This document shows, piece after piece, positions 1 to 64,000 of a stretch of DNA of 64,000 nt. Each line of letters starts with the position of its first letter. Positions within the stretch are counted from its first letter, which is position 1. Source of the stretch: Thermotoga petrophila RKU-1. GTDB lineage: Bacteria; Thermotogota; Thermotogae; Thermotogales; Thermotogaceae. A program made the translations under genes and the position numbers. The notes below the pieces were generated by a model that saw only the letters and a list, made by a program, of their open reading frames with translations, was not told the origin of the DNA and did not search any database. The stretch spans positions 930,001-994,000 of the forward strand of contig NC_009486.1 of assembly GCF_000016785.1 (NCBI RefSeq), written 5' to 3'.

Positions 1-821
1 TTCAGTTTTCTCTGAGCGGTGATCACTGAGTTGATAACTCTGTTTATGGTCGTGAATCCTCCTGCAGTCTCTTCCAGAACCTTCGTTGCACTGTCGATTT
101 CCGCACTCTTTTCTGAGAGTGACTCCTTCGAGGTATCGAGGGAGTTTCTGACCTCCTGAAGGAGCTTTACGTTGTTTTCCATAAAACGAACCATATTCTG
201 GAGGGTTTTACCAACTGTTTCAAACAGATTCGCCATGAACTCGAGGTTTTCAAGGGATCTTTGTGAAGATTCGAGGATTTCTCTGGCCTTCTCGACGATC
301 TGCTTTGTCACTTCATTTGTTTCGTTTGATAGATTCTGAACCTCGTTTGCTACGATCATGAAGCCTTTTCCCGCTTCTCCGGCCCTCGCAGCCTCTATGG
401 TGGCGTTTAAGGCGAGGATGTTGGTTTCCCTGGCGATTCTCATAATGTTCTGAATCAACTTTTCGATCGATCTTATGTTTTCAAGGGTCTCTCCTATCTG
501 GGATGAAGCTTCTTTCACCCTTTCGACGATCTGATCTACATTTGTTCCGGATTTTTTCAACTCCTCCATGATGTTTTCACTGATCTTTTCCATGTCTTGG
601 ATGACAGAGACGAGCTGATCACTTTTCGCTTGAAAATCTCCCACCAGTTCCTGAAACAGTCTGTTGAGATTCACAAACCTTTCTTTAACTTCCTCTATTC
701 TGCGCTGCATTCTTCTCAGCTTTCTGGTCAGTGCTTCGTCCAGCTGGCTTGTGAAGGATATGATCGTGTTCTCTGCAAAGAACGCAGAAGTGAGTTTATC
801 CACGATTTCTCTTTCTCTCAT
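1..821 (-). CDS. Soluble methyl-accepting chemotaxis protein (partial, C-terminus beyond window)
   Basis: This gene runs off the left edge; 273 codons are visible without a stop. The protein has no signal peptide, membrane segment or obvious ligand domain and is almost entirely heptad-rich helix. The hallmark chemoreceptor hairpin tip is present ([20 protein letters not shown]), the part that contacts CheA and CheW. This matches the cytoplasmic receptor class typified by T. maritima Tm14 (recalled). The ATG at 821 has the ribosome binding site GAGGTGA, which overlaps the TGA stop of the upstream di-iron protein gene, so the two are probably translated together. Family knowledge: receptors lacking a sensor domain are often encoded next to an oxygen-binding di-iron protein that senses for them. 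The soluble-receptor assignment is firm; the stimulus (O2 or iron) is inferred from the neighbour. Confidence 0.9.
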
Positions 822-830
822 AGAATCACC

Positions 831-1592
831 TCACAAAGAATAGAGATTGTCTATCAGATCAACACCGCATTTGAGATTTCTGAACCACTCGAGGAATTTC
901 TTCACAGACTCTCCTCTGAACACAGCGCCGTGCTGAGGTGCGATCATATCTATCTTTCTCTTTGAAACCATATCCACCCATTTCTTGCAGGCCGTATTGG
1001 AAGACATGTACCTTTTGTGGAAGGCCTCCATAAGCGGAAGATGTCTTTCGAAATCATCGACGTACCTGTACCTCTTTCCTTTTTCGAACACCGCGGCGCC
1101 TATATCTCCTGAGAAAAGGATCTTTGCCACCGGATCGTAGAGAACGAAATTCCCAGTAGAATGAAGGAAATGCGCCGGGAGTATCTCGAGCTCGTTACCA
1201 CTCAGGAGTTTTATCTTTGTTCCTTTGTCAGAGATCGGAACGATCCTTTTCTGATCGTAGATTCCAAAGTGTGGGAGAAACCTCACCCAGAGAGAGGATA
1301 TGTATATCTTCGCGTTCTCACATATCGAAAGCCAGAGCAAAATCCCGGATGTGACATCGGGATCCTGATGCGTGTAGAATATATGTCTTATGCTGGAAAG
1401 ATCAACCACTTCCGCTACGTTGGACATCACCCTGGGAAAGACGTGTGCTCCGCCCGGGTCCAGGAGAATCCCTTCGTTTCCATCGAGGATCAAATACTGG
1501 TTCGTCTGAACGATCTCTTCTTCTTTCTCTTCCCATCCCAGAAACATGAATTTGTGCTGACCGTTGTCGAAGAGGATTTCGTTTTCAAACAT
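831..1592 (-). CDS. Metallo-beta-lactamase-fold di-iron protein (ODP type), probable sensor for the chemoreceptor
   Basis: A 253-aa cytoplasmic protein of the metallo-beta-lactamase fold, related to the diiron domain of flavodiiron proteins but without a flavodoxin domain. Metal-ligand motifs are visible: THQDPDV in place of the classic HxHxDH, then HFLHSTGN, FSGDIG and a late PQHG. The substituted first motif is what is known of ODP (oxygen-binding di-iron protein) chemotaxis sensors, described in Treponema and Thermotoga. I start at the ATG at 1592, which follows GGAGGTGAC by two bases; the upstream in-frame ATG would place that ribosome binding site inside the gene. Its stop lies in the ribosome binding site of the chemoreceptor gene. 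The role as O2/iron sensor is inferred from family and neighbour. Confidence 0.82.
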   Translation of the reverse strand: MFENEILFDNGQHKFMFLGWEEKEEEIVQTNQYLILDGNEGILLDPGGAHVFPRVMSNVAEVVDLSSIRHIFYTHQDPDVTSGILLWLSICENAKIYISSLWVRFLPHFGIYDQKRIVPISDKGTKIKLLSGNELEILPAHFLHSTGNFVLYDPVAKILFSGDIGAAVFEKGKRYRYVDDFERHLPLMEAFHKRYMSSNTACKKWVDMVSKRKIDMIAPQHGAVFRGESVKKFLEWFRNLKCGVDLIDNLYSL

Positions 1593-1685
1593 ATTGTCAC
1601 CTCCAGATTTCAAACGATTTCAAGAATTAATCCCCATTTGATTCTATCACTACATGCAACACTTTGTGACTGTTTCTTTTCTTTT

Positions 1686-1714
1686 CATCATATGACAGTG
1701 AGAGGTGTTATAAT
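1686..1714 (+). promoter_or_regulatory. Promoter of the hnd-like operon (extended -10)
   Basis: TGTTATAAT at 1706-1714 is a perfect extended -10 (TG-N-TATAAT). The -35 position (1686-1691) does not resemble TTGACA, as is common for extended -10 promoters. It would give a leader of about 75 nt before the TTG at 1796. Confidence 0.55.
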
Positions 1715-1795
1715 CGACTATGGTGAATGTGAAAAAAATATCAGATAAAAATTGTGAAAAAATTCCCGATAAATTCTGATCAGGAGGTGGCGGTT

Positions 1796-2284
1796 TTGGT
1801 CAAGTCGAAGGAGGAACTCTTCAAAGAGCTGGAGAATTTCATAGAAGAAAATGGGTACGAGGGAAAGAAGGATGCACTCATACAGGTGCTTCACAAGGCC
1901 CAGGAACTCTTCGGATATCTTCCCGCGGATGTTCTCGAGTACATCTCAGACAAACTCGACGTTCCTCTCTCGAAGGTTTATGGAGTGGTCACCTTCTACA
2001 ACTTCTTCTCCACAAAGCCAAAGGGTAAACATCAGATCAAGGTTTGTCTCGGTACCGCGTGTTACGTGAAGGGTGCGGACAGAATCTTCGAAAGATTCCT
2101 CGAAGAACTCAAGGTGAATCCGGATGAACCCACCAGCGATGGTATGTTCTCCGTTCACGGTGTGAGATGCCTCGGGGCGTGCAGTATGGCACCGGTTGTC
2201 ATGGTGGATGAAGACGATTTTTACGGCAGAGTAACTCCCGATATGGTGCCTCAGATCATCAGTAAGTACAAGCGGGAGGGATGA
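1796..2284 (+). CDS. hndA: NuoE/HydC-like [2Fe-2S] subunit (HndA-like)
   Basis: A 162-aa thioredoxin-fold [2Fe-2S] subunit homologous to the 24-kDa subunit of complex I and to HydC/HndA of electron-bifurcating hydrogenases. The four cluster cysteines are visible in CLGTACYVKGA and CLGACSMAP. The N-terminal part is the usual helical domain (YEGKKDALIQVLHKAQELFG). I choose TTG at 1796 because GGAGGTGG lies just upstream; the GTG at 1754 lacks a ribosome binding site. It is first of four tightly packed genes (hndA-hndB-hndC-ferritin-like) with ATGA-type junctions. It would pass electrons between NADH/FMN on the HndC-like subunit and a partner. No catalytic hydrogenase gene follows, so the electron acceptor cannot be read from this window. 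Confidence 0.88.
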   Translation: MVKSKEELFKELENFIEENGYEGKKDALIQVLHKAQELFGYLPADVLEYISDKLDVPLSKVYGVVTFYNFFSTKPKGKHQIKVCLGTACYVKGADRIFERFLEELKVNPDEPTSDGMFSVHGVRCLGACSMAPVVMVDEDDFYGRVTPDMVPQIISKYKREG

Positions 2285-2286
2285 GG

Positions 2287-2667
2287 ATGGCCAAGGTGAA
2301 GAGTCTGGAAGAACTCATGAAGATAAAGGAACAGGCTCTGAAGGATCTCCAGCTGAGGGGCGAAACAGGTAAAAGGGGGAAGATAACTGTTGCGATGGGT
2401 ACGTGTGGAATAGCGGCGGGTGCCAAAGAGACTCTGAAGGCGATCGTTGAAGCCCTCAATGAATACAACATAAACGATATAGCGGTTGTTCAGTCGGGTT
2501 GTATGGGACTCTGCGAGGTGGAACCCACCGTTGAAGTGAGGCTCGAAGGTCAGGAGCCAGTCATATACGGAAGGGTCACTCCGGAAAACGCAAAGAGAAT
2601 CGTGAAGATGCACATACTCGAAGGAAGGGTCGTCGAAGATCTGGTGGTCAAAAGAGGAGAAGCCTGA
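2287..2667 (+). CDS. hndB: Small [2Fe-2S] thioredoxin-like ferredoxin (HndB-like)
   Basis: A 126-aa soluble [2Fe-2S] protein of the thioredoxin-like ferredoxin family. Cluster cysteines are seen in MGTCGIAAGA and SGCMGLCEVEP, and the C-terminal GRVTPENAKRIV element is typical of the family. It resembles HndB of NADP-reducing hydrogenases and the N-terminal domain of the next gene, so it probably arose by duplication of that domain. Two ATGs (2281 and 2287) are possible. I prefer 2287 because GGGAGG is at ideal spacing there and directly abuts the first ATG. It sits between hndA and hndC in the same order as the known hnd operon. Confidence 0.85.
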   Translation: MAKVKSLEELMKIKEQALKDLQLRGETGKRGKITVAMGTCGIAAGAKETLKAIVEALNEYNINDIAVVQSGCMGLCEVEPTVEVRLEGQEPVIYGRVTPENAKRIVKMHILEGRVVEDLVVKRGEA

Positions 2668-2685
2668 CTCTGGAGGTGAAGGAGA

Positions 2686-4509
2686 GTGCCGCTCACAACG
2701 AACACGATCCTTATCTGTGCAGGTGGAGCGTGTATTTCCGCCGGCGAAAAGAGTGTCAAAGATGCCTTCGAAGAAGAATTGAGAAAGTACGGCCTCGATG
2801 AAGTTGTCAGGGTGATAGAGACCGGTTGTATGGGAGCGTGTACATTGGGACCGATTGCCGTGATCTACCCGGAAAGTGTGTTTTACCAGAAACTCACACC
2901 AGACGCAGCAAGAGAGATCGTCGAAGAACACATTTTGAAGGGAAGGATCGTGGAGAAGTACCTTTACAAGGCTTCCGAAGGAAAACCTGTTCCAAGAGTT
3001 CATGAGGAAGTGCCTTTCTTCAAGAAACAGGTTAGGATCGTCACAAGGAATCTCGGTGTCATAGATCCCACGAAGATAGAGGAGTACATCGCAAGAGACG
3101 GATATTTTGCCCTTGCGAAGGCTCTTCAGATGAAACCGGAAGACGTGATAAAGGAGATAAAGGACAGCGGACTCAGAGGAAGAGGAGGAGCGGGTTTTCC
3201 AACAGGGCTCAAGTGGGAACTCGCGGCAAGGCAAAAGGCCGAGAAGAAATTCGTTGTCTGTAACGCGGACGAAGGAGACCCGGGTGCTTTCATGGACAGA
3301 TCGGTTCTTGAAGGAGATCCACACGCCGTCATAGAGGGGATGGCAATAGCCGCCTACGCGATAGGTGCTCAGAAGGGGTTCGTTTATGTCAGGGCGGAGT
3401 ATCCTCTCGCCATTGAAAGGCTCAACATAGCGCTGAATCAGGCAAGAGAGTACGGTTTCCTTGGAGGAAACATAATGGGAACGGATTTTTCCTTCGATAT
3501 AGAGATCAGAATCGGTGCGGGTGCGTTCGTTTGTGGTGAGGAAACCGCTTTGATGGCCTCCATAGAGGGTGAGAGAGGCCAACCGAAGGTGAAGCCTCCC
3601 TATCCCGTTGAGAAGGGACTCTGGGGATACCCCACAGTGATCAACAACGTTGAAACACTTGCGAACGTACCCTGGATCATCAGAAACGGTGCGAAAGAGT
3701 TCAGAAAATACGGGACGGAGAACTCTCCGGGAACGAAAGTATTCGCTCTCGCCGGTAAAGTGAAGAACACAGGTCTTGTGGAAGTTCCCATGGGAATCAC
3801 ACTCAGAGAGCTCATATACGAGATTGGAGGAGGAATAGCCGGAGACAAAAAGCTGAAAGCCATCCAGACTGGGGGACCGAGCGGAGGGTGTATCCCCGCT
3901 GAGTACGTAGACACACCTGTTGATTTCGAATCCCTCCAGAAACTCGGTGCAATCATGGGTTCTGGTGGAATGATAGTGATGGACGAAGACGACTGTATGG
4001 TTGACGTCGCAAGGTTCTTCCTCGAGTTCACCGTGGAAGAATCCTGTGGAAAATGTACGCCCTGTAGAGAAGGAACGAAGAAGATGCTCGAAATCCTGGA
4101 GAAGATCACTTCCGGAGAGGGAACAGAGGAGGACATAGAAGAGCTCGAAAAGCTGGCGCATGTGGTAAAGGACACTTCCCTCTGTGGACTTGGTCAAACC
4201 GCACCGAATCCTGTTCTTTCCACACTCAGATACTTCAGAGACGAGTATCTGGCGCATGTCAAAGAGAAGAGGTGTCCATCCAAGAAGTGTAAAGCGTTGA
4301 TCAGCTACGTGATTGATCCTGAAAAATGTGTTGGATGTACCGCGTGTGCGAGGGTCTGTCCGGTTCAGTGTATAAGCGGTCAGGTGAGACAGCCTCACGT
4401 GATAGATCAGGCGGAGTGTGTCAGGTGTGGTAGCTGTATCGAAGTCTGTAGATTTGGAGCTATAAGCAAGGTTACTCCAGCTCTGCCGGTGGAGGAGGCG
4501 GTAGAATGA
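2686..4509 (+). CDS. hndC: NADH-binding flavo-iron-sulfur subunit (NuoF/HydB/HndC-like)
   Basis: A 607-aa multi-domain electron-transfer subunit. In order: a [2Fe-2S] thioredoxin-like domain (about 1-110; CAGGACISAG, CMGACTLGP); the NuoF FMN/NADH domain (about 120-340; GLRGRGGAGFPTGLKW, CNADEGDPGAF); an SLBB region; the NuoF [4Fe-4S] site (about 453; CGKCTPCREG with a distal CGLG); and two C-terminal ferredoxin [4Fe-4S] motifs (CVGCTACARVCP, CVRCGSCIEVC). This architecture is that of HydB of the bifurcating hydrogenase, here as a paralogue without a HydA neighbour. The GTG start at 2686 follows GGAGGTGA at six bases. The stop overlaps the next start (ATGA). Probable role: FMN-based NAD(P)H/ferredoxin electron exchange. 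The third partner, and whether it bifurcates, are unknown. Confidence 0.9.
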   Translation: MPLTTNTILICAGGACISAGEKSVKDAFEEELRKYGLDEVVRVIETGCMGACTLGPIAVIYPESVFYQKLTPDAAREIVEEHILKGRIVEKYLYKASEGKPVPRVHEEVPFFKKQVRIVTRNLGVIDPTKIEEYIARDGYFALAKALQMKPEDVIKEIKDSGLRGRGGAGFPTGLKWELAARQKAEKKFVVCNADEGDPGAFMDRSVLEGDPHAVIEGMAIAAYAIGAQKGFVYVRAEYPLAIERLNIALNQAREYGFLGGNIMGTDFSFDIEIRIGAGAFVCGEETALMASIEGERGQPKVKPPYPVEKGLWGYPTVINNVETLANVPWIIRNGAKEFRKYGTENSPGTKVFALAGKVKNTGLVEVPMGITLRELIYEIGGGIAGDKKLKAIQTGGPSGGCIPAEYVDTPVDFESLQKLGAIMGSGGMIVMDEDDCMVDVARFFLEFTVEESCGKCTPCREGTKKMLEILEKITSGEGTEEDIEELEKLAHVVKDTSLCGLGQTAPNPVLSTLRYFRDEYLAHVKEKRCPSKKCKALISYVIDPEKCVGCTACARVCPVQCISGQVRQPHVIDQAECVRCGSCIEVCRFGAISKVTPALPVEEAVE

Positions 4510-4934
4510 TAGGCCCAAGGGATCTTCTGAATATAGCTTTGAGGATCGAATCAACCGGTTACTCTTACTACAAGAATCTCACGGAGAAAACGGAGGGGGA
4601 AACGAAGGCACTCTTTGAACGACTGGCGGAACAAGAGAGGGACCACTCCAGAAAGTTCAAGGAGATCCTCGAAAAATACGAGCAGGATCTTAACCCATCC
4701 GATGAGGTGCTCGGTTATCTCGAAGCTCTCGCAGAGATCTCTATCTTTCCCAAACTCGAAGAAACTCCCCCTGATGATCTGAGAGAGGCTGTGAGAAGGG
4801 CCATCGAAGTGGAAAAAGATTCCATAGTCTTTTACAGCGAAATATTGAGCTACGTACCGGAGAAAGAACCCGTTCAGGCGATCATCGATGAGGAGAAAAA
4901 GCATCTGAGGGACCTTCTGAGACTGGAAGTGTGA
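4506..4934 (+). CDS. Ferritin-like (rubrerythrin-family) di-iron protein
   Basis: A 142-aa all-helical protein of the ferritin-like superfamily without a C-terminal rubredoxin domain. Two ExxH-type iron motifs are visible, EQERDHS in the first half and DEEKKHL near the end, plus lone glutamates (IESTGY, VEKDSIVFY) at the positions expected for bridging ligands. The start ATG overlaps the hndC stop, so it is the last gene of the operon; a strong terminator follows. Known relatives reduce peroxide or handle iron. Coupling to an NADH-oxidising complex suggests, as inference only, peroxide or oxygen defence fed by that complex. Confidence 0.78.
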   Translation: MIGPRDLLNIALRIESTGYSYYKNLTEKTEGETKALFERLAEQERDHSRKFKEILEKYEQDLNPSDEVLGYLEALAEISIFPKLEETPPDDLREAVRRAIEVEKDSIVFYSEILSYVPEKEPVQAIIDEEKKHLRDLLRLEV

Positions 4935-4939
4935 AGATA

Positions 4940-4962
4940 CCCCGCCGGACGGCGGGGTTTTT
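4940..4962 (+). terminator. Rho-independent terminator of the hnd operon
   Basis: Perfect 7-bp stem CCCCGCC/GGCGGGG with a GGAC loop, followed by TTTTT, six bases after the stop codon. Confidence 0.92.
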
Positions 4963-4969
4963 GTTCAAA

Positions 4970-5644
4970 TCATTCCACCTCTGCCAGAACGCTGACGGGT
5001 CCACCGTCCAGCCCCTTGAATCTCAAAGGAAGAGCGATCACACGTTTTATCTTCTTTCCAGCGACGGGTTCTAAATTCACATCTTCGAATATGATGATAG
5101 GTCTTTTGCTGCTGAATTTCTTCGACAAAAGCCATCTGTGCGCGGGGTAGTTTTCTTTTTCACCCAACACGATGGGATCGGCACTGAGAAAATCGAGCAT
5201 GACCGCTTTGAGAGAGGGGACAGATTCCCTCAGAAAACGAGCCAACTCTTTTGAAATGCCGGGGAACATGTACCTGTAGGTTGCAGGATCTGTTCTTCTC
5301 AACTTCGCAAAACCCGATCTGAACATGAGAAGATCCACACCATTCAGATCCAGTTCTTCGATATCTTCGATGGTGAAGAGTTCCATTGGTTTCTTCTCCC
5401 TGTCCACGAGCAGGGGTTTTTCAAAAATGAAGTATTCAAGAGGTATCTGATCCAATGTCCAGCCCTCTTCACAAAAATGGTAGGGGGCGTCCACGTGTGT
5501 ACCCGTGTGCGAGAAATGATGAATCATCATCGTGTTGGCGGCGTCTCCCTGTTCTATTCTGCTTTTCGGCTCAAAATAGTCTGGCGGGTTGTCCGGATAG
5601 GTCAACATTCTCTCTTCTATAGGATAAGATAATTCTATGAACAC
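4970..5644 (-). CDS. Cyclase-family metal-dependent hydrolase (kynurenine formamidase-like)
   Basis: A 224-aa protein of the cyclase / KynB-like family. The signature metal-binding motif HTGTHVDAPYHF is visible (family pattern HxGTHxDxPxH). The N-terminal FIELSYPIEERM and the later DFLSADP and APLRF-like segments fit the family. Members hydrolyse formamides or cyclic amides; the substrate here is not known. I start at the GTG at 5644, which has GGAGTGAC upstream, rather than the GTG at 5653, which abuts its own GGGA. It is divergent from the transglutaminase gene with only 33 bp between them, so the promoters must overlap or lie inside the opposite gene. Confidence 0.8.
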   Translation of the reverse strand: MFIELSYPIEERMLTYPDNPPDYFEPKSRIEQGDAANTMMIHHFSHTGTHVDAPYHFCEEGWTLDQIPLEYFIFEKPLLVDREKKPMELFTIEDIEELDLNGVDLLMFRSGFAKLRRTDPATYRYMFPGISKELARFLRESVPSLKAVMLDFLSADPIVLGEKENYPAHRWLLSKKFSSKRPIIIFEDVNLEPVAGKKIKRVIALPLRFKGLDGGPVSVLAEVE

Positions 5645-5677
5645 GTCTGTCACTCCCTTTCTGAAGGAGGTATCAAC

Positions 5678-6994
5678 ATGGAGTTTCTCATCTACAGTTT
5701 ACCAGAGGAAGTGCTCAGAGAAGAAATGCTGGGGAACTTTTCAGTCGCTTTGAAGCTGATCGATGACTTTCTGAAAAAGGACCTCCCTTTGCTTCAGCGT
5801 GAAAGACTCATCTACGAAAAAGAGAGGATCGAAAGACTCCTCGAGGATTATCCTTTCACCGAAAAAGAAGCGATGGAAAAGATGAGGGAGATGTTCGAGG
5901 GTTTCTCAGAGGGAGAGTTCCAATATCTCATGAACGAAGGAGTACTCGACTACATCGTCGTGGAGGGTGAGAAACGATTCGAAAGGCGTTTCTTCCACAA
6001 CCTCGCCTTCGTCAGATCGGAGTACAGAGAAAGACTCAGAAAAGATGAAAGAAGTGAAAAAGCCCGAAGAATTCTCCACGAACGGCTGGAGCGTCTCATA
6101 AAGGGTGAGGATCCGAAAAGATACAGAATAAGAGCGAGAATAACTTTGAAACTGAAGGAAACATCCTCCAAGCACCGCGTATGGCTTCCGTTTCCCAAGG
6201 AAGGCCTTCAGATCGAAAGTGTGAAACTTCTGAGAACAAGTCACAAAAGTTACTACATTTCTCCGAACGATGTTCCACAGAGGACCATCTACTTCGAAGG
6301 CGAAGACAGCACTTTTTTCGTGGAATTCGAGTACATTGTTAGAGAGTGGGTGAACCACGTCGATCCTGAAAGAGTTTCAGAGAAAGTTGTGGGATTTGAA
6401 GAGTTCCTGAAAGAAGAGCCTCCACACATCGTTTTTACTCCGAAACTCAGGTGGTTAACACAAACGGTGGTGGGTAGCGAGGTAAACCCGTACCTCAAAG
6501 CGAAAAGGATATACGACTGGATCACACTCAACGTGAGGTACTTCTACGTGAAACCGTATGCCCTGTACGAGAACATAACGGATTTTGTGGTGAACAACCT
6601 GAAAGGCGACTGTGGTTTTCAGGCACTTCTCTTCATAACGATGTGCAGGATCGCAGGTGTCCCCGCAAGATGGCAGTCTGGATGGTACATAAATCCGATC
6701 TTCGGTTCTCCTCACGACTGGGCACTTTTCTACGTGGAGCCCTATGGGTGGCTTCCTGCGGATCTTTCCTTTGGCGGTGCGAGGAGAGATAATGAATCTT
6801 TCAGAAGCTTCTACTTTGGAAACCTGGACGGCTTCAGAATGGTGGCAAACGACGGCTTCATGAAAGACTTCGATCCGAAAACTCGTTTTGTGAGAAGCGA
6901 TCCCACAGACAACCAGGTTGGAGAGGCGGAAAGCGAAGAGAAACGTCTGCCGTTCGAAAGTACCATAGAAGTTATTAGTTTCGAGGAGGTGTGA
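5678..6994 (+). CDS. Transglutaminase-like domain protein
   Basis: A 438-aa cytoplasmic protein with a charged helical N-terminal half (about 1-160) and a C-terminal transglutaminase-like cysteine-protease-fold domain. The catalytic triad is visible: Cys in LKGDCGFQALL, His in SPHDWALF and Asp in WLPADLSFG. There is no signal peptide. It is the first of three tightly spaced genes (3-bp gap, then an ATGA overlap), followed by the dipeptide epimerase and a helicase. Bacterial members are usually peptidases or amidases. With an L-Ala-D/L-Glu epimerase next door, cleavage of murein-derived peptides is a reasonable but unproved guess. Confidence 0.8.
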   Translation: MEFLIYSLPEEVLREEMLGNFSVALKLIDDFLKKDLPLLQRERLIYEKERIERLLEDYPFTEKEAMEKMREMFEGFSEGEFQYLMNEGVLDYIVVEGEKRFERRFFHNLAFVRSEYRERLRKDERSEKARRILHERLERLIKGEDPKRYRIRARITLKLKETSSKHRVWLPFPKEGLQIESVKLLRTSHKSYYISPNDVPQRTIYFEGEDSTFFVEFEYIVREWVNHVDPERVSEKVVGFEEFLKEEPPHIVFTPKLRWLTQTVVGSEVNPYLKAKRIYDWITLNVRYFYVKPYALYENITDFVVNNLKGDCGFQALLFITMCRIAGVPARWQSGWYINPIFGSPHDWALFYVEPYGWLPADLSFGGARRDNESFRSFYFGNLDGFRMVANDGFMKDFDPKTRFVRSDPTDNQVGEAESEEKRLPFESTIEVISFEEV

Positions 6995-6997
6995 GAG

Positions 6998-8035
6998 ATG
7001 TCGAGGATCGTGAACGTGAAGCTTTCTCTCAAGAGATACGAATACGAAAAGCCGTTTCACATAACTGGAAGCGTATCTTCCGAAAGCAGAAATGTCGAGG
7101 TTGAAATCGTTTTGGAAAGTGGTGTCAAAGGGTACGGAGAAGCGTCTCCCTCCTTCAGAGTGAACGGTGAAAGGGTGGAAGCACTTCTTGCAATAGAAAA
7201 CGCTGTGAGGGAGATGATCACAGGCATCGATGTGCGAAACTATGCCAGGATCTTCGAGATCACAGACAGGCTCTTCGGGTTTCCGAGTTTGAAAGCAGCC
7301 GTTCAATTTGCCACACTGGACGCTCTCTCTCAAGAACTTGGAACACAGGTCTGTTATCTCCTTGGAGGAAAAAGAGATGAGATAGAAACGGACAAAACAG
7401 TTGGGATAGACACCGTCGAAAACCGTGTGAAGGAGGCAAAGAAGATATTCGAAGAGGGTTTCAGAGTGATCAAGATAAAAGTTGGAGAGAATTTGAAGGA
7501 AGACATCGAAGCCGTGGAAGAGATAGCGAAAGTCACCCGTGGAGCGAAGTACATAGTTGACGCGAACATGGGATACACCCAGAAGGAGGCGGTGGAGTTC
7601 GCGAGAGCAGTATATCAAAAAGGAATAGACATCGCTGTGTACGAACAACCTGTGAGGAGGGAAGACATAGAAGGCTTGAAGTTCGTGAGGTTCCACTCTC
7701 CGTTTCCCGTCGCGGCGGACGAATCCGCGAGGACGAAGTTCGATGTGATGAGGCTTGTGAAGGAAGAAGCGGTTGATTACGTGAACATAAAACTCATGAA
7801 GTCGGGAATTTCCGACGCTCTTGCCATAGTGAAAATAGCAGAATCGTCAGGTTTGAAGCTCATGATCGGATGCATGGGAGAGTCCTCGCTCGGAATAAAT
7901 CAGAGTGTTCATTTTGCGCTTGGAACGGGAGCTTTTGAGTTTCATGACCTTGACAGTCACCTGATGCTGAAGGAAGAAGTTTTCAGAGGAAAATTCATCC
8001 AGGATGGTCCGAGAATGAGGGTGAAAGATCAATGA
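6998..8035 (+). CDS. L-Ala-D/L-Glu (dipeptide) epimerase, enolase superfamily
   Basis: A 345-aa enolase-superfamily enzyme of the muconate-lactonizing subgroup. The catalytic lysine motif KIKVG, the metal ligands (VDANMG, YEQPV, ADES) and the second lysine NIKLMKSG are all in place. The closely related T. maritima protein is a characterised L-Ala-D/L-Glu epimerase used in recycling or degrading murein peptides (recalled). The start ATG at 6998 has GGAGGTGTGAG upstream, and the gene lies three bases after the transglutaminase-like gene. The stop overlaps the helicase start. Confidence 0.88.
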   Translation: MSRIVNVKLSLKRYEYEKPFHITGSVSSESRNVEVEIVLESGVKGYGEASPSFRVNGERVEALLAIENAVREMITGIDVRNYARIFEITDRLFGFPSLKAAVQFATLDALSQELGTQVCYLLGGKRDEIETDKTVGIDTVENRVKEAKKIFEEGFRVIKIKVGENLKEDIEAVEEIAKVTRGAKYIVDANMGYTQKEAVEFARAVYQKGIDIAVYEQPVRREDIEGLKFVRFHSPFPVAADESARTKFDVMRLVKEEAVDYVNIKLMKSGISDALAIVKIAESSGLKLMIGCMGESSLGINQSVHFALGTGAFEFHDLDSHLMLKEEVFRGKFIQDGPRMRVKDQ

Positions 8036-9984
8036 CGGTTCAGCAGTTCATAAAGAAGCTTGTGAGGCTCGTAGAGCTCGAAAGGAACGCGGAAATAAAC
8101 GCAATGCTCGATGAGATGAAGCGGCTCTCGGGGGAGGAAAGAGAGAAAAAGGGTCGTACCGTTCTGGGTCTCACAGGAAAATTTATAGGAGAAGAACTTG
8201 GATATTTCCTTGTGAGGTTTGGAAGAAGAAAGAAGATAGACACAGAAATCGGTGTGGGTGATCTTGTTCTCATAAGCAAAGGAAACCCCCTCAAGAGTGA
8301 TTACACGGGAACGGTTGTGGAGAAAGGAGAGCGTTTCATCACGGTAGCGGTCGATAGGCTTCCATCGTGGAAGCTCAAAAATGTGAGGATAGACCTCTTT
8401 GCGAGCGACATCACGTTCAGAAGACAAATAGAGAACCTGATGACGCTTTCTTCGGAAGGGAAAAAAGCTCTTGAGTTTCTACTTGGAAAGAGGAAGCCAG
8501 AAGAGTCGTTTGAAGAAGAGTTCACTCCCTTCGATGAAGGATTGAACGAGAGTCAGAGGGAAGCGGTTTCCCTTGCCCTCGGAAGTTCTGATTTCTTTCT
8601 CATACACGGCCCCTTCGGCACGGGAAAGACCAGAACACTCGTGGAGTACATAAGACAGGAAGTAGCACGTGGAAAGAAAATTCTGGTCACAGCGGAGAGT
8701 AACCTTGCTGTGGACAACCTCGTGGAGAGGCTCTGGGGGAAAGTGTCTCTGGTGAGAATTGGCCATCCTTCGCGCGTGTCCTCTCATCTGAAGGAGTCCA
8801 CACTCGCACATCAAATCGAAACAAGCAGTGAGTACGAGAAGGTAAAGAAGATGAAGGAAGAACTCGCAAAGTTGATCGAAAAAAGGGACAGTTTCACAAA
8901 ACCTTCACCGCAGTGGAGAAGAGGGCTCAGCGACAAGAAGATCCTGGAGTACGCGGAGAAGAACTGGAGTGCCAGGGGAGCTTCCAAGGAAAAGATAAAG
9001 GAGATGGCAGAGTGGATAAAGTTAAACAGCCAGATTCAAGATATCAGGGACCTCATAGAACGCAAAGAGGAAATAATAGCGAGCAGGATAGTACGGGAAG
9101 CGCAGGTTGTGCTTTCAACCAATTCGTCCGCAGCTCTGGAAATAATATCGGGAATAGTCTTCGATGTGGTAGTTGTTGACGAGGCCTCTCAGGCAACTAT
9201 CCCAAGCATCCTCATTCCCATATCGAAAGGCAAAAAGTTCGTCCTCGCTGGGGATCACAAACAGCTTCCACCCACGATACTCTCAGAAGACGCGAAGGAT
9301 CTTTCGAGAACACTGTTTGAAGAACTCATAACTCGATATCCCGAGAAGTCTTCTCTTCTCGATACCCAGTACAGAATGAACGAACTTTTGATGGAGTTTC
9401 CGAGTGAAGAATTTTACGACGGAAAACTGAAAGCGGCCGAGAAAGTCAGAAACATAACGCTCTTCGACCTTGGAGTGGAGATACCGAACTTTGGAAAGTT
9501 CTGGGATGTTGTTCTCTCCCCAAAAAACGTTCTGGTCTTCATAGACACAAAGAACAGATCTGACAGATTTGAAAGGCAAAGGAAAGACTCTCCCTCGAGA
9601 GAGAATCCATTAGAAGCACAGATCGTGAAAGAGGTTGTGGAAAAGCTTCTCTCCATGGGGGTGAAGGAGGATTGGATCGGGATCATCACTCCCTACGATG
9701 ATCAGGTGAATCTCATAAGAGAGTTGATCGAAGCGAAAGTAGAAGTACACAGTGTGGATGGTTTTCAGGGAAGGGAAAAAGAGGTCATCATCATCTCATT
9801 TGTGCGTTCGAACAAAAACGGTGAAATAGGGTTCCTCGAAGATCTGAGAAGACTCAACGTCTCACTCACACGGGCGAAAAGAAAACTGATAGCAACGGGA
9901 GATTCGAGCACGCTCTCTGTCCATCCAACTTACAGAAGGTTCGTAGAGTTCGTGAAAAAGAAGGGAACTTACGTGATCTTTTGA
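8032..9984 (+). CDS. SF1 DNA/RNA helicase (UPF1/IGHMBP2-like)
   Basis: A 650-aa superfamily-1 helicase. Motifs in order: Q-like LNESQREAV; Walker A GPFGTGKTRT; motif II VVVVDEASQATIPS; motif III GDHKQLPPT; motif IV DTQYRMNELL; motif V VDGFQGREKEVII; motif VI LNVSLTRAKRKL. An N-terminal beta-rich region (about 1-130) and a charged insertion between motifs Ia and II (about 265-350) match the UPF1-like subfamily. The start overlaps the epimerase stop (ATGA). It is the last gene of the operon, followed by a terminator that runs straight into the CRISPR array. The nucleic-acid substrate is unknown; I see no reason to link it to CRISPR function beyond adjacency. Confidence 0.88.
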   Translation: MTVQQFIKKLVRLVELERNAEINAMLDEMKRLSGEEREKKGRTVLGLTGKFIGEELGYFLVRFGRRKKIDTEIGVGDLVLISKGNPLKSDYTGTVVEKGERFITVAVDRLPSWKLKNVRIDLFASDITFRRQIENLMTLSSEGKKALEFLLGKRKPEESFEEEFTPFDEGLNESQREAVSLALGSSDFFLIHGPFGTGKTRTLVEYIRQEVARGKKILVTAESNLAVDNLVERLWGKVSLVRIGHPSRVSSHLKESTLAHQIETSSEYEKVKKMKEELAKLIEKRDSFTKPSPQWRRGLSDKKILEYAEKNWSARGASKEKIKEMAEWIKLNSQIQDIRDLIERKEEIIASRIVREAQVVLSTNSSAALEIISGIVFDVVVVDEASQATIPSILIPISKGKKFVLAGDHKQLPPTILSEDAKDLSRTLFEELITRYPEKSSLLDTQYRMNELLMEFPSEEFYDGKLKAAEKVRNITLFDLGVEIPNFGKFWDVVLSPKNVLVFIDTKNRSDRFERQRKDSPSRENPLEAQIVKEVVEKLLSMGVKEDWIGIITPYDDQVNLIRELIEAKVEVHSVDGFQGREKEVIIISFVRSNKNGEIGFLEDLRRLNVSLTRAKRKLIATGDSSTLSVHPTYRRFVEFVKKKGTYVIF

Positions 9985-10009
9985 TATGAGAGTCTATAAC
10001 AAAAACATC

Positions 10010-10038
10010 CCCCCACTCATGTGGGGGTTATTTTTTTT
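10010..10038 (+). terminator. Rho-independent terminator after the helicase gene
   Basis: Stem CCCCCAC/GTGGGGG with a TCAT loop, then TTATTTTTTTT. Its T-run overlaps the first bases of the degenerate terminal CRISPR repeat at 10034. Confidence 0.9.
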
Positions 10039-11261
10039 CGTACATCTAAGGAAGTATTGAAACAAACTATTAGATTTTCTTAGCGAAAGAATGTCTTAGT
10101 TTCCATACCTCTAAGGAAGTATTGAAACAACAACATTTATGAATACAAGATCGTCGTCCAACTGTTTCCATACCTCTAAGGAATTATTGAAACTGAGAGA
10201 ATTTGTTCACGTTTTGGAGCGTATGCTTTAGTTTCCATACCTCTAAGGAAGTATTGAAACAGGTGTTTGACAACACGAAACAATGGGAAGACATCAGTTT
10301 CCATACCTCTAAGGAATTATTGAAACAGGAAGTCGTGTTCACAAATCCGGACGTAAAAGTGCTGTTTCCATACCTCTAAGGAACTATTGAAACAAGAGAA
10401 ATTAGAAGAAGAAGCGAAGGCGTTTTTAGAGTTTCCATACCTCTAAGGAACTATTGAAACTTTGCGAACGTACGAGATTTTTTTCACATATCATAAGTTT
10501 CCATACCTCTAAGGAACTATTGAAACAGGCCATCAAGTTTGACGGCCCTGTTGGAGTCATATTGTTTCCATACCTCTAAGGAACTATTGAAACAAATTAG
10601 AGGCAAAGAGGTTGTAATGGATGAATGGTGTTTCCATACCTCTAAGGAACTATTGAAACTGAGTTCCCCTATCCATTCAGTATCATCCTCCCCTTGGTTT
10701 CCATACCTCTAAGGAATTATTGAAACAGGAGGTGATAAAACGAAATGGGAAATTTTTCAGCCCGTTTCCATACCTCTAAGGAATTATTGAAACAAAAGCT
10801 GGTGGTACTCGAAGCCCTTCGTAGGCTTTTGTTTCCATACCTCTAAGGAATTATTGAAACTGAGAAGAGAATACGCAATATTAGTATGGCTTGAAGGTTT
10901 CCATACCTCTAAGGAATTATTGAAACCATACTCCAACGCAAAATAATATGTTCTATTTCTCAAAAGTTTCCATACCTCTAAGGAATTATTGAAACAAACG
11001 GACGAACGGTGTCGGCCAAAGTAAGGAGGATGTTTCCATACCTCTAAGGAATTATTGAAACACGAAAACGTGTTGAGGTTTCGAGTATCGAGGCGCAGTT
11101 TCCATACCTCTAAGGAATTATTGAAACCCGCCACGCATCCGGCTGCCGTAGGCGATTGGTTGGGTTTCCATACCTCTAAGGAATTATTGAAACGTGGTCT
11201 ACTACAGCACATGGATGCAGGAGGATGAAATGTTTCCATACCTCTAAGGAATTATTGAAAC
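10034..11261 (-). CRISPR. CRISPR array, 19 repeats of 30 bp and 18 spacers of 35-39 bp
   Basis: On the plus strand the repeat begins GTTTCCATACCTCTAAGGAA and ends TTATTGAAAC. It is the standard Thermotoga repeat in reverse complement. Repeat starts: 10034, 10099, 10164, 10231, 10297, 10364, 10431, 10497, 10564, 10630, 10697, 10764, 10831, 10897, 10966, 11032, 11098, 11164, 11232. Only the repeat at 10034 is degenerate (four mismatches), so that side is the old, leader-distal end. A TATAAT promoter beyond 11261 sets transcription to the minus strand. Repeat base 21 varies: T in the nine leader-proximal repeats, C in the next five, and mixed T/G in the oldest. No cas gene is in the window, so the array depends on machinery elsewhere. 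Confidence 0.98.
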
Positions 11262-11279
11262 CCGTTGAGTTCAAGAGAA

Positions 11280-11308
11280 ATTATACCACAAACACACTCT
11301 GAAAGCAA
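11280..11308 (-). promoter_or_regulatory. CRISPR leader promoter
   Basis: On the minus strand: -35 TTGCTT (11308-11303), a 17-bp spacer, and a perfect -10 TATAAT (11285-11280). The predicted transcription start (about 11273) is some 12 nt before the first repeat. Confidence 0.65.
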
Positions 11309-11548
11309 GATGTTTTTTGACCTTCCATATCCTCCCTTTCCATAAACCATTCTAACACACAAGAGAGCACCTTCAAGTACTGTTTGGAAAAATGGAATAA
11401 TTGCATAGTCAAACAAGAAAAGAACACAAGCAAAAAACAGATGATAAATTATATCAACCTACGTCAGGGCATTTTGGGATGTTTTTGGTAAAAATCGATT
11501 AGTTCCATGTTTCACAAATAGATGAAAGAAGGTATTCCTCAGTGTGTT

Positions 11549-11569
11549 AGAAGTTAACTGTTAACTTCT
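11549..11569. repeat. 21-bp perfect palindrome
   Basis: Ten-base arms AGAAGTTAAC and GTTAACTTCT surround a single T. It lies between the CRISPR leader and the gene remnant. It could be a protein-binding site or a small hairpin; there is no T-run to make it a terminator. Confidence 0.6.
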
Positions 11570-11597
11570 CTAATTAAAAGCACTTACACGTCATCGA

Positions 11598-11795
11598 TTA
11601 CCACAAATTCTCTTCATATTGTCTCTTCATATCATCCATTATTCCCTTTTTAACGCATAGCTTCCGGTACCACAAACCCGCATAAAATTTTTCGTTACCG
11701 GTAATTGCATACTCTGTATCGTTCTTCCAGTGCCAGATACACGCATCACCCACTTTGTGAATGATTGGAACTAACCTGGTTTGTATGCATAAAAG
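11598..11795 (-). pseudogene. Remnant of an unrecognised gene (C-terminal fragment)
   Basis: A 65-codon open frame on the minus strand reads as a convincing protein (IIHKVGDACIWHWKNDTEY, later FYAGLWYRKLCVKKG) and ends ENLW-stop at 11598. It has no usable start: the frame opens straight after a TAA at 11796-11798, the first codons are CTT TTA TGC, and there is no ribosome binding site. Upstream DNA is plain AT-rich sequence. I read it as the 3' end of a gene whose 5' part was lost. The family is not recognised. A short peptide starting at the internal GTG is possible but unsupported. Confidence 0.5.
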
Positions 11796-11837
11796 TTAAT
11801 TAGTAAATATCAATAATTTTCAAGTTAATTTTTAATA

Positions 11838-11870
11838 TCAAAAACCAAAGAGGCGGGATTGCCCCGCCTC
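11838..11870 (-). terminator. Terminator after the 5'-nucleotidase gene
   Basis: Perfect 8-bp stem GAGGCGGG/CCCGCCTC with a five-base loop at 11850-11870. On the minus strand it is followed by TTTGGTTTTTGAT. Confidence 0.85.
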
Positions 11871-11896
11871 AACCTGAACTCTTCGAACTGTTCCAG

Positions 11897-13423
11897 TTAC
11901 TCTCTCACGTACCTCTGCGAATCGTCGTACTCTTCTATTTTCCCGTTCAGAACATTCTGGATGTACTCAATGACGGCGTCTGACATGAGGTATCCCGTGT
12001 CGTATCCGTCCCACTCTTTGAACATGACATAACCGTCTCCACCACCTGCCATGTAGTTGTTTGTGACCACTTTGTACTTTTTCTCTGGATCGAGCGGCTC
12101 TCCGTTCACGAGAACCTCTACGACTTTTCCGTCTTTGCTCTTCCAAGTGAGGCCGGAAACCTGGAGGAACGCACCTTTACCTTCCGGAATGGTAGCGGCG
12201 TACTCGAGCACTTTCATGATCTGTTCACCGGTGAGTTCCAGTACGTAGAGAGTGTTTCCAAACGGAAGAACCGTCAGTATATCTCTCACAGTGATCTTTC
12301 CAGGTTTTATAGAGGCTCTGATACCTCCACCGTTTGTGAAAGCGATATCCGCCCCCACTTTCCATCTCATGGCGTCCACTATGAGGTTGGCAAGATTCGT
12401 GCTTTTCGATCTGACGTGTTCTCTTTCACCATCGAGGTAGATCTTCGTCTCTCCTATGACGGTATCGAGTTTTTCATTTCCCACTTTCTTGAAGTATTCA
12501 AGAGCCTTTGCGACGTATCTGTTTTCGAGGTACGGCTTCCCGAGGTACCTGTACTTTTCGTTTTCGTACACCTTCAAATTAACGGGTATCGCTTCCCAGT
12601 GCCACGCCACGATCTTTCCGTCTTCGATGTCCAGATCGAGTCTTCCAACGTACTTTCCATATTCTCCGGCCGAAGCTATTATCTTTCCGTCCACAACGTC
12701 AGATCCAAGCACGTGGCTGTGCCCTGCTATCACAACGTCTATTCCCTCAACTCCTGCCAGCTGGTGTGTCGTGGTGATGTCTTCCTTCTTCGGCTCTCCC
12801 CAGTCAAGGTGCGCAAGAGCGATCACAACATCTGCCTGTTTTTTCAATTCGGGTGCTATTTTCTGGGCCACTTTCAGGGCGTTTTCGAACTTCAGACCTT
12901 CGAGGTAGAGGGGTTCCAGGATCTCCGTTTCTTCTGTGGTGAAGCCGATGATGGCGATTTTCAGCTCACCGAGATCTTCGACGATGTATGGATTGAAGAA
13001 CGGTTCACCATCTTCTTTTACTATGTTCGCTGAAAGGAACGGAAAATCTGCGAATTTCATCTGTTTTTCGAGTACTTCCCTTGGATTGTCGAACTCGTGG
13101 TTTCCAACGGCCATGGCTTTGAGTCCTATCATGTTGAATCCAACAATGTCTGGTATGGCATCTTGAAGATCGGACTCTGGAACACCGGTGTTCAGGTCTC
13201 CCGCATGGAGAAAGATCACGTACCCACCCTGACTCTCGACTTCCCTTTTCACCTCTTCTACGATCGTTGCGATGGCTGCAAGGCCCCCAATTCCGGGATT
13301 ACGATACTCATCGAATGCCCAAGCGTGACCGTGTGTGTCGTTGACGTGAAGGATGGTGAGCCTTGCACCAAGAAGCAGAGCGGTTATCAATAAAGCCAGA
13401 AGGATCACCAGGAACTTTCTCAT
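11897..13423 (-). CDS. Secreted 5'-nucleotidase / 2',3'-cyclic phosphodiesterase (UshA family)
   Basis: A 508-aa exported nucleotidase. A signal peptide is clear (about 1-20, MRKFLVILLALLITALLLGA). The N-terminal metallophosphoesterase domain has the two-metal motifs ILHVNDTHGH, LHAGDLNTG, AVGNHEFD and IAGHSHV. The C-terminal 5'-nucleotidase domain carries NGGGIRASI and the substrate-stacking region near LPFGNTLY. It would dephosphorylate nucleotides in the periplasm to supply nucleosides and phosphate. The ATG at 13423 follows GGGGGTGAT. It is monocistronic, with its own terminator, and divergent from the radical SAM gene. Confidence 0.9.
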   Translation of the reverse strand: MRKFLVILLALLITALLLGARLTILHVNDTHGHAWAFDEYRNPGIGGLAAIATIVEEVKREVESQGGYVIFLHAGDLNTGVPESDLQDAIPDIVGFNMIGLKAMAVGNHEFDNPREVLEKQMKFADFPFLSANIVKEDGEPFFNPYIVEDLGELKIAIIGFTTEETEILEPLYLEGLKFENALKVAQKIAPELKKQADVVIALAHLDWGEPKKEDITTTHQLAGVEGIDVVIAGHSHVLGSDVVDGKIIASAGEYGKYVGRLDLDIEDGKIVAWHWEAIPVNLKVYENEKYRYLGKPYLENRYVAKALEYFKKVGNEKLDTVIGETKIYLDGEREHVRSKSTNLANLIVDAMRWKVGADIAFTNGGGIRASIKPGKITVRDILTVLPFGNTLYVLELTGEQIMKVLEYAATIPEGKGAFLQVSGLTWKSKDGKVVEVLVNGEPLDPEKKYKVVTNNYMAGGGDGYVMFKEWDGYDTGYLMSDAVIEYIQNVLNGKIEEYDDSQRYVRE

Positions 13424-13497
13424 GATATCACCCCCTTCAGAGATTTTAACTCTAATGTGCTAACATATTGTGAGATTCTGTTAAGGAGGTTTCACTC

Positions 13498-14247
13498 GTG
13501 ACGGTGGATCCATCTCACACGATTCCCGTGAGCGTGACCGGCACGTTTTGTTCGCTCAACTGCCCTCACTGTGGAGCGCACTATTTGAAACACATGATCT
13601 CCGTGGATGAAATTCCAGCCTTTGTGAAGAAAGGCTACAGAAACTTTCTGATAAGCGGCGGAATGCTTCCAGATGGTTCCATTCCGTTTGAAAAGTATTA
13701 CGAACGTTTGAAGGAGCTGAAAGAATCCCACGGTCTTCTTTACAACTTTCACGTGGGGTTTCAAAAGTCCAAGGTTGCAAAGGAGCTGGCTGACGTCGTT
13801 TCTATGGATTTCTTCGGTGATGAAACCGTTTTGAAAAGCATCTACGGACTCGCATTGACTCCACAGGAAATTTTAGATATCGCTCACTTTTATGAGAACG
13901 TGGTGTTTCACATCACGGTAGGAATAACGGGTGGAAAGATCACCCACGAAGAAAAAGCGCTCGAGATCCTGTCTCAGGAGACAGACACCGTTGTTTTGAA
14001 CGTGTTCATTCCAACTCCCGGAACGAAGTTTGGAAAATCTTTCCCACCGGATCTCCAGGAGGTTGTGAAACTCTTCGAGAAGGCAAGAAAACTGTTCAAA
14101 AGAGTAATCCTCGGCTGTATGCAACCGAGGGGGGAATACAGAAAGAAGCTTCAAAGCGAGTTGAAAGATCTCGTGGATGTCATCACAAAGCCCGTCGGCG
14201 GGACGGGTGAGTTCAAAGGATGCTGTGCCTTCATCGGCCGAGGGTGA
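13498..14247 (+). CDS. Radical SAM protein of unknown function
   Basis: A 249-aa protein with the radical SAM cluster motif near the N-terminus (TGTFCSLNCPHCGAHYL, CxxxCxxC at about residues 18-25). A glycine-rich stretch follows (LISGGM), then barrel-like segments (FHVGFQK, FHITVGITGGK, LNVFIPTPGTKFG). The short length suggests a bare SAM barrel without an added C-terminal cluster domain, although a late GCCAF adds two cysteines. The GTG start at 13498 has AAGGAGG upstream. Its 3' end overlaps the convergent phosphoesterase gene by 17 bp. The substrate is not recognisable, and no neighbour hints at a pathway. Confidence 0.75.
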   Translation: MTVDPSHTIPVSVTGTFCSLNCPHCGAHYLKHMISVDEIPAFVKKGYRNFLISGGMLPDGSIPFEKYYERLKELKESHGLLYNFHVGFQKSKVAKELADVVSMDFFGDETVLKSIYGLALTPQEILDIAHFYENVVFHITVGITGGKITHEEKALEILSQETDTVVLNVFIPTPGTKFGKSFPPDLQEVVKLFEKARKLFKRVILGCMQPRGEYRKKLQSELKDLVDVITKPVGGTGEFKGCCAFIGRG

Positions 14248-14995
14248 AAGTGACCTTTCCCGGTCCCATGTCGAACGTTTGTCCGAGTGCCAGAACGGTC
14301 GCAAGTTCAACTGGGAGGCCGTTTCTTGCGATCTTTTCTACGGTTGTCTTCACATCGTACCTGACACGCACTATTTCAAAGCTGACCGTACCGTTTTCAA
14401 CATCAACGATCATGTAAGACGCTCTCGGGTCCCCGTCTTTCGGTCTTCCGGCGCTTCCTGGGTTCAAAACGAGCTTTCCCATAACCCATTTCACCATGGG
14501 AAGGTGAGTGTGTCCGTTCACAACAACATTCTCTTCGACCGATTCCACGATCTTCTTCAGCCTGTCTGGAGGAGTGTTGGGCTTCACGTACTCGAGGAGT
14601 TCGTTTAGAGGACTTCCATGAACGAGCAAGAATCTGACTCCTTCAACTTCGAAACTCAGCTTTTTGGGAAGATTTCTCAAAAATTCTCTGGTTTTCTCAG
14701 AAGTGTTTTCGATCGACCACTTGAGGGAGATGTCTCCAACCTCTGTTTCCCTTCCGGGCGCGTAGGAACAACCACAGCTCTCTTTGGAATAGCCAACGGC
14801 ATCGTCGTAGTTTCCCATAATCGTTTTGATGTTTTTTTCCATGATTGTCTGTACAACAGCTTCAGGATCGGGTCCATAGCCGACCAAATCTCCAAGGCAG
14901 AACACTTCATCGACACCTTTGTTCTCCATGTCCTCCAGAACGGCCTTCAACGCTTCGAAATTTCCATGAACATCTCCAAAGAAGGCAAGCCTCAT
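14231..14995 (-). CDS. Metallophosphoesterase (YfcE/MJ0936-type phosphodiesterase)
   Basis: A 254-aa calcineurin-like phosphoesterase. All metal motifs are visible: FFGDVHGNFEAL, FCLGDLVGYG, MGNYDDAVG, LLVHGSP and VNGHTHLP, then NPGSAGRPKDGD. The order and spacing match small bacterial and archaeal phosphodiesterases of the YfcE/MJ0936 group, whose natural substrates are uncertain. It lies 32 bp downstream of gltX on the same strand and may be co-transcribed with it. Confidence 0.86.
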   Translation of the reverse strand: MRLAFFGDVHGNFEALKAVLEDMENKGVDEVFCLGDLVGYGPDPEAVVQTIMEKNIKTIMGNYDDAVGYSKESCGCSYAPGRETEVGDISLKWSIENTSEKTREFLRNLPKKLSFEVEGVRFLLVHGSPLNELLEYVKPNTPPDRLKKIVESVEENVVVNGHTHLPMVKWVMGKLVLNPGSAGRPKDGDPRASYMIVDVENGTVSFEIVRVRYDVKTTVEKIARNGLPVELATVLALGQTFDMGPGKVTFTLGR

Positions 14996-15027
14996 TTTGT
15001 CACCCTCAACTATAAAGCGTGATTTTT

Positions 15028-16720
<1,693 letters not shown>

Positions 16721-16771
16721 GAAAAAATCACTCCTTCTTAAAAATCTTTCCGCTCAAGGCGGCACCTCCTA

Positions 16772-16800
16772 AGTGTACACCCCGGATACGGCTTTGTCAA
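16772..16800 (-). promoter_or_regulatory. Promoter of the cold-shock gene
   Basis: On the minus strand: a perfect -35 TTGACA (16800-16795), 17 bp, then -10 TACACT (16777-16772). The predicted transcript starts near 16765 and its leader can form a small CCGC/GCGG hairpin. Confidence 0.75.
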
Positions 16801-16953
16801 AATCTCTGTATTCTTCATCAGAAGGGGTTTACGGTGTTTTGAAATCTTAGTTTTATCCTAAAGACATATTTATTTAACTTAATGGGTCTTTCTATGAAAG
16901 AGTTTTTTACCTATTCTTTATATGCATAACCATATCCCGTTGAGGAGGAGTCC

Positions 16954-18120
16954 ATGATGGAATACTGGATTAGAAGAGCCCTTGAAGTAGTGAAAACGCC
17001 TTTTCTTCTTTTCGATCTGTCGGTCGTGGAAAAGAAATATCTGGAGATGAAAGCTGCTCTCAAAAAAGCGGATATTTACTACGCTGTGAAGGCAAACTCC
17101 CACCCGCGTATTATATCCCTTCTTGCCAGGTTGGGGAGTAATTTCGATGTGGCTTCCAAGGGGGAGATAGAAAAGCTCCTCGCACTTGGTGTGGATGGGA
17201 AGAGAATGAGTTTTGGTAACACCATAAAAAGAGAGGAAGACATCGCGTTCGCGTACAAAAACGGTATAAGGCTCTTTGCAGTGGATAGTGAGATGGAAGT
17301 GGAAAAAGTCGCTATAAATGCTCCTGGAAGCTTCGTTTTTGTGAGAGTGGAAACGGATGGTGCAGACGCAGACTGGCCCCTTTCCAGAAAGTTTGGAACC
17401 AATCCAGAGCATGCTCTTCAGCTTCTCTCCTATGCTTCGAAGATGAAACTGATCCCCGCGGGATTGAGTTTTCACGTGGGATCTCAGAATTTGAATCCTG
17501 AAAGCTGGAAAAAGGCGATAGAGATCGCGGGGAGAGTGTTCAAAAAAGCCATGAGATCCGGTTTGAATCTTTTCCTCTTGAACGTTGGTGGAGGCTTTCC
17601 TGTTCAGCACACAAAGCCAATTCCAAGTATGGAAGAAATAGGAAAGGCAATCGAAGAGGCGATAGACGAAAACCTCTGGTTTGTCCACAATTTGAAAGTG
17701 ATAGCCGAGCCCGGAAGGTACATGGTCGGAGAAGCAGGCTGGCTTGTCACAAAAGTGCTTTTGAAGAGCGAAAGATCAGGTGAAAAATGGGTTTACATCG
17801 ACGCGGGAGTATTTCACGGGCTCGCAGAAACTATCCAAAACTTCGAGTACGAAATCAGAGTCCTCGGAAAAGAAAGAGAAGAGCTCGAAGAGTACCATCT
17901 GGCGGGTCCCACTTGTGACAGCGTGGATGTGATATACGACAGAATCTTTCTTCCAAAGAGCATCACTCTGAACGACCTTGTGTGCTTCATAAACGCGGGG
18001 GCTTACACGGTTGAGTACAACACCCGTTTCAACGGAATAGAACCTCCAAAGATGGTTTTCATCGAAGAACTCACGGAGATCTCAATAGAGGAGAAAATCA
18101 AAACACGAGTGCTGGATTGA
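16954..18120 (+). CDS. PLP-dependent amino-acid decarboxylase, fold III (ornithine decarboxylase-like)
   Basis: A 388-aa alanine-racemase-fold decarboxylase of the eukaryotic ODC/DapDC family. The PLP lysine is in YYAVKANSHP. The phosphate-binding glycine loop is LNVGGGFP, and the EPGRYMV motif and the catalytic cysteine in GPTCDSVDVI are present. The GPTCDS cysteine with a following Asp favours ornithine or lysine over diaminopimelate as substrate; relatives start polyamine synthesis, which is prominent in hyperthermophiles. Two adjacent ATGs (16954, 16957) follow GAGGAGG. It ends two bases from the convergent YjbQ gene. Confidence 0.83.
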   Translation: MMEYWIRRALEVVKTPFLLFDLSVVEKKYLEMKAALKKADIYYAVKANSHPRIISLLARLGSNFDVASKGEIEKLLALGVDGKRMSFGNTIKREEDIAFAYKNGIRLFAVDSEMEVEKVAINAPGSFVFVRVETDGADADWPLSRKFGTNPEHALQLLSYASKMKLIPAGLSFHVGSQNLNPESWKKAIEIAGRVFKKAMRSGLNLFLLNVGGGFPVQHTKPIPSMEEIGKAIEEAIDENLWFVHNLKVIAEPGRYMVGEAGWLVTKVLLKSERSGEKWVYIDAGVFHGLAETIQNFEYEIRVLGKEREELEEYHLAGPTCDSVDVIYDRIFLPKSITLNDLVCFINAGAYTVEYNTRFNGIEPPKMVFIEELTEISIEEKIKTRVLD

Positions 18121-18121
18121 A

Positions 18122-18520
18122 TCATCCCTCAACGATTTTTACATAAACGCTCCTCGTCCTCGGGCCGTCGAATTCGCAGAAATATATTCCCTGCCAGGTT
18201 CCGAGGAGAGGGCGTCCGTTTTCTATTATGAGCGTGACAGAAGATCCCACCAGAGACGCTTTTATATGAGAGTCGGCGTTTCCTTCCAGATGTGTGTAAC
18301 CAGCCGACGGTGGAACCAGTTTGTTCAGCGTGTTCATTATGTCCTGTCTCACACTCGGGTCTGCGTTTTCGTTTATTGTGATACCCGCGGTGGTGTGCGG
18401 AACGAAAACCACGCAGATACCGTTTCTCACTTTAGATTCTTCTATGAATTTCACAATCTCCGAAGTGATATCCACGAACTGCGTTCGCGAAGAGGTCCGA
18501 ACTGTGAGTCTTTTAAGCAT
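18122..18520 (-). CDS. YjbQ family protein (UPF0047)
   Basis: A 132-aa small beta-rich protein of the YjbQ/UPF0047 family. The signature [14 protein letters not shown] and the later [15 protein letters not shown] with [10 protein letters not shown] are all present. Family members form trimers and some show weak thiamine-phosphate synthase activity; the true role is unclear. The next gene downstream on its strand is a separate phosphoesterase cluster. It follows minE by 15 bp, so it could be co-transcribed with minDE. Confidence 0.9.
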
Positions 18521-18535
18521 CTATTTCCCCCCTCT

Positions 18536-18811
18536 TCATTTGAAAAACACATTTGTGATTATCACCACATGACCTTCTCTTTCTTCGAGATCTATCTTTA
18601 TCTTTTCTTTTTCAACGTTGAAAGTCTCGGAAAGCCAGCTGGCGATTCTTTCTTTTATCTTATCCGAATTTTTATCGAGCATTTCTTTTGGAATGATCTC
18701 TGTTATGTTCATCTGTCTTCTTTTTGTTGTCCCAACTATCTGTTCCAGCCTTTTTTTAGCGGTTTCTCTGCTTTTCTTTTTCTTTCCGAACTCCCAGAAC
18801 AGGAACTTCAT
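18536..18811 (-). CDS. minE: Cell-division topological specificity factor MinE
   Basis: A 91-aa protein with the MinE N-terminal amphipathic segment (FLFWEFGKKKKS), the MinD-contact helix SRETAKKRLEQIVG and a C-terminal alpha/beta dimerisation domain. It stimulates MinD ATPase at the membrane so that the division inhibitor oscillates and the septum forms at mid-cell. It follows minD by four bases. minC is not adjacent here. Confidence 0.88.
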   Translation of the reverse strand: MKFLFWEFGKKKKSRETAKKRLEQIVGTTKRRQMNITEIIPKEMLDKNSDKIKERIASWLSETFNVEKEKIKIDLEEREGHVVIITNVFFK

Positions 18812-18815
18812 AATA

Positions 18816-19631
18816 TCATCCCCTCTTGAGTTTTGAGAAGAAGTCTTTCAACGTGTCGAGGAAACCCTTTGAAACGGTGACGAAATCGTTCTCTAGAGGA
18901 ACACCCTCTCCCCGAATTCTTCTTGCGAGGTTTTCAAAGTTTTTGGAAATCCTCGAATTTCCGTTCAGTGAAACCGGGATTCCAGTGTTTGAAGCAACTA
19001 TGATATCTTCTGAGTCCGGTATAACGGCTATGATCTCCAGTGACAGTGTGTGTTTGATATCGTCAGTGGTGAGCATCTCTCCCTTTTTCACCATGTGCGG
19101 TTTGAATCTGTTTATGATCACGTTTATCTTCTCATCGGAAAATCCGAAGTTTTCCAGAAGACCGATCACACGATCCGCGTCAGAGATTGCCGGAAGCTCC
19201 GGAGTTGTGACAACAAGCACCCTCTCAGCTGGGGCAACAGCGTTTCTGAACCCCCTTTCGATACCGGCCGGGGAATCGATTATGATGTAGTCAAAGTGCG
19301 GTATCAGTTCTTTCACAATGGCTTTCATGTCGTTCGGCGAGATCATTTCTTTCGTAGCTATCTGCGAAGCAGGAAGAAGATACAGATTCTTCAGCATTTT
19401 GTGTTTGACAAGAGCCTCTTGGGGAGAGACCTTACCGTTCACTACATCGATCATGGTGTAAACGATTCTGTTTTCCAATCCGAGAACTATGTCCAGATTT
19501 TTCAATCCTATGTCGGCATCAATAAGACACACCTTCTCTCCAAGTTTGGCCAGGGCGCATCCGAGATTAGCCGTTATGGTGGTTTTACCCACCCCTCCTT
19601 TTCCAGAAGTCACTACTATGACATTTCCCAT
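18816..19631 (-). CDS. minD: Septum-site-determining ATPase MinD
   Basis: A 271-aa deviant-Walker ATPase. The N-terminal P-loop SGKGGVGKTTITANLG contains the two signature lysines; DADIGLKNLD and DSPAGIERGF are switch motifs. The C-terminus (VSKGFLDTLKDFFSKLKRG) is an amphipathic membrane-targeting helix. It recruits MinC and MinE to the membrane. I choose the ATG at 19631, which follows GGGTGGG by a few bases; the in-frame GTG at 19640 lies within that ribosome binding site. Divergent from the Lon-like gene. Confidence 0.94.
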   Translation of the reverse strand: MGNVIVVTSGKGGVGKTTITANLGCALAKLGEKVCLIDADIGLKNLDIVLGLENRIVYTMIDVVNGKVSPQEALVKHKMLKNLYLLPASQIATKEMISPNDMKAIVKELIPHFDYIIIDSPAGIERGFRNAVAPAERVLVVTTPELPAISDADRVIGLLENFGFSDEKINVIINRFKPHMVKKGEMLTTDDIKHTLSLEIIAVIPDSEDIIVASNTGIPVSLNGNSRISKNFENLARRIRGEGVPLENDFVTVSKGFLDTLKDFFSKLKRG

Positions 19632-19730
19632 CAATCCCACCCTTTCTCGTTCACCTGAACAGTTTTCTCCTCAAAATATTGTACAATAAAATGTGATCGT
19701 ACAAAAAATTACCTCATGAGGAGTGAGAGG

Positions 19731-22111
19731 GTGATCAGAAAATTGAGGCCCGATGAGATAAACAGTTTCGACCTTGATTTTTTGAATTTTCAGACCACGG
19801 AGGAGGTCCCTCCAAACGAAGGTTTTATAGGTCAAAAGAGGGCGAAAGAGGCTATCGAAACGGGAATAAGAATCAGAGAAAAGGGTTACAACATCTTCGT
19901 TACAGGAATGACGGGAACGGGAAGAAGAACCTTTGTCCAGATGATGCTCCAGGATGTCGCGAAGAAACTTCCCGTGCCGAACGACTGGGGGTATGTTTAC
20001 AATTTCGAGAATCCGTATGAACCAAAGGCCATTTCTTTCAAAGCGGGACAGGGAAGGAGGTTTAAAAAGAGGCTCGAAGATTTGATCAATGAAGTGGTTG
20101 AAGCTTTGAACAAATCCTTCGAAAGCGAGGAATTCGCAAGAAAGATTTCCGAAATGGAAGAAAAATACGCTCTCATGAGAAAGCAGCTCTGGGAGAGTTT
20201 AGAGGCAAAGGCGAGCGAACTCGGTTTCGTGGTTCAGCTGACTCCAGCCGGCGTCGTTATGTTGCCTGTGGTGGACGGGAAACCGCTTCCACCAGAAGCG
20301 GTGAATGCCCTACCAGACCAGGCCATAAGGGAAATCGAAGAAAGGCAGATGAAATTGAAGCATCTGGTGGACGGAACGCTCTACAGAATCAGGAAGCTGG
20401 ATATCGAGTTCAGAAAATCCCTCGAAGAGTTCCACAAAAGAACGGCACTCTTCGCCATTGATCCACTCTTTGTTGAAGTGGAGAGTGAATTCGAAAACGA
20501 AGGTGTGAAAGAATTCCTTGAATCCGTAAAGAAGGATATTGTGGAGAATCTCCTGGACTTTTTGAGAATGGACGCCAGGGAGAGAAAAGAGATATACATG
20601 AGGAAGTACTCTCTGAATCTGATTGTGGACAACTCGGATCTCACAGGCGCCCCTGTCATTTATGAAACGAATCCCACTTATTCCAATCTGTTCGGAAAGA
20701 TCGAGTACTACGTGAGAGGCGGTTTCCTCCACACGGATTTCAGTATGATAAGGCCGGGCAGTGTCCACAAAGCGAACGGTGGTTTCTTGATCGTCGAGGC
20801 CGAGCGGCTTTTGAGTCAGCCTTACGCGTGGTACAACCTGAAAAGGGTTCTCATGGAAAGTCAGATTTCCGTTGAAAATCTCGAACACACCTTAGGAGTT
20901 TCAAGCACGATCACCCTGAAACCAGAAAAAATACCCCTCGATCTGAAAGTCGTCATCATTGGCACACCCTATTTGTACGAACTCCTTTACGAACTCGATC
21001 CAGACTTCAGAAAGCTGTTCAGGATAAAAGCGGAGTTCGACTGGGAAATACCCAGAAACGAATTGAACGTCCAGAAGTACGTATCCTTCATCTCGTCTGT
21101 CTGTCGAGAGAAGAATCTTCCCCACTTCGACAGAGGCGCTGTGAAGAGAGTCATATGGTACGCTATGAGAAACGCTGGAAACAGCACGAAACTTTCCGCT
21201 GTTTTTGGAGACATAGTGAATCTCATAGTTGAATCGGGGGAACTCGCAAGACTTGAAGGATCAGAGGTTACCACTTCTGATCACGTTCTCAAGGCATATC
21301 AAGCTATGGAGAACCGAAGAAATCTCCTCGAAGAAAAATACGACGAAATGATAAAGACATTCGATCTCATGATCGAAGTAACTGGATCGAAAGTGGGACA
21401 GATAAACGGTCTTACCGTTCTCGACCTTGGAGATCATTCTTTTGGTGTTCCTGTGAAAATCACCGCGAAGGTCTATCTTGGAAGGCCGGGTGTTGTTGAC
21501 ATTCAGCGCGAAGCGGATCTGAGCGGGAAAATCCACAGCAAGGCTGTTCTCATACTGGAAGGATTTCTGGGGAGCAGATACGCTCAGGACTTTCCACTTT
21601 CCGTCAGCGCGTCCATCAGCTTCGAGCAGGTTTACAGTGAAGTGGAGGGAGACAGCGCTTCACTTGCAGAAGCCTTGGCTCTCCTTTCTGCCATTTCTAA
21701 GGTGCCCATAAAGCAGGGAATAGCCGTAACGGGTTCCATAAATCAGCACGGTGAGGTGCAGCCCGTTGGGGGAATCGTAGAGAAAGTGGAGGGTTTCTAC
21801 AGAGCCTGTAAAACCCGTGGATTCGATGGGGAACAGGGCGTGATCATACCCAAAGCCAACGCGAAGAATCTGGTGCTGAAGGATGAAATCATCCAGGCTA
21901 TGAAGAAAGGCCTCTTCCATATATGGACCGTGGAAACCATAGACGACGCGATTGAGATCGTCATGGGAATGAAGGCCGGAAGGGTTACAAAGACCGGAAA
22001 ATTCGAAAGAAACAGTGTGAATTACCTGGTTTACCGAGAATTGAAGAAGATGAAAAAACTCCTCGATGGAGTCCCAGAAGAAAGGAAGAAAAAAAAGAGA
22101 AAGGGTAAAAA

Positions 22112-22115
<4 letters not shown>
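19731..22115 (+). CDS. Lon-like AAA/protease (LonH/YcbZ-like, AAA_32 type)
   Basis: A 794-aa protein with an N-terminal AAA-like region and a C-terminal Lon protease domain. The protease Ser-Lys dyad is clear (serine in GDSASLAEALALLS, lysine in PVGGIVEKVEG). The P-loop is unusual: TGMTGTGRRTF has Arg where Lys is normal, so ATP use is doubtful or different. A long helical insertion (about 100-230) splits the AAA region. I start at the GTG at 19731, preceded by AGGAGTGAGAGG; the ATG at 19716 has no ribosome binding site. The last eight residues are nearly all Lys/Arg. ecfT overlaps the stop (ATGA), though the two functions seem unrelated. Confidence 0.85.
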
Positions 22116-23842
<1,727 letters not shown>

Positions 23843-23855
23843 TCAGGGTGATATC

Positions 23856-25049
23856 GTGTTGAAGAAAATCTTTCTGTCACTTTCAATTAGTTTAGCCTTC
23901 TTTTTAATTATATCATCCTTCTTTTTACTGGATAAGATGGTATCTTATCTCTTCAAGGGTGAGGTGAAAAACCCTTACGTGTTTCTCGTTCTGGGAAAAG
24001 ATAAAGAGATCGAACACACCGTTCGAACCGATGTGATAGTTGTTGGTGTGCTGGACTGGAAAAAAGGAAATCTCTCTTTTGTATCGATACCCAGGGATTT
24101 GATGATAGAGGGAAAAAAGATCAACGCGATTTACAACACTTATGGAATGGAAAAACTATTTCAGATCATCGAATCACTTCTGGGACAGAAGCCGGATTCT
24201 TACGTGATATTCAACTACGAGGCTTTCAAAATACTCGGGGATGAACTGGGACCAATAGAGGTGATACCGAACGAGGTCATGTTTTATGAAGATCTGTCGC
24301 AGAATCTCGTCATAGATTTCAAACCTGGGGTTCCTTACAAATTGAATGGAGAACAGCTTCTTGCGTACATAAGATACAGAAAAGACTCCATGGGGGATCT
24401 TGCCCGAATAGAAAGACAGAAGGATGTACTGAAGAAACTCCTCAGCAAGGCCCTTTCAAGAAATCCTCTCGAAATTTCCGTACTTTACAAAAAGATAAGT
24501 CCTTACATCGAAACGGATATCGGTCTTCCAGAGATTCTAACACTCTTTTCTAAATTGAAAAACAGTGTTAGGGTGAGCTTTTCGACACTTCCGTACAAGG
24601 TGGATAGCGACGGAAGCATCTTTGTGGATGAAAAAAGACTCGTTTCTTTCAAAGAGAATCTCATTGGAAGCAGTGTTCAGGAAAAATACCGCGTGAACTT
24701 CCTCGTTGTGAACACCTCATCGCTTGTTTCGAGGGTATTCGAAGCCAACCTGAGGGGAGTGTGGAAAGACAGGGTTGGATTCGAACCGGACCGTGTTGTC
24801 TGGGAAGACGTGGGAATATCGCAGAAATTCGAGGGAGACCATGTCTTCATAGGGGAACCGGAAAAGGAGGACTATATCCTGGAAATTCTGAGGAAAGCGC
24901 ATCCTTCCAGGCATTTTACGGTGCACAGGTTCGACAGACCGGAAGATTACACGATGTACTACACGATACTGGAAAGCCTCGCAAAGAACAGAATATATCC
25001 CGATTTTCCGGTATCTGCTTTGATTCTGATAGACGATTTCAGGGAGTGA
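23856..25049 (+). CDS. LytR-CpsA-Psr (LCP) family protein
   Basis: A 397-aa membrane-anchored protein: one N-terminal transmembrane helix (about 5-28), then an LCP domain with the phosphate-binding arginines and Asp in VRTDVIVVG, SIPRDLM and YIRYRKDSMGDLARIERQ, then a C-terminal LytR_C-type domain (about 285-397). LCP proteins transfer undecaprenyl-linked glycopolymers to peptidoglycan in Gram-positive bacteria; the function in Thermotoga, which has a toga, is not defined. I start at the GTG at 23856, with AGGGTGA just upstream; the longer frame is antisense to ldh. Endonuclease V begins four bases after its stop. Confidence 0.84.
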   Translation: MLKKIFLSLSISLAFFLIISSFFLLDKMVSYLFKGEVKNPYVFLVLGKDKEIEHTVRTDVIVVGVLDWKKGNLSFVSIPRDLMIEGKKINAIYNTYGMEKLFQIIESLLGQKPDSYVIFNYEAFKILGDELGPIEVIPNEVMFYEDLSQNLVIDFKPGVPYKLNGEQLLAYIRYRKDSMGDLARIERQKDVLKKLLSKALSRNPLEISVLYKKISPYIETDIGLPEILTLFSKLKNSVRVSFSTLPYKVDSDGSIFVDEKRLVSFKENLIGSSVQEKYRVNFLVVNTSSLVSRVFEANLRGVWKDRVGFEPDRVVWEDVGISQKFEGDHVFIGEPEKEDYILEILRKAHPSRHFTVHRFDRPEDYTMYYTILESLAKNRIYPDFPVSALILIDDFRE

Positions 25050-25053
25050 TTCG

Positions 25054-25731
25054 ATGGATTACAGGCAGCTTCACAGATGGGATCTTCCTCCGGAGGAAGC
25101 GATAAAAGTGCAGAACGAACTCAGAAAGAAGATAAAACTCACTCCATACGAAGGAGAGCCCGAGTACGTGGCGGGAGTGGACCTTTCGTTTCCGGGAAAA
25201 GAAGAAGGGCTCGCGGTGATAGTGGTACTCGAATATCCTTCTTTCAAAATATTAGAGGTCGTTTCTGAAAGGGGAGAGATAACTTTTCCCTACATTCCGG
25301 GGCTCCTTGCTTTCAGAGAAGGACCTCTGTTCTTGAAGGCCTGGGAAAAGCTGAGAACGAAACCCGATGTTGTGGTCTTCGATGGTCAGGGACTGGCACA
25401 TCCCAGAAAACTTGGGATAGCCTCCCACATGGGACTCTTCATAGAGATCCCGACCATTGGTGTGGCAAAATCCAGACTGTATGGAACGTTCAAAATGCCT
25501 GAAGATAAAAGGTGTTCCTGGAGTTATCTCTACGACGGCGAGGAGATAATAGGCTGTGTGATCAGAACAAAGGAAGGAAGTGCTCCTATCTTCGTGTCTC
25601 CGGGCCATCTCATGGACATTGAAAGTTCGAAAAGACTGATCAAGGCTTTTACCTTACCCGGAAGAAGGATACCGGAACCCACCAGACTGGCACACATCTA
25701 CACACAACGGCTCAAAAAAGGCCTTTTCTGA
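25054..25731 (+). CDS. nfi: Endonuclease V
   Basis: A 225-aa deoxyinosine-specific endonuclease that nicks the second phosphodiester 3' of hypoxanthine in DNA. Catalytic residues are visible: Asp43 in YVAGVDLSF, the acidic residue in the following strand, and Asp110 with His116 in VVFDGQGLAHPRKLG. The wedge motif PYIPG that separates strands is at about 80-84. Sequence and length equal the structurally characterised T. maritima enzyme. Heat-driven adenine deamination makes this repair important in a hyperthermophile. Confidence 0.96.
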   Translation: MDYRQLHRWDLPPEEAIKVQNELRKKIKLTPYEGEPEYVAGVDLSFPGKEEGLAVIVVLEYPSFKILEVVSERGEITFPYIPGLLAFREGPLFLKAWEKLRTKPDVVVFDGQGLAHPRKLGIASHMGLFIEIPTIGVAKSRLYGTFKMPEDKRCSWSYLYDGEEIIGCVIRTKEGSAPIFVSPGHLMDIESSKRLIKAFTLPGRRIPEPTRLAHIYTQRLKKGLF

Positions 25732-25773
25732 AAGATTTTTCGGCTGTGATAAAATAAATTCAGCCTCAGGATA

Positions 25774-25791
25774 CCAGACACGGGGGTCTGG
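25774..25791 (+). promoter_or_regulatory. Hairpin just before the rodZ ribosome binding site
   Basis: CCAGAC/GTCTGG with a six-base loop. The last two G of the stem begin the GGAGGAG ribosome binding site, so the hairpin could tune translation of the operon's first gene. There is no T-run. Confidence 0.4.
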
Positions 25792-25802
25792 AGGAGATTG
25801 TT

Positions 25803-26378
25803 TTGAGCGAAAAATGGAAGAAACTCGGTGAGACTTTCAGAAAAAAGAGGGAGGAAAGAAGAATAACCCTTCTCGACGCTTCTCTGTTCACGAACATAAA
25901 TCCATCGAAATTGAAGCGGATCGAGGAAGGCGATCTGAAGGGACTTGACGCAGAAGTCTATATAAAAAGTTACATAAAACGATACTCGGAGTTTCTCGAA
26001 CTCTCCCCAGATGAGATGCTCAAACTGTACGAAGAAGGCAAGGAAGAAGTAGCTGAAGAAGTTGAAGAGAAGAAGCCGAGAAAAAAGAAGGAGAAAGAGA
26101 AAACAAGGGACCTGGTGATGTTCTTTTTTCTGATAGCAGGACTGGTTTTTCTTCTGTTTTCAGCGGTGGAGAATTTGAAGCTGCGGCAGACACCACCTGC
26201 TTACCTTGTTGCACCAGAGGAAACGATCGTGAACGGTAAAAGTGTGAGTGGAGAGATTCCTCTTCAAGAAGGAGAGTATATTGTCGAATCCAGAAGCGAC
26301 GTGGTTCTAAAAACGGCTTCCGAGGAGTGGACAGTGAAGATCAGGAAGTTCGAGGTGAGTGTTTTATGGGAGAAGTGA
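25803..26378 (+). CDS. rodZ: RodZ-like cell-shape protein
   Basis: A 191-aa protein with an N-terminal helix-turn-helix of the RodZ type (about 8-75; ITLLDASLFTNINPSKLKRI), a Lys/Glu-rich linker, one membrane helix (about 100-120) and a short periplasmic part. RodZ bridges the MreB filament to the envelope; the T. maritima RodZ-MreB contact is known structurally (recalled). The TTG at 25803 follows GGAGGAG. It is the first gene of an eight-gene run ending in rny. Confidence 0.82.
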   Translation: MSEKWKKLGETFRKKREERRITLLDASLFTNINPSKLKRIEEGDLKGLDAEVYIKSYIKRYSEFLELSPDEMLKLYEEGKEEVAEEVEEKKPRKKKEKEKTRDLVMFFFLIAGLVFLLFSAVENLKLRQTPPAYLVAPEETIVNGKSVSGEIPLQEGEYIVESRSDVVLKTASEEWTVKIRKFEVSVLWEK

Positions 26379-26905
26379 AGGTACCTGACATGGTGAATCT
26401 TGTGATGTTCATATTCGCATCGCACATAGATTACTGGTTCAACGAAGTGAGGCCCGTTCTCGAAGGACGTTTTGGGCCCATGGATTACGTTTCGGATGTT
26501 CTCGATTTTGAGAAGTACACTCTTTACTATTCGGAAGAAATGGGACAGGGTTTGAAGGGAAGACTCGTGAGTTTTGAAAGACTCGTCCATCCTTTCCAGC
26601 TGGCGGATATAAAGCGCGAAACCAACGAGATAGAAAAGATGTTCTCGATCGAAGGAAAGAGAAAAGTCAACATAGATCCAGGATACATTCATCACACTCA
26701 GTTCGTTCTCGCTTCCACCAAACACTGGGGGAACCGCATCTACATAGGCAAAGGAATCTACGCTGAGGTGACGCTGGTTTACGTGCGGGGAGAATTCAGA
26801 CATATGGAGTTCACCTATCCAAATTACAGAGAAGAAGAGTACAAAAAGCATCTTGAAAAGATCAGGGAGCTGTACCTCAAAAAGAGGAGGAAAATGATGA
26901 AGTGA
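26366..26905 (+). CDS. DUF4416 family protein
   Basis: A 179-aa protein of a conserved but uncharacterised family (DUF4416), found mostly in thermophiles and deltaproteobacteria. Typical parts are MVNLVMFIFASHIDYW near the start, the mid-section LADIKRETNEIE, and NIDPGYIHHTQFVLASTK. I start at the ATG at 26366, which overlaps the rodZ end by 13 bp and has GAGGTGAG upstream. Its stop overlaps the rimO start. No function can be assigned from sequence. Confidence 0.78.
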   Translation: MGEVKVPDMVNLVMFIFASHIDYWFNEVRPVLEGRFGPMDYVSDVLDFEKYTLYYSEEMGQGLKGRLVSFERLVHPFQLADIKRETNEIEKMFSIEGKRKVNIDPGYIHHTQFVLASTKHWGNRIYIGKGIYAEVTLVYVRGEFRHMEFTYPNYREEEYKKHLEKIRELYLKKRRKMMK

Positions 26906-28194
26906 GGGTTGGTATAAAGGTTCTAGGATGTCCGAAAAACGAAGCGGATTGCGAAGTCCTGGCAGGTGTGTTGAGAGAAGGAGGTCACGAGATAGTTTTC
27001 GATGTGAAGGATGCGGATGTGGTTGTGTTGGACACCTGTGCTTTCATAGAGGACGCGAAAAGAGAATCAATAGATGAAATCTTCTCTTTTGTAGATGCAA
27101 AGGATCAGTATGGTTACAAATTGGTTGTGAAAGGTTGTCTTGTTCAGCGTTATTACGAAGAGCTGAAAAAAGAAGTCCCCGAGGTGGATCAGTGGATAGG
27201 TGTTGCAGATCCTGAAGAGATAGCGAATGCCATTGAAAATGGTACAGATCTTGTTCCAGATCAACCAGAGACCGTGTACAGATACAGAAAAAGAATCGAT
27301 CTGGAGGAGAGACCCTACGCTTACGTGAAGATATCCGACGGGTGTGACAGAGGATGCACTTTCTGTTCCATACCTTCGTTCAAAGGAAGTCTGAGAAGCA
27401 GGAGCATAGAAGACATAACGCGAGAGGTGGAAGACCTTTTGAAAGAAGGAAAGAAAGAAATAATCCTCGTCGCTCAGGACACGACGTCCTACGGGATCGA
27501 TCTCTATAGAAAGCAAGCGCTGCCTGATCTTTTGAGGAGACTGAACAGTCTAAACGGAGAGTTCTGGATCAGGGTTATGTACCTTCATCCGGATCATCTG
27601 ACAGAGGAAATAATAAGCGCAATGCTGGAACTGGATAAGGTTGTGAAGTATTTCGATGTTCCGGTGCAGCATGGAAGCGATAAAATATTGAAACTAATGG
27701 GACGAACGAAGAGTTCAGAAGAGTTGAAAAAAATGCTTTCGAGCATCAGAGAGAGGTTCCCGGACGCGGTTCTTAGAACGAGTATAATCGTGGGATTTCC
27801 GGGAGAAACTGAAGAAGACTTCGAAGAACTCAAGCAATTTGTGGAAGAAATTCAGTTTGACAAACTCGGAGCTTTCGTTTATTCGGATGAGGAGGGAACG
27901 GTTGCTTTCAACCTCAAAGAGAAAGTTGACCCGGAAATGGCGAAAAGAAGACAGGAAGAACTGCTCCTTCTCCAGGCGGAGATCTCAAACAGCAGGCTTG
28001 ATAGATTCGTTGGAAAAAAATTGAAGTTCCTGGTTGAGGGAAAAGAAGGGAAGTTTCTTGTGGGAAGGACCTGGACGGAAGCACCTGAAGTGGACGGAGT
28101 GGTTTTTGTAAGAGGGAAAGGGAAGATAGGAGACTTTCTTGAAGTGGTGATAAAAGAGCACGACGAGTACGACATGTGGGGGTCAGTGATATGA
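26902..28194 (+). CDS. rimO: Ribosomal protein S12 methylthiotransferase RimO
   Basis: A 430-aa radical SAM enzyme that adds a methylthio group to a conserved Asp of ribosomal protein S12. Domains: UPF0004 with its own cluster cysteines (CPKNEADCE, DTCAFIEDA, VKGCLVQRY), radical SAM motif CDRGCTFCSIP, and a C-terminal TRAM domain (about 360-430). The same length as the structurally studied T. maritima enzyme. It starts at a GTG overlapping the upstream stop. Confidence 0.95.
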   Translation: MRVGIKVLGCPKNEADCEVLAGVLREGGHEIVFDVKDADVVVLDTCAFIEDAKRESIDEIFSFVDAKDQYGYKLVVKGCLVQRYYEELKKEVPEVDQWIGVADPEEIANAIENGTDLVPDQPETVYRYRKRIDLEERPYAYVKISDGCDRGCTFCSIPSFKGSLRSRSIEDITREVEDLLKEGKKEIILVAQDTTSYGIDLYRKQALPDLLRRLNSLNGEFWIRVMYLHPDHLTEEIISAMLELDKVVKYFDVPVQHGSDKILKLMGRTKSSEELKKMLSSIRERFPDAVLRTSIIVGFPGETEEDFEELKQFVEEIQFDKLGAFVYSDEEGTVAFNLKEKVDPEMAKRRQEELLLLQAEISNSRLDRFVGKKLKFLVEGKEGKFLVGRTWTEAPEVDGVVFVRGKGKIGDFLEVVIKEHDEYDMWGSVI

Positions 28195-28712
28195 ATCTTG
28201 CGAACTTTTTTTCTTTGTTGAGAGCGGCGCTGGTAATTCCTGTTGTCTGGTTTTACATGGAAGGATGGATCTCTTTGTCGTTCCTGATTTTTGTATTTGC
28301 GGCTTTCACAGATTATCTCGATGGTTTTTTTGCGAGGAAGAAAAACCAGGTAACGGATTTTGGAAAGGTCTTCGATCAGGTTTCTGACAAGATTCTCGTG
28401 ATATCCACGGCAGTGGCCATGTTGGATGTTCTTCCGTTGTGGTACGTTCTGGTTGTCTTTGCAAGAGACACCTTTGTAAACGGGCTCAGAATACTCGCAG
28501 CCAGCAGAGGAAACGTTGTGCCAGCGAGGTGGATAGGGAAGGCGAAGACTGTTTCTCAATTTGTGGTGTTGATCGCTGCGTATCTCTTCAAGATGGGCTT
28601 TTTGAGTAACGCACTTCTCATGTTTTTTGTGGTGCTCTCACTCACAGTAACGGTGATCTCCTGGATTACGTACACGATCGATATTGCAAGAATCACGAAA
28701 TTGGAGGGATAG
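28191..28712 (+). CDS. pgsA: CDP-alcohol phosphatidyltransferase (phosphatidylglycerophosphate synthase)
   Basis: A 173-aa integral membrane enzyme. The CDP-alcohol signature is intact: DYLDGFFARKKNQVTDFGK then FDQVSDK (D-x2-DG-x2-AR-x8-G-x3-D-x3-D). The N-terminus MNLANFFSLLRA is typical once the ATG at 28191 (overlapping the rimO stop) is used. It joins CDP-diacylglycerol and glycerol-3-phosphate. Assignment to PgsA rather than inositol-phosphate synthesis rests on the conserved rimO-pgsA-recA neighbourhood. Confidence 0.87.
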   Translation: MNLANFFSLLRAALVIPVVWFYMEGWISLSFLIFVFAAFTDYLDGFFARKKNQVTDFGKVFDQVSDKILVISTAVAMLDVLPLWYVLVVFARDTFVNGLRILAASRGNVVPARWIGKAKTVSQFVVLIAAYLFKMGFLSNALLMFFVVLSLTVTVISWITYTIDIARITKLEG

Positions 28713-28715
28713 TTC

Positions 28716-29279
28716 ATGAGGACCTTCATTGCTATCGATGTTAACGAAGAAGTCAAGAAGCAAGCTTCTGAAATCATAGAAAAACTCATGAGAAGAGGTT
28801 TTGGTGCAACGTGGGTTTCTGAAGAAAACATGCACCTCACACTTTTTTTCCTGGGGGAGGTTGACGAACAAAAAATCTCTGAAATAGCCGAACACCTCTG
28901 TAGAAGGGTGAGAGGTTTTCCTTCTTTTTCGTTCACCGTGAAGGGTTTTGGGTACTTCAAAAGGAAGATGTCTCCGCGCGTCTTCTGGCTCGGAGTGGAG
29001 AACACTGATCGCCTGATGAAACTCTACGAAGAGCTCAGAAACGAGCTGTCTCACCACGGTTTTTCGTTTGAAGAGAAGTTCGTCCCTCACATTACGATTG
29101 GAAGGGTGAAGTACTACCCGGACAAATGGGAAAAACTGATCGAAGACATCGATTTTCCACCCATCGAAGTTGCTGTGGACAGATTCAAGATTTACTCGTC
29201 CACGTTAACACCGACGGGTCCCATCTACAGAGTTCTTTACGAATGCCAGTTTGAAGGAGGATTGATCAGGTATGTCTGA
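28716..29279 (+). CDS. thpR: RNA 2',3'-cyclic phosphodiesterase
   Basis: A 187-aa 2H phosphoesterase. The two catalytic HxT motifs are HLTLFFLG (about 44) and HITIGRVK (about 127). Family members open 2',3'-cyclic phosphate ends to 2'-phosphate and can ligate tRNA halves in vitro. It overlaps the recA start by eight bases; the recA ribosome binding site GGAGG is inside its last codons. Confidence 0.9.
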
Positions 29280-30342
29280 TGAAAAACAGAAAAAGAGTGT
29301 CCTGGAAAAAGCGTTGAAGAGAATAGAAGAGAACTTTGGAAAGGGTTCCATAATGATCCTGGGTGATGAAACCCAGGTTCAGCCTGTAGAGGTGATACCA
29401 ACAGGGTCTCTCGCCATCGATATCGCGACGGGTGTTGGAGGATACCCAAGAGGAAGGATTGTGGAAATCTTTGGTCAGGAATCGAGCGGAAAAACCACCC
29501 TCGCGCTTCACGCCATAGCAGAGGCCCAGAAGATGGGAGGAGTGGCTGCTTTCATAGACGCAGAACACGCACTGGACCCTGTTTACGCGAAAAACCTTGG
29601 AGTGGATCTGAAGAGTCTTCTCATCTCTCAGCCTGATCATGGAGAGCAAGCACTCGAAATAGTGGATGAACTCGTAAGAAGTGGTGTGGTCGACCTCATA
29701 GTTGTTGATTCCGTTGCGGCTCTCGTTCCCAGAGCGGAAATAGAAGGTGCCATGGGAGACATGCAGGTGGGTCTTCAGGCGCGTCTCATGTCTCAGGCAC
29801 TGAGAAAGATCGCGGGAAGTGTGAACAAATCCAAGGCGGTAGTTATATTCACAAACCAGATCAGAATGAAGATAGGCGTTATGTTTGGAAGCCCGGAAAC
29901 CACGACCGGCGGACTCGCCTTGAAATTCTACGCAACCATGAGGATGGAAGTCAGGAGGGGTGAACCTATAAAGGAAGGAAAAGATGTGATAGGCAACGTG
30001 ATAAGTGTAAAGATCGTGAAGAACAAGGTTGCTCCTCCGTTCAAAACCGCTCAGACGTACATCATATACGGGAAAGGGATCGATAGAGAGTACGAGCTGT
30101 TCAATATCGCTGTTGAGGAAAGCATGGTAGAAAGAAAAGGTAGCTGGTATTACTACACCACTCTCAAAGGTGAGGAAGTTTCCCTTGGGCAGGGAAGCTC
30201 GAACGCCGTTCAGTTTCTCAAAGATAACCCTGAAATAGCAGGAGAGATCGAAAGGAGAATAAGAGAAAAATATGGATTACTATCAGTGGAGAAAGAAGAA
30301 CAGAAGAAGGAAGAGAAATCTTCAGACGAAGAAGCCTCTTAA
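29272..30342 (+). CDS. recA: Recombinase RecA
   Basis: A 356-aa strand-exchange protein for recombinational repair and SOS signalling. Walker [14 protein letters not shown], Walker [11 protein letters not shown], the loop [11 protein letters not shown] and the L2 region GSPETTTGG are all intact. The C-terminal tail is rich in Glu and Lys. The last 71 bases also encode the start of recX in another frame. Confidence 0.98.
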
Positions 30343-30757
30343 TTATGCGTTGAAGCTCCTAAAGTATCGAGTCAGATTTGAAGACGAACTTCGCGAGCGG
30401 TTGAAGAAACAGGGCTTCGCAGATGAGGAAGTGGAAAGTACCATTAATACCTTGAAGAAGCAGGGATATCTGGACGATGAAAAAGCGGCTTATCTCTTTG
30501 CACTCGACGAAATGCGGTTGAAACTCTTTGGACCGAGAGTTGTGAGGATGAAGCTCAAATCACTTGGAGTGGATGAAGAGATCATAGAAAGAGCGATCGA
30601 AAAGGCTCTGGAGGAGATCGATTTTCACGAAGAATTGAAGAGATTGAAAGGTCGATTCAAAGATCGATGGGAGTTAAGAGATTATCTCTACAGAAGAGGG
30701 TTCGATCCTTCTCTCATCGAGGAAATTCTCAATAAAATAGATGGAGGTGAAGAATGA
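30272..30757 (+). CDS. recX: RecA regulator RecX
   Basis: A 161-aa helical protein of the RecX family, built of three-helix repeats ([13 protein letters not shown]-like first repeat, then [15 protein letters not shown] and [18 protein letters not shown]). RecX binds and restrains RecA filaments. The first ATG at 30272 lies well inside recA, giving a 71-bp overlap, and its first 20 residues are very basic. A shorter start at the in-frame TTG around residue 27 is possible, because the conserved domain begins only there. Confidence 0.85.
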
Positions 30758-32280
30758 TGCTGTGGTACATAGTAGCAGGAGCCGGTGGTCTTCTGATTGG
30801 ATACTTAATAGCAAGTTATCAGATAAATCAAAAGCTCAGAAAAGCGAAAGAAGACGCTCAAACCATAATCGAGAAAGCAGAAAAAGAAGCAAACGAGATA
30901 AAAAAGAAAGCGATAATAGAAGGAAGAGAGGAAGTTCACAGGCTCAGAGAGGAATTCGAGAAAGAGCGATCCAGAAGAGAAGAAGAATTGAGAGCGTTTG
31001 AGGAAAGAATTTTAAAGAGAGAAGAACTCCTGACGAGGAAAGAGGAAAACCTTGAAAAAAGGGAACATCAGATTGAGGAACTCAAAGCAAATCTGGAAGA
31101 GAAAATGAGAGAGGTCGAAGAAAAGGAAAAAAGAATCGACGAAGAATTGAAGCGTCTTGCCGGTATGACTGTGGAAGAAGCAAGAGAGCTCATTCTCGAA
31201 GAAGCCAGGCAGAGGTACGAACACGACCTTGCGAAACTCTACAAAGAGATGAAAGAACAGGTTGAAGAAGAAGTCGAAAAGGAAGCCAAGAAAGTCATAG
31301 CATTCGCTGTTCAGAGATACGCACCGGATTATGTAGGAGAAATCACCGTTTCTACCGTTTCACTTCCGTCGGACGACATGAAGGGAAGAATCATAGGCAG
31401 AGAAGGAAGAAACATCAGAACGTTTGAAAAGATCACGGGTGTGGACTTGATAATAGACGACACCCCGGAAGTGGTGGTTCTTTCCTGCTTTAACCCTCTG
31501 AGAAGAGAGATAGCCCGTATCACACTGGAAAAACTGGTGGCGGATGGAAGAATACATCCTGCAAGGATCGAAGAAATGTACGAAAAAGCAAAGCAGGAAG
31601 TGGAGAAAGCCATAAAAGAAGCTGGACAAGAGGCGACGTTCAAAGCGGGTGTTATGGGGCTCCATCCGGAGCTTGTGAAACTCCTTGGAAAATTGAAATA
31701 CAGAACGAGCTATGGCCAAAACGTTCTGAACCATTCGATAGAAGTGGCTCTGCTCGCCGGTTACATGGCTTCTGAACTTGGGCTAAACGCGGACAAAGCG
31801 AGAAGAGGAGGACTCCTCCACGATATAGGAAAAGCTGTTGATCAGGAGCTGGAAGGTTCACACACGACCATAGGTGCAGAGCTTGCCCGAAGATACGGAG
31901 AAAAAGAAGACATCATAAACATGATTCTCAGCCATCACGGAGAAGAAGAACCCATGACACCTGAAGCAGTACTCGTGGCAGCTGCCGATGCTCTCTCTGC
32001 GGCAAGACCAGGTGCGAGAAGAGAGAGTCTGGAAAACTACATCAAACGTCTTATGAAGCTGGAGGAGATAGCAAAAAGCTTCAAGTACGTTGAAAAGGCC
32101 TACGCCATTCAGGCTGGAAGAGAAATTAGAGTGATTGTGGAACCCGACAAAGTGGATGACGCTCTCGCTGAAAAACTCGCCTACGATATTTCTAAAAAGA
32201 TAGAAGAAGAGCTCGAGTATCCTGGTGTTCTGAAAGTTGTGGTGATAAGAGAGAAAAGAAGCGTCGCTTACGCAAAGTAA
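30757..32280 (+). CDS. rny: Ribonuclease Y
   Basis: A 507-aa membrane-anchored endoribonuclease that starts mRNA decay. Parts in order: an N-terminal transmembrane helix (about 1-20), a long charged coiled coil (about 25-170), a KH domain ([19 protein letters not shown]) and an HD domain ([11 protein letters not shown], then [10 protein letters not shown]). Two ATGs overlap the recX stop; 30757 has better spacing from GGAGGTG than 30754. It is the last gene of the rodZ block and is followed by a terminator. Confidence 0.95.
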
Positions 32281-32303
32281 GAGTTTTGGTACGGAAAACC
32301 TTC

Positions 32304-32332
32304 AAGCCCCCATCAGGGGGCTTTTGTTTTTT
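32304..32332 (+). terminator. Terminator after rny
   Basis: Perfect 8-bp stem AAGCCCCC/GGGGGCTT with an ATCA loop, then TTGTTTTTT. Confidence 0.93.
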
Positions 32333-32424
32333 GTGAATTTTGATTAAAATTGAGATTTTGCATCATAATCCTGAATAATTTCTCTTAATTGGAAATAGTT
32401 GAAGTTATTCGTCTGAAATAGATC

Positions 32425-32453
32425 TTGATTTAACACGGAGATTTTTGTATAAA
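32425..32453 (+). promoter_or_regulatory. Promoter of the LacI-family regulator
   Basis: -35 TTGATT, a 17-bp spacer and -10 TATAAA. The operator at 32459 covers the predicted transcription start, so the regulator very likely represses itself. Confidence 0.75.
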
Positions 32454-32458
32454 CGATA

Positions 32459-32472
32459 TGTAAGCGCTTACA
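32459..32472. promoter_or_regulatory. LacI-type operator, copy 1
   Basis: Perfect 14-bp palindrome TGTAAGCGCTTACA with the central CG typical of LacI/GalR operators, placed at about +1 of the regulator's promoter. Confidence 0.82.
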
Positions 32473-32485
32473 GGAGGTGTAATCT

Positions 32486-33472
32486 GTGCCAACAATAGAA
32501 GATGTCGCAAAGCTTGCCGGGGTTTCCATCGCAACTGTTTCAAGAGTGATAAACGGTTCGGGTTATGTTTCGGAAAAAACAAGATATAAAGTCTGGAAAG
32601 CCATTGAAGAGCTGGGTTATAAGCCAGAGATTTCAGCGAAGCTCCTTGCTTCGAAGGGAAAACTGTTCAATATCCATGTGTTTGCCAGTAAAAGAATACT
32701 GTCGCCTCTTCAAAGCAATGGCATTTTGGGAGAGTTCTACGGAGTGATAATAAGAGCCATTGAGGAAAATTGTGGAAGACTTGGAATGAATGTAGAACTG
32801 AAAATGCTCGAGAACTTTTTTGAGTCAAATGGAGCCGATGGTTACATATTCATAGGGGGAGATCTCTCGGAGAAGACTTTGAAGGAAATCAAATCGAGGA
32901 AGAAACCTTTTGTTCTGGTGGACCATTACATTCCCGGAGAGCGTGTGGATTGTGTGATAAGTGACGGATACGATGGAGCGCTTTATGCGACAAATTACCT
33001 CATTTCTAAAGGTTTCAGACGAATCGTTCACATTCACGGTCCGCTGCATCCATACGGTTTCAAGATGAGATACGACGGTTATAAAGACGCAATGGAAAAA
33101 GCAGGATTAATGCCTCGATTTTATGAGTGCGATGACACAGAAGAAGGAACCAGAAAAGTTATCGACATCATGTTGAACTCTTATGGCACACCGGAAGCTA
33201 TTTTCACTTCCAACGATAGCATCGCGTTCTGGACGATAAAACGCCTCAAAGAGCATGGTATCAGAGTGCCAGAAGATGTTTCTGTAATAGGTTTTGACGA
33301 TATTGTTGATGCTGAAAACTTCGATCCTCCTTTGACGACACTGAGGGTCTTCAAGTACGAAATGGGCTGTCTTGCGTGTAAGCGCTTACATGAATTGCTA
33401 ACTGGCATTAATCCACACCCTGTTCGCATTCTTGTTTTCACACAGTTTGTAAAGAGAAAAAGCACAAAATAA
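32486..33472 (+). CDS. LacI-family transcriptional regulator
   Basis: A 328-aa repressor: N-terminal LacI helix-turn-helix and hinge (TIEDVAKLAGVSIATVSRVI), then a periplasmic-binding-protein-like effector domain. Its GTG start follows GGAGGTG. One 14-bp operator overlaps its own promoter and an identical copy lies inside its 3' coding part, 112 bp before the next gene. The likely regulon is therefore itself plus the downstream ABC transporter/mannosidase operon. The effector is probably a mannose-containing sugar, inferred from the operon's enzymes. Confidence 0.9.
   Translation: MPTIEDVAKLAGVSIATVSRVINGSGYVSEKTRYKVWKAIEELGYKPEISAKLLASKGKLFNIHVFASKRILSPLQSNGILGEFYGVIIRAIEENCGRLGMNVELKMLENFFESNGADGYIFIGGDLSEKTLKEIKSRKKPFVLVDHYIPGERVDCVISDGYDGALYATNYLISKGFRRIVHIHGPLHPYGFKMRYDGYKDAMEKAGLMPRFYECDDTEEGTRKVIDIMLNSYGTPEAIFTSNDSIAFWTIKRLKEHGIRVPEDVSVIGFDDIVDAENFDPPLTTLRVFKYEMGCLACKRLHELLTGINPHPVRILVFTQFVKRKSTK
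33377..33390. promoter_or_regulatory. LacI-type operator, copy 2 (inside the regulator gene)
   Basis: TGTAAGCGCTTACA, base-for-base identical to copy 1, embedded in codons for the segment CKRLH of the regulator and upstream of a candidate promoter for the transporter operon. Confidence 0.75.
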
Positions 33473-33475
33473 CAT
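33447..33475 (+). promoter_or_regulatory. Candidate promoter of the mannoside transporter operon
   Basis: -35 TTGTAA, 17 bp, -10 TAACAT (four of six matches each) at the end of the regulator gene and downstream of operator copy 2. Confidence 0.4.
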
Positions 33476-33501
33476 CAACCTTTTATAAAGGAGGGATACG
33501 T

Positions 33502-34758
33502 ATGTGGAAGAGAGTACTTCTTGTTATGCTCGTTGTTCTTTCTGTCTTTGCATTCGCCGAGGTCAAGAAAATAGTGTTCTGGACAGCACCAAACCCGAAT
33601 CAGGAAACTTTCTGGAAAGAACTCGTTGAAAAGTGGAACGCAGAACATCCGGATGTTCAGATCGAGTGGTCGGTTATCCCAGCCGCTGGAAGTTCTGAAG
33701 AAGCCATTTTGAACGCTATCGCAGCTGGAAACGCACCAGATATTTGTACCAACATATTCAGTGGCTTTGCTGCCCAGCTCGCAGAAGAACTGGATGTTCT
33801 CGTTGCTTTCGATGAGGAGTTTGGAGAAGAGTTTTGGAAACTTGCGGACGCAAGGAAAATGAGAGGCATACTCGAGGGCTGGAAGCTCAACGGACATTAC
33901 TACGTCATACCCATTTACTCCAACCCCATGCTCTTCTGGTGGAGAGGAGATCTTCTGAAAGAACTTGGATACGAAAAACCTCCAAGAACTTACTCTGAGA
34001 TTTACGAACTGGCAAAGAAATGGGTTGTTCCGAAAGAAAAGTACGTTATAAGAGCAGTCGCTGGGAGAAACTGGTGGGACAGATGGTTCGACTTCATAAC
34101 GTTCTACTATGCGGCAAGTGGTGGAAAACCCTACATCGAAAATGGTAAAGCCGTCTTCAATAACGAGTACGGAAAAGCCGTCGCTGAATTCATCTACACA
34201 CTCTTCAAGAACGGCTGGACCGCTGTGGATCTGGGTCAGGATCCCTTCGAAAACGGTACGATCCTTGGTCAGCTCATGGGACCATGGCACCTGAACTACA
34301 CGAAAGAACATTATCCTAAGGTGTACCCGCACATAGTGATGACACCTCCTCCTGTTCCAGATAACTATCCTGAAAACAAACCGATCTACACTTTTGCAGA
34401 CACCAAAGGACTCGTTATGTTCAAACATTCTAAATACAAAAAGGAAGCCTTTGAATTCATCAAATGGGTCTTCTCCAACGCACAGAATGACGCACGCTGG
34501 ATCGAGCTCACAAGGATGCCGCCTGCAAGAGAAGATCTTGGAACGAATCCTGTGTTTGCTGAGTACATGAAGGATCCATATTTTGCAAAAATAGCTGAGG
34601 CAGTTGCGTATGCGGTCCCACCCGCTCTAATTACCAACACGATAGACGTCCAGAACACCATGACCACGTATTTGATAGAACCTCTCATGTATCTGAAGAC
34701 TACACCCGAAGAAGCTCTAAAACAGGCTGTTAAAGAAATCAACGCACTCCTGTGGTGA
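33502..34758 (+). CDS. Sugar ABC transporter substrate-binding protein
   Basis: A 418-aa secreted solute-binding protein of the MalE-like group: signal peptide (about 1-19), then the two-lobe fold (IVFWTAPNPNQETFWKELV, later GQLMGPWHL). The signal sequence has no lipobox cysteine. Ribosome binding site AAGGAGG. The matching permeases lie 3.6 kb downstream, separated by two secreted proteins. Given GH130 and GH38 enzymes in the same operon, the ligand is probably a manno-oligosaccharide; this is inference from context. Confidence 0.88.
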   Translation: MWKRVLLVMLVVLSVFAFAEVKKIVFWTAPNPNQETFWKELVEKWNAEHPDVQIEWSVIPAAGSSEEAILNAIAAGNAPDICTNIFSGFAAQLAEELDVLVAFDEEFGEEFWKLADARKMRGILEGWKLNGHYYVIPIYSNPMLFWWRGDLLKELGYEKPPRTYSEIYELAKKWVVPKEKYVIRAVAGRNWWDRWFDFITFYYAASGGKPYIENGKAVFNNEYGKAVAEFIYTLFKNGWTAVDLGQDPFENGTILGQLMGPWHLNYTKEHYPKVYPHIVMTPPPVPDNYPENKPIYTFADTKGLVMFKHSKYKKEAFEFIKWVFSNAQNDARWIELTRMPPAREDLGTNPVFAEYMKDPYFAKIAEAVAYAVPPALITNTIDVQNTMTTYLIEPLMYLKTTPEEALKQAVKEINALLW

Positions 34759-34782
34759 GGGGGGGCCCCTCACCTCATTTTT
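34755..34782 (+). terminator. Hairpin after the binding-protein gene (attenuator or stabiliser)
   Basis: Stem GTGAGGGG/CCCCTCAC with a GGG loop, then CTCATTTTT. The stop codon lies in the stem. Because downstream genes are in the same operon, it probably lowers read-through and protects the 5' message. Confidence 0.7.
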
Positions 34783-34802
34783 CCTCATGTGGGGGTGAAG
34801 TT

Positions 34803-36134
34803 ATGAAAGGTTTCTTTGTATTGATGCTGCTTCTGATTGGTTTTGTTCTTTTCGGTGCCAACTTTTCGATACCTGTGATAGCTGGAGACGTTGAAGTACC
34901 TGTTGTTATGGAATTCTCTAATTTTCTTGACTTAATACCAGAAGATTTCGAACCCATCTGGGATAGTATCAGGATTTACTTTGATGGAAAAGAAGTTCCT
35001 TATCAAGTGGAAGATGTTGATGAAAACGGTAGAATTTCAGCAAAAGATTATCTCGTGTTTCTCGCAAAGGGAAAAGGGGAAATTGTTCTTTCGGATGAGA
35101 AGGTGAGTAGACCTGAATATGAAAAGGTCTTTGATGTGATTGAGACAGAAACTGGTTGGAAAATAGCATCTGAAAAAATTGGAGCAGTAGTCAACAAATG
35201 GGGACTTGCAAAGATCATCAGATACGAAAATATTGAAGGTACTATTCTGGATGAAATAGGCATAGCTAGAGTGAGTGGATGGCCAGAATCAACTTTCTAT
35301 GTTGATGGAAATCTCGGTAATCACTATGAAGAGACTTCAGGCGCTTTCAGGATAGTTTCTGTAAAAATAATTGGCGCTGGTCCCGTTGCCACTGGTATAA
35401 TGGCAACCCTGGCCTCTGAAAAGTTTAAAGGTTTGATACAAAATCTAGTGGTCCATATTTTCCACAATGGTGATATACTGGTTGACAACTCTTTCATATT
35501 CGAAAATTACGCTGATATAATGAAACTTCAGACGATGGTAACAAGACCTTTGGCAATTTTGTTTGAAGACACTTTACACATACTTCCTGTTTTCAGAAGA
35601 CTGATCTGGGCCGATCAGTTGGGCATCACTCCTTACGAGTATTGGCTGGAAAGGAATGCAGTGATCTGGGTTGATAATTTACCCTATATCGTTTTTCCTG
35701 CCAAAGATAGTATGAAACCTCTCTGGTGGGGGGCAACTTATATATTCGCTTCCATGGAACGCTGGAGAACAAACTTTTCACCTACCGCGCGAATAGGCGT
35801 AGCGGAAATACTCCCTGAAAATCCATTTGTTCCTTCAGATTATAAAAAATGGCTCGATGGAGATACCTGGATATACGAGAGTCTTGAATTCAGGGATGGT
35901 GTTTTTAAGTGGATGCCCAGTGAATTCGAGGTTTATTCCGCCACAAAGGGAATCTATTCTATGAGGCTGGAAGATATGCCAAACAGATACAAATACGGCG
36001 ATGTTGTTCGTCATCTCAGACTCTTCAGTATTTATGAGGCTAATGATGAGGAAACCGCTATACGATTTTTGGAGAAAAAAAGTGAATCTTTCAGAAATCT
36101 GAAAATTGGTGGGAAACCCTTCAAGGAATTTTGA
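34803..36134 (+). CDS. Secreted protein of unknown function in the mannoside operon
   Basis: A 443-aa protein with a clear signal peptide (MKGFFVLMLLLIGFVLFGA). I do not recognise the family with confidence. The N-terminal part (IPVIAGDVEVPVVMEF, then VPYQVEDVDENGRI and DYLVFLA) resembles the opening domain of secreted polysaccharide-active proteins, and the rest is rich in aromatic residues (WWGATYIFASMERW), as expected of a sugar-binding surface. The ATG at 34803 follows GGGGGTGAAG. Codon use is richer in A and T than in the flanking transporter genes, suggesting separate acquisition with the next gene. Possible roles are lyase, epimerase or binding protein; none is proved. Confidence 0.7.
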   Translation: MKGFFVLMLLLIGFVLFGANFSIPVIAGDVEVPVVMEFSNFLDLIPEDFEPIWDSIRIYFDGKEVPYQVEDVDENGRISAKDYLVFLAKGKGEIVLSDEKVSRPEYEKVFDVIETETGWKIASEKIGAVVNKWGLAKIIRYENIEGTILDEIGIARVSGWPESTFYVDGNLGNHYEETSGAFRIVSVKIIGAGPVATGIMATLASEKFKGLIQNLVVHIFHNGDILVDNSFIFENYADIMKLQTMVTRPLAILFEDTLHILPVFRRLIWADQLGITPYEYWLERNAVIWVDNLPYIVFPAKDSMKPLWWGATYIFASMERWRTNFSPTARIGVAEILPENPFVPSDYKKWLDGDTWIYESLEFRDGVFKWMPSEFEVYSATKGIYSMRLEDMPNRYKYGDVVRHLRLFSIYEANDEETAIRFLEKKSESFRNLKIGGKPFKEF

Positions 36135-36160
36135 TGGGGGGGTCCCCCATCTTTTAGTTT
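36133..36160 (+). terminator. Hairpin between the two secreted-protein genes
   Basis: Stem GATGGGGG/CCCCCATC with a GGT loop, then TTTTAGTTT. It starts in the stop codon. The next gene follows 25 bp later, so it is probably a partial terminator. Confidence 0.65.
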
Positions 36161-36184
36161 CTCGAGGAAACAGGAGGTGAGGAA

Positions 36185-38341
36185 GTGATAAAAAGAGTTT
36201 TCATCTTATCTTTTTTCATAGCGATCGCCGGTTTTTCAATCTCTTTTAATCCATCACACCTTGAATCTCTGTCCCAAAAGTTTTTTCTGGAAGGCCAAGA
36301 AGTAAAAGGTTACTGGGTTTATGCTGAAAAACGTGGAGACAAATACCAGGTTATTGGAGCAAAAGATGAAGGGGATTTTTGCGTTGATGATGTGGCGAGG
36401 GTGGTTCTTTTTTACAGTGAAGCTTACGAAAAGACCGGAAAGAAGGAATACCTCGATCTTGCAAAAGAAGCTGCGAGGTTTGTTCTTGGAATGCAAGCAC
36501 CTGATGGTTTGTTTTACAACTTTGCTTACTTGGATGGAACGATAAACAAACATGGTTCAACAAGTGCAAAGACTCCTTCTTCATGGTGGACTCTAAGGGC
36601 GTTTTGGGGGTTATCGAAGCTTGCCCAGTTTGTAGAAGACGATGATATATTGCGTTCTATCCAGGATACCTATCGTGCAGTAAAGAAGTCACCACCGGAT
36701 ACATCTTCTCGTCTTGCTCTTTTTATACTTGGATTGTGCGAATACAACAAGGTTTTTGATGTGAAAGAGGACATAAAGAAATTCACCGATGAACTCTTGA
36801 GTTTTATCCGGGAGGATTTTGTGGGGACATTCTTCTCAGTTTATAGAGATCGTTTTTCGTGGAACGGGTGGGGAAACCACTACGCAGAGGCTTTAGTAGA
36901 AGCGTACATTGCCACAGGGGAAAGAAATTACCTAGAGATGGCGGAGAAGCTGCTTAGTTCACAGGTTCCTTTGCTTCTGGCAACTGGTCTGATCTACTCC
37001 ATAGATAAATATATTCGCCTCTTTCCCGAACTCTCGTATTCCTTGGACTGCATTGTGACACCTCTGATAAAGATATGGGAGATTACGGGTAAGGAAGAGT
37101 ATGCTTACCTGGCATCACTTGCCGCTTCTTGGCTTTTTGGAGGAAATAGATTGGGTGTTCCTATGCTGGGACCGAATGGTGAAGGATACGATGGACTTGA
37201 ATATATGCATGTAAACAAGAATTCAGGCGCGGAATCCACGATTTGCGCGCAAAGAGTAGTATTGTATGCGATGGATTTACCCGATAAGTATAAAAGTTTT
37301 ATAGAGTTTCCCCGTATTTTATCAAGGAATGGATTAATTCTACTGGAGGCTGAATCCGGAAATCCAGGAATATCTGATGTGAAAATTGTCACGGGAAATT
37401 TTGGGGGTGGAGCGGCTGTTACCCTTGAAGGAAACGCAAGACTTAAATGGGAAGATCCAAGGATATCGGATGAATACAGAATTTTTGTGAGTGGAAATTT
37501 TTTGAATGTGGAGTTGACGGTTTATTCAAAAACGGGTGAAAAGATAAAGAAAAATCTTACCGGTGAAGGTATTTTCTACTTTGGGGAAGCTGTGCTAGAT
37601 TCCAGTTTTAGACTTTCTCTTTCTGGAAGCGGTTTTTTAGATCAGTTAATACTTGTGCCGGAGAGATATGGAATCAGTCTTGAAGATAATGAGAAGGTAA
37701 AAACGATTTTCTTTGATCTTCAAGAAAACAATTTGCACTTGGTTGAAGGTCAGCTTTTCCAAGAGAAAGAATTAAAAAAACAAAAATTAACCTATAGAGT
37801 ACCTTTAGAAGTGACCAGGAATTACGCTATATTGAATCTAAGAGAAATGTTCAATAATGACGGATTTGGAACACCAGTATCACCAGGTAATTTTGATAAT
37901 CCCGCAGGAATAGTAGGTGCTTATTTCCCTGCTAATGAGATTGAAGAAGGATTGATCTTTGTGGAAAGTACTCCATTTCTTCTTAAGGTTTCTGGCCTTG
38001 ATAATGCGAGATGTTTTGGACAGAAAATAGTATTGGAAGAAGCAATCCATGTGAAAAATCTTCACTTACTTATGGCTGCAAATCACGGGAACTATGAGAT
38101 TGAAATTTTTGTGGATGATAAGATGTTCAAAGTTATGGTCACTGATTGGTGTCTTTTTCCGAAGAAATTGATGTTCGATTATAGATATGTTACCAGTGGG
38201 GAAAAACAGAACATAAAATGTGGTCTTGATCTAATAAGCATACCTGTTGATACTCCAATAAGAGAGATAACCTTACCTAATGCCCCGAATGTGCATGTAT
38301 TTGCCATTACCCTTGAGTTTAGTGTGGGGGGAGAAAAATGA
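36185..38341 (+). CDS. Secreted alpha/alpha-barrel (six-hairpin glycosidase-like) protein
   Basis: A 718-aa exported protein. Signal peptide about 1-20 (MIKRVFILSFFIAIAGFSIS). Residues about 40-390 are a repetitive helical toroid (DDVARVVLFYSEAYEKTGK, then KTPSSWWTLRAFWG, WNGWGNHYAEALVEAY), the pattern of six-hairpin glycosidases; the acidic pair DD near residue 66 is a candidate active-site element. Residues about 390-718 look beta-rich. I cannot assign a family number. GTG start with GGAGGTGAGG upstream. A/T-rich codons like the preceding gene. Its stop overlaps the permease start, so it is firmly in the operon. Likely it trims polymeric substrate outside the membrane for the transporter. 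Confidence 0.68.
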   Translation: MIKRVFILSFFIAIAGFSISFNPSHLESLSQKFFLEGQEVKGYWVYAEKRGDKYQVIGAKDEGDFCVDDVARVVLFYSEAYEKTGKKEYLDLAKEAARFVLGMQAPDGLFYNFAYLDGTINKHGSTSAKTPSSWWTLRAFWGLSKLAQFVEDDDILRSIQDTYRAVKKSPPDTSSRLALFILGLCEYNKVFDVKEDIKKFTDELLSFIREDFVGTFFSVYRDRFSWNGWGNHYAEALVEAYIATGERNYLEMAEKLLSSQVPLLLATGLIYSIDKYIRLFPELSYSLDCIVTPLIKIWEITGKEEYAYLASLAASWLFGGNRLGVPMLGPNGEGYDGLEYMHVNKNSGAESTICAQRVVLYAMDLPDKYKSFIEFPRILSRNGLILLEAESGNPGISDVKIVTGNFGGGAAVTLEGNARLKWEDPRISDEYRIFVSGNFLNVELTVYSKTGEKIKKNLTGEGIFYFGEAVLDSSFRLSLSGSGFLDQLILVPERYGISLEDNEKVKTIFFDLQENNLHLVEGQLFQEKELKKQKLTYRVPLEVTRNYAILNLREMFNNDGFGTPVSPGNFDNPAGIVGAYFPANEIEEGLIFVESTPFLLKVSGLDNARCFGQKIVLEEAIHVKNLHLLMAANHGNYEIEIFVDDKMFKVMVTDWCLFPKKLMFDYRYVTSGEKQNIKCGLDLISIPVDTPIREITLPNAPNVHVFAITLEFSVGGEK

Positions 38342-39210
38342 GCCTCAGAAGAAGAGAAGCAAGACTCGGGTGGAGTCTCGTTTCTGTTTACCTTCTATAT
38401 ACCGCTATTTTCTGGGGATATCCATTTTTCTGGATGCTAATACTTGCCTTTTCACGGTGGAAATTTGTGGGATCTCTCAAATTTGTGGGACTCCAGAACT
38501 TTTTGAAGATATTCGAAGACAAGATGTTCTGGAGGGTTTTTCTGAACACAATAAACTTTCTTTCCTACTTCATTCCTATGGTTTTCATCGCGTCTATTCT
38601 GTTTGCGATCGCTCTGAATCGTATGAAGTACTTCAAGACGTTTGTGACTCTGAGTTTTTTGGTTGCCTATGTATCATCAGGTGTTGCGTACTCAATCATG
38701 TTCCAGAGAATATTCTCAGAAACAGGCCCCATAAACAGATTTCTTTACAACGCGTTTGGAATCACGATACCATGGTTCACAGATCCACAGCTTGCAATGT
38801 TGACTATAGCGATAATGGTCACCTGGAAATTCGTCGGGTACTACGGTCTCATTCTCTACTCAGGTCTTCAAGCCATTCCCAAATCTATATTTGAAGCGGC
38901 AGAACTGGATGGTGCAACTTCTTGGGTGAAGTTTTGGAAGATCACACTTCCTCTATTGAACCCAGCGATTGTGACGGTTCTGATACTCGCTGTGAATCTC
39001 TCCTTTGGTATATTCACAGAGCCGTACATGATCACCGGTGGAGGTCCAATGAACAGAACGCTCACCTTCATGCTTTACATGTACAACACCGCCTTTCAGA
39101 GAATAAATCCCAGCTATGCGACAACAATAGCGATTATGACAGCATTGATAAACTTCTCCATTGTGATCTTCATCAGAAAGGTCATTGAAAAAGAGGTGAC
39201 CATCGTATGA
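38338..39210 (+). CDS. Sugar ABC transporter permease (MalF-like)
   Basis: A 290-aa inner-membrane permease with six predicted helices. The EAA loop that docks the ATPase is EAAELDGATSWVKFWKITLP. ATGA overlap with both neighbours. It forms the channel with the next gene and works with the binding protein at 33502. No ATPase gene is in the operon, so a shared MalK-type ATPase elsewhere must serve it. Confidence 0.92.
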   Translation: MSLRRREARLGWSLVSVYLLYTAIFWGYPFFWMLILAFSRWKFVGSLKFVGLQNFLKIFEDKMFWRVFLNTINFLSYFIPMVFIASILFAIALNRMKYFKTFVTLSFLVAYVSSGVAYSIMFQRIFSETGPINRFLYNAFGITIPWFTDPQLAMLTIAIMVTWKFVGYYGLILYSGLQAIPKSIFEAAELDGATSWVKFWKITLPLLNPAIVTVLILAVNLSFGIFTEPYMITGGGPMNRTLTFMLYMYNTAFQRINPSYATTIAIMTALINFSIVIFIRKVIEKEVTIV

Positions 39211-40028
39211 GAAAAAAAATGGGTGAGATCATACTTCACGGGGTGATGATTCTTCTTGCCTTGATATGGATATATCCGTACGCATGGCTTTTCCTTTCGT
39301 CTATAAAACCTTCTGAAGAGATATTCACACGATTTTTTCCCTCTAGAGTCACTCTGGAGCACTACAAGTACATCTTCACAATGGCAGAGAAAATGGAAAG
39401 GCCATTTCTGAGAGCTTTTTTTAACAGTTTGTTTGTAACTCTCACAGTTACTTTCTCCGTGGTTTTCACTTCTTCCATCATTGCCTATGGACTTTCAAAG
39501 TTAAGGTTCAAGGGAAGCAATGCTGTCTTCAACTTCATAATTTTCCAAATGCTCTTTCCTGGGTTCATGTTCATAATCCCATTGTTCGTTCTCATAAGAA
39601 AACTGGGTCTCTACAACACTTACTCTGCGATGATCGTTCCGTTTCTCATGAGTGCATGGAGCCTCTTCATGTTAACACAGTCCTATAAAACGATTCCTCA
39701 GGATTACATAGAAGCCGCCAAAATTGATGGTGCAAGCACCTTATGGATAATATTTAGAGTGATGGTACCTCTCTCCAGAAGCACACTGTCTATAGTGGGT
39801 CTTTTCACGTTCATAGGGATCTGGGACAACTTCCTCTGGCCTTTGATGGTGGTGAAGGACTACAACAAGATGCCGCTTTCCGTTTTGCTTGCCACCTTTA
39901 ACCACGAATACGCAGCTTATGTGGGGCCGTTGATGGCAGGGTCCGTAATACAAACTCTTCCGATGGTTCTCATCTTTTTGATTTTCAGAAAACAATTCCT
40001 TCAGGGAATATCTATGTCTTTCAAGTAG
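39207..40028 (+). CDS. Sugar ABC transporter permease (MalG-like)
   Basis: A 273-aa inner-membrane permease, partner of the preceding gene. Six hydrophobic segments; EAA loop EAAKIDGASTLWIIFRVMVP. The C-terminal QFLQGISMSFK ending is typical of MalG-type subunits. Confidence 0.92.
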   Translation: MRKKMGEIILHGVMILLALIWIYPYAWLFLSSIKPSEEIFTRFFPSRVTLEHYKYIFTMAEKMERPFLRAFFNSLFVTLTVTFSVVFTSSIIAYGLSKLRFKGSNAVFNFIIFQMLFPGFMFIIPLFVLIRKLGLYNTYSAMIVPFLMSAWSLFMLTQSYKTIPQDYIEAAKIDGASTLWIIFRVMVPLSRSTLSIVGLFTFIGIWDNFLWPLMVVKDYNKMPLSVLLATFNHEYAAYVGPLMAGSVIQTLPMVLIFLIFRKQFLQGISMSFK

Positions 40029-40040
40029 AGGAGGGAGAAC

Positions 40041-40931
40041 ATGGAGTTGAAGCTGGAAAGACACCCGGCAAATCCCATTCTGGAACCTTCTCCGTACTTT
40101 CTCTGGGAGAGCAGGTTTGTTTTCAACCCGGCTGTGGTGTACGACGGAGAACTCTTTCACATGCTCTACAGAGCGCAAGGAGAGGACATGGTTTCAAGAA
40201 TCGGATACGCCGTGAGCACCGACGGAATTCATTTCAACAAGTTCGAAAAGCCCGTATTCGCGCCCAAGAGTGATGATGAACTCTATGGAGTGGAAGATCC
40301 CAGGATCACGAAGATAGGAGACGAGTACTACATGGTTTACACTGCCTATTCTCCACGTGGTGTCAGAATCGCTATGGCCTCCACGAAGAATTTCATCACC
40401 TGGAAGAGGTATGGTGTTGTGATACCAGAAATGGATAACAAAGACGCGGCTCTATTTCCTGAGAAAATCAATGGAAAGTACGTTATGTTCCACAGAATTC
40501 CGCCTGATATGTGGCTTGCGTTTTCCGATGATCTCGTGCACTGGGACAACTTTGTGAAGATCGCTTCTCCAAGGCCTGGGATGTGGGACGACTTGAAGAT
40601 CGGAGTGGGAGCTCCTCCGATAAAGACTGAGTACGGCTGGCTCGTTCTCTATCACGGCGTGCAGAACACGGGTACTTCCAGACCCACATATCGACTCGGG
40701 TTCATGCTGCTCGATCTGGAGGATCCCACAAAAGTCATAAAAAGGTCGAAAGAACCCATTCTGGAACCGGAAGAGGACTGGGAGAAATTCGGGGGAGTAC
40801 CGAACGTGGTCTTCAGCGATGCGATGATAGAGTATAACGGTTACTACTACGTCTACTACGGAGCAGCAGACAACTGTATTGCTCTTGCGACAATTCCTGT
40901 GGAAAAGGTTATGAAATGGTGTAGAGAATAG
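40041..40931 (+). CDS. GH130 mannoside phosphorylase
   Basis: A 296-aa five-bladed beta-propeller enzyme of family GH130, without signal peptide. N-terminal HPANPILEP, the catalytic aspartate in YGVEDPRITKIGD and the late PILEPEEDWEKFGGVPNVVF are family marks. GH130 enzymes phosphorolyse beta-mannosides (beta-1,2 or beta-1,4 linked) to mannose-1-phosphate. The linkage cannot be told by eye. Placed between permeases and alpha-mannosidase, it would process imported manno-oligosaccharides while saving ATP. ATG after GAGGAGGG. Confidence 0.88.
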   Translation: MELKLERHPANPILEPSPYFLWESRFVFNPAVVYDGELFHMLYRAQGEDMVSRIGYAVSTDGIHFNKFEKPVFAPKSDDELYGVEDPRITKIGDEYYMVYTAYSPRGVRIAMASTKNFITWKRYGVVIPEMDNKDAALFPEKINGKYVMFHRIPPDMWLAFSDDLVHWDNFVKIASPRPGMWDDLKIGVGAPPIKTEYGWLVLYHGVQNTGTSRPTYRLGFMLLDLEDPTKVIKRSKEPILEPEEDWEKFGGVPNVVFSDAMIEYNGYYYVYYGAADNCIALATIPVEKVMKWCRE

Positions 40932-40946
40932 CAGGGGGAAAAAGTT

Positions 40947-43900
40947 GTGAAAGGCCGATTGTGGAGAATGCTCTCAGAGATTGTTCCGTATACTTTTCTG
41001 AGAAGAGAAAGAATAGAAAGCTGGGTTTTCTCCGATGATGCTGTTGAGAAAACCGTGGATCCTCCCTTCGAATGGAATTTCAACTCCGCTCCTGTTTGGT
41101 TCAGAAAGGGTCTGTCCCCCTTCTCTGTCGACGGGGGACAGAGGGCTTACCTGAAACTCTGGTTCGGTGGGGAGACCCTTGTTCTTGTGGATGGGAAACC
41201 TTACGGGGAAATCAATGAGTACCACAGGATACTGAACATCACACCACTTGCTGATGGTAAACCACATACAATAGAAGCTCAGGTGATGCCAAGGAGTCTT
41301 TTTGGAAGACCGGAAAAGCCAGTATTCACGGAAGCTTTCTTCATCGTCGTCGATGAAGCGTTGATGAAGGTGGTGAAAACGCTCGAACTCACCATAAAGA
41401 CGGCGGAAGTTGTAGAAGACGAGTCGCTTTCTAAGAAACTGCTGGATATCTCCGAAGAGTTTCTCTCGAAAGTCTGGGTTCCACGAGACACAGATACCTA
41501 TCTGATGACGGCACCGGAAGATCCGGGAATAAAAGATGAGATCAAGAACACTTGGAGCACACCAGAGTTCAAAGAGTTCACAGGTGTGAAGCTTCCTGAA
41601 GAGTTGAGAAACCAGATTCTGAAAGAGTTCGAAAAATTCAAAGAGAAGCTGGACAAAATAAAGAAAGACCACCCGGGTTCTGGGACGATCCGCCTTGTCG
41701 GTCACGCACACATAGACTATGCCTGGCTTTGGCCCGTGGAGGAGACGAGACGGAAGATCCTTCGCACCTTCGCAAACTCCGTGTTGCTCTCTAAGCTCTA
41801 TCCAGAGTTCGTTTACACCCAGTCTTCTGCTCAAATGTACGAGGATCTCAAACAAAATTCACCGGAACTCTTCGGGGAAGTGAAAAAGCTCGTAGAAGAG
41901 GGTAGATGGGAACCAGTCGGTGGCATGTGGGTGGAGTCGGACTGCAACATCCCATCGATAGAGTCCCTTGTGAGGCAGTTCTACTACGGTCAAAAGTTTT
42001 TCGAAAGAGAATTCGGGAGAAAGAGCAGAGTATGCTGGCTACCGGATGTGTTCGGTTTCTCCTGGGTACTTCCTCAGATTCTGAGAGACGTGGGAATAGA
42101 GTACTTTGTCACTACGAAACTCAACTGGAACGACACGAACGAGTTTCCATACGATCTGTGTCGTTGGAGGGGAATAGATGGATCCGAAGTTATCTATTTC
42201 AGCTTCAAAAATCCCAACGAGGGATACAACGGGAGGATAGATCCCGATACGATCTACAGGACCTGGAAGAATTTCAAGCAAAAAGATCTCACAAACAGAG
42301 TTCTTCTTTCGTTCGGACATGGTGATGGCGGTGGCGGCCCAACCGAAGAGATGCTGGAAAATTACGAAGTTCTGAAGGATTTTCCTGGACTGCCGCGCCT
42401 TGAAATGGGAACTGTGGAAGAATTTTTCGAGAAAATGAAGATCGACGGAGAACTTCCTGTGTGGGACGGAGAGCTTTACCTTGAACTTCACAGGGGAACC
42501 TACACTTCTCAGTCCAAGACAAAGAAACTTCACAAAGAAGCGGAAGACAGCCTTTATCTTGCAGAGTTGATCTCGGCTTTCACGGATAAGGATTTTTCAG
42601 ACGAAATAGACGAACTCTGGAAAATTCTACTGAGAAACGAATTTCACGATATTCTGCCTGGATCTTCTATAAAGGAAGTCTATGAAGATACAGAAAAAGA
42701 ACTCAGACAGGTGATAGAAAAATCAAAAGGCATCATTGTCGAATCTCTCAAAGTTCTTTCTTCTGAGAACGAAGAGGTTTTAACCCTTTTGAACGTTTCT
42801 TCGTTTCCAAAGAAGTGTCTTTTCTTCCTCAACGAAGATCTTGAGATCTTCCTCGAAGGAGAAGCGCTCTTGAAACAGAAAACCCACGATGGAAGGTATG
42901 TGTACTTCATAGACAGAGAAATTCCACCGTTCACGAAAGTGGAACTGAAGGTTCGCAAAGCCACGTCTGAGGAAACTCCAAATGAGTTGAGAGAAGCGAA
43001 CATCATGGAGAACGAGTTTCTCAGGGTGTACGTCAACGATGACGGAACGGTTCAGATCTACGATAAGGAACTGGATAGGTACGTTTTCGAAGAAAAGGGA
43101 AACGTCTTGAAACTCCACAAAAACATTCCCACTTACTGGGACAACTGGGATATCGCAGAAAACGTAGAAAAGACAGGATATACCCTGAGTGCGAAAAACA
43201 TAGAAAAAATAGAATCTGGTCCTGTTCGGGAGGTGATCCGCGTCGAATACGAGGCGGAAGGAAGCAAGATTATACAGCATTACATCCTCTACAGGAAAAG
43301 CAGAAGGCTCGATATAGAAACGAAGGCAGACTGGCACACAAGACGTGCGCTTCTCAGGGCTTACTTCCCAACAACTGTTTTGTCGAGAAAGGCAAGGTTC
43401 GATATCTCCGGTGGTTTCATCGAAAGGCCCACGCACAGAAACACCAGTTTCGAACAGGCGCGTTTCGAGGTGCCGTTTCACAGGTGGATGGATCTTTCCC
43501 AGACAGATTTTGGTGTATCCATCCTGAACGACGGAAAATACGGTGGCAGTGTTTATCAAGACACCATGGCACTTTCGCTGATAAAAGCGGGTATTTTCCC
43601 CGACTTTCTCTGTGACGAAGGCGAACACAATTTCACCTATTCTGTCTACGTACACCCCGGAGACAGCTTGAGAGATGTTGTAAAAGAATCAGAAGAGCTC
43701 AACAAGTCTTTCATCGTTCATCATGGGATGTTGAACCTTCCCTCTCCCTTACTGGAGATTTCTCCTCGAAATTTCCGTCTCACTTCACTGAGAAGGGTGA
43801 AGGACAGAATTGTTCTGAGGCTTGTTGAGATCTTTGGAACATCAGGGAAACTTTCCATTAAGACTCCGTGGAACGGTGAGATCTACCAGACGAACCTTCT

Positions 43901-43979
43901 GGAAGAGAAGAAGCAAAAAGTAGCCTTCCCAATGGTTTACCATCCGTTCAAGATCTACACCTTCGTTGTAGAAGATTGA
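40947..43979 (+). CDS. Alpha-mannosidase, family GH38
   Basis: A 1010-aa cytoplasmic alpha-mannosidase. The metal/active-site motif VGHAHIDYAWLWPVEET (about 250) and the nucleophile aspartate in WLPDVFGFSW (about 365) are visible, with FGHGDGGGGPT beyond. The long beta-sandwich C-terminal half (650-1010) is normal for the family. The T. maritima counterpart has been reported as a cobalt-dependent alpha-mannosidase (recalled). GTG start with GGGGGA upstream. Last gene of the operon, followed by a terminator. Confidence 0.92.
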   Translation: MKGRLWRMLSEIVPYTFLRRERIESWVFSDDAVEKTVDPPFEWNFNSAPVWFRKGLSPFSVDGGQRAYLKLWFGGETLVLVDGKPYGEINEYHRILNITPLADGKPHTIEAQVMPRSLFGRPEKPVFTEAFFIVVDEALMKVVKTLELTIKTAEVVEDESLSKKLLDISEEFLSKVWVPRDTDTYLMTAPEDPGIKDEIKNTWSTPEFKEFTGVKLPEELRNQILKEFEKFKEKLDKIKKDHPGSGTIRLVGHAHIDYAWLWPVEETRRKILRTFANSVLLSKLYPEFVYTQSSAQMYEDLKQNSPELFGEVKKLVEEGRWEPVGGMWVESDCNIPSIESLVRQFYYGQKFFEREFGRKSRVCWLPDVFGFSWVLPQILRDVGIEYFVTTKLNWNDTNEFPYDLCRWRGIDGSEVIYFSFKNPNEGYNGRIDPDTIYRTWKNFKQKDLTNRVLLSFGHGDGGGGPTEEMLENYEVLKDFPGLPRLEMGTVEEFFEKMKIDGELPVWDGELYLELHRGTYTSQSKTKKLHKEAEDSLYLAELISAFTDKDFSDEIDELWKILLRNEFHDILPGSSIKEVYEDTEKELRQVIEKSKGIIVESLKVLSSENEEVLTLLNVSSFPKKCLFFLNEDLEIFLEGEALLKQKTHDGRYVYFIDREIPPFTKVELKVRKATSEETPNELREANIMENEFLRVYVNDDGTVQIYDKELDRYVFEEKGNVLKLHKNIPTYWDNWDIAENVEKTGYTLSAKNIEKIESGPVREVIRVEYEAEGSKIIQHYILYRKSRRLDIETKADWHTRRALLRAYFPTTVLSRKARFDISGGFIERPTHRNTSFEQARFEVPFHRWMDLSQTDFGVSILNDGKYGGSVYQDTMALSLIKAGIFPDFLCDEGEHNFTYSVYVHPGDSLRDVVKESEELNKSFIVHHGMLNLPSPLLEISPRNFRLTSLRRVKDRIVLRLVEIFGTSGKLSIKTPWNGEIYQTNLLEEKKQKVAFPMVYHPFKIYTFVVED

Positions 43980-44000
43980 AGGTTCAACCTTATCGCTCGG

Positions 44001-44025
44001 GAGCGGGGATAGCACCCCGCTCTTT
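44001..44025 (+). terminator. Terminator of the mannoside operon
   Basis: Stem GAGCGGGG/CCCCGCTC, six-base loop, then TTTGATC. The T-run is short. Confidence 0.7.
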
Positions 44026-44094
44026 GATCAACCTAATTTTTCCTGTGTAAACACCCATAAATAAAGCCTTAAACGATTCTTCTAAAATGTGTTC

Positions 44095-44130
44095 TTGATT
44101 TGTATCACTGTTATGTTATAAAAATAACAG
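44095..44130 (+). promoter_or_regulatory. Promoter with overlapping inverted repeat, upstream of the 59-aa gene
   Basis: -35 TTGATT (44095-44100), 16 bp, -10 TATAAA (44117-44122). An inverted repeat CTGTTAT/ATAACAG (44108-44114 and 44124-44130) brackets the -10, as a repressor site would. Confidence 0.55.
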
Positions 44131-44182
44131 GACAGAAGAAATAAATGATAAAAAGGCATGACAACAAAAAGGAGGTGAAACT

Positions 44183-44362
44183 ATGATGATGTTCTTGCCG
44201 CCGGAAGTTGTTAGAGAGATCCACGAAGAGAGGGTAAAGAAAGCTCTCGAAAATCTCAAAGCCATCGAACTCAAAAAAGAACTCCTTGAAAAGGCAGTGA
44301 AAGAAGAAAAGAAAGTCTCCTCCAGAAGGAGGAGAAGAGAGAAAGAAACCGTCGAAGTGTAA
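44183..44362 (+). CDS. Small basic helical protein, 59 aa
   Basis: A short gene with an excellent ribosome binding site (AGGAGGTGAAAC before ATG ATG ATG), its own promoter and normal codon use. The protein starts MMMFLPPEVVREIHEERV, continues as one charged helix and ends with the basic patch SSRRRRREKE followed by TVEV. No family is recognised. The helix plus arginine cluster suggests nucleic-acid or partner binding. It is not linked to the lipoprotein gene, which points the other way. Being real is likely; the function is unknown. Confidence 0.65.
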   Translation: MMMFLPPEVVREIHEERVKKALENLKAIELKKELLEKAVKEEKKVSSRRRRREKETVEV

Positions 44363-44433
44363 ACCTGCCATCTTTAATGATCTGCCTTCCCAGATACCCT
44401 TTTTTGAGACTTCCAGGCATCCCTCCCCTACTT

Positions 44434-45348
44434 TTAATCACCGAGTGTGAGTTCTATCAGGTTTGAATCGAGAATGTAGGTGATCGTTGAATCGTTGAGA
44501 TAAAACGTTTCTGATGCGAATGGAGTTTCCGGTATTGAAATCTCATCATTTGCGTTTTCTATATCGTCTTCGTCTATTTCCAATTCTTCATCAGTGTTAG
44601 TGAATCCTTCTGGAAGTTCAAAATCGGTGTACACACAAACGGTGTAAGTGGCTTCCTTCAGATCTTCGAAGTCAAAATGATCGTCTGTGATTTCAAGATT
44701 CACGAGTGTACCGGAGCAGGTTTCTCCCTCAAAGAGTGCCACAAGACATGGTGTTCCTGAAAGTGTTTCTTTCAACCTTCCTTCCACCTCATACCTGTGT
44801 TTCTCTCCTTCACCAAAACCGTACTCGTTCCTCTCTCTGTGGTGATATGGAACTATAATGGGCCTGAGCAAGTATTTTTTGTTGTTTCCCGTGGATGTGA
44901 TTTTGAGAGATCTTGCCACATCGAAGTCGAGAACGATCGAGTCACCGCTTTGCACTATGATGGGCTTTATGATTTTGATCTTTCTGGAAGGAACCACAAC
45001 TGTTTCTGTTGAATCGTTTGTAACAGCAGTGGCGGCATCGATGTAGAGTCTGATCCACTCGAGATTAGCGCCCTCGGGCAATTCCATCTCGAAGAACTGA
45101 ACTTTAGTTCCAGCAAGTGAGAGGAGATCGAACTCATTCTCCAGCAGAGCAGCGGTAGCAGTGTACTCTTCTCCATCCAATGAATAGTGGTATTCCGCGT
45201 TTGAAATTTTCACCAGTAATTTTTCGATGTTGAAAGTTGGGTTGTCCGTGAGATACACAGGAACTTTTACGGTGTTGGTTCCGGTTGTGAAAAGCACACA
45301 TCCAGCCAGCAAACTCAAAATCAGAACTGCCCAGAGCACGTATTTCAT
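44434..45348 (-). CDS. DUF4382-like lipoprotein
   Basis: A 304-aa lipoprotein: signal peptide with lipobox LLAGC (Cys at about 17), then a DUF4382-type beta-sandwich (VPVYLTDNPTFNIEKLLVKI, YLLRPIIVPYHH). A second beta-rich part (about 195-304) resembles a carboxypeptidase-regulatory-like fold. The function is unknown; such proteins sit on the envelope. The ATG follows GGAGGTGAG. No operon partners are evident. Confidence 0.78.
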   Translation of the reverse strand: MKYVLWAVLILSLLAGCVLFTTGTNTVKVPVYLTDNPTFNIEKLLVKISNAEYHYSLDGEEYTATAALLENEFDLLSLAGTKVQFFEMELPEGANLEWIRLYIDAATAVTNDSTETVVVPSRKIKIIKPIIVQSGDSIVLDFDVARSLKITSTGNNKKYLLRPIIVPYHHRERNEYGFGEGEKHRYEVEGRLKETLSGTPCLVALFEGETCSGTLVNLEITDDHFDFEDLKEATYTVCVYTDFELPEGFTNTDEELEIDEDDIENANDEISIPETPFASETFYLNDSTITYILDSNLIELTLGD

Positions 45349-45655
45349 GTTCTCACCTCCTCCAAAATATATTTTAACTCATTAATGGTTTCATAATAAA
45401 TATGTGAACAAATTATCTATTAATAGCCTGTATGTTTTCGATCTTAAACACTAAGATTTTTGCCCACTAATAAATTATCTTTTTTGATTTCGTCTAATAA
45501 ATACCGGAGACTGGAACCGCGGATTTAGAAGAAAATGGTTTCTTTTGAAAAATATTCGCCGATACTTGTTTCTGCATCCATCTCTTCAGATTTTGAATGA
45601 AAACATTTTCAGAATAAAATACCAGAGACAGAAAAAGTGAAGAGAGGGTGATAGC
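45349..45655. other. Intergenic region between divergent lipoprotein and cbpA genes
   Basis: A 307-bp AT-rich stretch. Apart from the candidate cbpA promoter at 45593-45620 and two copies of AAATTATCT (about 45410 and 45473), I see no gene or RNA structure. Confidence 0.6.
45593..45620 (+). promoter_or_regulatory. Candidate promoter of cbpA
   Basis: -35 TTGAAT, 16 bp, -10 TAAAAT, about 30 nt before the GTG. Confidence 0.5.
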
Positions 45656-48097
45656 GTGCGATTCGGTTATTTTGATGACGTCAACCGTGAATACGTGATC
45701 ACAACTCCTCAAACTCCGTATCCATGGATAAATTATCTGGGAACGGAGGACTTCTTTTCCATCATATCTCACATGGCAGGGGGTTACTGTTTTTACAAAG
45801 ACGCGAGACTCAGAAGAATAACGAGGTTCAGATACAACAACGTTCCAACGGATGCTGGAGGAAGGTACTTTTACATCAGAGAAGAAAATGGAGATTTCTG
45901 GACACCCACGTGGATGCCTGTGAGAAAAGATCTTTCCTTCTTTGAAGCGCGCCACGGTCTTGGATACACAAAGATCACAGGTGAAAGGAACGGCCTGAGA
46001 GCCACCATCACCTACTTTGTGCCAAGACATTTCACAGGGGAGGTCCATCACCTTGTTCTGGAGAACAGAACGAACACGCCGAGGAGGATAAAACTTTTCT
46101 CCTTTATAGAGTTCTGCCTCTGGAACGCTCTCGATGATATGACGAACTTCCAGAGAAACTACAGTACGGGTGAAGTGGAAATAGAAGGTTCTGTGATTTA
46201 CCACAAGACAGAATACAGAGAAAGAAGAAACCACTACGCGTTCTATTCTGTGAATCAACCGATAGATGGTTTTGATACAGACAGAGAGTCCTTCATAGGT
46301 CTCTACAGCGGTTTTGAAGCTCCTCAAGCGGTGGTGGAAGGAAAACCCAGAAATTCCGTCGCGAGCGGGTGGGCACCGATCGCTTCACATTACTTAGAGA
46401 TAGAACTCGCTCCATCCGAAAAGAAAGAACTCATCTTCATTCTCGGGTACGTAGAGAATCCAGAGGAGGAAAAATGGGAAAAGCCCGGTGTGATAAACAA
46501 AAAGCGAGCAAAAGAGATGATAGAGAAATTCAAAACAGGTGAAGATGTTGAGCACGCCCTGAAGGAACTCAAAGAATACTGGGACGACCTTCTTGGAAGA
46601 ATACAGGTAGAAACCCATGACGAAAAACTCAACAGAATGGTGAACATCTGGAATCAGTACCAGTGTATGGTCACGTTCAACATCTCTCGAAGCGCTTCGT
46701 ACTTCGAGTCTGGTATCAGTAGAGGAATAGGTTTCAGGGACTCGAACCAGGATATCTTAGGTTTTGTTCACATGATCCCGGAGAAGGCAAGGCAGAGAAT
46801 ACTCGATTTGGCCTCTATCCAATTCGAGGATGGAAGCACTTACCACCAGTTCCAGCCGCTCACCAAGAAGGGCAACAACGAAATAGGAGGAGGCTTCAAC
46901 GACGATCCGCTTTGGCTCATTCTCTCAACGAGCGCTTACATCAAAGAAACGGGTGACTGGAGCATACTGGACGAAGAGGTTCCCTTCGACAACGATCCGA
47001 ACAAAAAGGCATCACTCTTCGAGCATCTGAAGAGATCTTTCTACTTCACTGTGAACAACCTCGGTCCCCACGGTCTTCCATTGATAGGAAGGGCCGATTG
47101 GAACGATTGTCTTAACCTCAATTGTTTCTCGAAAGATCCCGATGAGTCTTTCCAAACAACCGTCAACGCTCTCGACGGAAGGGTAGCGGAGTCCGTCTTC
47201 ATAGCGGGGCTCTTCGTTCTTGCTGGAAAAGAATTCGTGGAGATCTGCAAAAGACGAGGACTTGAAGAAGAAGCGAGAGAAGCAGAAAAACATGTGAACA
47301 AAATGATCGAGACCACTCTGAAATACGGCTGGGATGGTGAATGGTTCCTCAGGGCGTACGATGCCTTTGGGAGAAAGGTGGGAAGCAAAGAGTGTGAAGA
47401 AGGTAAGATCTTCATAGAACCACAGGGAATGTGTGTTATGGCAAGTATCGGTGTGGACAACGGATACGCGGAAAAAGCTCTCGATTCTGTCAAAAAATAT
47501 CTCGACACACCCTACGGACTCGTTCTTCAGCAGCCGGCGTACAGCAGATATTACATCGAGCTTGGTGAGATCTCGAGTTACCCACCGGGCTACAAAGAAA
47601 ACGCGGGGATCTTCTGTCACAACAACCCATGGGTAGCGATAGCCGAGACTGTTATAGGTAGGGGAGACAGAGCCTTTGAGATCTACAGAAAAATCACACC
47701 GGCTTATCTCGAAGACATCAGCGAAATACACAGGACTGAGCCGTACGTCTACGCTCAGATGGTTGCCGGAAAAGATGCACCGAGGCATGGAGAGGCAAAG
47801 AATTCCTGGCTCACGGGGACTGCTGCTTGGAGCTTTGTAGCGATCACTCAGCATATACTCGGGATAAGGCCTACTTACGACGGCCTGGTGGTGGATCCCT
47901 GCATCCCGAAAGAATGGGAAGGATTCAGGATCACAAGAAAGTTCAGAGGAAGCATCTACGATATAACGGTGAAGAATCTCTCTCATGTTTCCAAAGGAGT
48001 CAAAGAGATCATTGTTGATGGAAAAAAGATAGAAGGACAAGTACTTCCAGTTTTCGAGGATGGAAAGGTGCACAGGGTTGAAGTTGTGATGGGCTGA
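45656..48097 (+). CDS. cbpA: Cellobiose phosphorylase (GH94)
   Basis: An 813-aa cytoplasmic phosphorylase that splits cellobiose with phosphate into glucose-1-phosphate and glucose. N-terminal beta-sandwich (about 1-280), linker helices, then the alpha/alpha barrel with the catalytic aspartate in [13 protein letters not shown] and the phosphate/sugar site [14 protein letters not shown] start at 45656 after GAGAGGGTGATAGC. It has its own terminator, then bglA; together they handle cello-oligosaccharides. Confidence 0.94.
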
Positions 48098-48127
48098 CCT
48101 TTTGTTCTCCGATGATATAGTACAGAC

Positions 48128-48152
48128 GAGGGGGTACTCCCCCTCTTTTTTT
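48128..48152 (+). terminator. Terminator after cbpA
   Basis: Stem GAGGGGG/CCCCCTC, TACT loop, then seven T. Confidence 0.93.
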
Positions 48153-48161
48153 GTGCAGAGA

Positions 48162-48196
48162 GTTTTGATAGAATAGTTAGGCACACGAATCAAAAC
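48162..48196. promoter_or_regulatory. Inverted repeat upstream of bglA (candidate operator)
   Basis: Eight-base arms GTTTTGAT (48162-48169) and ATCAAAAC (48189-48196) separated by 19 bp. They flank a TAGAAT -10-like element (48169-48174) and the likely start site. The -35 would be the terminator's T-run. Confidence 0.45.
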
Positions 48197-48209
48197 AACA
48201 GGAGAGGTG

Positions 48210-49550
48210 ATGAACGTGAAAAAGTTCCCTGAAGGATTCCTCTGGGGTGTTGCAACAGCTTCCTACCAGATCGAGGGTTCTCCCCTCGCAGACGGAGCTG
48301 GTATGTCTATCTGGCACACCTTCTCCCATACTCCTGGAAATGTAAAGAACGGTGACACGGGAGATGTGGCCTGCGACCACTACAACAGATGGAAAGAGGA
48401 CATTGAAATCATAGAGAAACTCGGAGTAAAGGCTTACAGATTTTCAATCAGCTGGCCAAGAATACTTCCGGAAGGAACAGGAAGGGTGAATCAGAAAGGA
48501 CTGGATTTTTACAACAGGATCATAGACACCCTGCTGGAAAAAGGTATCACACCCTTTGTGACCATCTATCACTGGGATCTTCCCTTCGCTCTTCAGTTGA
48601 AAGGAGGATGGGCGAACAGAGAAATAGCGGATTGGTTCGCAGAATACTCAAGGGTTCTCTTTGAAAATTTCGGCGACCGTGTGAAGAACTGGATCACCTT
48701 GAACGAACCGTGGGTTGTTGCCATAGTGGGGCATCTGTACGGAGTCCACGCTCCTGGAATGAGAGATATTTACGTGGCTTTCCGAGCTGTTCACAATCTC
48801 TTGAGGGCACACGCCAAAGCGGTGAAAGTGTTCAGGGAAACTGTGAAAGATGGAAAGATCGGAATAGTTTTCAACAATGGATATTTCGAACCTGCGAGTG
48901 AAAAAGAGGAGGACATCAGAGCGGCGAGATTCATGCATCAGTTCAACAACTATCCTCTCTTTCTCAATCCGATCTACAGAGGAGATTATCCGGAGCTCGT
49001 TCTGGAATTTGCCAGAGAGTATCTACCGGAGAATTACAAAGATGACATGTCCGAGATACAGGAAAAGATCGACTTTGTTGGATTGAACTATTACTCCGGT
49101 CATTTGGTGAAGTTCGATCCAGATGCACCAGCTAAGGTCTCTTTCGTTGAAAGGGATCTTCCAAAAACAGCCATGGGATGGGAGATCGTTCCAGAAGGAA
49201 TCTACTGGATCCTGAAGAAGGTGAAAGAAGAATACAACCCACCAGAGGTTTACATCACAGAGAATGGGGCTGCTTTTGACGACGTAGTTAGTGAAGATGG
49301 AAGAGTTCACGATCAAAACAGAATCGATTATTTGAAGGCCCACATTGGTCAGGCATGGAAGGCCATACAGGAGGGAGTGCCGCTTAAAGGTTACTTCGTC
49401 TGGTCGCTCCTCGACAATTTCGAATGGGCAGAGGGATATTCCAAGAGATTTGGTATTGTGTACGTGGACTACAGTACTCAAAAACGCATCATAAAAGACA
49501 GTGGTTACTGGTACTCGAACGTGGTCAAAAGCAACAGTCTGGAAGATTGA
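48210..49550 (+). CDS. bglA: Beta-glucosidase A (GH1)
   Basis: A 446-aa GH1 retaining beta-glucosidase. The acid/base glutamate is in TLNEPWVV (166) and the nucleophile in YITENGAAF (351). By memory it is nearly identical to T. maritima BglA. The ATG at 48210 follows AGGAGAGGTG; the GTG three bases earlier is part of that site. It hydrolyses cellobiose and other beta-glucosides in the cytoplasm, complementing cbpA. A strong terminator follows. Confidence 0.97.
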   Translation: MNVKKFPEGFLWGVATASYQIEGSPLADGAGMSIWHTFSHTPGNVKNGDTGDVACDHYNRWKEDIEIIEKLGVKAYRFSISWPRILPEGTGRVNQKGLDFYNRIIDTLLEKGITPFVTIYHWDLPFALQLKGGWANREIADWFAEYSRVLFENFGDRVKNWITLNEPWVVAIVGHLYGVHAPGMRDIYVAFRAVHNLLRAHAKAVKVFRETVKDGKIGIVFNNGYFEPASEKEEDIRAARFMHQFNNYPLFLNPIYRGDYPELVLEFAREYLPENYKDDMSEIQEKIDFVGLNYYSGHLVKFDPDAPAKVSFVERDLPKTAMGWEIVPEGIYWILKKVKEEYNPPEVYITENGAAFDDVVSEDGRVHDQNRIDYLKAHIGQAWKAIQEGVPLKGYFVWSLLDNFEWAEGYSKRFGIVYVDYSTQKRIIKDSGYWYSNVVKSNSLED

Positions 49551-49579
49551 AAAGGGCGGCCTGGCCGCCCTTTCTTTTT
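49551..49579 (+). terminator. Terminator after bglA
   Basis: Ten-bp stem AAAGGGCGGC/GCCGCCCTTT with a CTG loop, then CTTTTTG. Confidence 0.93.
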
Positions 49580-49677
49580 GATACCTCGTTTTTCCTCCTA
49601 TTCGTTCACTCCGCGTGAATATCACCGATTATTTTCATTTAACGAAAAAAATCTTCTGTTTTCTCCTGATAGCTCAC

Positions 49678-49726
49678 TTGCAAAGAATACAAAGGTCTGG
49701 CAAAATATCAAATAGGTTAATTTGAT
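49678..49726 (+). promoter_or_regulatory. Candidate promoter and operator of the amylase-treEFG operon
   Basis: -35 TTGCAA (49678-49683), 17 bp, -10 CAAAAT (49701-49706). Directly downstream is an inverted repeat ATCAAAT-6 bp-ATTTGAT (49707-49726), positioned over the expected start site like a repressor operator. Confidence 0.42.
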
Positions 49727-49771
49727 TATAACGTCATTTAATTGCTGGTTCAAAAAAGAGGTGAAGAAAAC

Positions 49772-52216
49772 GTGGGAAGGTCCTTTTTCACGTTTCTTCT
49801 AATTCTAGCTGTGAGTTTGTTTGCTGTTTCCTGGCGCGATGTTGTGCTTTATGAAATCATGATAGACAGATTCAACGATGGGGATCCAACGAACAACGAT
49901 CAAGGTTATGGAGAATACGATCCTTCTGATCCAGCAAAGTATAGCGGAGGAGATTTGAAAGGAATAATTGATAAGCTTGATTATATCAGAGGTCTGGGAG
50001 TAGATGGAATATGGATTACTCCTCCAGTAGCCAACCAGTGGTGGGATCCGTGGGTTAATTACGGTGGATACCATGGATACTGGGCAAGGAATTTTAAGGA
50101 AGTAGACGAACATTTTGGGAATATCGAGACATACAGGAAGCTTTCAGAAGAAATTCACAGAAAAAATATGTTTCTCATCCAAGATATAGTTGTCAACCAT
50201 GTTGGAAACTATTTCAGATTCAAAGCTGGAAAATTCGAAATTAACACAGGAAGTGTTCCAACTTTCGCACCAACTCAATTCCCCTTCAATATGAATGACT
50301 ATAATGATCCGAAACAGAGAGAAATGAATGTCTACCACTGGACTCCTGATATCACTAATTACAACGACATTCATCAAAAGCTCAACTATCAGCTTTCAGG
50401 TCTCGATGATTTAAATACTGAAAATCCGATGGTCAGAAGCGCTTTGAAAGACTCCTATGGTTTCTGGATAAAAGAGGTTGGTGTTGACGGCTTCAGAGTG
50501 GATACTGCGATGTACGTTCCAAAAGATTTCTGGGATGATTTCTTCTTTGGCAAAGACGGAATAATGACCTTGAAAGATGATTTCATCGCTTTTGGTGAAG
50601 CATGGCTCACTTCTCCACCGATGGATGACAGTGCAGAAAAGGAAATAGAGAGTTATTTTGACCATGGTTTTAACGCCATGCTTGACTTTCCGCTTTGTGA
50701 AGAAATACGTCGAGTTCTAAAAGGTGGGAAACCAACTTCATGGCTTGCTTACAGAATAGAAAGGCGTAATCAAACGCTTGAAAAAGGACTTCTGGTCACT
50801 TTCATTGACAATCATGATATGGAGCGATTCAGCAGGGGAACGGACGAGAAGACATTGAGAATGGCAGTCGCTTTTCTAATGACTTTACCTGGAATTCCTG
50901 TTATTTACTATGGAACAGAACAGTCTTTTGAAGAAACACGGGCTTCGATGTTTGCAAAGGGATGGGGATCGGGCGGTAAGGATCATTTTGAGAAAGGGGA
51001 GATGTACGATTTCATAAAAAGTGCCGTTGAGTTCAGAAAGAGTCACACTGCAACGAGATACGGTAAGGTCAAAGTTCTTCTGTCGAATTCAGAAGGTGCA
51101 GGGCTTCTGGTTTATGAAGTAAAAGATGAGAATGAAACGCTCATTGTGGTTTTAAACACATCTAATAATGACAAGATTAGAACCATCGATGGTGTGTTTC
51201 CTAGTATGGAAAAGGTATTCTCAAGTGATAGAGAGGCTAGGGTTGTTGTTCAGGAAAAGTCCACGGTCTTTATCGTTCCTCCAAAGAGTCTTACCGTCTT
51301 CAAGCTTTCCTCTGTGAATAAATATGAGAAACAGACAACGAATTTGACGTTAAAAACCACCGTGAACATCTACGAAGATAGAGTAGTAATATCCGGTGAA
51401 ACGAACGGCAAAAGAATGTACGCCTACATTGATGGTTTATATCAAACCATTCCCGAGAAAGTGAATATTGTCGATGGTAAATACAGTCTTTCCCTGGATC
51501 TTTATAAAATGGGTCCTGGAAACCATTTCATTATTTTGAAGGTTTACGGATCCAATCCCAAAGAAGTCCTTTATTCTGAAGAAATCTGGTTTGAGGTGTC
51601 TATACCTACCGAAAAACTCGCAGAAGTGACAGATCCTATGAATGATGATCATGGGCCTTTCGGCAGATATAAATATCCACTTGATTTAACTTTCAAGCGG
51701 CAAATGGACCTTATTGGTGCAAAGGTGGAACGCATGGGACCTAATTTGATTGTCTGGATAAAAACGAGAGAAATTACTACGAGCTGGAACCCACCGCTTG
51801 GATTCGATCATGTGAGTTTTCAAATATTCCTTGATGATCCGAGAAGAAAGGGAGCAGAAGCGTTGCCATTTCAAAATTACGCCATAGATGATTGGGACTA
51901 TGAAATCTTTATAACAGGATGGAATGTGGCTATTTTTTCGTCGGAAGGAGCTACCGAGAAAAAATTCGGTGTGCAGATAGGATCTCCTGAAGTCGTTGTG
52001 GTTGATGGGTGGATAAAGATAGCTGTAAAGGGTGAATGGATTGATTTTCCAGAAAGCTTCAATGGCTGGAAATTGTACCTTACAACTTGGGATTACGATG
52101 GTGTGGAAAACAGGTTCAGGCCTCTTGAAGAGGAACCAAAAGCTTACAGGTTTGGAGGAGGAAACAACACAGAACCGTACATAATGGATGATTTATGGAT
52201 CGAAATAAAGGAATAA
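49772..52216 (+). CDS. Secreted alpha-amylase-family enzyme (GH13) with glucodextranase-type C-terminal domain
   Basis: An 814-aa exported GH13 enzyme. Signal peptide about 1-20 (GRSFFTFLLILAVSLFAVS). The barrel spans about 20-440 with nucleophile Asp244 (DGFRVDTAM), acid/base Glu276 (FGEAWL) and Asp349 (FIDNHDM). After linker beta-domains, residues about 610-814 form a DOMON-like glucodextranase C-terminal module, recognised by TDPMNDDHGPFGRYKYP. I use the GTG at 49772 (ribosome binding site GAGGTGA). Codons are more A/T-rich than in neighbours, suggesting transfer. treE begins 35 bp later, so enzyme and trehalose transporter are probably one operon. Product specificity (maltose, trehalose or other) is open. 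Confidence 0.87.
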   Translation: MGRSFFTFLLILAVSLFAVSWRDVVLYEIMIDRFNDGDPTNNDQGYGEYDPSDPAKYSGGDLKGIIDKLDYIRGLGVDGIWITPPVANQWWDPWVNYGGYHGYWARNFKEVDEHFGNIETYRKLSEEIHRKNMFLIQDIVVNHVGNYFRFKAGKFEINTGSVPTFAPTQFPFNMNDYNDPKQREMNVYHWTPDITNYNDIHQKLNYQLSGLDDLNTENPMVRSALKDSYGFWIKEVGVDGFRVDTAMYVPKDFWDDFFFGKDGIMTLKDDFIAFGEAWLTSPPMDDSAEKEIESYFDHGFNAMLDFPLCEEIRRVLKGGKPTSWLAYRIERRNQTLEKGLLVTFIDNHDMERFSRGTDEKTLRMAVAFLMTLPGIPVIYYGTEQSFEETRASMFAKGWGSGGKDHFEKGEMYDFIKSAVEFRKSHTATRYGKVKVLLSNSEGAGLLVYEVKDENETLIVVLNTSNNDKIRTIDGVFPSMEKVFSSDREARVVVQEKSTVFIVPPKSLTVFKLSSVNKYEKQTTNLTLKTTVNIYEDRVVISGETNGKRMYAYIDGLYQTIPEKVNIVDGKYSLSLDLYKMGPGNHFIILKVYGSNPKEVLYSEEIWFEVSIPTEKLAEVTDPMNDDHGPFGRYKYPLDLTFKRQMDLIGAKVERMGPNLIVWIKTREITTSWNPPLGFDHVSFQIFLDDPRRKGAEALPFQNYAIDDWDYEIFITGWNVAIFSSEGATEKKFGVQIGSPEVVVVDGWIKIAVKGEWIDFPESFNGWKLYLTTWDYDGVENRFRPLEEEPKAYRFGGGNNTEPYIMDDLWIEIKE

Positions 52217-52251
52217 TAAAACCATATTTTGAATGGGGAGGTGCTTTTGCC

Positions 52252-53487
52252 ATGAAGAAGTACTTTGTTCTGTTGCTAGCAGTTCTTCTGGTTGGTGGAC
52301 TCTTCGCTGTGAAAATCACTATGACATCTGGAGGGGTCGGAAAGGAACTCGAGGTACTGAAAAAGCAGCTGGAGATGTTCCACCAGCAGTACCCAGATAT
52401 CGAAGTGGAAATCATTCCGATGCCGGACAGTTCAACTGAAAGGCACGATCTCTACGTCACGTACTTTGCCGCCGGAGAGACGGATCCAGACGTTCTCATG
52501 CTCGATGTGATATGGCCTGCTGAGTTTGCTCCGTTCCTTGAAGATCTGACAGCAGACAAAGACTACTTCGAACTCGGTGAATTCCTACCCGGAACTGTGA
52601 TGTCTGTCACGGTCAATGGAAGAATCGTTGCTGTTCCCTGGTTCACAGATGCAGGTCTCCTTTACTACAGAAAAGACCTCCTCGAGAAATACGGTTACGA
52701 TCACGCTCCGAGAACCTGGGATGAACTCGTCGAAATGGCAAAGAAGATCTCTCAGGCTGAAGGCATCCACGGATTCGTCTGGCAGGGTGCAAGATACGAA
52801 GGCCTTGTCTGTGATTTCCTTGAATACCTCTGGTCTTTCGGTGGGGATGTGCTCGATGAGAGTGGAAAAGTTGTGATCGATTCTCCAGAAGCTGTTGCGG
52901 CTCTTCAGTTCATGGTCGATCTCATCTACAAGCACAAAGTCACTCCTGAAGGAGTTACCACCTACATGGAAGAAGACGCAAGAAGAATCTTCCAGAACGG
53001 AGAAGCTGTTTTTATGAGGAACTGGCCGTACGCCTGGTCCCTCGTGAACAGCGACGAATCCCCAATCAAAGGAAAGGTTGGAGTTGCTCCTCTTCCAATG
53101 GGTCCTGGTGGAAGAAGAGCTGCCACACTCGGTGGGTGGGTCCTCGGTATAAACAAATTCTCGTCACCTGAAGAAAAGGAAGCCGCAAAGAAGCTCATAA
53201 AGTTCCTCACAAGTTACGACCAGCAGCTCTACAAAGCGATCAACGCCGGACAGAATCCAACGAGAAAAGCCGTTTACAAAGATCCAAAACTCAAAGAAGC
53301 TGCTCCGTTCATGGTTGAACTTCTCGGAGTTTTCATCAACGCTCTTCCAAGACCAAGGGTTGCGAACTACACAGAAGTTTCCGATGTCATTCAGAGGTAC
53401 GTGCACGCTGCTCTGACAAGACAGACAACACCAGAAGACGCAATAAAGAACATTGCAAAAGAGCTCAAATTCCTGCTTGGACAGTAA
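52252..53487 (+). CDS. treE: Trehalose/sucrose-type ABC transporter substrate-binding protein
   Basis: A 411-aa secreted sugar-binding protein, signal peptide about 1-19 (KKYFVLLLAVLLVGGLFA). Cluster I fold with LYVTYFAAGETDPDVLMLD and a WPYAWSLVNS ligand segment. In T. maritima the region next to bglA carries treEFG, whose TreE binds trehalose, sucrose and, weakly, glucose (recalled); gene order here supports the same identity. I start at the ATG at 52252, after GGGGAGGTG. A GC-rich hairpin follows the stop. Confidence 0.85.
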   Translation: MKKYFVLLLAVLLVGGLFAVKITMTSGGVGKELEVLKKQLEMFHQQYPDIEVEIIPMPDSSTERHDLYVTYFAAGETDPDVLMLDVIWPAEFAPFLEDLTADKDYFELGEFLPGTVMSVTVNGRIVAVPWFTDAGLLYYRKDLLEKYGYDHAPRTWDELVEMAKKISQAEGIHGFVWQGARYEGLVCDFLEYLWSFGGDVLDESGKVVIDSPEAVAALQFMVDLIYKHKVTPEGVTTYMEEDARRIFQNGEAVFMRNWPYAWSLVNSDESPIKGKVGVAPLPMGPGGRRAATLGGWVLGINKFSSPEEKEAAKKLIKFLTSYDQQLYKAINAGQNPTRKAVYKDPKLKEAAPFMVELLGVFINALPRPRVANYTEVSDVIQRYVHAALTRQTTPEDAIKNIAKELKFLLGQ

Positions 53488-53489
53488 CA

Positions 53490-53518
53490 GAGGCGAGGGG
53501 CTCTCCCCCGCCTCTTTT
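53490..53518 (+). terminator. Hairpin after treE (attenuator or stabiliser)
   Basis: Near-perfect 11-bp stem, GAGGCGAGGGG against CCCCCGCCTC around CTCT, then TTTTACT. treF follows 27 bp later, so read-through must occur. Confidence 0.75.
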
Positions 53519-53544
53519 ACTCTGTTGAAGGAGGATACAGAAAG

Positions 53545-54426
53545 ATGGAAAAAAGAAGTGGTTGGACAGCGTTCTGGATGATTTTGCCGACAATTCTTGT
53601 CATATCCGTAGTGGCTTTTTTTCCTCTGTTCAAAACCTTCTACGACAGTTTCTACAGTTTCGGTTTGAGGCCCGGTATAGAGAGAAGATTCGTTGGGCTT
53701 CAGAACTATTTCAGACTCTTTGAGGACACCCGCTTCATAATGGCTTTGAAAAACACCGTCTTTTTCACGGTGATTTCGGTTTCTCTGGAGACGGTGCTTG
53801 GTGTTCTCATCGCCATAGTTGTTCATCAGAGATTCGCGTTGAGAGGCGTTGTGAGGGCCGCTATGCTCGTTCCATGGGCAATTCCAACGGCCATTTCTTC
53901 TCAAATGTGGCGATGGATGTTCCACGATCAATTCGGAATAATGTCGAGACTCTGGGAGAAACTCGGAATAATAGAACCGGGAACCCCCATTCTCGGAACA
54001 CCAGGGCTCGCCATGTGGGCGATCATATTCGTCGATGTGTGGAAAACGACTCCGTTCATGGCTCTTTTGATTCTCGCAGGTCTTCAGGTGATACCGGAGG
54101 ATATTTACGAAGCGGCGAGAATCGACGGAGCAAATACAATTCAAAGATTCTTCAGAATCACTCTTCCGTTGATAACGCCAACGATAGGAGTGGCTCTGAT
54201 CTTCAGGACACTCGATGCACTGCGCGTGTTCGATGTTGTCTACATCATGACGAGAGGTGCTGTGAACACAGAAACCCTGGCCGTTTACAACCGACACGTT
54301 CTGATGGATAGGGCTTTCACCGGTGCGTGGTTTGGATACGGTTCCGCCATATCTGTTTTCATATTCGTTCTTATATCGATCTTTGCCATACTTTACATAA
54401 AGTCCTTGAGGCTGAAACTCGATTGA
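53545..54426 (+). CDS. treF: Trehalose ABC transporter permease (MalF-like)
   Basis: A 293-aa permease, six helices, EAA loop EAARIDGANTIQRFFRITLP. Partner of treG and treE. ATG after GAAGGAGG. Confidence 0.86.
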   Translation: MEKRSGWTAFWMILPTILVISVVAFFPLFKTFYDSFYSFGLRPGIERRFVGLQNYFRLFEDTRFIMALKNTVFFTVISVSLETVLGVLIAIVVHQRFALRGVVRAAMLVPWAIPTAISSQMWRWMFHDQFGIMSRLWEKLGIIEPGTPILGTPGLAMWAIIFVDVWKTTPFMALLILAGLQVIPEDIYEAARIDGANTIQRFFRITLPLITPTIGVALIFRTLDALRVFDVVYIMTRGAVNTETLAVYNRHVLMDRAFTGAWFGYGSAISVFIFVLISIFAILYIKSLRLKLD

Positions 54427-54438
54427 GGAGGGAACCCG

Positions 54439-55275
54439 ATGAGCAGATCGATAACGCAGAGAATCCTTCTTTATATAGCTGTTTTACTCATTCTTATATG
54501 GTGCGTTTTTCCCCTTTATTGGGCTTTTATTTCGTCGATAAAGCCTGATCGGGATCTTTTCGAAAAGAATCCCTCTCTTTTCCCAAAAAGAATAACCTTT
54601 GAAAACTACGTGAAGGTCTTCAAGGAAAGACCGTTTCATATAAACATCAAAAACAGCATTATAGTGGCAGGCATAACCACGGTTTTGGCATTAGTTGTAG
54701 GATCGCTTGCTGGATACGCCATCGCAAGGCTCAAGTTCAAGGGAAAGGTCATCGTGATGTCACTGATTCTTGCGGTGAGCATGTTTCCACAGGTTTCTAT
54801 TTTGGGATCTCTATTTTTGATCTTGAGGGGATTGAAGTTGATAAACACCTACACTGGTCTCATCATACCCTACACTGCTATGAATCTGCCTCTCACTGTC
54901 TGGGTGCTCCAGAGTTTCTTCAGGGAACTTCCAAAAGAAGTGGAGGAATCGGCGTTCATCGACGGAGCCTCTAAACTCAGAACTCTCTGGTCTATCGTGC
55001 TTCCCATGTCTGCTCCTGGTCTTGTGGCAACAGGGCTTTTGACGTTCATCGCCGCGTGGAACGAGTTTCTCTTCGCTCTCACGTTCATGCAAAAGCCGAG
55101 CCTGTACACGGTTCCTGTCGCAGTCGCTCTCTTCAAAGGAGCGTCTCAGTACGAGATACCATGGGGTCAGCTCATGGCCGCAGCCGTTATCGTCACACTT
55201 CCACTTGTGATACTCGTTTTGGTTTTCCAGAACAGAATCATAGCTGGCTTGAGTGCAGGAGCGGTGAAGGGTTGA
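54439..55275 (+). CDS. treG: Trehalose ABC transporter permease (MalG-like)
   Basis: A 278-aa permease, six helices, EAA-type loop EESAFIDGASKLRTLWSIVL and C-terminal RIIAGLSAGAVKG. No ATPase gene is present, as is usual for Thermotoga sugar transporters that share one ATPase. Confidence 0.86.
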   Translation: MSRSITQRILLYIAVLLILIWCVFPLYWAFISSIKPDRDLFEKNPSLFPKRITFENYVKVFKERPFHINIKNSIIVAGITTVLALVVGSLAGYAIARLKFKGKVIVMSLILAVSMFPQVSILGSLFLILRGLKLINTYTGLIIPYTAMNLPLTVWVLQSFFRELPKEVEESAFIDGASKLRTLWSIVLPMSAPGLVATGLLTFIAAWNEFLFALTFMQKPSLYTVPVAVALFKGASQYEIPWGQLMAAAVIVTLPLVILVLVFQNRIIAGLSAGAVKG

Positions 55276-55307
55276 TACCGGTAAAGTTTTTGTAACCACA
55301 GTTCGGA

Positions 55308-55337
55308 TATAATCTTTGAAAGCGAAAGTAAACTTTC
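55308..55337 (+). promoter_or_regulatory. Candidate promoter and palindrome before the ROK gene
   Basis: A perfect -10 TATAAT at 55308-55313 without a good -35, followed by GAAAGT-AA-ACTTTC at 55324-55337, a possible autoregulatory site. Confidence 0.42.
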
Positions 55338-55353
55338 TGGGAGGTCTGAAAAG

Positions 55354-56502
55354 TTGCAAAACATGGAAATTTACTCCCTAAAGCAGGCAAAAACTATCAA
55401 CAAATTGAGAGTTCTCAACACGATAAGATTTGAGCCTGGAGTTACTCGAAACATGATATCGGAAAAAACCGGGCTCGATCCCAGCACTGTTACAAAACTC
55501 GTGAACGAGATGAAGAGGAAAAGGATGATCTACGAGAAAGGAATACTCCCATCGAAGTTGGGAAGGCACTCCAAACGACTCTACGTGAACAGAGATTTTT
55601 CAAAGGCGATAGTGGTCGATCTTGGGGTGACGCATTCCATCGTTGGGATATCGTTTTTCGATGGGACAGTTGAAGTGGTCGATGAATTCGACACGCCCGA
55701 CACACCTGAGGAGTGTTTCAGAGTTTTGACGGAAAAGGTTTCCAGGTTCCCCGGTGTTTTTCCATTGATTGTGATAGGGGTTCCAGGATCTGTTGATAAG
55801 ACTCACAAGAAATTGGCATTCGCTCCAAATCTCAACAGATGGAGAGACATAGATGTGGAGAAGTACTTCAAGGTGTTCGAGGTGTATTTGGAGAACGACG
55901 CGAACCTTGCGGCCCTCGCGGAAATGATGAGAAACAAACATTTCGGTGATAGAAAGAACATCGTGTACATACTCGTCAGAGAAGGAATAGGTGGAGGCAT
56001 TATCATCGAAGGAAAACTCTACAAGGGTTCTTTCAACGCGGCTGGAGAGATCGGTCACATGAAAATGTACGACAGAGGACCGTGTTTTTGTGGAAGGGTC
56101 GGATGCTGGGAGGCCAACACTTCCATCTCCCACTGCGTCCGTCAGTATGAAAAGAAAAAACCTCTTCCAGGAAGAACCATGTACGAAAAGTTCGAAACGC
56201 TCTGCAAAATATACGAAGAAGACCCACTGGCTAAAGAGGTACTGGACGAATTCACCGGTATCCTCATAGATGGTATTGTGAATCTTGTGAACATTCTGAG
56301 CCCAGAGATCGTGATTGTTGGCGGAGAAGGAGTATTTCTTCCTGAAGGTGTATTTGAGGTGATTGTATCAGAAACGAGAAGACAGGTTCATCCAATGGAT
56401 AAAGAGGTTTCCGTTGAGAAGGGTAGTCTCTCCAACAAAGAAGTGGTTTTAGAGGGGACTTCGATACTTTCTTCCATGATGATAAGTGAAAGACTAGTGT
56501 AA
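55354..56502 (+). CDS. ROK-family transcriptional regulator
   Basis: A 382-aa regulator: N-terminal winged helix-turn-helix (MISEKTGLDPSTVTKLVNEM, about 30-49) and a C-terminal ROK sugar-kinase-like domain with the zinc motif CFCGRVGCWE. Starts at TTG (55354) behind GGGAGG; an ATG three codons on is possible. In the T. maritima reference strain the equivalent gene was reported truncated by a deletion (recalled); here it is full length. It ends the bglA-amylase-treEFG island and is the natural candidate to control it. Confidence 0.88.
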   Translation: MQNMEIYSLKQAKTINKLRVLNTIRFEPGVTRNMISEKTGLDPSTVTKLVNEMKRKRMIYEKGILPSKLGRHSKRLYVNRDFSKAIVVDLGVTHSIVGISFFDGTVEVVDEFDTPDTPEECFRVLTEKVSRFPGVFPLIVIGVPGSVDKTHKKLAFAPNLNRWRDIDVEKYFKVFEVYLENDANLAALAEMMRNKHFGDRKNIVYILVREGIGGGIIIEGKLYKGSFNAAGEIGHMKMYDRGPCFCGRVGCWEANTSISHCVRQYEKKKPLPGRTMYEKFETLCKIYEEDPLAKEVLDEFTGILIDGIVNLVNILSPEIVIVGGEGVFLPEGVFEVIVSETRRQVHPMDKEVSVEKGSLSNKEVVLEGTSILSSMMISERLV

Positions 56503-56504
56503 AA

Positions 56505-56530
56505 TGAGGGGGATTTCCCCCCTCACTTTT
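56505..56530. terminator. Bidirectional terminator between ROK and WD40 genes
   Basis: Stem TGAGGGGG/CCCCCTCA with a five-base loop. It is flanked by CTTTTCC on the plus side and ATTTTAC on the minus side. The stop of the WD40 gene lies in the stem. Confidence 0.8.
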
Positions 56531-58265
56531 CCAAGAGGATCCTTATCTTTCCATCACCGCATGGAACTACGAGCTGATCGCCCACCTTTATGAAATGTCC
56601 TATCTTTTGATCAGAGGCTTTCAAAGAAGTCTTCAAGGTCAGATCTGGAAAAGCAAAAATTTTGATATTTCCATTCCAGGTTCCAACAAAGAGTTCCTTT
56701 TCATCGATTAATAGAGAGGACACTGGTTCGTTCAGGTAGATCTCGCGGACTTTTGAACCTGTATCCAAGCTCCAGAGAATGACCTTTCCGTCTTCTCCAC
56801 CTGAGACAAGAAAGTCCCCAGCGAATTTCACAGCGTTTACGTTTCCTCTGTGACCTTCCAGCAGAAGTACTCTTTCCCCTGTGTCTGCGGAGAGAACTTC
56901 TACGTAACCTATCTTGTCTTTTGGATCAGAGTAAGAAACTCCGAAGGCGATGAATTTGTTGTTCATATCAATCGTTTGGATCATTTCGTGTTCTGTGTCT
57001 TTTCTCCATATCTCTTCGAAGGTTGGATATCTGAACAGAGCGACACTTCCGTCGTAGAATCCTATTGCCATTCTATCGTTTTGAAGAGCGATGTCCATTG
57101 TGCTCGTCGTGCCAACTTTGATTCTCTTCACGAGCTTTCCATTTTCCAGGTTATAAATCTTGAGTTGATTGCTATCAAGACAGGAAATGATGTTGTTTTC
57201 TACTGTCAAAAGCTTTCTGACCCCTGATAGAGCCTTTATCCTGTGTTCAGCGATCCCCTTCTCAGCGTTCCATATCAGAATTTCTCTATCGTCACTGCCG
57301 CTCACGATGAATTTCCCGTCGCTTGATAAAGCTACTGTGTTCACCGAGAGTTGGTGACCGTAGAGAGAGTACTGAAGCTCCAGATCGGCATTCCACACTT
57401 TGACAGTTTTGTCCATTCCGTAGGTTGCTATGCTACCGTCATCTGAAGAGACGAAAAGAACGAAGTTGTTATGAGCGTCGATTGATTTCACCACTTCGTT
57501 TTTCTGAATGTTCAAAACCACGGCTTTGTAATCGTCGGTTACAAAAATGAGATTGTCATTGTCAAGAAAAGCCACATCATTCACCGTTATGACGTGGTCG
57601 TACTGGAGAACGAGTCTTCCATTCGAAGCGTTCCATACCTTTACGGTGTTTCCTCCACAGGTTGCGATCAACTGTCCATTCTCTGAGAACACGATCTTTT
57701 TGATTCCCTCGGGATGGGCCTTGAGGGGAATGGAAAATGAGGGATTCGAGATGTCGCTGATCAGTGCAAGTCCGTTGGCCAGCCCCATGACATATCTATT
57801 CTCATGGGCGGCGATTTTAACAACCGATGGTCCAAGTCTTTGAGAAGAAATTTCTTTTCCATCTGGGAAAGACCATACTCTCACCGTTCCATCGAAAGAA
57901 GCGCTCAGGATTTTATTGCCCGTCACAGCAACAGAAGAGACACCTTTCACGTGACCTTTGAGAAGATGTGTTTCACCTGTCTCCAGGTTCGTTACACCAA
58001 CTGTTTTGTCGTCTGAAGCGCTCACGATAAAACCGTTCTCAAAAGTCACTTCGTTTACTCTGTTGTCGTGGACTTTGAAGACCTTGTAATAGGATCCACC
58101 TTTGTAAACGATGATTTCACCGTTTCCCGTTCCAAGTAAGAGATAACCATCTTTGATCGTTAAAGATGAAATATCGCTGAATCCCAGCACCTTTTCGAGT
58201 TTGAGCGTTTGAGAGAAAATCAGGATCGATATGAGAACCAAAAACAGTGTCAGTGATTTTTTCAT
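56523..58265 (-). CDS. Secreted WD40 beta-propeller protein
   Basis: A 580-aa exported protein: signal peptide about 1-18 (MKKSLTLFLVLISILIFS), then back-to-back WD40 repeats with many WN/WS endings (VRVWSFPDG, VKVWNASNG, VKVWNADLE, ILIWNAEKG, VILWSLDTG). Enough repeats for about two seven-bladed propellers; no enzymatic domain. ATG after AGGAGGTTGAG. It is last in the minus-strand cluster with pullulanase and two beta-barrels, separated from pulA by a hairpin. A protein-scaffold role for the surface starch complex is plausible inference; extracytoplasmic WD40 proteins in Thermotoga are not characterised as far as I know. Confidence 0.84.
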   Translation of the reverse strand: MKKSLTLFLVLISILIFSQTLKLEKVLGFSDISSLTIKDGYLLLGTGNGEIIVYKGGSYYKVFKVHDNRVNEVTFENGFIVSASDDKTVGVTNLETGETHLLKGHVKGVSSVAVTGNKILSASFDGTVRVWSFPDGKEISSQRLGPSVVKIAAHENRYVMGLANGLALISDISNPSFSIPLKAHPEGIKKIVFSENGQLIATCGGNTVKVWNASNGRLVLQYDHVITVNDVAFLDNDNLIFVTDDYKAVVLNIQKNEVVKSIDAHNNFVLFVSSDDGSIATYGMDKTVKVWNADLELQYSLYGHQLSVNTVALSSDGKFIVSGSDDREILIWNAEKGIAEHRIKALSGVRKLLTVENNIISCLDSNQLKIYNLENGKLVKRIKVGTTSTMDIALQNDRMAIGFYDGSVALFRYPTFEEIWRKDTEHEMIQTIDMNNKFIAFGVSYSDPKDKIGYVEVLSADTGERVLLLEGHRGNVNAVKFAGDFLVSGGEDGKVILWSLDTGSKVREIYLNEPVSSLLIDEKELFVGTWNGNIKIFAFPDLTLKTSLKASDQKIGHFIKVGDQLVVPCGDGKIRILLEK

Positions 58266-58290
58266 TGTCTCAACCTCCTGAAATCAGGTT

Positions 58291-58318
58291 TCAAAGCCCC
58301 AGCACAAAGCTGGGGCTT
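58291..58318 (-). terminator. Hairpin between pulA and the WD40 gene
   Basis: Ten-bp stem AAGCCCCAGC/GCTGGGGCTT with a five-base loop. On the minus strand it is followed by TGAAACC rather than a T-run, so it may only attenuate or protect message ends. Confidence 0.6.
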
Positions 58319-58341
58319 GACTATTGAGATTCTACAACTTT

Positions 58342-60873
58342 TCACTCTCTGTACAAAACGTACGCGGAAAGCGGTTCGAGCTCTATCGTTCCCTCAACGG
58401 TTTCTATCACTTCCGTTCCGGCTTTTTGACCGTTTACAACCACATTCCATTTTCCTTCTGGCAGTTTGTATGTTGTCTTCTCTGGGTTTCCATTGTAGAT
58501 CACTACGATGTCTTTCCATGGGTCACCGCCTGCGTGGTCTTTGAGCATGAACGCAACTACTCTTCTTCCACCCGGGAGAAATTCCAGATGTTTCTTGATC
58601 TCTTCAGCGTTTTTCAGCCTGAAAGCAGGGTGTTCTTTTCTGAGTTTTATGAGACCCTTGTGGTAGTTGAACACGTCTATGAATTGAAGTTTTCTTTCGT
58701 AGTCGAAGCCGTTTATCGAGATGGGGGAGTTGTAAGAGTTGTCGTTGAAATTCTTCGTTCTGCAGAAGTCTTGGCCTCCGTGTAGGAAAGGAACGCCTTG
58801 AGAAGTGAGGAGTATTGCACCAGCCAGTTTCTGAGCATTTTTCAGTTCTTCTTCGGACCATTCTTTTTTCTTATCGGCTTGGGCGGCAAGATAGTTCTTG
58901 TCCCACAATGTGTGGTTGTCGTGGCATGCTGCGTAGTTTATCGTTTCCTCTGGATCGAGAGCAAAGCTCTTGATGAGTTTTCCATCATAATCAATGCTTC
59001 CTACGACTCCTCTTTTAATCCAGGTCTCTTTTCCATAACCTCCCATGACGAATCCTTTGACACTCGGATTGAACACAGAACCTCTTATTGCGTCTCTGAA
59101 CTCGTCGTTGAAAGCTGCCACGTGTGTTCCAGCAACATCGCTCTTCCCAAATCTGATGGGTGCACCCCATCCACCCCACGGTTCGCCGTAGAGAATGATC
59201 GTTGGATTGATTTTATGAAGGGCCTTTTCAACTTCAAGCATTGTTTTCTTATCGATGAGGCCCATCTGATCGAATCTGAAACCGTCTATGTGATACTCCT
59301 TCACCCAGTAGGTGACAGTATCAACTATGAATTTTCTCATCATAGGCCTTTCACTTGCGATGACGTTTCCACATCCACTCTCGTTCAAATAGGCACCAGT
59401 TTTGTCGATTCTGTAGAAGTAGTATGGTACCGTCTGATCGAACGCAGAGAGTTCACCTACGCCGTAGGTGTGCGGGAACACCATGTCCATGATCACACCT
59501 ATACCGTGTTTGTGAAGTGCTTTGACCATTTCTTTGACTTCTCTAATTCTCGTGTGTGGATTTTTGGGATCGGTTGAGTATCTGCCTTCTGGAACCATGA
59601 ACAGGTAAGGGTCATAACCCCAGTTGTAGTACTTTTCAAAATCTTTGTCGAGTTCATCGCCCGTGTAGAAGTCGAAGAAAGGAAGTATGTGGACGTGTGT
59701 GACACCGAGCTCCACAAGGTGCGAAAGGCCAGTTGTCACACCACCCGGTCCTTTCGTGTTCTCTTCGGTGAGACCGAGGTAGAGGCCTTTGTTTTTGACT
59801 CCGGAGTTTTCGAGTCCTGTGATGTCCGCTATGTGTATTTCGTAGATTATCGCGTCTTCGTATCCTTCGATTTTCGGTCCCCTGTCGTTTTCCCATCCTT
59901 CTGGGTTTGTCCTGGCAAGATTCACAACGGCGCTCTTTTTGCTGTTTGCGTAAACCGCTTTCGAATAAGGATCGACGGTTGTTCTGACCTTTCCGTAATT
60001 TTCCAGCTGATAGAGGTAGAACACTCCGTCGAGATCACCTTCGACAACCGCTTCCCAGACACCGTTTCCTTTATATTCCATGTTCACAACCTGATACGGT
60101 TCTGTGTCTTCTCCGTTCTTGAAGAGAAGCACCTTTACCCACTTAGAAACGGGGGACCAGACTCTGAATATCGTCTTCTCTGGAGAATATACGGCTCCGA
60201 GCTCTCCATCGTAATAGTAGTCGTCCAGGATCTCCATCATGATGACTCTTGCCGGTTTGTAACCTTCTATGATCAGTTCCACGTCTTTTCTGAGGTCTTC
60301 TTCTTTCAGGGATTCAGAAAGGACGATTCTCACGTAGTTCGTCACGTCTATGTCCGTGGGATCGGCCTTTTCCACTCTTGAGACGGGAATCTCTTTTCCG
60401 TCAACAGTAACCTTGAAGAGTTCTTTCTTTTTCGTATCCACAGGATTGGTCAGAAAAGCCTCGATCACCTTGTTCGACCTTGCCTGTGCGAAGAAGATTC
60501 TGGGAGATGTGTCTGGTTTTTCGTAGAAAATCTCTTCCACTCCCTGGAGTATCCACACTTCAGCCTTTCCGTCTTTTATCTCTATGAACCTGTCTTTTGC
60601 CACGTCTTTTGCCTGCCACTCGTTCAGCCTCACTATGATCCCCACCTTTGTAAGATCCATTGGTAATTTCACTACTGCTACTTTACCAAAATCATCCTCA
60701 CCTGTGAACTGATAAGCTTTCCCTTCCTGAGACACGGGCTCCACGGGCCATATCCAGAGATTCCATCCATCGTATTTTCCATCGTATCTGTGATAGTGGA
60801 CTACGATGGTGGTTTCTGAGAATATCAAAGCGGAAAGGAGGAGAACAAGTAACAACCAGAGTTTAGTCTTCAC
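58342..60873 (-). CDS. pulA: Type I pullulanase
   Basis: An 843-aa exported debranching enzyme, same length as T. maritima PulA. Signal peptide about 1-19; CBM41 starch-binding domain ([20 protein letters not shown]); an all-beta middle with CBM48; then the GH13 barrel with the type I signature [10 protein letters not shown], nucleophile in GFRFDQMG, acid/base in YGEPWGGW and CHDNHTLWD. It cleaves alpha-1,6 branches of pullulan and starch at the cell surface. It follows the CBM48-barrel gene by 17 bp, clearly one operon. Confidence 0.96.
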
Positions 60874-60890
60874 CTTGAATCACCTCACAA

Positions 60891-62915
60891 TCAGAAGTTG
60901 ACTTCACCTTGGAAATCCAGATAGATGTTCTTGTATGCGTCGTAAGTTACTCCAAGTTTTGCGCTTGCGAATTCGTTTCTGAGCTCCCCAAAGACGGTTA
61001 TTTTGTCGGGGTCGTTTTCAAAGTTGTCGTAGTCTCCGTATCTGTAGGCCAATCCGAGGACATAGGTGTCATCGAAAACGTACCCTGCGCTTACCGTATA
61101 CGTTTTGTTGTTGAAATTGTAATCCCCGTAGAGTTCCAGGTTGAAGAGATCAATGCTTGCTTTGAGAAATCCTTTGTCTTCTGAAGATGTTTTTTCATAG
61201 TACAGGTAGTTGACATCGAAGTTGTCCGAATCGACTTCGAGGTTCACAAAGTAGAGAACGGGCTTGGCAAAGATTAAACCGGTCCAGACGGTTGTTTTTG
61301 CTCCAAGAAGATCAAAGGATAAGAAACCTGCGAGGTCTATTTTTTCTATCCCAAGCAAGTAATTACTTCCAAAGTAGGTACCGAAATTCTCTCCCGAAAC
61401 TCCTATCAAAAATCTTTCCTTTTCCGCGTTTGTGTCAAAAGCGACATCAGCTGTGAACTTGTAGGAAAGGAAAGAAATACCGAGACCAAAGCCTGTTTCG
61501 GCGAACCATTCTTCGTAGGGCTTCCCTTCCACCAGAGATGCCACTTTGTAGTGTCCGAAAACCTCGAAACCGTCCTTTTCCACCTTTATGTTCGCGCTGT
61601 CCAAGAAAGAGCCTTCCGGTTTGAAATTCAAGGTTGCTTTCAAGAAGTCGGTTTTTACACCGAGAGTGAGTTCATGGGAGCTTTCGAGAGATTTGAGGAA
61701 GGTATCCGTTGCGTATTTGTAAGTCAGATCAATGAAGTATTTCCCGAAGAACGGAGTCTCACTCTCAGATTTCTGTTCCAGTGGTTTTATGACGAGTTTT
61801 CCATCCTCTTCAGAGAGCATGAAAGCGCCGTTTTTTCCACCGAATCCATCCGGGACATAGGAAGGCGCGTTGGGATCTTCTTGCCAGACCTGATTTCCCG
61901 CTATCGTGAAGACGTACTTGTACTGATAAGTGCCAGGGTTGAGCTTGATTCTTGCCACCCAGAGGTTCCCTTCTCTTTCCATTGGATTCGCTGTAGTGCT
62001 CCAGTTGTTGAAGCTTCCCGCAACGTAAGCCTCGGAAGCTTCTGGCTTTCTAACAACGAAGACGACAAAACTGTCTTCCACGCTGAGTCCTTCTTTCAGC
62101 TCGGATTTTTCAACCTCTTCTGGTCCGGCTTCTGCGGTTTCTTGATGAGCGACTTCGGGTGCTTCTTCTGAAGTCTCTTCTTGGACAGTTTCCTCGATGG
62201 GAGATTTTACCTTCAGTTCTCCGTTTTCTTCGTAAACTTCGAAAACGCCGTTCTTTCCTCCAAAGCCGTCATCGACAAAGGCAAAGGCGTTGGGGTCAGT
62301 CACCCATTCCTCACCGTTCACAACGAACTTGTATTCATACACTCCAGGACCAAGTTCAAGTACTCCTTCCCACCAACCATCTTCGAGTGGATACATCTCT
62401 ATCTCTTCTGCGTTCCAGTTGTTGAAATTTCCAGCTATGGTTACGAATTCCGCTTCGGGATTGTAGTATCTGAGAACCACTATACCGTCTTCGACAAAGA
62501 TGGTGTCTTCCCTGTCGGGATTGGGCTCGTATTTCTTTGATTCTTCTTTCTTCTGAGGACCAACGATGAAAAGCTCTCCGTCTTTTTCCACCAGTGTGAA
62601 TATTCCGTTGTAGCCTCCGAAACCATCGTCCACGTATCCGGGTGCGTTGGGATCTTCTTTCCACGTAGTTCCATCTATCACGTATTTGTATTGATACGTT
62701 CCGGGTTCGAGTTCGAGCTCTGCTCTCCAGAGACCGGGTTCCACTTCTTTCATTGGAAGCGCAGTGGGATTCCAATTGTTGAAAGTTCCTGCGAGATACA
62801 CCACCTTGGCTCCTTCCCACTCGAAGGTGAAAATCACTTTTCCGTTTTCTACAAAGACATCAGAAAATACGAAGACACTCAGCAAAAGCACAGAGAGAAT
62901 GAGAAGTTTTTTCAT
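60891..62915 (-). CDS. Outer-envelope beta-barrel protein with three CBM48/AMPK-type glycogen-binding domains
   Basis: A 674-aa exported protein: signal peptide about 1-18. Three tandem glycogen-binding E-set domains at about 20-115, 135-240 and 285-385, each with the starch-contact motif (GTFNNWNPTALPM, GNFNNWNAEEIEM, GSFNNWSTTANPM) and a shared end DPNAxxxVxDGFGGxNG. An acidic Glu/Thr linker (about 245-280) separates domains 2 and 3. The last 280 residues alternate aromatic/polar strands (FIDLTYKYATDTF, YDAYKNIYLDFQGEVNF) and end in Phe, as beta-barrels of the toga or outer membrane do. Inference: a starch-binding porin delivering alpha-glucan to pullulanase, encoded just downstream. The architecture is unusual. 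Confidence 0.85.
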   Translation of the reverse strand: MKKLLILSVLLLSVFVFSDVFVENGKVIFTFEWEGAKVVYLAGTFNNWNPTALPMKEVEPGLWRAELELEPGTYQYKYVIDGTTWKEDPNAPGYVDDGFGGYNGIFTLVEKDGELFIVGPQKKEESKKYEPNPDREDTIFVEDGIVVLRYYNPEAEFVTIAGNFNNWNAEEIEMYPLEDGWWEGVLELGPGVYEYKFVVNGEEWVTDPNAFAFVDDGFGGKNGVFEVYEENGELKVKSPIEETVQEETSEEAPEVAHQETAEAGPEEVEKSELKEGLSVEDSFVVFVVRKPEASEAYVAGSFNNWSTTANPMEREGNLWVARIKLNPGTYQYKYVFTIAGNQVWQEDPNAPSYVPDGFGGKNGAFMLSEEDGKLVIKPLEQKSESETPFFGKYFIDLTYKYATDTFLKSLESSHELTLGVKTDFLKATLNFKPEGSFLDSANIKVEKDGFEVFGHYKVASLVEGKPYEEWFAETGFGLGISFLSYKFTADVAFDTNAEKERFLIGVSGENFGTYFGSNYLLGIEKIDLAGFLSFDLLGAKTTVWTGLIFAKPVLYFVNLEVDSDNFDVNYLYYEKTSSEDKGFLKASIDLFNLELYGDYNFNNKTYTVSAGYVFDDTYVLGLAYRYGDYDNFENDPDKITVFGELRNEFASAKLGVTYDAYKNIYLDFQGEVNF

Positions 62916-62930
62916 ACCTTAGACACCTCC

Positions 62931-64000
62931 TTACCACCACGTCGAATATTCAAGAGAGATTTTCTTGACAAAGTTTATCTGGCTGGAGAAATCGCCATCG
63001 CCAAGAGAGAGTTTGAACTCGGACTTTTCATCCGTGAACTTCAGCTCGTAGTAGGCTGTGTAAGCCTTTGTGTAGAGAGTATTCAGATACTGCCACTTGG
63101 CGAAAAAGTTGACACTGCCGAAGTTTTTCCACAGTTCCGCGTAGAATACCTCACCCATCGCGCTTGTGGAATCGTGGGCTGGTTTGCCGAACTTGTAAGA
63201 GATCTTTCCATTGAAACCGATGAAGCTGAAGTTCCTACCAACTTCCATTCCGAAGTCATCCCAGTTGAGAATGTCAGAATCGAATTTTGTTCCTTCCTTC
63301 CAGACCTTGAACCAGACATCGCCGGAAGAGTACTCGACACCGTATTTGGGAGTTTTCGATGTGAACTTGTAATCAAAAAAGAGCTTGAAGTTGCCGAATG
63401 TCGTCCAGAGGTTCGCGAGTATCTCACCTTCGAGATCGTTGTCGTTCACGTAGTCACAGTAGTCAAGGTGTGTTTCTGAACCTACTCCGGTGAGTTTCAC
63501 TCCGTGTTTCCAGTCTGCGGTTGAAATACCAAACATGTAGAAGAAATTGTTTGATCCTATCTTTTCCTCGTTCTCATAGCTCACGCCGAATTCTCCAAAA
63601 TACCTAAGGTCTGGTTCCCAGTTGAAATCGAAGTACATGTCGTTCACTGTGGAGCGTTTCCCGAGCATCGCGCTGAAGTAGAAATTCGAAAGATTTCCTC
63701 GGTACTGGAGATAAGAAACATCTCCTGTGGTCACACCTCTGAAACCGAAAAGCTCAATTTCAAGTCCATTTCTAGAGTCGTTGAAGCTGTAGATTCCAAG
63801 CCAGTCACCTGTAGATCCAAAGACTCTATTGTAGTAGGCTTTGAGATCCACCAGGTCTGTATCGAGGGCGATGTATCCGGAGTCGAGTTTCAAATCTTTG
63901 GTTGTGAAATCGCCGGAAAGACTGTTCCCCGAGAGGTACAGCTCAGTGTAGCTGGATCCGCTCTGGTTTTCCAGATCGTAGGAGTAACCCACCTTGAGAG
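62931..64000 (-). CDS. Beta-barrel envelope protein (partial, N-terminus beyond window)
   Basis: At least 356 codons, open to the right edge; the in-frame GTG at 63992 is probably internal because the strand pattern continues before it. The sequence is a regular run of amphipathic strands (YTELYLSGNSL, VDLKAYYNRVFGS, FNFYFSAML-like, FFAKWQYLNTLY) and ends KKISLEYSTWW-stop with aromatic residues, as a membrane beta-barrel should. 15 bp upstream of the CBM48-barrel gene, so in the same operon. A porin or structural toga protein; the substrate is inferred only from the neighbours. Confidence 0.8.
   Translation of the reverse strand, partial: LKVGYSYDLENQSGSSYTELYLSGNSLSGDFTTKDLKLDSGYIALDTDLVDLKAYYNRVFGSTGDWLGIYSFNDSRNGLEIELFGFRGVTTGDVSYLQYRGNLSNFYFSAMLGKRSTVNDMYFDFNWEPDLRYFGEFGVSYENEEKIGSNNFFYMFGISTADWKHGVKLTGVGSETHLDYCDYVNDNDLEGEILANLWTTFGNFKLFFDYKFTSKTPKYGVEYSSGDVWFKVWKEGTKFDSDILNWDDFGMEVGRNFSFIGFNGKISYKFGKPAHDSTSAMGEVFYAELWKNFGSVNFFAKWQYLNTLYTKAYTAYYELKFTDEKSEFKLSLGDGDFSSQINFVKKISLEYSTWW

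Follow-up and report, generated by a model that had tools for sequence, protein, structure and literature searches.

The genome of Thermotoga petrophila RKU-1 carries a CRISPR array whose repeats differ from one another at a single base, and the question raised by this locus is what the layered order of that base along the array records. The array lies in a 64,000-nucleotide stretch of DNA (the window, positions 930001 to 994000 of the 1,823,511-base genome), and we compared it with the other arrays of the same genome (G000) and with those of its relatives (G001 to G006). Array labels give the kb position in the genome, and labels without a prefix belong to G000. For G002 and G004 the comparison covers the fetched arrays and for G005 and G006 the repeat listing. 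Very probably G001 is T. maritima MSB8: the spacers of its eight arrays add up to 106, the number given for MSB8 in the accessible part of PMC5637354.

The array occupies positions 10034 to 11261 of the window and consists of 19 near-identical repeats of 30 nt separated by 18 unique spacers of even length (35 to 39 nt). A search with the repeat pattern allowing up to three mismatches gave 18 matches in the window and none in 100 shuffles. A degenerate repeat closes the array on the left and a conserved leader of ∼535 bp adjoins it on the right, bearing out the polarity assumed in the first-pass annotation of this DNA. The features are as follows, in window positions:

10034 to 10063, minus strand: oldest, degenerate repeat, with G at base 21 on the plus strand and four changes besides base 21.
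10099 to 10326, minus strand: four full repeats at the old end, matching the repeat pattern, with G, T, G, and T at base 21; the first three bases are equal in G001 and the fourth stands at a junction in G001.
10364 to 10659, minus strand: C block of five repeats, against two C repeats and four missing spacers in G001.
10697 to 11261, minus strand: T block of nine leader-proximal repeats, with a block start common to G001.
11262 to 11794, minus strand: leader stretch, which adjoins all eight arrays of the genome.

The degenerate repeat at 10034 to 10063 is the same one in G001:0k and G001:1428k. A 151-amino-acid open frame also runs through the array on the minus strand (10784 to 11239) and is very probably no gene.

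The 18 full repeats are identical at every base but 21. In the plus-strand repeat this base reads, from old to new, G, G, T, G, T, five C, and nine T, exactly the order that had been reported from the leader inwards (nine T, five C, T, G, T, G, G). The array shows 6 runs, where shuffles average 11.8 (P = 0.002), and the repeat listing confirms that this one-letter difference falls in blocks following the order of spacer addition. The first-pass annotation had counted at least two changes of the template repeat, which is true but too low, with five changes of state between neighboring repeats in this array alone. If each new unit copies the repeat adjacent to the leader, as is known from Escherichia coli (cited in the accessible part of PMC3396285), a changed template would leave a run of changed repeats, fixed in place together with their spacers.

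Eight arrays were found in G000, the window array included. From old to new, base 21 reads G and four C in 524k, G and 12 C in 536k, G, T, and six C in 568k, and T, G, and C in 1118k, where the first two repeats are degenerate; it reads T 13 times in 1171k, G and two T in 1281k, and G and six T in 1372k. The leader-adjacent repeat has C in four arrays (524k, 536k, 568k, and 1118k) and T in four (1171k, 1281k, 1372k, and the window array). The oldest repeat has G in six of the eight, the exceptions being 1118k, with its highly degenerate repeat, and 1171k, which yielded no degenerate repeat at the expected spacing of the old end. In G001 and G003, the oldest repeat has G in all 16 fetched arrays. 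Since blocks of C or T reach the leader in other arrays of the genome, both routes proposed in the first-pass annotation are open, namely, changes of the template in place and recombination with another array carrying the C variant. The adaptation gene cas1 has one match in G000 (1110655 to 1111485), so that a single integrase likely serves all arrays. Spacer 3 of 524k (L001) is identical to spacer 11 of 536k (L002) with different neighbors on each, as would follow if the sequence was taken up twice or if a single unit passed between the arrays.

The orthologous array of G001 spans the chromosome start, and both of its flanks match those of the window array at 99.4%. It reads, from old to new, G, G, T, G, C, C, 14 T, and 21 G. 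Ten spacers are common to the two arrays with their order kept (s1 to s4, s9 to s13, and s15 of the window array being s1 to s10 of the ortholog), all toward the old end, and the leader ends differ: s16 to s18 of the window array are unshared with G001, and beyond s15 there are 3 further spacers in the window array versus 30 in G001. Base 21 is the same in eight of the eight repeats comparable between these arrays and in 17 of 17 over seven array pairs, a comparable repeat being one that lies between two shared spacers or is the oldest in both arrays. The seven pairs are between genomes and have at least one spacer in common with no more than one mismatch; left out were two pairs with G003:C8:0k, in which the first spacer is merely similar, and the 524k/536k pair within G000. 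The order of variants in these relatives is the same unit by unit rather than random, which supports the earlier reading of the blocks as a growth history, and repeat order and base are inherited together with the spacers. An assembly or sequencing artefact, or an order arisen by chance, is extremely improbable given that two genomes agree in this way and that runs fall far below those of shuffled arrays, and we found no point supporting either.

Three repeats adjoining a shared spacer differ, each where one array continues differently. The first lies to the right of s4 (T/C), where the G001 ortholog is without s5 to s8, the others to the right of s2 in 1281k/1519k (T/G) and to the right of s1 in 396k/28k (C/G). 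Besides s5 to s8, s14 of the window array is absent from the ortholog. We assume that s5 to s8 were lost in G001, which is simpler than an internal gain of four spacers by the window array, and infer that the crossover of this deletion fell before base 21 because the G001 junction repeat carries C, as does the repeat flanking the gap on its newer side. After the shared s2, T is leader-adjacent in G000:1281k and G heads a run of G in G001:1519k, which may be a template change in place or a deletion junction.

How long a time the agreement with G001 covers depends on the surrounding DNA:

1 to 28000, no strand: high-identity stretch of ∼30 kb (926 to 958 kb of the genome), mostly 99 to 100% identical to G001 outside the array.

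The stretches around it, over 20 kb leftwards and beyond it on the right, are 90 to 97% identical to G001 (95 to 96% in the matched parts within 44 to 64 kb of the window), and a second high-identity stretch lies at 894 to 900 kb. These identities suggest that the ∼30-kb stretch is probably a recent exchange between the two species. Since the window array lies inside this recently shared stretch, its agreement with G001 tests inheritance over no more than a short time. Deletions and many units at the leader end have set the two arrays apart since the exchange.

We then counted switches of base 21 over the 24 arrays of G000, G001, and G003, of which 20 are polymorphic at this base. Three rows of the array table (L010, L026, and L027) contained no repeats and were dropped. 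Over the 20 polymorphic arrays there are 58 runs, compared to a shuffle mean of 132.9 and a minimum of 111 in 5000 shuffles, so the variants are clustered, and the same variants lead other arrays of the same genome. Base 21 switches in 38 of 369 steps between neighboring repeats, and 30 of these switches are distinct by spacer and change; they count as independent only to the extent that shared spacers reveal it. At least 27 are left after removal of one beside the highly degenerate repeat of 1118k and of two at possible deletion junctions (G001:0k and G001:396k); 8 of the 27 rest on an oldest repeat, and 19 are left when all switches known solely beside an oldest repeat are also removed. All six changes among the three bases occur (G to T, G to C, T to G, C to T, T to C, and C to G), and none leads to A. 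At bases other than 21 we counted no change in 345 repeats of the 24 arrays, a count made without the two oldest repeats of each array, many of which are degenerate at other bases.

Relatives further afield vary in this respect. Every repeat of the seven fetched arrays of G004 has G at base 21, as do all repeats of the eight fetched arrays of G002 except for one degenerate old-end repeat, and C occurs in 2 of the 10 repeats listed for G006. Blocks at other bases were observed in G002 (bases 14 and 22) and G005 (bases 9 and 14), which shows that layering in general extends more widely across the genus. In the draft assembly of G004, two arrays that each lie close to a contig end have four consecutive spacers in common (L032 spacers 22 to 25 and L033 spacers 20 to 23) with different neighbors on both sides. 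Spacer 23 of L013 in G001 matches spacer 12 of L017 save for one extra end base, as if the target had been sampled twice. Scans of genome contigs for the named relatives with the exact pattern returned no loci, in a collection that may omit near relatives. In a search for spacer targets, comparison of the window array with phages by blastn gave 10 records (best E value, 0.03) and comparison with plasmids gave 24 (best E value, 1, among the 15 listed), both at chance level.

The reading that we favor and hold to be reasonably probable is that the template repeat passed through a succession of states, each left behind as a block and taken from a pool of three alleles, with the template often changed by recombination at the leader end and otherwise possibly by mutation. 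The eight arrays would hold the pool (G, the oldest, C, and T), recombination between their near-identical leader ends would replace the leader together with the first repeat and in this way change the template, and the remaining changes may be plain mutations at base 21 as the single tolerant base. Repeated point mutation of the template at a tolerant site could produce the same blocks with no need for recombination, and the blocks at other bases in G002 and G005 do resemble template mutations. This possibility appears rather unlikely, however, given that no change away from base 21 was seen in the 345 repeats and that the G, T, G, T order at the old end would require back mutation. With three equal targets, the chance of never reaching A would be ∼5e-6 for 30 switches and ∼5e-4 for 19, although selection against A would also explain its absence.

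Leaders and flanks show recombination between arrays. In G003:77k, the old end matches that of G000:568k (G, T, C) and then switches from C to T. The leader of G003:77k equals that of a T array, G003:47k, over the 210 alignment columns nearest to the array, and equals that of its C ortholog, G000:568k, from column 217 to the end (column 534). This is the pattern of gene conversion, with a donor tract of the 47k leader type inside the recipient's own flanks and the donor unchanged, and the position of the tract suggests that the leader swap and the switch to T happened together. Two further cases concern whole array ends. Compared with G000 and G003, the old and leader ends of G001:396k and G001:409k (L012 and L013, ∼12 kb apart) have traded places; an inversion between these two inverted arrays, its ends lying in the arrays or leaders, would produce this arrangement. 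G001:1428k combines 524 bp of old flank of the window family (98% identity) with the leader flank of another family, and the original of the copied flank stays in place, making this a one-way copy. Recombination between arrays has taken place in these genomes, beside a switch at least once.

Other leaders speak for mutation of the template. G003:28k retains its own leader across a switch from C to G, there being one difference to the C ortholog in the first 160 columns, and the leaders of 1118k (C) and 1372k (T) are identical over 534 columns beside different first repeats. For the window array, the leader has no difference from that of 1171k, also a T array, in the first 470 alignment columns and 11 differences after them. 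This common tract is of the same kind as that of G003:77k, but no donor is seen, and no link to the C-to-T step can be shown because that step predates the split from G001. Other arrays of the clade give indications that leader and first repeat were replaced, and the window step gives none.

Leader type as a predictor of the variant was not supported overall. Within genomes, mean leader distance did not differ between same-variant and different-variant pairs over four stretches (P = 0.58 to 0.85), and nearest-neighbor concordance was weak and varied with the length of leader taken (P = 0.09, 0.04, and 0.43 for 100, 150, and 200 columns), one of seven tests giving a P value of 0.04. These tests cover 22 of the 24 arrays, two contig-end arrays of G003 with 16 bp of leader having been left out.

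Blocks could also arise if whole repeat-spacer units moved in from another array, in this strain or another. The four consecutive spacers common to two G004 arrays would fit such a move, notwithstanding the draft contig ends, as would the spacer common to 524k and 536k, which repeated uptake would explain too. We regard this origin as very unlikely here, since none of the 18 window spacers occurs in another G000 array and, among the fetched arrays of G001 to G004, only the G001 ortholog has any of them. A transplant of the whole C block is unsupported on the same count.

Under the favored reading of template states changed in a three-allele pool, one can ask whether the allele matters for the repeat RNA. 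In the hairpin predicted at 37°C, the variable base (base 21, or base 10 on the other strand) forms a pair in the middle of the stem with base 21 of the RNA. The predicted folding energies at this temperature are −10.3 kcal/mol for G on the plus strand, −6.7 for C, −4.1 for T, and −7.9 for A, which was never seen; among the variants seen, the one with C in the RNA (G on the plus strand) would fold best and the one with A in the RNA (T on the plus strand) worst. The growth temperature is near 80°C, and all variants tried were predicted to be unfolded at 80°C, so a functional effect of the hairpin is only a guess. A speculative extension, which we consider quite improbable, would have the eight arrays share a moving cassette of leader and first repeat, with gene conversion keeping all of them usable by the single Cas1, the allele resetting the hairpin strength of every repeat produced from then on, and the blocks differing in RNA processing or spacer uptake as a result.

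Repeat variants of this kind are a second clock beside the spacers. They reveal template changes and recombination between arrays. Deletions also become easier to interpret, as the junction repeat of G001 shows from which side its base came. With eight arrays that share one leader, Thermotoga would be a good system in which to measure the rate of leader swaps against that of spacer addition.

The window array neatly illustrates a type of record already known and is not a new system. The base-21 pattern of Thermotoga was not found in the titles and abstract openings searched, DeBoy 2006 and Mitrofanov 2026 being beyond reach, and we make no claim that it is unpublished. According to an editorial (PMC13383573, accessible part), the survey of repeat mutations by Mitrofanov (2026) links their evolutionary signal to spacer dynamics, and at the level of this description it shares with our analysis the use of repeat mutations as an evolutionary signal. 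For Thermotoga itself, DeBoy 2006 and Mongodin 2005 are cited for CRISPR-linked chromosome recombination (PMC5637354, accessible part); there as here, arrays are sites of large-scale recombination in the genus, whereas here the exchange of ends and the one-way copy are read jointly with the repeat variants. CRISPR1 of Streptococcus agalactiae, as described in the accessible part of PMC4466440, likewise has a lineage-tied degenerate terminal repeat and single-base variants, but the variants are rare (25 of 1,837 repeats) and one array was studied. A close parallel is Pyrobaculum, for which the accessible part of a 2012 study (PMC3396285) describes clustered mixing of direct repeats, with blocks of variants within one array. 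Its authors suggest recombination (duplication) or the copying of another array's leader-proximal repeat during adaptation. As in Thermotoga, the variants form blocks and other arrays lead with some of the same variants. In Pyrobaculum the mixing concerns two arrays with core or 5′ motifs differing by one to several bases, whereas in Thermotoga a single base takes three states and varies in 20 of the 24 arrays from three genomes, and orthologs and leader tracts were compared as well.

Follow-up and report, generated by a model that had tools for sequence, protein, structure and literature searches.

A probable TonB-independent, two-compartment operon for alpha-glucan uptake at the outer envelope of Thermotoga

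The Bacteroides Sus combines a surface amylase lipoprotein (SusG), starch-binding lipoproteins (SusE/F), an outer-membrane barrel and a debranching enzyme, encoded together, and the Thermotoga locus described here encodes a comparable set with AmyA in the SusG-like role and the lipoproteins p220 and lip370 as candidates for the SusE/F-like role. It differs from Sus in having no SusD, TonB-dependent barrel or ExbD, in the fusion of binding domains to a barrel, and in an ABC importer as the next step at the inner membrane. The enterobacterial LamB/MalE/MalFGK system is alike in that a TonB-independent barrel would feed maltodextrins to MalE, and in Klebsiella PulA belongs to the same regulon as the maltoporin system. 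In contrast to that system, the Thermotoga barrels, bar387 and that of a second protein, CBMbar, matched no Pfam family, tandem CBM48 domains are carried on a barrel, and a surface amylase and binding lipoproteins are present. Sas20 of Ruminococcus bromii, an amylosome protein that binds starch at the cell surface (PMC9112005), has in common with p220 the starch-binding role proposed for the latter, which weakly resembles X25/CBM53-type starch modules, but belongs to a Gram-positive amylosome with neither outer membrane nor barrel.

The locus itself is the Thermotoga mal2 region that Noll and colleagues described (TM1834-TM1845), with malEFG2, amyA and pulA; the genes lying between amyA and pulA, which encode the barrels and lipoproteins, were left without an assigned function there (PMC2246101). 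The T. maritima orthologue of AmyA is reported to be anchored in the toga with its catalytic domain facing outwards (PMC4529897, PMC3387000). The locus, its enzymes and its ABC genes have been described before; the core of barrels and lipoproteins appears to be undescribed. No description of this core was found in the literature searched, which took in few subscription papers, and neither Pfam nor NCBIfam has a family dedicated to it. The initial annotation had presented the system as undescribed, which holds for the core but not for the mal2/amyA-pulA locus (PMC2246101) or the AmyA of the toga (PMC3387000, PMC4529897). The operon is proposed, with a probability of roughly 0.6, to serve TonB-independent uptake of alpha-glucan at the outer envelope of Thermotoga and to work in two compartments; we infer the substrate, transport through the barrels, the side occupied by the CBMs, their role as a sink and the cooperation of the parts.

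Operon structure and conserved gene core

The window analysed, a stretch of 64,000 nucleotides (G000:C1:930001-994000) within the 1.82-Mb genome, ends inside the operon, and for this reason the operon boundary was misdrawn in the initial annotation. The four co-directional genes it had listed are all present on the (-) strand. The final gene of the operon (56523..58265) encodes an exported WD40-repeat protein of 580 aa and is preceded by the gene for PulA (58342..60873). Upstream of these lie the gene for CBMbar (60891..62915), a 674-aa protein consisting of a signal peptide, three CBM48/AMPK domains and a predicted C-terminal beta-barrel ending in phenylalanine, and that for bar387, a predicted outer-membrane beta-barrel protein of 387 aa with a signal peptide and the C-terminus ...EYSTWW. 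The latter gene occupies 62931..64000 and continues to the equivalent of 64094, so that the complete gene (G000:C1:992931-994094) runs 94 bases past the window end.

Three lipoprotein genes follow upstream on the same strand, encoding the two-domain protein p220 (G000:C1:994084-994746), lip370 (G000:C1:994989-996101) and the amylase AmyA (G000:C1:996114-997814), while malE, malF, malG and a GH13 gene are divergent from amyA and begin at 998034. Intergenic gaps within the operon are short (12, -11, 15, 17 and 76 bp), apart from 242 bp after the frameshifted lip370. Upstream of amyA is a promoter-like TTGACA-17-TAATAT site directed into the gene, with a divergent one directed into malE; both are consensus matches only. 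Read from sequence, AmyA, lip370 and p220 carry lipoboxes, and both barrels, PulA, the WD40 protein and MalE have plain signal peptides, in agreement with the signal peptides noted in the initial annotation. In the lip370 region (G000:C1:994747-996101), the frameshift lies near the 3' end of the gene and leaves 370 aa, compared with 443-463 in relatives, with the remainder open in another frame; the gene is also split in one further genome (G092), which agrees with the entry 'TM1841 (split?)' in Table 1 of the mal2 paper (PMC2246101). Convergent to the operon, at 52195-56502 of the window, are genes judged from their sequences to encode a ROK-type regulator and a sugar ABC transporter, the latter made up of two permeases and a putative binding protein.

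Conservation was surveyed in 103 Thermotogota genomes, in which a carrier was defined by a strong bar387 match. The genes for p220, bar387 and CBMbar were adjacent, in this order and on one strand, in all 33 carriers, with p220 directly upstream of bar387 and CBMbar directly downstream. The carriers belong to three families (Thermotoga, Fervidobacterium/Thermosipho and Marinitoga/Petrotoga-type), and named relatives among them include Thermosipho, Fervidobacterium and Marinitoga. In many carriers, though not in all, the core has AmyA-type amylases and lip370 relatives as neighbours; the linkage of the amylases is patchy, and they are found beside the core in several genera other than Thermotoga. 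The conserved unit is p220-bar387-CBMbar, usually with lip370 and often with AmyA upstream. In one Marinitoga genome alone (G041; L061:5365-6740), bar387 is split into two ORFs.

PulA contains PUD (CBM41), CBM48, GH13 and pullulanase C-domains (Pfam), and its assignment as a type I pullulanase therefore stands. The gene occurs in 90 of the 103 genomes, but its distance from the core is 2.1 kb or less in just six, all of them Thermotoga. The same six are the only genomes with the WD40 gene. Co-conservation of the four genes first grouped together thus holds for the pair of barrels (33/33), and PulA and the WD40 protein were rejected on these grounds as core parts of a four-gene machine. Many WD40 repeats were detected in the 580-aa protein by Pfam, and from its length two propellers are plausible. 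Identity with BamB was rejected, the NCBIfam match being far under the cut-off, and the scaffold role first ascribed to the protein found no support.

The two barrels, the CBM48 domains and the lipoproteins

The AlphaFold model of bar387 is an all-beta barrel of outer-membrane type with 24 strands (pLDDT 90.8), consistent with the barrel first recognized from its partial gene. The C-terminal part of CBMbar (residues 389-674, 60894..61751), likewise annotated as a membrane barrel at the outset, was modelled over residues 389-673 as a barrel of 20 strands; the pTM of 0.43 for the entire multi-domain chain, together with modest TM-scores to known barrels, leaves its strand count, closure and pore size uncertain. 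Both proteins combine a signal peptide with an even number of antiparallel strands and an aromatic C-terminus. Foldseek matched bar387 to ushers, OccK porins and maltoporin, and CBMbar to general porins, chitoporin and the CBM48 of branching enzyme, which given the modest TM-scores indicates likeness of kind rather than of family. The two barrels are distantly related to each other (hhalign E 1e-7), and chance resemblance was rejected since reversed and shuffled controls were no better than 1.5e-3. Kinship to OmpB (TM0476) was also rejected (E 0.24 and 0.55). A single Omp85/BamA is encoded in the genome, so ordinary insertion of the barrels is expected. Neither protein is among the six porin candidates of T. 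maritima named by Petrus et al. (PMC3387000). OmpB, the major toga porin, could already carry small maltodextrins.

The three starch-binding domains ascribed to the 674-aa protein were recovered as AMPK1_CBM/CBM_48 stretches with Pfam matches above cut-off (2.5e-35, 6.8e-32). Domain 1 (residues 19-122, 62550..62861) carries W48, K77, W85 and N103 and matches the AMPK beta-1 GBD 1z0n (E 3e-10); domain 2 (residues 135-243, 62187..62513) carries W167, K196, W204 and N222; and domain 3 (residues 271-382, 61770..62105) carries W305, K333, W344 and N362, all on the (-) strand. The equivalent W, K, W and N contact sugar in the 1Z0M/1Z0N complex of the AMPK beta-1 glycogen-binding domain. This AMPK-type quartet is invariant in all three domains across 21 full-length homologues (252/252 cells), and binding of alpha-glucan is the probable function. 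In Marinitoga/Petrotoga-type forms one complete CBM48 domain is kept. The barrel half of CBMbar is less conserved than the CBM48 half. In relatives, the tandem CBM48 module is also found at the head of GH57 amylases that have Glucodextran_C, and it was seen in GH57 amylases and Glucodextran_C (SLH-like) proteins at L055:7439-11020, L066:4581-6608 and L067:5751-7748, in genomes of Fervidobacterium/Thermosipho type.

Among the upstream lipoproteins, p220 can be aligned to CBM48 over its second domain (E 3e-13), and matches of single members to the AMPK1_CBM, CBM53 and X25 models have E values of 1e-4 to 6e-4. A comparison with SusE/F gave no significant match (structure 4fe9, E 0.39). A scan with a single narrow p220 pattern gave matches in Thermotogota alone. 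Elsewhere, a 2,092-aa lipoprotein of another Thermotogota family (L090:3943-10221) combines FN3 repeats, three p220-like units and a pullulanase, and a 2,913-aa ORF (L089:3364-12105) with LRR repeats and SBP_bac_5 has a p220-like stretch (E 1e-74). For lip370, sequence searches gave no PDB match and only a sub-threshold CBM_20 match in Pfam; from our own reading of its motif it may be DOMON/CBM9-like.

Sidedness of the CBM48 domains and routes of uptake

Outer-membrane barrels usually have short turns inside and long loops outside. In the CBMbar model the loops after odd strands have 4-17 residues and the turns after even strands 2-3 (U=90 of 90, p=1e-4), and bar387 follows the same trend (p=0.016). 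Since the long loops all face one way and the tight turns the other, the barrel rule places both ends of CBMbar, and with them the three CBM48 domains, in the periplasm, a prediction drawn from one model. If the domains are periplasmic they do not capture starch at the surface, and this role falls to AmyA, lip370 and p220. Under the proposed arrangement, AmyA would cut starch or glycogen outside the cell while lip370 and p220 hold the polymer, and bar387 and the CBMbar barrel would admit long, branched maltodextrins across the toga by diffusion. On the inside, the array of three CBM48 domains suspended from CBMbar would bind arriving chains as a periplasmic sink, and PulA would debranch them in the periplasm before import by the divergently encoded MalE/MalFG. 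That the domains form a new class of importer, in which periplasmic CBMs on a barrel trap long maltodextrins and ratchet them through the pore without TonB, is put forward only tentatively and is on balance doubtful.

The initial annotation had the CBM48 domains of CBMbar facing outwards, in a complex with PulA and the WD40 protein that binds and debranches starch at the surface. Arrays of CBMs are common on surface proteins, AmyA sits on the toga exterior (PMC4529897), and p220-like units occur on pullulanase lipoproteins of another family, all of which would suit such a complex. However, an even number of strands with the N-terminus at the tight-turn side places the CBMs in the periplasm by the usual rule, only ~10 residues connect CBM3 with strand 1, too few to thread the barrel, and PulA has no lipobox and is unlinked outside Thermotoga. 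Surface capture by CBMbar is therefore considered unlikely.

Less probable still is that CBMbar acts mainly as an anchor, its barrel tethering the toga to periplasmic or exported glucan while bar387 or OmpB transports. The lower conservation of the barrel half of CBMbar would suit this, as would the looseness of Thermotoga togas, which require anchors (OmpA1/A2, PMC3387000). On the other hand, the operon is shared with an amylase and maltodextrin ABC genes lie beside it, the pairing of CBMbar with bar387 and p220 is strict in 33 genomes, and the one-CBM versions of Marinitoga/Petrotoga type would anchor poorly. The least probable reading, a loose starch regulon in which secreted enzymes and general porins act independently and share regulation without cooperating, would account for the genus-level linkage of PulA and the WD40 protein and the patchy linkage of AmyA, but the core is invariant in three families and its two barrels are related, which argues for a functional unit and against mere co-regulation.

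Relation to Sus and significance

SusD (PF07980) was found in none of the 103 Thermotogota genomes, with a positive Bacteroides control, and the TonB-receptor barrel (PF00593) in one, which is no carrier. ExbD, searched for in the same genomes, was absent from every carrier; only some Thermotogota families have it, and the Thermotoga, Fervidobacterium/Thermosipho and Petrotoga-type families lack it. With no TonB-dependent barrel or ExbD in carriers and no SusD, diffusion through the barrels remains as the route of entry for the proposed uptake operon. The initial suggestion of an outer-envelope alpha-glucan system without homology to SusC or SusD is in keeping with these absences and with the two barrels. 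The operon seems to work like Sus although the features that define Sus, SusC and SusD, are missing from it, and the Thermotoga core resembles a counterpart of the Bacteroides system that evolved independently and without its motor parts.

Functions are known for few of the outer-membrane proteins of Thermotogota, and detailed knowledge of how polysaccharides above the porin limit are taken up comes mainly from TonB-driven systems. If the proposed reading is true, a conserved TonB-free set with binding domains fused to a pore would suggest that the strategy of Sus arose on two occasions by different routes. The locus supplies defined genes with which to ask how hyperthermophiles feed across the toga.
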